DNA of 21,753 bases from positions 1-21,753 of IMG/VR virus record IMGVR_UViG_3300025110_000155; one strand, given 5' to 3'. Source of the stretch: a virus. The stretch's first letter is position 1. Each line of letters opens with the position of its first letter. Under the pieces are notes generated by a model, which saw only the letters and a list, made by a program, of their open reading frames with translations, ran no database searches and was not told the DNA's origin. Positions 1 to 21,753 of the stretch are shown here, one piece after another. A program made the translations under genes and the position numbers.

Positions 1-1
1 A

Positions 2-106
2 ATAGCTGATGATGTTATGGGTCGTTTATCAATGGATAAGGTAACGGAAATCATAAAGAAGATTAAAGAATTACCTGCCCATAATGATAAATGCCTTGTT
101 AACTAA
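2..106 (+). CDS. C-terminal end of an unidentified protein (partial)
   Basis: An open frame enters from the left edge and runs 34 codons to a TAA at 104-106. The residues are mixed polar and charged, with a lysine-rich stretch (EIIKKIKELP) that would form an amphipathic helix, and the end is CLVN. It is the right strand and place to be the gene preceding the small membrane-protein genes, and a strong hairpin follows it at 130-151. There is too little sequence to assign a family. It could be a complete small gene using the ATG at 17 or 32, but no ribosome binding site is visible before either, so a truncated gene is more likely. Confidence 0.5.
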   Translation: MADDVMGRLSMDKVTEIIKKIKELPAHNDKCLVN

Positions 107-129
107 TTGCCTCTCTGTGTGCAATGATA

Positions 130-160
130 GCGGCAGCCTTCGGGCTGTCGCATTAATTTT
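130..160 (+). terminator. Hairpin with UUCG tetraloop, probable terminator
   Basis: A 9-bp stem (130-138 with 143-151, one G-U pair) closes a TTCG loop, the very stable UUCG tetraloop, and is followed by ATTAATTTT. It sits between the end of the left-edge reading frame and the next ribosome binding site. The T-run is short and broken, so it may be a leaky terminator or an mRNA-end protecting hairpin. Confidence 0.7.
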
Positions 161-172
161 GAAAGGACCAAT

Positions 173-265
173 ATGATTTACTCTATAATTATCTTATTGC
201 TAATAGTAATGGCTGCATTTAGTTATTGCTATTGGTTATCAGGAGGTTTTAATGATTTTAATTAG
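173..265 (+). CDS. 30-residue single-span membrane microprotein
   Basis: The frame starts at ATG 173 behind GAAAGGA (161-167) and ends at TAG 263-265. Its first part (SIIILLLIVMAAF) is a strongly hydrophobic segment long enough to cross a membrane, followed by an aromatic stretch (SYCYW) and a short polar tail (GGFNDFN). The 3' end overlaps the start of the next gene by 14 bases and contains that gene's AGGAGG site, so the two are probably translationally coupled. Nothing identifies a function. Small phage membrane proteins can act in lysis, superinfection exclusion or host takeover, but that is a general expectation only. Confidence 0.55.
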   Translation: MIYSIIILLLIVMAAFSYCYWLSGGFNDFN

Positions 266-449
266 AACCGCTATGCTTGCCTTAGGTGTGGTTTATGGAT
301 TACTTGGCGTAATCTTTATCGAATCTATGGAAAGCACTAAAGTAGCCGATCTTGGCCACTATTATCCCGATGTGGTTGCGTTTGGGATAGCCATGACGTG
401 TTTTGTTTTTTCGATTTTCGCGTTAGCATCGGTTGCTTTTCAGAAATAA
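252..449 (+). CDS. 65-residue membrane protein, two predicted spans
   Basis: ATG 252 lies just downstream of a near-perfect AGGAGG (241-246). Two hydrophobic segments are visible: about residues 5-24 (TAMLALGVVYGLLGVIFI) and 42-63 (FGIAMTCFVFSIFALASVAF). A polar stretch of some 17 residues (ESMESTKVADLGHYYPD) lies between them, giving a helical hairpin in the inner membrane with short termini. The gene overlaps the preceding 30-residue gene and is directly followed by a strong terminator whose stem begins at the stop codon. No family is recognised. The two-span layout is compatible with a holin, but no endolysin is in this window to support that. Confidence 0.75.
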   Translation: MILIRTAMLALGVVYGLLGVIFIESMESTKVADLGHYYPDVVAFGIAMTCFVFSIFALASVAFQK

Positions 450-477
450 AAGAAGGCCATAAAGGCCTTCTTTAAAC
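449..477 (+). terminator. Terminator with ATAAA loop (copy 1)
   Basis: A perfect 10-bp stem AAAGAAGGCC/GGCCTTCTTT (449-458 with 464-473) closes the pentaloop ATAAA, followed by TAAAC. The A/T-rich stem base supplies the T-run. It directly follows the stop codon of the 65-residue gene. The same loop recurs in three other hairpins in this window. Confidence 0.85.
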
Positions 478-519
478 ACTAACCAAACTTCAACCCATTA
501 GCGACATGGAGGAATTCAT

Positions 520-663
520 ATGGATCATGAAGCAATTTTTAATTATGTTATGGCTAAATATAACATCGCCTTAGGTGTTGATGAGATCATTAAGATAGTC
601 TCTGACAATCTCCTTGTTGACCAATTTGTTCAACTAAATTATCCTAATAGTTGCGCGATATAA
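520..663 (+). CDS. 47-residue hypothetical protein
   Basis: ATG 520 is preceded by GGAGG (508-512) at the ideal 7-base spacing, and the frame ends at TAA 661-663, inside the loop of the following terminator. The product starts MDHEAIFNYVMAKYNI and is a small, acidic, probably helical soluble protein with no membrane segment. A competing 22-codon frame starting at ATG 506 lacks a ribosome binding site. The gene stands alone between two ATAAA-loop terminators, so it may be its own transcription unit. No family is recognised. Confidence 0.65.
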   Translation: MDHEAIFNYVMAKYNIALGVDEIIKIVSDNLLVDQFVQLNYPNSCAI

Positions 664-676
664 AATCGCGCTTCTT
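653..676 (+). terminator. Terminator with ATAAA loop (copy 2)
   Basis: A 7-bp stem GCGCGAT/ATCGCGC (653-659 with 665-671) closes the loop ATAAA and is followed by TTCTTA. The stop codon of the 47-residue gene lies within the loop. Confidence 0.8.
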
Positions 677-723
677 ATACTTATATCTTTTAACTTAACT
701 TAGTCTAAAAAGGAAACTTAAAT

Positions 724-1206
724 ATGAGTGATTATCCACGTTCTGTAATTGTTAAAGATTTAACTGCTAAATTCTGCCGAATCTCTGGGTCAGATGCTCC
801 TGTTAATCCATTCGGATCTAAACAGTGGGAAATGATGATTCAAACTAGTGATCCCGCAAAAGTTAAAGAGCTTCAAGATTATGGTCTTACTGTCAAACAA
901 GACAAAGAAGACGAAAAGCTTTTCTCTGTTAACTTAAAGCGTAAAGGTATCAAAGCCGATGGAAACCCGAATGCTCCAGTTAAAATCGTTGACGCTAAAC
1001 TATCACCAATTACTGGTGACAATATCGGTAACGGTTCAAAGGTAAATGTGAACCTTTGGCAATATGCTTATGAAGCTCCCGGTCGTAGCGGAGTTGCTAC
1101 CTCACTAACTGCGGTTCAAGTCGTAGAATTAGTTGAATATACGCCTACAGCTGGCTTTGATGTCGTTGAGACCAAAGAAGCTGATGCGAAGCAATTGCCA
1201 TTCTAA
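724..1206 (+). CDS. Single-stranded DNA-binding protein
   Basis: This 160-residue protein would coat the ssDNA exposed during phage replication and recombination, and would work with the DNA polymerase and primase-helicase encoded downstream. Its size, beta-rich central part (alternating charged and hydrophobic strands, e.g. EKLFSVNLKRKGI) and the pattern SKVNVNLWQYAYE...GVATSLTAVQVVELVEY match phage ssDNA-binding proteins with one OB fold. The C-terminus is a polar, acidic tail ending in a phenylalanine (EADAKQLPF), as in SSB and T7 gp2.5, where the tail recruits partner proteins. ATG 724 follows AAAAAGGAAAC. It is separated from its neighbours by a terminator upstream and a long hairpin downstream, consistent with high independent expression. 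Confidence 0.75.
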   Translation: MSDYPRSVIVKDLTAKFCRISGSDAPVNPFGSKQWEMMIQTSDPAKVKELQDYGLTVKQDKEDEKLFSVNLKRKGIKADGNPNAPVKIVDAKLSPITGDNIGNGSKVNVNLWQYAYEAPGRSGVATSLTAVQVVELVEYTPTAGFDVVETKEADAKQLPF

Positions 1207-1217
1207 ACCTCTCTGAG

Positions 1218-1247
1218 TATCAAGTCTAGAAACTTCTAGGCTTGGTA
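1218..1247 (+). other. 13-bp hairpin after the ssDNA-binding protein gene
   Basis: Positions 1218-1230 pair with 1235-1247 (two G-U pairs) around an AACT loop. It begins 11 bases after the SSB stop. There is no T-run, so it is a weak terminator candidate. An mRNA processing or 3'-end stabilising hairpin is equally possible. Confidence 0.5.
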
Positions 1248-1270
1248 CCGTTTAGAAAAGGAGAACCGGT

Positions 1271-1342
1271 ATGCCTCTATCTTTCTGCATAGTACTAGGT
1301 TTCGTTATTCTTGGATTGATTATATTACAGGAAAGGCGATAA
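1271..1342 (+). CDS. 23-residue membrane microprotein
   Basis: ATG 1271 follows AAAAGGAG (1256-1263) at 7 bases, and TAA is at 1340-1342. Nearly the whole product is one hydrophobic helix (FCIVLGFVILGLIIL) ending in a positive cluster (QERR), which would keep the C-terminus in the cytoplasm. The bases flanking the ribosome binding site (TACCG 1246-1250 and CGGTA 1267-1271) can pair and place the site in a loop. No family can be assigned to so short a peptide. The good ribosome binding site is the main reason to call it. Confidence 0.5.
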   Translation: MPLSFCIVLGFVILGLIILQERR

Positions 1343-1344
1343 TT

Positions 1345-1410
1345 TTGTACACATTAATATTATTAGGAATATTTACAGGAATAATTATCGCTGGCACCAA
1401 GATGTATTAG
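1345..1410 (+). CDS. 21-residue membrane microprotein with TTG start
   Basis: The frame begins at TTG 1345, eight bases after AGGAAAGG (1329-1336), and stops at TAG 1408-1410. The product is a single hydrophobic helix (LILLGIFTGIIIAG) with a short basic end (TKMY). It starts 2 bases after the stop of the 23-residue gene and has the same design, so the two may be a pair. The TTG start and tiny size make it less certain than its neighbour. Confidence 0.35.
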   Translation: MYTLILLGIFTGIIIAGTKMY

Positions 1411-1420
1411 GTGCTGGCGA
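1388..1420 (+). other. 11-bp hairpin spanning the end of the 21-residue gene
   Basis: Positions 1388-1398 pair with 1410-1420 (two G-U pairs) around an 11-base loop that contains most of the last codons. There is no T-run after it. It may protect or process the mRNA between the microprotein genes and the next coding region. Confidence 0.35.
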
Positions 1421-1472
1421 AACTAATTTAGAACATAACCGACCAAATGATAGCCAGTGAAAGGGTGGCGAG

Positions 1473-1922
1473 ATGACAACAATATCCAACATACTACATT
1501 TCCCTGCAGTGCGATCTGCATTTCAATCTACTACTCAACAACTCGACAATCTTATAGAAACTGCGCATAAGGAACAAAAGCCTGAAGTCGCAGAAGCTTA
1601 TAGAAAATCATTCGAGTTAGTCCGTGAAGGACTATTAAGAGCTGAGAATCAAGGAGAGTCTAACATTCATAAGCATTTAGATAATGATGTTGACGATCTA
1701 GTCGCTACTATAACCAACGAGAAATTTGAAGAGATTCAAAGATTTATTGGTGACCAGTATACTGAAGCTCTTAACGCTTTCAGATCTGAGATTATCCAAT
1801 TGCTATTATCAAAGAATGTCTCAGAAAGTTACATAACAACCGTAGAGAAAGACTTAGATAAATTCACTGAACAATTGATTTTAGATGTCTTTCAAGAGGA
1901 AGGATACAACCCAGATGAATGA
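1473..1922 (+). CDS. 149-residue helical hypothetical protein
   Basis: The product is rich in Glu, Asp, Lys, Gln and Leu with almost no Gly or Pro after residue 12, so it is predicted to be nearly all alpha-helical and acidic overall. There is no membrane segment, zinc site or nucleotide-binding motif. Start ATG 1473 lies behind AAAGGGTGGCGAG, a passable ribosome binding site. The end (GYNPDE) overlaps the start of the DUF3310 gene, so the two are probably cotranslated. The family is not recognised. A DNA- or protein-binding accessory factor would fit the composition, but nothing shows it. Confidence 0.75.
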   Translation: MTTISNILHFPAVRSAFQSTTQQLDNLIETAHKEQKPEVAEAYRKSFELVREGLLRAENQGESNIHKHLDNDVDDLVATITNEKFEEIQRFIGDQYTEALNAFRSEIIQLLLSKNVSESYITTVEKDLDKFTEQLILDVFQEEGYNPDE

Positions 1923-2124
1923 TGAAGTAAACCCACCTCATTACAAACAAGGCGATATCGAATGCATAACCGCCATAAAAGCAGCGTGTAGTGATGGATA
2001 TGAAGGATATCTACAAGGCAACATTATCAAATACATTTGGCGTTACCGATATAAAGGTAAAGCAACCAGTGATTTGAACAAAGCTAAGTGGTATCTCGAA
2101 GAACTGATTAAGCAGCAAAGCTAA
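1915..2124 (+). CDS. DUF3310 family phage protein
   Basis: The 69-residue product has the DUF3310 signature. It has NPPHYKQGDIECI near the N-terminus, then a helix with GNIIKYIWRYRYKG, and finally DLNKAKWYLEELI. Full-length DUF3310 proteins are about this size, so it is complete. The family is widespread in tailed phages, and its members are sometimes annotated as nucleotide kinase-like without biochemical proof. I chose ATG 1915 rather than the in-frame ATG 1885: GAGGAAGGA lies 10 bases upstream of 1915, none precedes 1885, and the family begins close to NPPHY. The start overlaps the previous gene by 8 bases and the stop shares an A with the next ATG. Confidence 0.85.
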   Translation: MNDEVNPPHYKQGDIECITAIKAACSDGYEGYLQGNIIKYIWRYRYKGKATSDLNKAKWYLEELIKQQS

Positions 2125-2354
2125 TGATATATCCTATCAAAGTAGCTTTGTTGCTATGTCATATTTACACTAACGAATGTTTCTACATTCTCGATACTCA
2201 AGGACCGTACACTAGTTATGAGGCTTGTCACGAAAGATCTGATGAGATTTTTGTAACGTTTTCAAAGGGTTACAAGAATCCTTTAAGCTATAAACCGATG
2301 TACAGTCGAAAGCAAACGCTCTGCTTAGAGCTCGTTCCAACGGAGAATTACTAA
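2124..2354 (+). CDS. 76-residue cysteine-containing hypothetical protein
   Basis: Start ATG 2124 shares one base with the stop of the DUF3310 gene (TAATG), and its own stop shares one base with the next ATG, so it sits in a coupled chain of small genes. The product has a hydrophobic N-terminal stretch (IKVALLLCHIY), four cysteines (residues 12, 19, 35, 67) and an aromatic-rich middle (YILDTQGPYTSYEAC). The leading hydrophobic part is too short and aromatic for a clear signal peptide. Several small phage proteins of this look exist, but I cannot name a family. Confidence 0.7.
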   Translation: MIYPIKVALLLCHIYTNECFYILDTQGPYTSYEACHERSDEIFVTFSKGYKNPLSYKPMYSRKQTLCLELVPTENY

Positions 2355-2539
2355 TGAAAATTACTAAAACTTTAAAGAACCGAGTCTTCAAATTCTTAAC
2401 TAGCTTAAGAGAGGGAGGCGAAGTCAATATGTTCGGAGCAGTTACCTACTTAGTAGAAGACTTCGACTTAGATAGAGAAACTGCAGCAGATTTACTAGCA
2501 GAGTGGATGCAAAATTTCAAAGAAAAGGAAACAATATGA
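2354..2539 (+). CDS. 61-residue conserved-looking small protein
   Basis: A basic N-terminal helix (KITKTLKNRVFKFLTSL) is followed by REGGEVNMFGAVTYLVEDF and a second helix with DRETAADLLAEWM. That reads as a compact helical domain, possibly a small helix-turn-helix or UBA-like fold. The segment around NMFGAV..L...F.L....A..LL..WM resembles small proteins of marine phages that I remember as conserved but functionless. Start ATG 2354 is coupled to the previous stop (TAATG). The downstream gene's AAAGGA lies inside its 3' end. Confidence 0.75.
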   Translation: MKITKTLKNRVFKFLTSLREGGEVNMFGAVTYLVEDFDLDRETAADLLAEWMQNFKEKETI

Positions 2540-2826
2540 AGAAATCAAGCCAAGCATTAGCGAGATGGACTAAAGATAGATATCCATTAAGCGGATATAA
2601 ATTTACAGTTACAAATAGAGACGATGAAGCAGTGAAAACTTTGAAACAAGCTGTGAAATTAATGAATAAAGATTCAAGAATTAAACATAGAGTTAGATTT
2701 ATGGGTCGAGGACAGCGTACAGCATGGGCTAGAGTAGAAGGATTACATCCAAGAGCTTATGATTGTTATCTTCCCTTAGATAAGGCAACTCATTTCGATG
2801 TTTATGTACACGAAAGAGATAGATAA
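2536..2826 (+). CDS. 96-residue basic hypothetical protein
   Basis: The start is ATG 2536, 7 bases after AAAAGGA. An in-frame ATG at 2503 would be longer but lies inside the previous gene without a ribosome binding site. The product is rich in Lys and Arg (KKSSQALARWTKDRYPL, IKHRVRFMGRGQRTAWARVEG), suggesting nucleic-acid binding. The RGQR patch and aromatic residues could form a small alpha/beta fold. The stop shares a base with the next ATG (TAATG). No family is recognised. Confidence 0.7.
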   Translation: MKKSSQALARWTKDRYPLSGYKFTVTNRDDEAVKTLKQAVKLMNKDSRIKHRVRFMGRGQRTAWARVEGLHPRAYDCYLPLDKATHFDVYVHERDR

Positions 2827-2924
2827 TGCTAGAACTTATAGTATATAGTTTTGCAGGTGGTGCAGCATTAGCATACATCATATGGTATTTAGCAGATACA
2901 ATTGCTAGATACACTGCAAAATAA
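2826..2924 (+). CDS. 32-residue membrane microprotein
   Basis: ATG 2826 shares its A with the TAA of the preceding gene, so translation is likely coupled. There is no separate strong ribosome binding site. The frame ends at TAA 2922-2924. The product has one hydrophobic segment (LIVYSFAGGAALAYIIWYLA) followed by a basic end (DTIARYTAK). It is the last coding region before the gene-free structured stretch. The function is unknown. Confidence 0.5.
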   Translation: MLELIVYSFAGGAALAYIIWYLADTIARYTAK

Positions 2925-3239
2925 AAAGAATATGAGAGAAATAAGTGGCGCACAACGTCTTACGGCTCTCTCATATAATACAATACTGGTGAGTTAATTC
3001 CAGCAAGCTATTGTATTTAAACCGTTTTGACCGACGGGTCAAATAGTGTAGTGCAAGGAAACGCGTCTTACCAAGAGGCGTAACTTGATTGTTCAGGCGT
3101 GGTAGCCAGGTTCGAACCTGAGAAGGTAAGGATCACATCACTCTCCCGAGTGGGAACAAGTTCTAGTAGGTTAGAGATGGTATCTCGGTCAAACTAGTTG
3201 GAGGTGAACCCAAGTCCTCCCTACACACTTAGAAATAAA
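2925..3239 (+). ncRNA. Gene-free stretch, candidate structured RNA
   Basis: No convincing coding frame exists here. Helices seen by eye, in order: 2930-2939/2967-2976 (10 bp); 2977-2985/3009-3017 (9 bp) enclosing 2986-2989/3000-3003; 3026-3032/3037-3043 (7 bp, loop GACG); 3061-3069/3073-3081 (8 bp, one mismatch, loop ACC); 3082-3086 plus 3091-3094 with 3154-3162 (9 bp with a bulge), enclosing hairpins 3107-3111/3116-3120 and 3139-3143/3148-3152; 3163-3167/3193-3197 enclosing 3174-3178/3182-3186; and 3200-3204/3216-3220. Several begin on the base after the previous one ends, as in coaxially stacked RNA. It is not a tRNA: the GGTTCGAACC at 3109-3118 cannot form a proper T-arm. It lies upstream of the 3253 gene and could be a regulatory leader, a stable noncoding RNA or an origin/packaging structure. 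I recognise no known RNA family. Confidence 0.5.
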
Positions 3240-3252
3240 TGAAGGAATAACA

Positions 3253-4107
3253 ATGTTAGATTATGTTACAACAAGGACAGATCAGTTCAGTGTGCCCGAT
3301 GATATAAGCTTTGATATAGGGTATGAACCGACAAAAATCGATGGCAAGAAATATGTATATCGAGAAGACACAGGTCAATACCTAAATGTAGTAGGTAATG
3401 ACTTCACAGCTACTACCCATAGTAATTTTGCTCATACAGTTTGGAGCACTATGAAAGATAAACTAACCGACAATGAGCTGCAAGACTGCCATATTAAGTG
3501 GAGTACTGCTCGTAACGGGGGATTCATGATGATGGATATCACGTTACCTAATGTAAGTTTTGATATCTTTACCGACAAACATTCAGAGAAAATTGGTCAG
3601 CGTATCATAGGTTTACATGGAATAGATGGTTTATGCTCTAACATTGTAGTGTATGGACAGATCTCTTTCTTCTGCACCAACAAGATGGTAAGAGGTGAGC
3701 ACGATATTGTTAAACGTAAGAACACTTCAGGCTTTAGCATCACAGATTTCGCTACTCAACTTGAGAAATCTTCTAATGATTTTTATGAGCAAGCCGACAT
3801 GCTACAAAATTGGGCAAGAATATCAACGGCTTACACAGATGTTGAAGATTTATTCAAGAAAATTATGAATGATAAACAAGCTGAGAAAATGGTATCTTTG
3901 TACAACCAAGAAGTATCTACTCGTGGAGAAAATGTTTACTCTATCTATAGTGCGTTCACTAACTACGCTAGCTATGCTGATAAGCGTAATGGCTTTACAC
4001 TACGTAATACAGGTAACGATACTCAAGCTGTATCAATGTGGAACAGAGAAAAAGAGGTAACTAAATGGACTAGTTCTCCTCAATTTCAGAGTTTGGTGGC
4101 AGCATAA
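3253..4107 (+). CDS. DUF932-like phage/plasmid protein
   Basis: The 284-residue product resembles the DUF932 (phage/plasmid-related TIGR03299-type) proteins. The N-terminal region has a short VVGNDF segment, followed near the middle by a stretch with the typical small-residue and cysteine pattern (GIDGLCSNIVVYGQ, FFCTNKMVRGEHD). The C-terminal half is helical (EDLFKKIMNDKQAEKMVSLYN) and ends in polar residues. Family members occur beside replication genes in phages and plasmids, and their biochemical role is unknown. ATG 3253 follows GAAGGA (3241-3246). It is the first gene after the structured stretch and shares a base with the next ATG (TAATG). The family assignment is from motif look only. 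Confidence 0.55.
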   Translation: MLDYVTTRTDQFSVPDDISFDIGYEPTKIDGKKYVYREDTGQYLNVVGNDFTATTHSNFAHTVWSTMKDKLTDNELQDCHIKWSTARNGGFMMMDITLPNVSFDIFTDKHSEKIGQRIIGLHGIDGLCSNIVVYGQISFFCTNKMVRGEHDIVKRKNTSGFSITDFATQLEKSSNDFYEQADMLQNWARISTAYTDVEDLFKKIMNDKQAEKMVSLYNQEVSTRGENVYSIYSAFTNYASYADKRNGFTLRNTGNDTQAVSMWNREKEVTKWTSSPQFQSLVAA

Positions 4108-4286
4108 TGGGTGAGATGAAAAGATACGATATAAATATAAAGGAATCAACATACCCTGTCGATGAGTGGGGTAGACTCGGAGGATTTTATAGTTTAGCTG
4201 ATGTACCTGTTGCGAAGTATATAAAGTATGATAAGCTGAGTGATGAAGATCAAGCTAAAATAAGGAGGATGCATGAGCTTCCCTAA
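4107..4286 (+). CDS. 59-residue hypothetical protein
   Basis: ATG 4107 overlaps the previous stop by one base and the frame runs to TAA 4284-4286. The product is soluble and charged. It has an aromatic middle (WGRLGGFYSL) and a helical end rich in Asp, Lys and Arg (KYDKLSDEDQAKIRRMHELP). Its 3' end contains the AAGGAGG ribosome binding site and start of the next microprotein gene, giving a 14-base overlap. The function is unknown. Confidence 0.6.
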   Translation: MGEMKRYDINIKESTYPVDEWGRLGGFYSLADVPVAKYIKYDKLSDEDQAKIRRMHELP

Positions 4287-4365
4287 TACAATACTATATG
4301 GATTAGCATTAGGATTTTTCCTTGTATATCTTGATGCTACATTCTTTAATATTTATTATAAATGA
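4273..4365 (+). CDS. 30-residue membrane microprotein of the YxDA type
   Basis: ATG 4273 follows a strong AAGGAGG (4262-4268), with TGA at 4363-4365. A single hydrophobic helix (ILYGLALGFFLVYL) leads into DATFFNIYYK. The last part matches the end of the 37-residue microprotein at 4879-4992 in pattern: Y-[LI]-D-A, three residues, N-I, one aromatic, Y. That is six identities in eleven positions, so the two look like paralogues. Placement at the end of a transcription unit, just before a strong terminator, is the same design as the 252-449 gene. Confidence 0.6.
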   Translation: MSFPNTILYGLALGFFLVYLDATFFNIYYK

Positions 4366-4371
4366 TTAGAT

Positions 4372-4402
4372 AAAAGGCGCGACATAAAGTCGCGCTTTTT
4401 AT
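4372..4402 (+). terminator. Terminator with ATAAA loop (copy 3)
   Basis: A 7-bp GC-rich stem GCGCGAC/GTCGCGC (4377-4383 with 4389-4395) closes the loop ATAAA and is extended below by A-T pairs, with TTTTTAT after it. This is the clearest intrinsic terminator of the set. Confidence 0.9.
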
Positions 4403-4423
4403 ACCAACTTAAAGGAGAAAGCT

Positions 4424-4882
4424 TTGTCATTAAACTTAAGAAATAATAATAATCTAGACTTCAGAGTTATGAGTACTGAATCTTACTTAGAAGATTCAAA
4501 GAAAGTTCTTAACCGATGTATAGATCTTATGAGTATGAAGAATAAAGACTATCAAGGCGGTTCAGTATGTGATGAAGACTACTATCCTCATGGATGGAAA
4601 TCATTTGACACTATGATGTCTACTAAGATTTTAAGATTCCGATCTGTAATGGAACAAGATGGTGACGTTAACTTTGATTCTGCTGAAGACTGCTTAATAG
4701 ATCTAATAAACTACGCGAGTCGTTGTATCGTCTGGTTAGAACGTAAAAATCCTAACAGTGGTCTATGTCCTATATGTGGACAAGACTCATTATCTTATGA
4801 TGATCCCAACGATAATACTTTAGAAGAACCGTTCTGCCATGAGTGTGAGATATTCCCTCATAGTGGAGAAAAATTAGAATGA
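4424..4882 (+). CDS. DUF1599 (nucleotide-modification-associated) protein with zinc ribbon
   Basis: Residues about 25-108 match the DUF1599 pattern: a helix with CIDLM, then KNKDY (39-43), a spacer with W58KSFD, TKILRFR (67-73) and D93LINYA. In phages this domain, also called nucleotide modification associated domain 1, is found near genes for modified DNA bases, and its activity is not firmly known. The C-terminal 40 residues add a probable zinc ribbon, C115xxC118 and C138xxC141, which I do not recall as part of the basic domain. The start is TTG 4424: AAAGGAG (4411-4417) is well placed for it, whereas the first in-frame ATG (4469) has none. A TM microprotein gene overlaps its stop (ATGA). 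It fits a nucleotide-metabolism group with the genes at 5377, 6320 and 12004. Confidence 0.75.
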   Translation: MSLNLRNNNNLDFRVMSTESYLEDSKKVLNRCIDLMSMKNKDYQGGSVCDEDYYPHGWKSFDTMMSTKILRFRSVMEQDGDVNFDSAEDCLIDLINYASRCIVWLERKNPNSGLCPICGQDSLSYDDPNDNTLEEPFCHECEIFPHSGEKLE

Positions 4883-4992
4883 GAATAACAATTCTATATT
4901 ATACTATAACCTATGTGATAGCAGCTTTGTTGTTTGCTATTTATATAGATGCTTATTACTTAAACATATTTTATCCAGAAGGAATACTATAA
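4879..4992 (+). CDS. 37-residue membrane microprotein of the YxDA type
   Basis: ATG 4879 overlaps the TGA of the DUF1599 gene, and its TAA (4990-4992) overlaps the next ATG, so it is embedded in a coupled chain. One hydrophobic segment (ILYYTITYVIAALLFAIYI) is followed by DAYYLNIFYPEGIL. The Y-I-D-A...N-I-F-Y section parallels the 30-residue protein at 4273-4365. It contains the ribosome binding site (GAAGGA) of the next gene. The function is unknown. Confidence 0.6.
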   Translation: MRITILYYTITYVIAALLFAIYIDAYYLNIFYPEGIL

Positions 4993-5390
4993 TGGAAGCA
5001 TTTAATAAACAACTTGTTAAAGAAATTAGAAATCAACTACAAGATTCTATAGATATGAGAGGTTCTGCTCTAACCGATTTTAATATTAAAGTAGGTAATG
5101 CTACCTATGATGAAGATGAAGTTACATTTAAAGTTACAGTTAGAATCGATGGAAGTAAATCCAGAGAAGAGAAAGACTTAGATGTATGGGCTAGACTCCA
5201 TGATTTAGATACTAATGTTACCGCCATGATAGATGGTAAGCAATTTAAACTTACCGGTTATAAGAGTAAGGCTAGAAAAAGACCTTATCAAATAACAGAA
5301 CAAGGCTCAGGTAAGACATTTGTATGTGACCAACAAATGGTTGACCACTATTTTAAACATAGAAGAAAGGAAGCTAATGCTGTCGGGTGA
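4992..5390 (+). CDS. 132-residue conserved-looking phage protein
   Basis: An N-terminal helix (FNKQLVKEIRNQLQDSI) leads into a beta-rich middle (DEDEVTFKVTVRID). A basic segment follows (LTGYKSKARKRPYQI), then a short strand with GKTFVC and a basic helical end (YFKHRRKEANAVG). The basic KSKARKRP patch suggests binding to nucleic acid or to another acidic partner. Small proteins with an LTGYK...R..P section recur in marine phage genomes, as far as I remember, without known role. ATG 4992 is preceded by GAAGGA and overlaps the previous stop. The 3' end overlaps the next gene's start by 14 bases. Confidence 0.75.
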   Translation: MEAFNKQLVKEIRNQLQDSIDMRGSALTDFNIKVGNATYDEDEVTFKVTVRIDGSKSREEKDLDVWARLHDLDTNVTAMIDGKQFKLTGYKSKARKRPYQITEQGSGKTFVCDQQMVDHYFKHRRKEANAVG

Positions 5391-6048
5391 AATTAAAAAC
5401 GAATTCATTCAACTGTATAAGAACGATGACTTTCAGGAAGATGGTACGCTCGAGATAAGAGCTGCCAGCTTCCTTGCTGATGAACCAGCTATATTCGGAG
5501 AAAGAAACGTTAAGTATGTTGAAGCTGAATTAGAGTGGTACGATTCTCAAAGTCTAAACGTAAATGATTTAGGAGATATTTACGGTAAGGTTCCTTCTAT
5601 ATGGAAGGATGTAACCTCTAATACTGATGGTGATATTAACTCTAACTATGGATACTTAATCTATAGTAAAGGAAATGGCAGCCAATATAATAATGTAGTC
5701 CAAGAATTAAAGCTACGTCCTAATTCTCGAAGAGCTACTATGATATACACAAACCCGGACATGCATCAGAAGTCCGTAGAGCATGGTAAGAACGACTTTG
5801 TCTGCACAAATGCTGTAACATACTATAGAAGAGGAACGGCTCTCTATTGTGTAGTTCAGATGCGCTCAAACGATGCGGTATTTGGGTACATTAATGATTA
5901 TGCTTGGCAAGTTAAAGTGCTTAACCGTCTTGCGATAGATCTCGATCTTGAAGCAGGGCATATTACATGGCAAGTTCAGAACCTTCATGTATATCCTAGA
6001 CATCTTCATTTGATAGAAGAATGTATTAAACCTAAGGACTATGCTTGA
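5377..6048 (+). CDS. Thymidylate synthase/dCMP hydroxymethylase-family enzyme
   Basis: The 223-residue protein has the folate-dependent thymidylate synthase fold signature: paired arginines R118-R119 (NSRRA), catalytic C143 in FVCTNAV, the phosphate-binding R163-S164-N-D166, and H204-x-Y206 near the end. Counting from C143, the spacings to R163 (20), D174 (31), H204 (61) and Y206 (63) equal those of E. coli thymidylate synthase C146, R166, N177, H207 and Y209. Asp174 therefore falls exactly where thymidylate synthase has Asn177, which reads the uracil ring. Aspartate there is the mark of dCMP-acting relatives such as T4 dCMP hydroxymethylase. The likely product is a C5-modified dCMP (hydroxymethyl, or methyl). 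I took ATG 5377 (AAAGGA upstream) over the in-frame ATG 5320, which lies inside the previous gene. At 223 residues it is shorter than bacterial thymidylate synthase (about 264). Confidence 0.8.
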   Translation: MLSGEIKNEFIQLYKNDDFQEDGTLEIRAASFLADEPAIFGERNVKYVEAELEWYDSQSLNVNDLGDIYGKVPSIWKDVTSNTDGDINSNYGYLIYSKGNGSQYNNVVQELKLRPNSRRATMIYTNPDMHQKSVEHGKNDFVCTNAVTYYRRGTALYCVVQMRSNDAVFGYINDYAWQVKVLNRLAIDLDLEAGHITWQVQNLHVYPRHLHLIEECIKPKDYA

Positions 6049-6049
6049 G

Positions 6050-6289
6050 ATGACACCGAAGTACGACACATCTTGGTACATTAAATGGGTATCAAGTCTT
6101 ATATTAATGGTAGCTATGGCACTTACCTCTATTGGAGGACAAGAACCTTTGAATCTTATATTAGAATTTATAGGGGTAAGTGGCTGGCTTATAGTAGGAA
6201 TGTTATGGAATGACAGAGCTCTTATATTTATTAATGCTCTTGCAGCTTTTATATTTCTACTAGGAACTTTAAAATTTTACTTAACTTAA
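6050..6289 (+). CDS. 79-residue membrane protein, two to three spans
   Basis: After a short polar start (TPKYDTSWYIKW) there are hydrophobic segments at about residues 13-28 (VSSLILMVAMALTSI), 36-51 (LILEFIGVSGWLIVGML) and 57-77 (ALIFINALAAFIFLLGTLKF), with WNDR between the last two. The layout suggests a small inner-membrane protein. An ATG at 6041 is in frame (adding MLE) but sits only 2 bases after the possible TAAGGA, so 6050 is preferred. The start is next to the stop of the dCMP-modifying-enzyme gene. A tandem 8-base repeat follows its stop. The function is unknown, although proteins with this SWYIKW...GWL..G..W.DRA pattern seem common in marine phages from memory. Confidence 0.7.
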   Translation: MTPKYDTSWYIKWVSSLILMVAMALTSIGGQEPLNLILEFIGVSGWLIVGMLWNDRALIFINALAAFIFLLGTLKFYLT

Positions 6290-6305
6290 CCGACATACCG
6301 ACATA
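6290..6305 (+). repeat. Tandem 8-bp direct repeat CCGACATA
   Basis: CCGACATA occurs twice in a row just before the AAAGGAG of the MazG-like gene. It may be coincidental or a small regulatory site. Nothing else supports a function. Confidence 0.4.
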
Positions 6306-6319
6306 AAGGAGAGTGTGTG

Positions 6320-6796
6320 ATGAAATATCCTAGTAAGCCTGCGTATACGTGGGCAGAAGACATTCATGCAATGCATCAGAAATTTGGTGTACATAAGTGG
6401 ATGGCTCGCAAGATAGACGAAGAAGACTATAGTACTTTAAGAGAATTCTTAGATTTTCGTATTAAATTCTTAGAAGAAGAACTTAACGAGACTAAAGCCG
6501 CAGTGGTGTTAGATAAGAACGCACAAGAAGTTGTTGATGGTCTTATAGATTTATGTGTGGTAGCGATAGGTACGTTAGATATTCTAGGTGTTGACGCCAA
6601 TAAAGCTTGGTCAAGAGTTCATAAAGCTAATATGAGTAAAGAACCTGGAAAGAAACCTTCAAGACCTAACCCATTAGGTTTACCTGATATGATTAAACCA
6701 GAAGGATGGGTTGGACCTAACCATGCTGATAACGTAGGAGATACTCACATTATACTACATCATTCTAATGATGGCGGTTATGAAAACTATGAGTAG
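6320..6796 (+). CDS. MazG-like nucleotide pyrophosphohydrolase
   Basis: The 158-residue product has the all-alpha NTP pyrophosphatase (MazG/phage HisE-like) layout. A helix with EEELNE (residues 52-57) and a second helix with EVVDGLIDL (70-78) supply the acidic metal-binding residues. These are followed by the third helix AIGTLDILGVD and then the phage-type segment KANMSKEPGKKPSRPNPLG..DMIKPEGW. Enzymes of this family hydrolyse (d)NTPs to monophosphates, and in phages they are thought to adjust nucleotide pools or stress signals. It would act with the neighbouring dCMP enzyme and the dCMP deaminase. ATG 6320 lies 8 bases after AAAGGAG. GTG 6317 directly before it is an alternative. Confidence 0.8.
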   Translation: MKYPSKPAYTWAEDIHAMHQKFGVHKWMARKIDEEDYSTLREFLDFRIKFLEEELNETKAAVVLDKNAQEVVDGLIDLCVVAIGTLDILGVDANKAWSRVHKANMSKEPGKKPSRPNPLGLPDMIKPEGWVGPNHADNVGDTHIILHHSNDGGYENYE

Positions 6797-6965
6797 CCAA
6801 AGCATCAACCATTTATTTTATTTAAAGATTGAAGTAAATACTTTAGTTGCTAGACTAGAAGAAGTACTATCAGTTAAAAACAATGAGCTCTTAATTACTA
6901 TCAGTGTACTTAAAGATAGAATTAAAGAACTTGAAGCGGACTTAAATAAAACTAAAGGACATTAA
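6780..6965 (+). CDS. Small coiled-coil protein
   Basis: The product (61 residues from ATG 6780, 65 from ATG 6768) is mostly one long amphipathic helix with leucine, isoleucine and valine in heptad-like spacing (VARLEEVLSVKNNELLITISVLKDRIKELE). That implies a coiled-coil oligomer. It overlaps the 3' end of the MazG-like gene in another frame. In-frame starts exist at 6768, 6771, 6780 and 6789. GGCGG before 6780 is the best, though weak, ribosome binding site. It ends just before an ATAAA-loop terminator. No family is recognised. Confidence 0.55.
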   Translation: MKTMSSQSINHLFYLKIEVNTLVARLEEVLSVKNNELLITISVLKDRIKELEADLNKTKGH

Positions 6966-6978
6966 GATCCCTATTAGA

Positions 6979-7004
6979 AGCGCGCCATAAAGGCGCGCTC
7001 TTTA
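6979..7004 (+). terminator. Terminator with ATAAA loop (copy 4)
   Basis: A perfect 7-bp all-GC stem GCGCGCC/GGCGCGC (6980-6986 with 6992-6998) closes the loop ATAAA and is followed by TCTTTAA. It ends the small-gene region before the DNA polymerase. Confidence 0.88.
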
Positions 7005-7029
7005 AACTAATTAATATGAAAGGAATCAT

Positions 7030-8889
7030 ATGCAACTTGTATTTGATATAGAAACAGATGGATTCTTAGAAGAGATGACTACTTGTCACGTACTTATATG
7101 CCAAGATGTTATAACTAAGAAGATCTATAGATATACAGATCAACCTAATGATACTCCTATTAAAGTAGGTCTAGACTTAATGTCTAAAGCTGACGCATTA
7201 ATAGGCCATAACATTATTGGGTTCGACTTGATGGGACTAGAGAAGCTCTTTAACTGGAGACCGTCTTCCCATACTGCATTGATTGATACTTGGGTTATGT
7301 CTCAGGTATTAAGATATAATAGACCACACAGACATGGTCTTGCTGGATGGGGTAAACATCTTGGATTTAAGAAGATGGACAATACTGAATGGGCTAATGA
7401 GGGATTTAAGACATACGATCCCGGCATGATAAAGTATTGTGAACAAGACGTAAGACTTAACACAAAAGTTTATGAAGTACTACTAGCTGAACTACATACA
7501 GCTGTAGAATCTAATGAACTGATTAAGAAAGGTCTACGCGTTGAACATGATATAGCAATCTTTGAATCTATGGTACGTAAGAAGGGTTGGTTGTTTGATT
7601 TAGATAAAGCTAAAGAAAACTTAAGACTCATGACTAAACACATGATGAAGATTGAATCTATAATTGAACCTAACTTAGGAACTACTGAAGTCTTTATTGA
7701 TAAAGCTCCGAAGACTCCTAAGTATACTAAAGCTGGATTGTATACTGCAACTACTGCTAGAATATTATCTGAGTTTCTTGGTCGTAAAGTGATTGGTGAA
7801 GATGCTCTATCTGATTCTCCACCTATGTTACCTGGAACAGAGTTCCAAAGAACTTCTATAGAAAAGGTTACTCTTAGTAATATGGATCTAGTTAAAAGCT
7901 GGCTGCATAGTATTGGATGGAAGCCTGATGATTGGAACGTAAAGAAAGGAAGTCACGGTCAATGGATAAAGACCGGACCTAAACTTACAACAACTTCATT
8001 AAGAAAACTAGGTAGCAGAGGTACTCTCATTGATAGATACTATACTATTAAGAACCGTAAAGCTACTATAGAATCTTGGATAGAGAAGCTATGGAAAGAT
8101 GATAATAATAGAGTACGTCTTCATGGAAGAATGTTTACTATTGGTACGCCTTCTTTTAGATGTCGTCACGAAGTTATTGTTAATCTCCCTGCAGTTGATG
8201 CAGACTATGGTAAAATGCTAAGAGAATTATTTATCTCTGAACCAGGTTATAATGTTGTTGGTGCTGATAGTGCTGGCAACCAGTTACGTGGGCTATGCCA
8301 TTATGTAGGAGATAAAGCTTACACAGATCTAGTTATTAATGGAGACCAACATGCTCGTAACGCAGCTGTTCTTAATTGCTCTCGACCTTTAGCTAAATCA
8401 TTTCTTTATGCTGTTCTGTTTGGTGCAGGTGATGCTAAGCTTGGACAAACTCTTACAGGAGTTAGTAGTATACCTAAGGGTAAAGAAGCTAGAAGAAAAT
8501 TTATGGCTAACTTACCAGGATTTGAGAGACTAGTTAACAAACTACGATCTGTGTTCAATAAGTATGGGTCTATACCAGCTCTTGATGGTCGTAAGATATT
8601 TGCTAGGTCTGATTACCAAGTTCTTAATTACTTACTTCAAACTGCTGAAGGTATTACTTGTAAAGCCTCTGTTAGTTATGCTATGAATAAGATTAAAGAG
8701 GAAAAGCTTGATGCTTATCCTGCTATATTCTACCATGATGAACAAGCTTGGATAGCAAGTGATAAAGATTCTAACCGTGTTGGAGAAATCCTACAAGAAT
8801 CTTTTCGTGAAGCACCTAAATGGTTTGGTGTTGAGTGTATGGATGGTGGTGACTATGTAATAGGTAAGTCTTACGCGGAGGTACATTGA
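7030..8889 (+). CDS. Family A DNA polymerase with 3'-5' exonuclease
   Basis: This 619-residue replicative polymerase is of the T7 gp5 type. The proofreading domain shows FDIETDG (D6, E8), then GHNIIGFD, and later YCEQDVRLN, the three exonuclease motifs. The polymerase domain shows motif A with D413 in VGADSAGNQLRG, motif B (O helix) R452..K456SFLY460..F464G, and motif C with H569-D570-E571. All catalytic residues are present. Y460 stands where T7 has Y526 (E. coli F762), the residue affecting dideoxynucleotide discrimination and often linked to lytic phages. T7 gp5 is 704 residues, and this one is shorter, so a large thioredoxin-binding insertion may be absent. ATG 7030 follows AAAGGA (7019-7024) after a terminator. 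It begins the replication block, with the next ATG overlapping its TGA. Confidence 0.97.
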   Translation: MQLVFDIETDGFLEEMTTCHVLICQDVITKKIYRYTDQPNDTPIKVGLDLMSKADALIGHNIIGFDLMGLEKLFNWRPSSHTALIDTWVMSQVLRYNRPHRHGLAGWGKHLGFKKMDNTEWANEGFKTYDPGMIKYCEQDVRLNTKVYEVLLAELHTAVESNELIKKGLRVEHDIAIFESMVRKKGWLFDLDKAKENLRLMTKHMMKIESIIEPNLGTTEVFIDKAPKTPKYTKAGLYTATTARILSEFLGRKVIGEDALSDSPPMLPGTEFQRTSIEKVTLSNMDLVKSWLHSIGWKPDDWNVKKGSHGQWIKTGPKLTTTSLRKLGSRGTLIDRYYTIKNRKATIESWIEKLWKDDNNRVRLHGRMFTIGTPSFRCRHEVIVNLPAVDADYGKMLRELFISEPGYNVVGADSAGNQLRGLCHYVGDKAYTDLVINGDQHARNAAVLNCSRPLAKSFLYAVLFGAGDAKLGQTLTGVSSIPKGKEARRKFMANLPGFERLVNKLRSVFNKYGSIPALDGRKIFARSDYQVLNYLLQTAEGITCKASVSYAMNKIKEEKLDAYPAIFYHDEQAWIASDKDSNRVGEILQESFREAPKWFGVECMDGGDYVIGKSYAEVH

Positions 8890-9242
8890 TGTCTAAGGTA
8901 GACGTATACTATAACTTACATAAGAAGATATTCTCAGTAAGATATAAAGGTATAGTTATACTACATAGCAATGATGTGTTTATAAAAGATGCTGAGTTTG
9001 TAGTTCAACCTGCTGGTCGTGCTAAAGTTTTAACTGAACGTAAGAAGAATGTCCATGCCTTTGTTAGAGGTACACTATCTAATATACAGAACAGTGAAGA
9101 CTATTTTAGTATGCCTAAGCAGGCGACTTATAATCCTTATAAACATTCTACATTTGTTAATAAAGAAACTAAAACGCCTTTGTATAACGCTGACATAGTA
9201 CATCTTAAAAACAACGATAAACCGGAGATATACTATCAATGA
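8889..9242 (+). CDS. 117-residue conserved phage protein of unknown function
   Basis: The start is ATG 8889, overlapping the polymerase stop (TGATG), with GCGGAGGT upstream at good spacing. An in-frame TTG at 8886 is less likely. The product opens with KVDVYYNLHKKIFSVRYKG, has a strand-rich first half (FVVQPAGRAKVL) and a basic middle (TERKKNVHAFVRG), and ends in a polar tail. The KVDVYYNLHKK.FSVR..G...H and FVVQPAGR...L......VHAFV.G patterns are ones I remember from other marine phage genomes as a conserved small protein between replication genes. The biochemical role is unknown, and the position next to the polymerase suggests a replication accessory protein. Its stop overlaps the next ATG. 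Confidence 0.8.
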   Translation: MSKVDVYYNLHKKIFSVRYKGIVILHSNDVFIKDAEFVVQPAGRAKVLTERKKNVHAFVRGTLSNIQNSEDYFSMPKQATYNPYKHSTFVNKETKTPLYNADIVHLKNNDKPEIYYQ

Positions 9243-9370
9243 GAATAACTTTTAAATCTATAATAAACCCTGTTGCGCGAGCATTATTGCGCAATAGGAA
9301 ACCTAAACAAGTTATACCTAATAAGAAAAAGTATAACCGTAAACGTGATAAAAATAAGGGAATCAAATGA
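9239..9370 (+). CDS. 43-residue highly basic protein
   Basis: ATG 9239 overlaps the previous TGA (ATGA), and the TGA at 9368-9370 overlaps the exonuclease ATG at 9367, so the frame exactly fills the gap between two real genes. About a third of the product is Lys or Arg, with KKKYNRKRDKNKG near the end. It should bind nucleic acid or an acidic surface. The 3' end supplies the AAGGGAATC ribosome binding site of the exonuclease gene. No family is recognised. Confidence 0.6.
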   Translation: MRITFKSIINPVARALLRNRKPKQVIPNKKKYNRKRDKNKGIK

Positions 9371-10185
9371 AATTATTTATTGATGCCGATAGTATTTTAT
9401 TTAAAGCTGCTTGTACTCAAGACACTCAACATGATACTCGATTAGTTACTCGTAAGATAATCGAAGATTCTATTGCTGATTGTTTTGCTGATGAAACTTA
9501 TATTGCTGTTAAAGGTAAGAATAACTTTCGTTACAATATCTATTCTGATTATAAATCCTCTCGTAAAGATACTCAATTAGAAGAAGGTTTAAAGAATAGA
9601 CTTAACAATGCTTACGAATATCTTACAGATAAATGGGGAGCTGTTGCTGCTGATGGTATGGAAGCTGATGACTTAGTTTCTATATGGGCTTATGAAGCAA
9701 GAGCTGCTGATGAAGACTTTGTGATTGCGCATATTGATAAAGACATAAATCAAATTGCTGGAAATCATTATAACTATAACAAGAAAGAAGTTTACTTTGT
9801 CGATGATGAAGAAGCTGATCTTAATTTCTGTGTTCAGTTACTTATTGGAGATGCTGGTGATGACATACCTAAACTAAAGAAGGGATATGGAATCAAGACT
9901 GCTAAGAAAGCTTTAGCAAATACAACTTACGATACTCGTATGTCTGTTGTAGTAGACCAGTGGAAAAGATTATATGGAAATGGTTGGGAGAAACAACTTA
10001 ATATGATCGGCAATCTAATATATATGAAACGTACATGGGATCTAGAGGAGTGGAACTATGAAGATCGTTATAAACGGAAAACCAATGTCAGCAAACCGAA
10101 TGGAAGGGATGAGGGCAGTGAGAACGAAGAGCGGAAAGAACTTCGCTCAGAAGTATCCGACGACAGAATACAAGTTGTTTCTTAG
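9367..10185 (+). CDS. 5'-3' exonuclease/flap endonuclease (T7 gp6-like)
   Basis: The 272-residue product has the acidic metal-binding pattern of the PIN-like FEN family: D6 and D8 at the start, E99-A-D101-D102 (GMEADDLVS), D124 and D126 (HIDKDINQIAG), then G161DAGDDIPKLKKGYGIKTAKK with D162, D165 and D166. This last part includes the helix-hairpin-helix-like K+ site. It would remove RNA primers and degrade or resect DNA 5' ends during replication and recombination. Residues 231-272 are encoded in DNA that also encodes the start of the RusA-like protein in another frame. This tail is hydrophilic (Glu, Arg, Ser, Lys) and looks unrelated to the family core. ATG 9367 overlaps the previous stop. 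Confidence 0.9.
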   Translation: MKLFIDADSILFKAACTQDTQHDTRLVTRKIIEDSIADCFADETYIAVKGKNNFRYNIYSDYKSSRKDTQLEEGLKNRLNNAYEYLTDKWGAVAADGMEADDLVSIWAYEARAADEDFVIAHIDKDINQIAGNHYNYNKKEVYFVDDEEADLNFCVQLLIGDAGDDIPKLKKGYGIKTAKKALANTTYDTRMSVVVDQWKRLYGNGWEKQLNMIGNLIYMKRTWDLEEWNYEDRYKRKTNVSKPNGRDEGSENEERKELRSEVSDDRIQVVS

Positions 10186-10435
10186 TAATTTTATAGAATC
10201 AACTAACGAAATGAGTTGGCAGTTTGAGAAGACTGCTGACTTAAAAGTTACTTTCAATGCGTTCTTTAGTAACAGAGCATCGGACCTTGATAACGTACTC
10301 AAACCGTCTTTAGATGCTTTACAAAAAGTTTTCGATTGGAATGATAAATACTGTTATGAGATCGCTGCTTACAAACATCTTGTAAAGCGAGGCGAAGAAA
10401 GACTGGAGATAAATGTTGAAGAAGTTAAACGATAA
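10058..10435 (+). CDS. RusA-like Holliday junction resolvase
   Basis: The 125-residue product matches RusA endonucleases, small dimeric enzymes that cut four-way DNA junctions. The N-terminus VINGKPMSANRM is the usual beta-strand and NR motif. The active site reads D76-L-D78-N79-V-L-K82, the D-x-DN..K pattern, with D96 downstream at about the distance of RusA D91. It would resolve recombination intermediates and clear branches before packaging. ATG 10058 follows GAGGAG (10045-10050) at 7 bases. That site lies inside the exonuclease gene, and the two genes overlap by 128 bases in different frames. The 3' end overlaps the primase-helicase start by 23 bases. Confidence 0.88.
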   Translation: MKIVINGKPMSANRMEGMRAVRTKSGKNFAQKYPTTEYKLFLSNFIESTNEMSWQFEKTADLKVTFNAFFSNRASDLDNVLKPSLDALQKVFDWNDKYCYEIAAYKHLVKRGEERLEINVEEVKR

Positions 10436-12014
10436 TGCTAGATATGAATGCAAAGATTGTGGTAGTTCAGATGGGTTAATGTACGATCCATCTGATGACC
10501 ACACTTATTGCTTTGCATGTGGCGTATATAATAAAGGAGATAATATTATTGGACCCACTACCAATACAAATAATAATAAACAATCTGACATCACCGATAT
10601 TTCTAACTATCCTGGGCATAGTATGCCTAGTCGCAATATTTCGGAGCAGGTAGTAAAATACTTTGGAGTAAAGACTCATCAGTATAACGACCAACCAGCT
10701 CATTTCTATCCTTATGGAGATGACTGCTACAAAATTAGAATATTACCTAAAGAATTTAGATTAGTAGGAAAACCAAAGAAACTATTTGGACAAGATAAGT
10801 TTAATGGTGGTGGTAAAATGCTAGTCATAACTGAAGGTGAGCTCGATGCTCTATCTATAGGGCAAGCTTGGTTAGATATAAACAAAAAGATTTATCCTGT
10901 AGTATCTATTCCTTCTGCTAATCAACTACAAATACTATTAGATAACCGAGATTGGATCAGAAGATTCGATAGTATAATATTATGGTTTGATAATGATGAA
11001 GCAGGTAAGAAAGCTATATCACAAGCAAGTAAGATTATAGGCTTTGACAAAGTAAAAGTAGTAACTGTCGAAGAGAAAGATGCTAGTGATTTGTTTATGA
11101 AGAGAGGAAGTAAAGAAATCTCTCATGCTATCTGGAATGCTCAACAATATAATCCTGCTGGTATCCTCACTGGTGAAGGTATATGGGATAAGTTTGTTGA
11201 ACGCCAGAACGTTGAGTCAGTACCTTATCCTGAATGTTTAACAGGTTTAAATGATAAACTAAAGGGAATGAGACACGGTGAAATAACTTTGTTCACTAGT
11301 GGTACTGGTTCTGGAAAATCTACTGTAATAAAAGAGATCATATGGCATCTATTATCTACTACTAAAGATGACCGTATTGGTTTAATATCTCTTGAAGAAA
11401 GTGTAGGTGATACCGCTGAGAAGTTTATTGGTATGACTATTAATAAACGTATTGGTGGTGATGAACCTATAAGTGAAGATGAAATGAGAACCGGCTTTGA
11501 AAAGGTATTTAAAGACGAACGTCTTGTTTTATTAGATCACCAAGGTTCTGTTGAAGATAGTTCATTGCTAGATAAGATAGAGTATATGGCTCTTATGGGA
11601 TGTAAGTATTTATTCTTAGACCATATAACTATAGCTGTATCTGAAGGTAGTGAAGGACTATCAGGCAACGAAGCAGTTGACAAGGTTATGTCTGATCTAC
11701 TTAAGGTAGTTAAGAAGCATAACATCTGGTTAGGTATAGTAAGTCACTTACGTAAGTCAGGTGGTAAAGCTTTCGAAGAAGGCAACATGGCTTCTATCGA
11801 TGACATAAAGGGTAGTGGTAGTATCAAACAAATATCATTTGATATTATAGCTTTCTCAAGAAACCTTGTCGCACCTAATGAAGAAGAGCGTAATCAAATT
11901 CAGTTGACCGTATTAAAGTCAAGGTTTACTGGATTAACTGGACCAGCAGGTATAAGTAATTATAATATGCACACTGGTAGATTACAGAAAGGAGATAGCT
12001 TTGATGTTATCTAA
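10413..12014 (+). CDS. Bifunctional DNA primase-helicase (T7 gp4-like)
   Basis: This 533-residue protein unwinds the fork and makes primers. An N-terminal zinc finger (C13xxC16, C33xxC36) is followed by a TOPRIM primase domain with E141-G-E-L-D145 and D193-N-D195-E-A-G. A RecA-like hexameric helicase domain follows: Walker A G297TGSGKST304, catalytic E329 in SLEES, Walker B with D403 (YLFLDH), H445 in SHLRK, and arginines R483 and R504. The C-terminal end (GDSFDVI) is only mildly acidic, unlike the strongly acidic T7 tail that contacts the polymerase. ATG 10413 has GGAGA just upstream and overlaps the RusA-like gene. All catalytic positions seem present. It works with the polymerase at 7030 and the ssDNA-binding protein at 724. 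Confidence 0.96.
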   Translation: MLKKLNDNARYECKDCGSSDGLMYDPSDDHTYCFACGVYNKGDNIIGPTTNTNNNKQSDITDISNYPGHSMPSRNISEQVVKYFGVKTHQYNDQPAHFYPYGDDCYKIRILPKEFRLVGKPKKLFGQDKFNGGGKMLVITEGELDALSIGQAWLDINKKIYPVVSIPSANQLQILLDNRDWIRRFDSIILWFDNDEAGKKAISQASKIIGFDKVKVVTVEEKDASDLFMKRGSKEISHAIWNAQQYNPAGILTGEGIWDKFVERQNVESVPYPECLTGLNDKLKGMRHGEITLFTSGTGSGKSTVIKEIIWHLLSTTKDDRIGLISLEESVGDTAEKFIGMTINKRIGGDEPISEDEMRTGFEKVFKDERLVLLDHQGSVEDSSLLDKIEYMALMGCKYLFLDHITIAVSEGSEGLSGNEAVDKVMSDLLKVVKKHNIWLGIVSHLRKSGGKAFEEGNMASIDDIKGSGSIKQISFDIIAFSRNLVAPNEEERNQIQLTVLKSRFTGLTGPAGISNYNMHTGRLQKGDSFDVI

Positions 12015-12447
12015 AGACGATCACATGTATCTTAAGATGGCCGAAGTAGTTGGTGAAAGATCTCGTGATAATCTTTATAAAGTTGGAGCAGTTATAGCTA
12101 ATGGTAATAAGATACTTAGTTATGGTTGGAATGGCACTCCCCATGGTATGATTAATGAAACCCGCGATGGTGCTGGAAACACTAAGTGGGAAGTCGTTCA
12201 TGCCGAAGCAAATGCTATAGCTAAATTGGCTGCTTCAACTTCTTCTTCTGAAGGTGCTACATTATATCTAACATACTCGCCTTGTAAAGAGTGTACTAAA
12301 CTCATATTACAGGCGGGTATTAAGAGACTAGTGTACGATCAAGTATACTGTAAACCTAGTAAAGAGCTAGATCTTAGAGTTCCTGACACAGAACCTTTAG
12401 AACTACTCAAGAAATATGGAGTAGAAATTGCGTCAGATAGAGATTAG
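12004..12447 (+). CDS. dCMP deaminase
   Basis: The 147-residue zinc enzyme converts dCMP to dUMP. The zinc site is H66-A-E68 (VVHAEANAIA) and C94-x-x-C97 (SPCKEC), in the order typical of deoxycytidylate deaminases. It is preceded by the substrate-binding GWNGTPHG segment. Length and motif spacing are normal for the family. It sits between primase-helicase and GIY-YIG nuclease genes with overlaps at both ends. ATG 12004 or the adjoining TTG 12001 may start it. AAAGGAG (11988-11994) is closer to optimal for TTG, and the same AAAGGAGAxAGCTTTG context precedes the TTG-started DUF1599 gene. With the dCMP-modifying enzyme it would compete for or balance the dCMP pool. Confidence 0.93.
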   Translation: MLSKDDHMYLKMAEVVGERSRDNLYKVGAVIANGNKILSYGWNGTPHGMINETRDGAGNTKWEVVHAEANAIAKLAASTSSSEGATLYLTYSPCKECTKLILQAGIKRLVYDQVYCKPSKELDLRVPDTEPLELLKKYGVEIASDRD

Positions 12448-12886
12448 AGAAGATACCCATGAAGTTGTAAAGTATCCTGAAGATATGTACTGTGTTTACT
12501 TTCATAAAGATCCGGAAACGGATAACGTAGTATACGTTGGTAAGGGTACTTTACATAGAGCATACCAGATAACTAACCGTGGTTATGACCACCATATTTG
12601 GTTGCTTGATAAGTTGTCTGTCCACAAGATACAAGATGTTGTTGTGATTAAAGGTGGACAGATGACAGATAAAGAAGCTACTGTAGTAGAATCTCATGAA
12701 ATAAAATGTTGCTTAAGGAATGGGTGTGACCTGTTTAACGTTACACATAATCCGTTCCGCAAAACTAGGAGAAATAATGCAGAACATAATAGAGTATTTA
12801 GAACAGAAAATTATAAATACACCGCAGAGGTGGGCAGTAAAGCTGGTGAACGAACACAAGCTGGATCCGAAGCGGTTAGTATATGA
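12428..12886 (+). CDS. GIY-YIG family nuclease
   Basis: The N-terminal 90 residues show the GIY-YIG fold: CVYF (residues 23-26) for the first strand, VVYVGKG (34-40) for the second, R44 shortly after, a helical middle, and a glutamate (E83 or E88) in DKEATVVESHEI for metal binding. Such nucleases include free-standing homing endonucleases and host- or self-DNA cutting phage enzymes. The start is uncertain: TTG 12428 has GGAG nearby, while ATG 12485 (residue 20) has only a poor site. The last 36 residues (from about 117) lie over the RNA polymerase start in another frame, a 110-base overlap, and look like a low-complexity polar tail (TRRNNAEHN, KAGERTQAG). Confidence 0.7.
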   Translation: MRQIEIREDTHEVVKYPEDMYCVYFHKDPETDNVVYVGKGTLHRAYQITNRGYDHHIWLLDKLSVHKIQDVVVIKGGQMTDKEATVVESHEIKCCLRNGCDLFNVTHNPFRKTRRNNAEHNRVFRTENYKYTAEVGSKAGERTQAGSEAVSI

Positions 12887-15137
12887 CGCATTAACTATAC
12901 TGCAATACCACTTCACAAAAACTTCAACTTCTGAATCAGCAACATGTAAACTTACAGCAGCTTCGGTTGCTATAGGTAAGAATGTGTTGCTTCAGAAGGG
13001 AGTAGAGCTAGGGTTTAGAGCTGACGTAACTGTTGGCGACCTAGTTCTTGAAGCGTTCTATGAATGTGGATACATAAAGATATTTAGAGCTCCAACTGAA
13101 GCTCAAATAAAATGGGAAGCTAATCCTATTGGTAAGAAGCCTTTCAGTAGAGCTCCATATATGATAGAGACCTCTGAAAAGTGGTTACAAATTGGATCAC
13201 TTCCCAGTGCCGTAGTAAACGAGTTAATACAGAACACTTCGTTTACGAAGATAAACCGTATTCATAATCTATTCCAAGAGAATGGTTACCCAGTAATAAA
13301 GCATTGGGGTTTCGATAAAGCCGAATCATTTAAAGAGTTATTAGATGAACCATTTATAGATGCAATAAACAAATTGCAGCAGACAGCTTGGACTATTGAT
13401 AGTGATATCTTAGAAGCGGTTAAGAAAAACAAACGTAAGTTTGTAACTGAAACTCTTAAAGTATCAGATGAGACCGGTAAGAACTACCGCTATTGTATAT
13501 TTGGTAACAACAAAGAGTTGGAAGGAAAAGATTTATACTGGAATGATGTGGTATTTAAACCAGATTTAGGTAATAAATCTTTAGAGAAAAGGTATTACGG
13601 AGAGTTAAGAAGATTAACTAATAAACTTCGTAATAAACCTGACAAGAAGCCATTAGTCAAAGCTCAAAAGAAATATGATAACGCTGCTACTAACTGGAAT
13701 GCTAAGCTAGTATTATTAAAGAACCGTAGTAAGTTTGATGCTTACAACATGACTGTTCAGAAAGCTGAAGCATTAGAGAATAAAATCTTTTTCCAATATG
13801 TAGATACAGATTATCGTGGTAGACTATATTACAGAGAGTCTTACTTGAACTATCAAGGTAAAGACATGGAACGTGGTCTACTTAAGTTCGCAAATGCTAA
13901 ACCAATGACTGATGAAGGATTGTATTACTTTGCAGTACATACATCCTGTACATACAATCAATCATATACGATTGATAATATACCTGAGTGGTGTGGTGCT
14001 GATTATAAGAGTCACTTGGAAAATGAAGGGTTGACAGACATCTCAGTTGATAAGATGACTATTGATGATAGAGTTAAATGGGTCTCTAACAATGAAGACT
14101 TTATCAGAAATACTTGGATCAACCGTACTATCCATGATAAAGCAGAGAAGCCTGTTAGCTTTCTTGCTTGTTGTAAAGCATGGTGTACTTTATGGGATCA
14201 ATCTCCTGAGAATGATTACTATATAAACCTTCCTATTCCTATTGATGGGTCTAATAATGGGTGGCAACACTTGGCTGCTATATCTAAAGACAAAGAAGCT
14301 GGTAAGCTCGTAGGTCTAGTTCAAACAGAAATACCTAAAGACTTTTATGTACAAACGGCTAAAGCTTTAATAGCTCGTATGCCTGAGTGGTTTGAGTCTC
14401 GTGATATGCCTATGAAACATATCCGTAAAGGTGTATCTAAACGTGGATCTATGACTAGAGCTTACAGCGCAGGTCATTTAGCCATAGCATTAAATATGTA
14501 CGCTGATTGCTACGCTGAAGGATTCCATAGTAAGTATAATATATCTATGTCAGACTGTAATGATCTATCTTTTAATCTAATTAAAGCGATAGATGAAGTT
14601 TGTCCCGGTCCGTTAGAAACTATGAGTTATCTACAAGCAATAGCAAACCACGTTATAGCAGACTTGAATGAGCCTGTTATTGAGTGGACTACTCCATCTG
14701 GATTTCCAGTACGATATGAAAATTACGTAATGGAAGATATCAAATGGAAGAGTTGGATATCGGATATGAGAATCCAACATGTCGGCAAGGAACACCGCCT
14801 TGTATACGGCAAAAAGATAGCAAGTCCTGGTGGCTTTGCTTCGGGCATAAGCCCAAACTTTATTCACAGTATGGATGCAGCTCACATGGCGTTAATTATA
14901 CACCATTGGGACGGTGATTTCGCTGCAATACATGACTCATTTTCTACTCACGGTTGTGATGTAGCTAGCTTATTAGATTTAACTAAAGAAGTATTCATTA
15001 AAATGTACGATCATGGCGATTACTATCAACATATAGCCGAGATGTTATTAATGGAGCCTGAAAAGTTTAGTTATAACTACAAGCTAGGAAATCTAAACGT
15101 AAAAGAAATCGCTAATAGCGACTATTTCTTTTCGTAA
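12777..15137 (+). CDS. T7-like single-subunit RNA polymerase
   Basis: This 786-residue DNA-dependent RNA polymerase would transcribe the later phage genes from phage-specific promoters. The catalytic set is complete: D345YRGR (T/DxxGR motif), motif A D490GSNNGWQHLAA, motif B K555RGSMTRAY563, with the same 8-residue K-to-Y distance as T7 K631-Y639, and motif C H719-D720-S in AIHDSFSTHG. The SGISPNFIHSMDAAH segment before motif C is also classic. T7's enzyme is 883 residues, so the N-terminal promoter-binding part is shorter. The start is ATG 12777, 6 bases after AGGAG. A longer frame from ATG 12720 lies in the nuclease gene without a site. It ends the rightward replication block, followed only by a 61-residue gene and a terminator. 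Confidence 0.97.
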   Translation: MQNIIEYLEQKIINTPQRWAVKLVNEHKLDPKRLVYDALTILQYHFTKTSTSESATCKLTAASVAIGKNVLLQKGVELGFRADVTVGDLVLEAFYECGYIKIFRAPTEAQIKWEANPIGKKPFSRAPYMIETSEKWLQIGSLPSAVVNELIQNTSFTKINRIHNLFQENGYPVIKHWGFDKAESFKELLDEPFIDAINKLQQTAWTIDSDILEAVKKNKRKFVTETLKVSDETGKNYRYCIFGNNKELEGKDLYWNDVVFKPDLGNKSLEKRYYGELRRLTNKLRNKPDKKPLVKAQKKYDNAATNWNAKLVLLKNRSKFDAYNMTVQKAEALENKIFFQYVDTDYRGRLYYRESYLNYQGKDMERGLLKFANAKPMTDEGLYYFAVHTSCTYNQSYTIDNIPEWCGADYKSHLENEGLTDISVDKMTIDDRVKWVSNNEDFIRNTWINRTIHDKAEKPVSFLACCKAWCTLWDQSPENDYYINLPIPIDGSNNGWQHLAAISKDKEAGKLVGLVQTEIPKDFYVQTAKALIARMPEWFESRDMPMKHIRKGVSKRGSMTRAYSAGHLAIALNMYADCYAEGFHSKYNISMSDCNDLSFNLIKAIDEVCPGPLETMSYLQAIANHVIADLNEPVIEWTTPSGFPVRYENYVMEDIKWKSWISDMRIQHVGKEHRLVYGKKIASPGGFASGISPNFIHSMDAAHMALIIHHWDGDFAAIHDSFSTHGCDVASLLDLTKEVFIKMYDHGDYYQHIAEMLLMEPEKFSYNYKLGNLNVKEIANSDYFFS

Positions 15138-15147
15138 GGAGTAGAAG

Positions 15148-15333
15148 ATGAGTGTTATTAAAATAAAACCCGATGGAGTAATTGGTATAGACCACAAAGA
15201 CATAGCCTTTATATATAAGTATGGAATAGTATTCTTAGATGAGACTGAGTTCCACTTTCCTCAATACTGGATAAAGAATTATATAAAGAAACATAGTCTT
15301 GAATATCTATATGCTCCTGAAATATGTGGGTAA
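15148..15333 (+). CDS. 61-residue hypothetical protein
   Basis: ATG 15148 follows AAGGAG (15136-15141), partly within the RNA polymerase stop region, so it is cotranscribed with the polymerase. The product has two beta-like stretches (SVIKIKPDGVIGI and IAFIYKYGIVFLD) and an aromatic, basic helical end (FPQYWIKNYIKKHSLEYLYAPE). Small and soluble, it is of unknown family. Position right after the polymerase raises the possibility that it modulates transcription, but nothing in the sequence shows it. Confidence 0.7.
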   Translation: MSVIKIKPDGVIGIDHKDIAFIYKYGIVFLDETEFHFPQYWIKNYIKKHSLEYLYAPEICG

Positions 15334-15342
15334 ATAAAAAAA

Positions 15343-15382
15343 AGGGATACCTTAGCTTACGCTTTGGTATCCCTAATTTTTT
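15343..15382. terminator. Bidirectional terminator between convergent blocks
   Basis: A 9-bp stem (15343-15351 with 15366-15374, AGGGATACC/GGTATCCCT) is capped by a second small stem. It is followed on the + strand by TAATTTTTTTT, and its upstream side is a run of A, which gives a U-run for - strand transcripts. It lies between the end of the 61-residue gene and the stop of the large - strand gene, and can stop both convergent transcription units. Confidence 0.92.
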
Positions 15383-18300
15383 TTATCCAATATCTATTTG
15401 AAGTATCCTACTATCTTGTCTTTTTACTTCTTCTACATACTTAGCTTTAGCTGAGTTATATTTACTAGAAACTTTTTTATTTCTATTTATTAAATTTACT
15501 CCTCTATCACCAATAACAGTATCAAAGAATTGTAATACTTTATTTGCAGGCATAGTAGAAATACCGGCAGACTTTTTATCCTTTATTCTTTTAGCTATTT
15601 CTGGAAACATAGCTTCAGCTTTCGCCATAGCCTGCCTTGATACACCGCTTTTATAGTCTTTAATAGACTCTTCTCTTTGACGAGGTGAAAATTCTCCAGT
15701 ATCTGCTAATGTATTAGCTAGATTCTGTAGTCCAAGATCACCATGTTTCAATCCATTATCTATTGCATATTTAGTCATGTCGTTAGTAGTATGCATTAAC
15801 CACCAGAAACCTCTGTACTCGTTATCAAGACTTATTTCTACAGGAGTATCTCCAAGATCTTTAAGTTTATTTCTAAAGTTATCGATAGTTTTTGGTGTCC
15901 AATCATTCATAAGACTATCAAAATAATTATAGTCTTCAATTGAGTTCCACCAATTCTTGTTAGCATGTTCTCTAACGCGCCTGCCTCCTGCAAGATCTGT
16001 CTTAACAGCATCCATAATAGGCAACATGTATGAGCGCTTTAGACCTCCAGCTCCTCCGTGCCAAGAATCTGTAAACATTTTATTCATCCAAGCTCCGTCA
16101 ATAGCTTGTATAATAGCTGGAATAATTCTCCCTCTTCCCCAACCTCCGGGTCTTTCATCTCTCATTGCACTTCCTGATGGAGTTGACTTGTATAGGTATA
16201 CATCACCTACACCTCTACCACTTGGCAAAACAATTCTAACACTACCTGTTTCATCTTTTTGAATAGACTCTCTAGCGCCAACAAAACTCTTAATACCAAG
16301 AGCATTCTTAACTTCCATAACTTCGTTACTTAACATAGCAACTACGTTGTTAGCTCTCAAAGCTTGACCAACTTCTTGAATACCAGGATGTATTTGAGTA
16401 TCAATAGCATCTGCTAGTGTATCATGAAGAAAGCTTACAACTTCATCTTGAACATCTACCGGTTTATTACCTATCTTCTTCCGCATTGCAGCGTTAAAGT
16501 TAGGCTCATTTATTATTTGTTGAATAGCATTAGCTTGATCTCCAACCATCACTGTATTTTTTATAGTGTCAGTAAGGTTTGCTAACATCTGTCCATAAGA
16601 TAAAGTCATAGGCGGTTTCTTAAGAAAGTTGTCTCTATCTTGTACTGCAAGTTGTAATATGCTATATAGTTGAGGAGATAAGTCAAACTCTTTATGTTGT
16701 CTAGCAAAATTACCCGCATAGACTTCTCCATTTTGAAGCATAAAATTAGCCATAGCATCTCTAAAATCTCCAGCTATCTCATTATCAGCAAGATCTTCTG
16801 GTATACCTTGTGCTTCACGATACATATCTCCGACTTTAAATGTATCTAAATTCTTAGCAGCACCTTCTCTTCTAAGTACTCCTGTTCTATAAGCTGCTTT
16901 GATACTTCCTAACGTAGCTGCAAACGAAGCAGGCCCATGAGTTAACCCGTCAACTTCTACACCTATATTAGAATGAAACACAGTATTGTTATCAAAAGCA
17001 TTTTTAAACTGATGAAGTTCGTGAGCTGCTTCAAGTAAATGTAATCCATCAATTCCCTCACTCATAGCTTTGTTCATTAATCCAGGTTCTACATTTAAAG
17101 GAGGAACACCTTGTAAATCAGGTGGTATTAATATAGCTTCTTGCGCAGCTTGATCTGGGTTTTTAGTTAAATTAATATTAGCTAATGACTTTGTATACTG
17201 AGTATCTTGCTCAGGAGTCAATAAACTATCTGCAATACCTTTACCTGCTCTAATTATAGGTCCAAACTTACCATGCCCAGGAGCGTTCCACTCATCATTA
17301 AACATTTTAATTCTGGTTTCAGGTAAATCTCTTTTAGCTCCTAAGAAATGAACAGCCATTAATTCTTTAAACATATATGTTTCATCAGAGCCTGATCGAG
17401 GATTAACAGTAGAAGGAATCATTCCTCCTGTAACAAATCTAACCCAAGGTTGAAGCTGTGGATTAAATCTTGTTTGACCTGCATGCATTCTCATAGTAAG
17501 TTCTTGTAAAACAAAGTCTAAGTAATTAGCTTTATTACTATATCTTCCCATAGTATTTAGAAATTCTAAGAATTTAGTAGCTTGCTTCTCCATTTCATAA
17601 CCTGGATCATAGCCTTCTGCTGTACCTTCACTTTCCTTCTTAGCTAATTCTCTTTTAAACTCATTGAATTGGCTAGGTCCTACTTTAAAAAGGTCACCGA
17701 CCTTAGGAATTGCATTGCCTCTCTTCATCTCAGACAGTGCAGACATCGCAAGTTGTGTAACAATCCTACGCCTAAGAGGATCGACTCTATGCGGAACTGA
17801 TCCCATGTTAAGCCGAGCTTCTTCTATTCTTGCAATACGTCTATCAACAATATTAGTTGTTTTAGTTTTAAGATATCTTGAAGCCTCTGTTTCTTGCATA
17901 ACATTAGCAGGTTCATTTCTAGGTTTTATCTCATAATTTCTAAAAGCATCTGGAGCAGATTGCTCTGCTGCCTTTAATAGTTTAATTCCAGTATCAGTTA
18001 GTTGATATTCTACAACATCATGTTTATTACGAGGATTTTTATCAAAACTACCTACACCATTATCAATTCTCTTATACATATGAGGGTTAGCTGCATGATA
18101 CATCTCTTTAGCTACAGCACCTACAACTTCAAACTGATCGTTGGTAACATCACGTTCAGTGTATTCATCAGTTGGTCTGCCTTGCATTAAGTTTTGCTCA
18201 CGCTTCCAAGCTCTATATATCTCTCTGCCTAGTTGTCCATTACCTACAGTACGTAACAAACCACCTTCATCAGTAAGCTTAACATCAGGTCCTTCTCTTG

Positions 18301-19222
18301 TAGGATCTGCTGTTTCATCTATCTCTTTATTCTGGTTAATCTCAGAAGTTGTTTGAAACTGAGCGCCATGAATAAACTTTTCAGTAGCTAATCCCATTAT
18401 AGTTGCAAACACAGGATCTACTTGCATAGCTCCATCTTGGTTTCTAGTTGAAGCGTTAAATCCTCGAGGATCAAAGAAAATACCTGTAAGTCCTAAGTCA
18501 GTTGTTACAGTTTTAGTTTGTACATCTTTATTAAGAGTTTCTGCAAATGAAGTTTGCTCTCCTCTTCCTTGGTCTATTGCAGTTTTCCATTGAGCCTTCT
18601 CAGCTATGTCTGCAACGTTACCTTTTTGAGTAAGATAAGCTCCTTGAACCGTTGAACCACTAGCTTCTTTAGCTTGAGACTCTGTTAACCCAGCTTTAAT
18701 ATAATCATCTTCTAATATTTTAGAATGCAATAAATTTATAAACATTCTACCTCTTTTGATAGATAGACCAAAGCCATCATTAAGCACAGTGTCATGATCT
18801 GTAACACCAACGTTTCTATCCTGCCATCGTCTGTTGTCAGGTGGAAGAACATCAGGTCTTATTTCAGAAAAAGCTGGAAACCTAGCCTCTTCTCTAGTTT
18901 GAGCCATAGCTTCTGCGTATTTCTGCTGTTCAATCTCTTGTCTACGTTGTTCTTCTAAAGCTCTAGCGTCTGTACCTTCTATTGAAGTAGCTGAACTAAT
19001 ACCTACAGGAGCACGATCAACTGCAAATTTGTTTTCAGTTTGACCGAATGTAGAATCTACTAATCCTAAACTTGGAGGTCCACCTTCTTGTAATTGTTCT
19101 ATTGGTTGCGTAAGCAAGTTTCCCTTAAGCTTATCAGAAAGTTTCATACGCTTTACGTTTCGAACAACTTCAGCCTTAGCTTCTTCTGTTAAAGCTCCTT
19201 GTGGATTTACTCTTATTGCCAT
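15383..19222 (-). CDS. Candidate virion RNA polymerase (N4 vRNAP-like domain), 1279 residues
   Basis: A very large protein, mostly hydrophilic, with no membrane span. Residues 1-550 match nothing I know. From about 570 on, single-subunit RNA polymerase motifs appear in order. First is a stretch ending in FNPQLQPWVRF (586-596) that could stand for the T/DxxGR region. Next come motif A D758 in VEVDGLTHGPASFAATLGS, motif B K868KPPMTLSY876G, an IIPAIIQAIDGAWM segment (1033-1046) like the APNFVHSQDGSHL of T7, and motif C D1071 in LPIMDAVKTD. K868-Y876 is the T7/N4 distance, and A to B is 110 residues. Motif C lacks the usual histidine (M1070). In N4 such an enzyme is packed in the capsid and injected to transcribe early genes. 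ATG 19222 has a GGAG site within the preceding gene, 10-base overlap. It ends at the convergent terminator. Confidence 0.72.
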   Translation of the reverse strand: MAIRVNPQGALTEEAKAEVVRNVKRMKLSDKLKGNLLTQPIEQLQEGGPPSLGLVDSTFGQTENKFAVDRAPVGISSATSIEGTDARALEEQRRQEIEQQKYAEAMAQTREEARFPAFSEIRPDVLPPDNRRWQDRNVGVTDHDTVLNDGFGLSIKRGRMFINLLHSKILEDDYIKAGLTESQAKEASGSTVQGAYLTQKGNVADIAEKAQWKTAIDQGRGEQTSFAETLNKDVQTKTVTTDLGLTGIFFDPRGFNASTRNQDGAMQVDPVFATIMGLATEKFIHGAQFQTTSEINQNKEIDETADPTREGPDVKLTDEGGLLRTVGNGQLGREIYRAWKREQNLMQGRPTDEYTERDVTNDQFEVVGAVAKEMYHAANPHMYKRIDNGVGSFDKNPRNKHDVVEYQLTDTGIKLLKAAEQSAPDAFRNYEIKPRNEPANVMQETEASRYLKTKTTNIVDRRIARIEEARLNMGSVPHRVDPLRRRIVTQLAMSALSEMKRGNAIPKVGDLFKVGPSQFNEFKRELAKKESEGTAEGYDPGYEMEKQATKFLEFLNTMGRYSNKANYLDFVLQELTMRMHAGQTRFNPQLQPWVRFVTGGMIPSTVNPRSGSDETYMFKELMAVHFLGAKRDLPETRIKMFNDEWNAPGHGKFGPIIRAGKGIADSLLTPEQDTQYTKSLANINLTKNPDQAAQEAILIPPDLQGVPPLNVEPGLMNKAMSEGIDGLHLLEAAHELHQFKNAFDNNTVFHSNIGVEVDGLTHGPASFAATLGSIKAAYRTGVLRREGAAKNLDTFKVGDMYREAQGIPEDLADNEIAGDFRDAMANFMLQNGEVYAGNFARQHKEFDLSPQLYSILQLAVQDRDNFLKKPPMTLSYGQMLANLTDTIKNTVMVGDQANAIQQIINEPNFNAAMRKKIGNKPVDVQDEVVSFLHDTLADAIDTQIHPGIQEVGQALRANNVVAMLSNEVMEVKNALGIKSFVGARESIQKDETGSVRIVLPSGRGVGDVYLYKSTPSGSAMRDERPGGWGRGRIIPAIIQAIDGAWMNKMFTDSWHGGAGGLKRSYMLPIMDAVKTDLAGGRRVREHANKNWWNSIEDYNYFDSLMNDWTPKTIDNFRNKLKDLGDTPVEISLDNEYRGFWWLMHTTNDMTKYAIDNGLKHGDLGLQNLANTLADTGEFSPRQREESIKDYKSGVSRQAMAKAEAMFPEIAKRIKDKKSAGISTMPANKVLQFFDTVIGDRGVNLINRNKKVSSKYNSAKAKYVEEVKRQDSRILQIDIG

Positions 19223-21753
19223 GTATTATCTCCAAAATTCCATCGAGGTATATTCTTCTGCATTTGATAAGCTGCTTGAGCTAAAGGAGAAACCTTTAAT
19301 GCTGCATCTCCTAATGATCTATCTCCTTGAGCTACATCTACACTTAGCTTTCCTATTCTAAAAGCTTTACTTAGTGCAGCTGATTCTCCTGATATAGTTC
19401 CAAATGCCCAACCAACGTTTGTTTTATATCTTTCTTGATACATAGGAAAAGCAAAGTCTATAACTCTTTCTGATGTACCTAATAGTCCACTAGATGCAAC
19501 ACCTCTTCTAATATATTCCATATCTTTAAAGTAAGGAGTTGTTTTGCCATACTTTAATAAGTCTTTAAGATGTTGTGACACAAATCCTAGTAAAATCATA
19601 GTAGACATAGTAGCAAAAACATTATACTTCATTGCGGGAGTACCACGTAGTGCTTGTTCTGCCCACATCTTAGGTAAATGGTTTGCTTGGAATGTAGCTA
19701 TGAACCCTTGGAACTGAGTAAACAAAGCAAATCTAGGATCTTGAAAGATCAAAGGTCTATTTCCAGATTGAGGTAATGCAACTGCATCGTTTATAAAATT
19801 AAACGTAGCATCATTCATAAACCTTTCCCACTTCTCAACTTCTGCATCAGAAGCCATTCGAGTTTGACCATTAGCATCAGGAAATCCCATGTAATAGTCC
19901 ATCATAAATCTAGGATCTATTCCTAAATTACGTAAAGCTTCTTCAGCTTCTGCAACTTCATTAGTATATGTAGCACTACGATTAAACTCAGTACCAGATT
20001 CTACAATTCCATGTTGTTTAGCTGCTGCTAATGTAGCTAGCTTATCTACTATATAGTCTCCTGCAATAGCAGCTCTTACTGCACGAGTAGCATTAGTCCA
20101 TTGTTGCAATAGAATAGCTTTAAAGTATGAGTCTAATATACGTTGATGCCAACGACCTGTTTCACTAACACCTGTTGTATGAGCTGCGCCTACCTCCCAA
20201 TCTAACATTCCTAACTCTTGTGTTTTCTGGTATCCAGCAGACGTTCTTTTATGAGGAGTTACTTTACCTGTCGCAGCACCGAATCCTCTCCAAGCAGTGT
20301 TTTTAATTTCATTTGCGAATTCTCTTGCTATACTATTAAGACTACCCTTTTCACCCATAATCTGACTTACATTTAAACTCCTGCTAACTAACGCAAGTTC
20401 AACAAAGTTAGATAGCGTAGCTAATGGTAGTCCAGTAATAGTTGTTACAAATAATAAATTCTTTTGAGCAAACCTCCATATAGGATTTTTAATTCGTTTA
20501 TAGTTTCCTGACTCAGCATTAAGAAATCTCTTCATATCATACGCTAGTTTATCAACTCTACTTTGTGCGTCAGCTGCACTCCAGCCTGAGTCCATTAACT
20601 CTTTTTTAACTTGAGCAAGATCATGATTAAGCTTTTTATTATCAGCACCAACAAACTCTTCTAGTACTGTGTATCGTACAGCAGCTTTGGCTGCGTTAGA
20701 TATGTTAGAAAATAAATCTGTTTCTAAGAATTCATTAAACTCAGGATTATCAGATAGATTTAAAGTTCTTTTCCTATGAGACTGAGGTTTAAATGTAGCC
20801 TTAGATACAACAGAGAATCCATCTCTACCTGCTGTAAGATCAGAGATATCTGATACACCATCTTGTTGTATAATAGCTTCTGTTAATTCTGAAGCTTGCT
20901 CTGGTGTAACTAACGGTTCACCATTAGCATCTTTAAGATTTAATAAAGCATTTTCAAATCCAGCTCTATTATTCTCAACAGCTTCTTTATTTATAGATCT
21001 ATGTCTAGCTAAATAATTTTTAATCTTTCCTAATTTAGGATTATGTTTAGCCTGCATGTCATGCATTCTATTTCCTACTTTGTTCAACTTATCTATAAGT
21101 GCTACAAATGCAGGAATATTTTCACTTAATGGTCCTTCTAAATCTGTCTCCCAATTAACATCTCTTCCCTCAGCTCGTGCTTTTTCATGAGCTTTATCAA
21201 AAGCTTTATAAAACTCGTCACTAAACTTTTTTTTAGATTTCCACTTATCTGATCTTCCAAACCCAGCAAGTATATTAGATACGTCTCCTAATATATGACG
21301 TATCTTAGATATCTCATGGTGCTTTCTATTTTCATAATGTTCACCAGTAACAGATCGTTGTAAGTTACCATTATACTTTTCAGCCATTATTCGAGCTGTT
21401 GTGGAATCATTTTGAAGTTCATCAGCAAACCCCATATTACCAAAGGCAGATCTCATAATTCCACGATACAATCTAGGAAAATTTGTAAATGAGTCACGTA
21501 TTATTTGAGCCATATCTCTTTGTTTTAATTTCTTTTCATGTCTATCTGCTTGGTCGTTTATATCTTCCTCAAAGTTAGTAGTTTGTTGATCTGTTTCAAA
21601 CTTGTTTCTATCGTTCTCTTCTTGAATATTGTATTGCTGTCCATTTCTAGCTATATCTCTTTCAGCTAACTTACCCATCTTAGATGTTTGCTTACCTGTA
21701 TTAGTCTTAGTTCTGTAAGCTACGTCTGTCCAAGCACCGTAGTCGTAAATTCC
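19213..21753 (-). CDS. Large internal/ejection-type virion protein (5' end beyond window)
   Basis: The - strand frame is open without a stop to the right edge, giving 846 residues here. The first ATG (21678) has no ribosome binding site, and 25 sensible codons precede it, so the real start is outside. The protein is mostly helical and charged (KKLKQRDMAQIIRDSF; KWKSKKKFSDEFYKAFDK). It has two hydrophobic segments: NLLFVTTITGLPLATLSNF in the middle, and FATMSTMILLGFVSQ near the C-terminus after FALFTQFQGFIATFQANH. Size, helix content, buried hydrophobic patches and cotranscription with the candidate virion polymerase suggest an internal virion protein that forms the DNA ejection channel. I see no lytic transglycosylase motif in this part. 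The stop overlaps the next gene's start. Confidence 0.65.
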   Translation of the reverse strand, partial: GIYDYGAWTDVAYRTKTNTGKQTSKMGKLAERDIARNGQQYNIQEENDRNKFETDQQTTNFEEDINDQADRHEKKLKQRDMAQIIRDSFTNFPRLYRGIMRSAFGNMGFADELQNDSTTARIMAEKYNGNLQRSVTGEHYENRKHHEISKIRHILGDVSNILAGFGRSDKWKSKKKFSDEFYKAFDKAHEKARAEGRDVNWETDLEGPLSENIPAFVALIDKLNKVGNRMHDMQAKHNPKLGKIKNYLARHRSINKEAVENNRAGFENALLNLKDANGEPLVTPEQASELTEAIIQQDGVSDISDLTAGRDGFSVVSKATFKPQSHRKRTLNLSDNPEFNEFLETDLFSNISNAAKAAVRYTVLEEFVGADNKKLNHDLAQVKKELMDSGWSAADAQSRVDKLAYDMKRFLNAESGNYKRIKNPIWRFAQKNLLFVTTITGLPLATLSNFVELALVSRSLNVSQIMGEKGSLNSIAREFANEIKNTAWRGFGAATGKVTPHKRTSAGYQKTQELGMLDWEVGAAHTTGVSETGRWHQRILDSYFKAILLQQWTNATRAVRAAIAGDYIVDKLATLAAAKQHGIVESGTEFNRSATYTNEVAEAEEALRNLGIDPRFMMDYYMGFPDANGQTRMASDAEVEKWERFMNDATFNFINDAVALPQSGNRPLIFQDPRFALFTQFQGFIATFQANHLPKMWAEQALRGTPAMKYNVFATMSTMILLGFVSQHLKDLLKYGKTTPYFKDMEYIRRGVASSGLLGTSERVIDFAFPMYQERYKTNVGWAFGTISGESAALSKAFRIGKLSVDVAQGDRSLGDAALKVSPLAQAAYQMQKNIPRWNFGDNTWQ

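Follow-up and report, generated by a model that had tools for sequence, protein, structure and literature searches.

A manA RNA in a T7-like marine podophage, probably acquired from T4-like phages as an exact module

A stretch without genes in a viral DNA of 21,753 nucleotides (IMG/VR record IMGVR_UViG_3300025110_000155, positions 1 to 21,753; hereafter the window) encodes a full-length manA RNA, a known family whose source description is that of Weinberg et al. (2010; PMC2864571). Literature reports place manA only in T4-like phages, marine metagenomes and two gammaproteobacteria, whereas the window belongs to a T7-like podophage; the main element is known and the type of phage that carries it is new. 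Also new are the transfer of the RNA on its own, a promoter phased to its 5′ hairpin (P0) in T4-like copies, tRNA genes as downstream contexts in some copies, and two unlisted motifs, H1 and X. The window copy was probably acquired from a T4-like phage as an exact module of ~205 nt.

The carrier's RNA polymerase is T7-like (12720-15134; Pfam RNA_pol; 32% to Roseobacter phage CRP-7). The phage also encodes a Gp2.5-like ssDNA-binding protein and a DNA polymerase whose best matches come from Pelagibacter phage Kolga and CRP-7, and its host is probably a marine alphaproteobacterium. The gap of 328 bases (2925-3252), which a first-pass annotation had singled out as gene-free and as a possible new structured RNA, is confirmed by the positions of the open reading frames (ORFs) on either side, which end at 2924 and start at 3253. 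The features discussed below are as follows.

2826..2924, + strand: 32-aa ORF (MLELIVYSFAGGAALAYIIWYLADTIARYTAK) directly upstream of the gap, conserved at the start of the slot in podophage relatives
2930..2976, + strand: H1 hairpin, separate from manA and not in Rfam (z -3.9)
2977..3017, + strand: H2, an AT-rich hairpin, weak alone (z -1.7)
3026..3043, + strand: P0, the 5′ hairpin of manA (fold; C-G to U-A change between the window and contigs L005/L006)
3046..3051, + strand: 5′ strand of the outer helix P1, pairing with 3221-3226 (fold, covariation)
3089..3159, + strand: multi-branch domain, in which helix 3089-3094/3154-3159 encloses three hairpins (fold)
3200..3220, + strand: 3′ hairpin GGAGG(UGAACCCAAGU)CCUCC, abutting P1 (fold)
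3221..3226, + strand: 3′ strand of P1 (fold, covariation)
3253..4107, + strand: gene for a 284-aa protein, downstream of manA, a relative of an HMO-2011 gene

In the sensitive mode of Rfam, a cmscan of 2800-3300 with permissive filters aligns 3027-3230 (+) to RF01745 over model positions 1-192 at 67.5 bits (E 3.9e-17), so that the copy exceeds the curated cut-off of 55.2 over the whole model. Pelagibacter phage Mosig also carries manA (64.0 bits), as does a contig related to the window, L001 (71.0 bits). A covariance model (R1), made for this analysis on 42 manA sequences, gives the window 94.1 bits, a score that is not independent because the window copy is among the 42. The Rfam scan of the window with default filters returned no match, and a whole-record manA scan with stricter filters failed to detect the RNA in L001 and L005; the default result is a false negative for a divergent member of the family. 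That empty scan is what would speak for a new family, as proposed at first reading, but the 204-nt core matches RF01745 in full length and above cut-off, only H1 stays unlisted, and a new family is hardly credible. A tRNA or tmRNA was also rejected as the identity of the stretch, with no ARAGORN or Rfam match.

The other half of that proposal, that the stretch encodes a structured RNA, was right. On the + strand, 2925-3239 has a minimum free energy of -96.5 kcal/mol against -78.2 ± 4.8 for 100 dinucleotide-preserving shuffles, none of which folds as well (0/100; z -3.8); the - strand, at z -2.9, folds less well. Two helices drawn by the first-pass annotation, one of 10 bp (2930-2939/2967-2976) and one of 9 bp (2977-2985/3009-3017), are both present, and its helices from 3026 onward agree with the minimum-energy fold and mostly also with the manA consensus, as does its multi-branch junction, where one helix encloses three hairpins in the fold. 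Three abutments between consecutive helices had also been claimed, of which 2976/2977 stands, while 3081/3082 and 3162/3163 are absent from the minimum-energy fold; this shows others, e.g., 3153/3154 and 3220/3221.

Compensatory changes, the check proposed alongside folding energy, are present in abundance. In an alignment of 42 manA sequences, scored over the helices given by Rfam together with a candidate pseudoknot of four pairs, the paired fraction of cells is 91.7% (75.1% in shuffles and at most 47% in slid versions) and 41 of 53 pairs are changed on both sides (26.7 in shuffles and at most 18 in slid versions). The sequences behind these changes include the window group. P1 (helix 1) is paired in 99% of cells with both-side changes in 4 of its 5 pairs, the multi-branch helix (helix 4) has them in 6 of 6, the 3′ hairpin at 3200-3220 (helix 14) is paired in 100% of cells, and G-U pairs are tolerated in the helices. 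These changes, together with the C-G to U-A change in P0, indicate that the manA fold is under selection as RNA. A possible pseudoknot was marked with a question mark in the source description (PMC2864571). On our own reading of that work, its partners are possibly the GUGGU loop and an ACC loop; this pairing is kept in 95% of cells with 0 pairs changed on both sides, and its last pair is broken in 4 of 42 sequences. In the window a GUGGUA loop lies within the multi-branch domain (3099-3104) and the partner loop reads CUCCC, with only the G-C core of the candidate pseudoknot kept.

How is manA distributed among phages? Matches to the consensus occur in 42 annotated phage records, each either a cyanophage (T4-like if described) or a marine virus genome without annotation. 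Mosig, found separately, has an unannotated manA at MT647606.1 108164-108371 with its own promoter (TTGACA/TATATT), and as a cultured phage it offers a tractable system for testing the RNA; a published search of pelagimyophages for riboswitches (PMC7029224) reported none. A pattern search for further window-type copies gave no match. The 20 pattern matches in cellular genomes were treated as chance; none is blastn-similar to the window manA, and six of them, scanned with the manA model, gave no match.

The window manA is 97% identical to the copies in L005 and L006, against 94% in the near relative L001. Both L005 and L006 are T4-like contigs (gp32, PHROG 224) in which manA follows gp32. Among the manA contigs compared, relatives of the window DNA polymerase occur only in L001/L007, which are one contig, and a gp32 relative occurs in 46 loci. 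Homology between the window and L005/L006 starts at P0 and stops just past P1 (3025-3229), with unrelated flanks on both sides. In podophage relatives whose DNA polymerase is 77-85% identical, the genes on either side are retained as far as the contig extends, but neither manA nor the 284-aa gene is present. Since homology stops at the edges of the RNA and close podophage relatives are without it, manA has moved alone; as it is widespread in T4-like phages, the direction would be from these to the podophage. An assembly artefact behind this likeness was considered, since many contigs break off at manA, and rejected: two diverged contigs, the window and L001, are arranged alike, and gp32 followed by manA is found in both L005 and L006.

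The slot exchanges elements between phages, and many contigs have an end within manA or right at it (15 of 95 matches are cut at the 5′ side), as happens in assemblies when genomes share sequence. Both observations would suit a DNA element, a hot spot of recombination or exchange in which the RNA fold is incidental. Such an element is nevertheless very improbable given the compensatory changes and tolerated G-U pairs, the stronger fold of the + strand and a promoter phased to the 5′ hairpin (see below). Contig ends at manA are expected if near-identical copies are common to co-occurring phages. Contigs with such an end include L006, L008, L010, L034, L046, L058, L065, L066 and others.

The slot itself looks like an RNA island of exchangeable elements in the podophage clade. 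H1 has a nearly invariant internal loop (GUGGCGCAMAACGUCUUACRGC) and 3 pairs changed on both sides among 5 distinct sequences. It recurs in L001 and, after other elements, in L148, L248, L256 and L262, relatives without manA, so that across the clade its neighbours are manA, X or tRNA-Trp. H2 as a unit is absent from the nearest relative, L001. AT-rich matches that link the 5′ hairpin with Enterococcus and Lactococcus phages were judged chance. Where the window has manA, relatives have the conserved element X of ~95-135 nt (L149:2486-2580, L159:2558-2668, L148:2459-2582, L156:2261-2395, L248:3181-3276 and others), possibly a new structured RNA. It has an outer helix ACUCG/CGAGU, a CUGRU-GUGGCG-AYCAG hairpin with an A-U to G-C change, and a varying number of inner hairpins; the copies scanned (L148, L149, L154 and L156) have no match in Rfam. 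A tRNA-Trp (anticodon CCA) is found in L148 (2583-2656), L156 (2397-2470) and L162 (2138-2211), and in L148 and L156 it lies 3-4 nt 3′ of element X.

What does manA do in these genomes? The discoverers class it as cis-regulatory and a probable riboswitch (PMC2864571), that is, a metabolite sensor for the next gene. In keeping with this, the fold is complex and conserved and most copies stand upstream of an ORF. In the window the RNA has the position of a potential 5′ UTR, with an ATG at 3253 on the same strand, 26 nt past P1, and a possible ribosome-binding site (GAAGGA) at 3241-3246. The gene that follows, however, encodes an unknown protein of 284 aa with faint similarity to DUF932/TIGR03299. 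Its relatives in HMO-2011, CRP-1, CRP-345 and CRP-738 have an upstream gap of ~60-90 nt, and no manA was found near them in the stretches scanned. A tie between manA and its downstream gene was rejected: HMO-2011-type phages carry the gene and, in the stretches scanned, not the RNA, and close relatives carry neither, so the two have separate histories. Among named phages, too, sites vary, manA standing after gp23, pstS, regA or ferredoxin genes and before talC, purL, gp32, small unknown genes or a tRNA, with no common pathway downstream. No ligand or regulatory effect is known in the literature, where the role is still called unverified, and we regard a metabolite riboswitch as improbable.

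Placement of the RNA in T4-like genomes is more uniform on its 5′ side. A strong sigma-70 promoter (at least 10 of 12 matches) lies just 5′ of 98 of 116 copies; by the same measure, 62 of 2000 random places have one. The first paired base of P0 is 5-6 nt past the -10 box in 60 of 72 distinct segments; from this spacing the T4-like transcript is predicted to begin at the first base of P0. No such promoter was found upstream of manA in the window, L001, L005 or L006. On the 3′ side, where gene calls are crude and counts approximate, a same-strand ORF starts within 60 nt in 43 of 64 distinct contexts and at 61-120 nt in a further 7, a tRNA lies within 60 nt in 8 (seven of them at 3-9 nt), and 6 have neither. 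The tRNAs at 3-9 nt are tRNA-Asn or tRNA-Gly in the T4-like contigs L010, L013, L021, L038, L064, L078 and L146. With a tRNA downstream in 8 of 64 contexts, the effect of manA need not involve translation or a ribosome-binding site. A terminator as the usual 3′ end was rejected, with no enrichment directly 3′ of manA (5/95 vs 10/400). Terminator-like sequence does occur just past manA in L133, L134 and L138 (P-HM1, MED4-213 and P-SSM7): AACCTCG..CGAGGTTTTTT; CCCTCTTTTAGAGGGTCTTTTTTTT.

These contexts bear on whether the RNA acts in cis or in trans. A free-standing RNA made from its own promoter, or trimmed from longer transcripts, e.g., at a tRNA junction, might act on a host protein, a polymerase or another RNA. 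Each of 11 named phage records scanned has a single copy, the RNA is kept while its genomic site differs, it was transferred without its neighbours, tRNA genes follow closely in seven contexts, and in L005 manA, after gp32, runs into a convergent gene. Two results argue the other way: in 50 of the 64 distinct contexts an ORF on the same strand starts within 120 nt, and terminators are not enriched. We consider a trans-acting RNA unlikely, if less so than a riboswitch.

We rank highest, at about an even chance, a cis-acting 5′ leader that affects elongation or stability. It is favoured because a position at the 5′ end of the transcript is the common pattern and because of the tRNA cases. On this account the ~205-nt module would come from the T4-like marine phage pool and enter the slot where the podophage clade keeps exchangeable RNA elements, with the smaller, clade-specific H1 preceding it there. 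If transcribed in the window phage, manA would form the folded 5′ part of the transcript and act in cis. Its effect on what follows would not depend on any single ribosome-binding site and might consist, for instance, in shielding the transcript or rendering the polymerase termination-resistant. Against such a leader, manA in L005 has nothing left to lead, one copy per named genome is more typical of a trans-acting RNA, and the window, L001, L005 and L006 are without a sigma-70 promoter. A broader reading, which we hold tentatively, sees in manA a general phage device instead of a metabolite switch: a leader or free RNA, independent of the gene behind it, that travels between T4-like and T7-like phages as an exact module. 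On this reading the podophage RNA island swaps manA, tRNA-Trp, H1 and X.

Three constraints on function emerge: the predicted start of T4-like transcripts at P0, a tRNA as the next feature in some contexts, and lone transfer between unrelated phages. Together they make a switch for one metabolic pathway less likely and allow reporter tests of a leader against a trans-acting RNA. They also show that RNA elements, and not genes alone, are traded between phage groups.

The window copy resembles known manA (RF01745; PMC2864571) in its full-length match, the same helices with covariation, a marine phage as carrier and an ORF downstream. The wcaG RNA (RF01761), a leader-type RNA of marine phages and cyanophages from the same survey (PMC2864571), is a separate family with no match in the window. 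Unlike known manA, the window copy is carried by a T7-like podophage, belongs to a sub-group with a changed partner loop for GUGGU, has no sigma-70 promoter in front and no mannose or photosynthesis gene nearby. The HK022 put RNA and the EAR/epsC element are processive antitermination RNAs, cis-acting, folded, near the promoter and indifferent to the genes that follow. They are set beside manA only for a proposed likeness of action, not for one in sequence or structure, and by this analogy manA may likewise act by antitermination.
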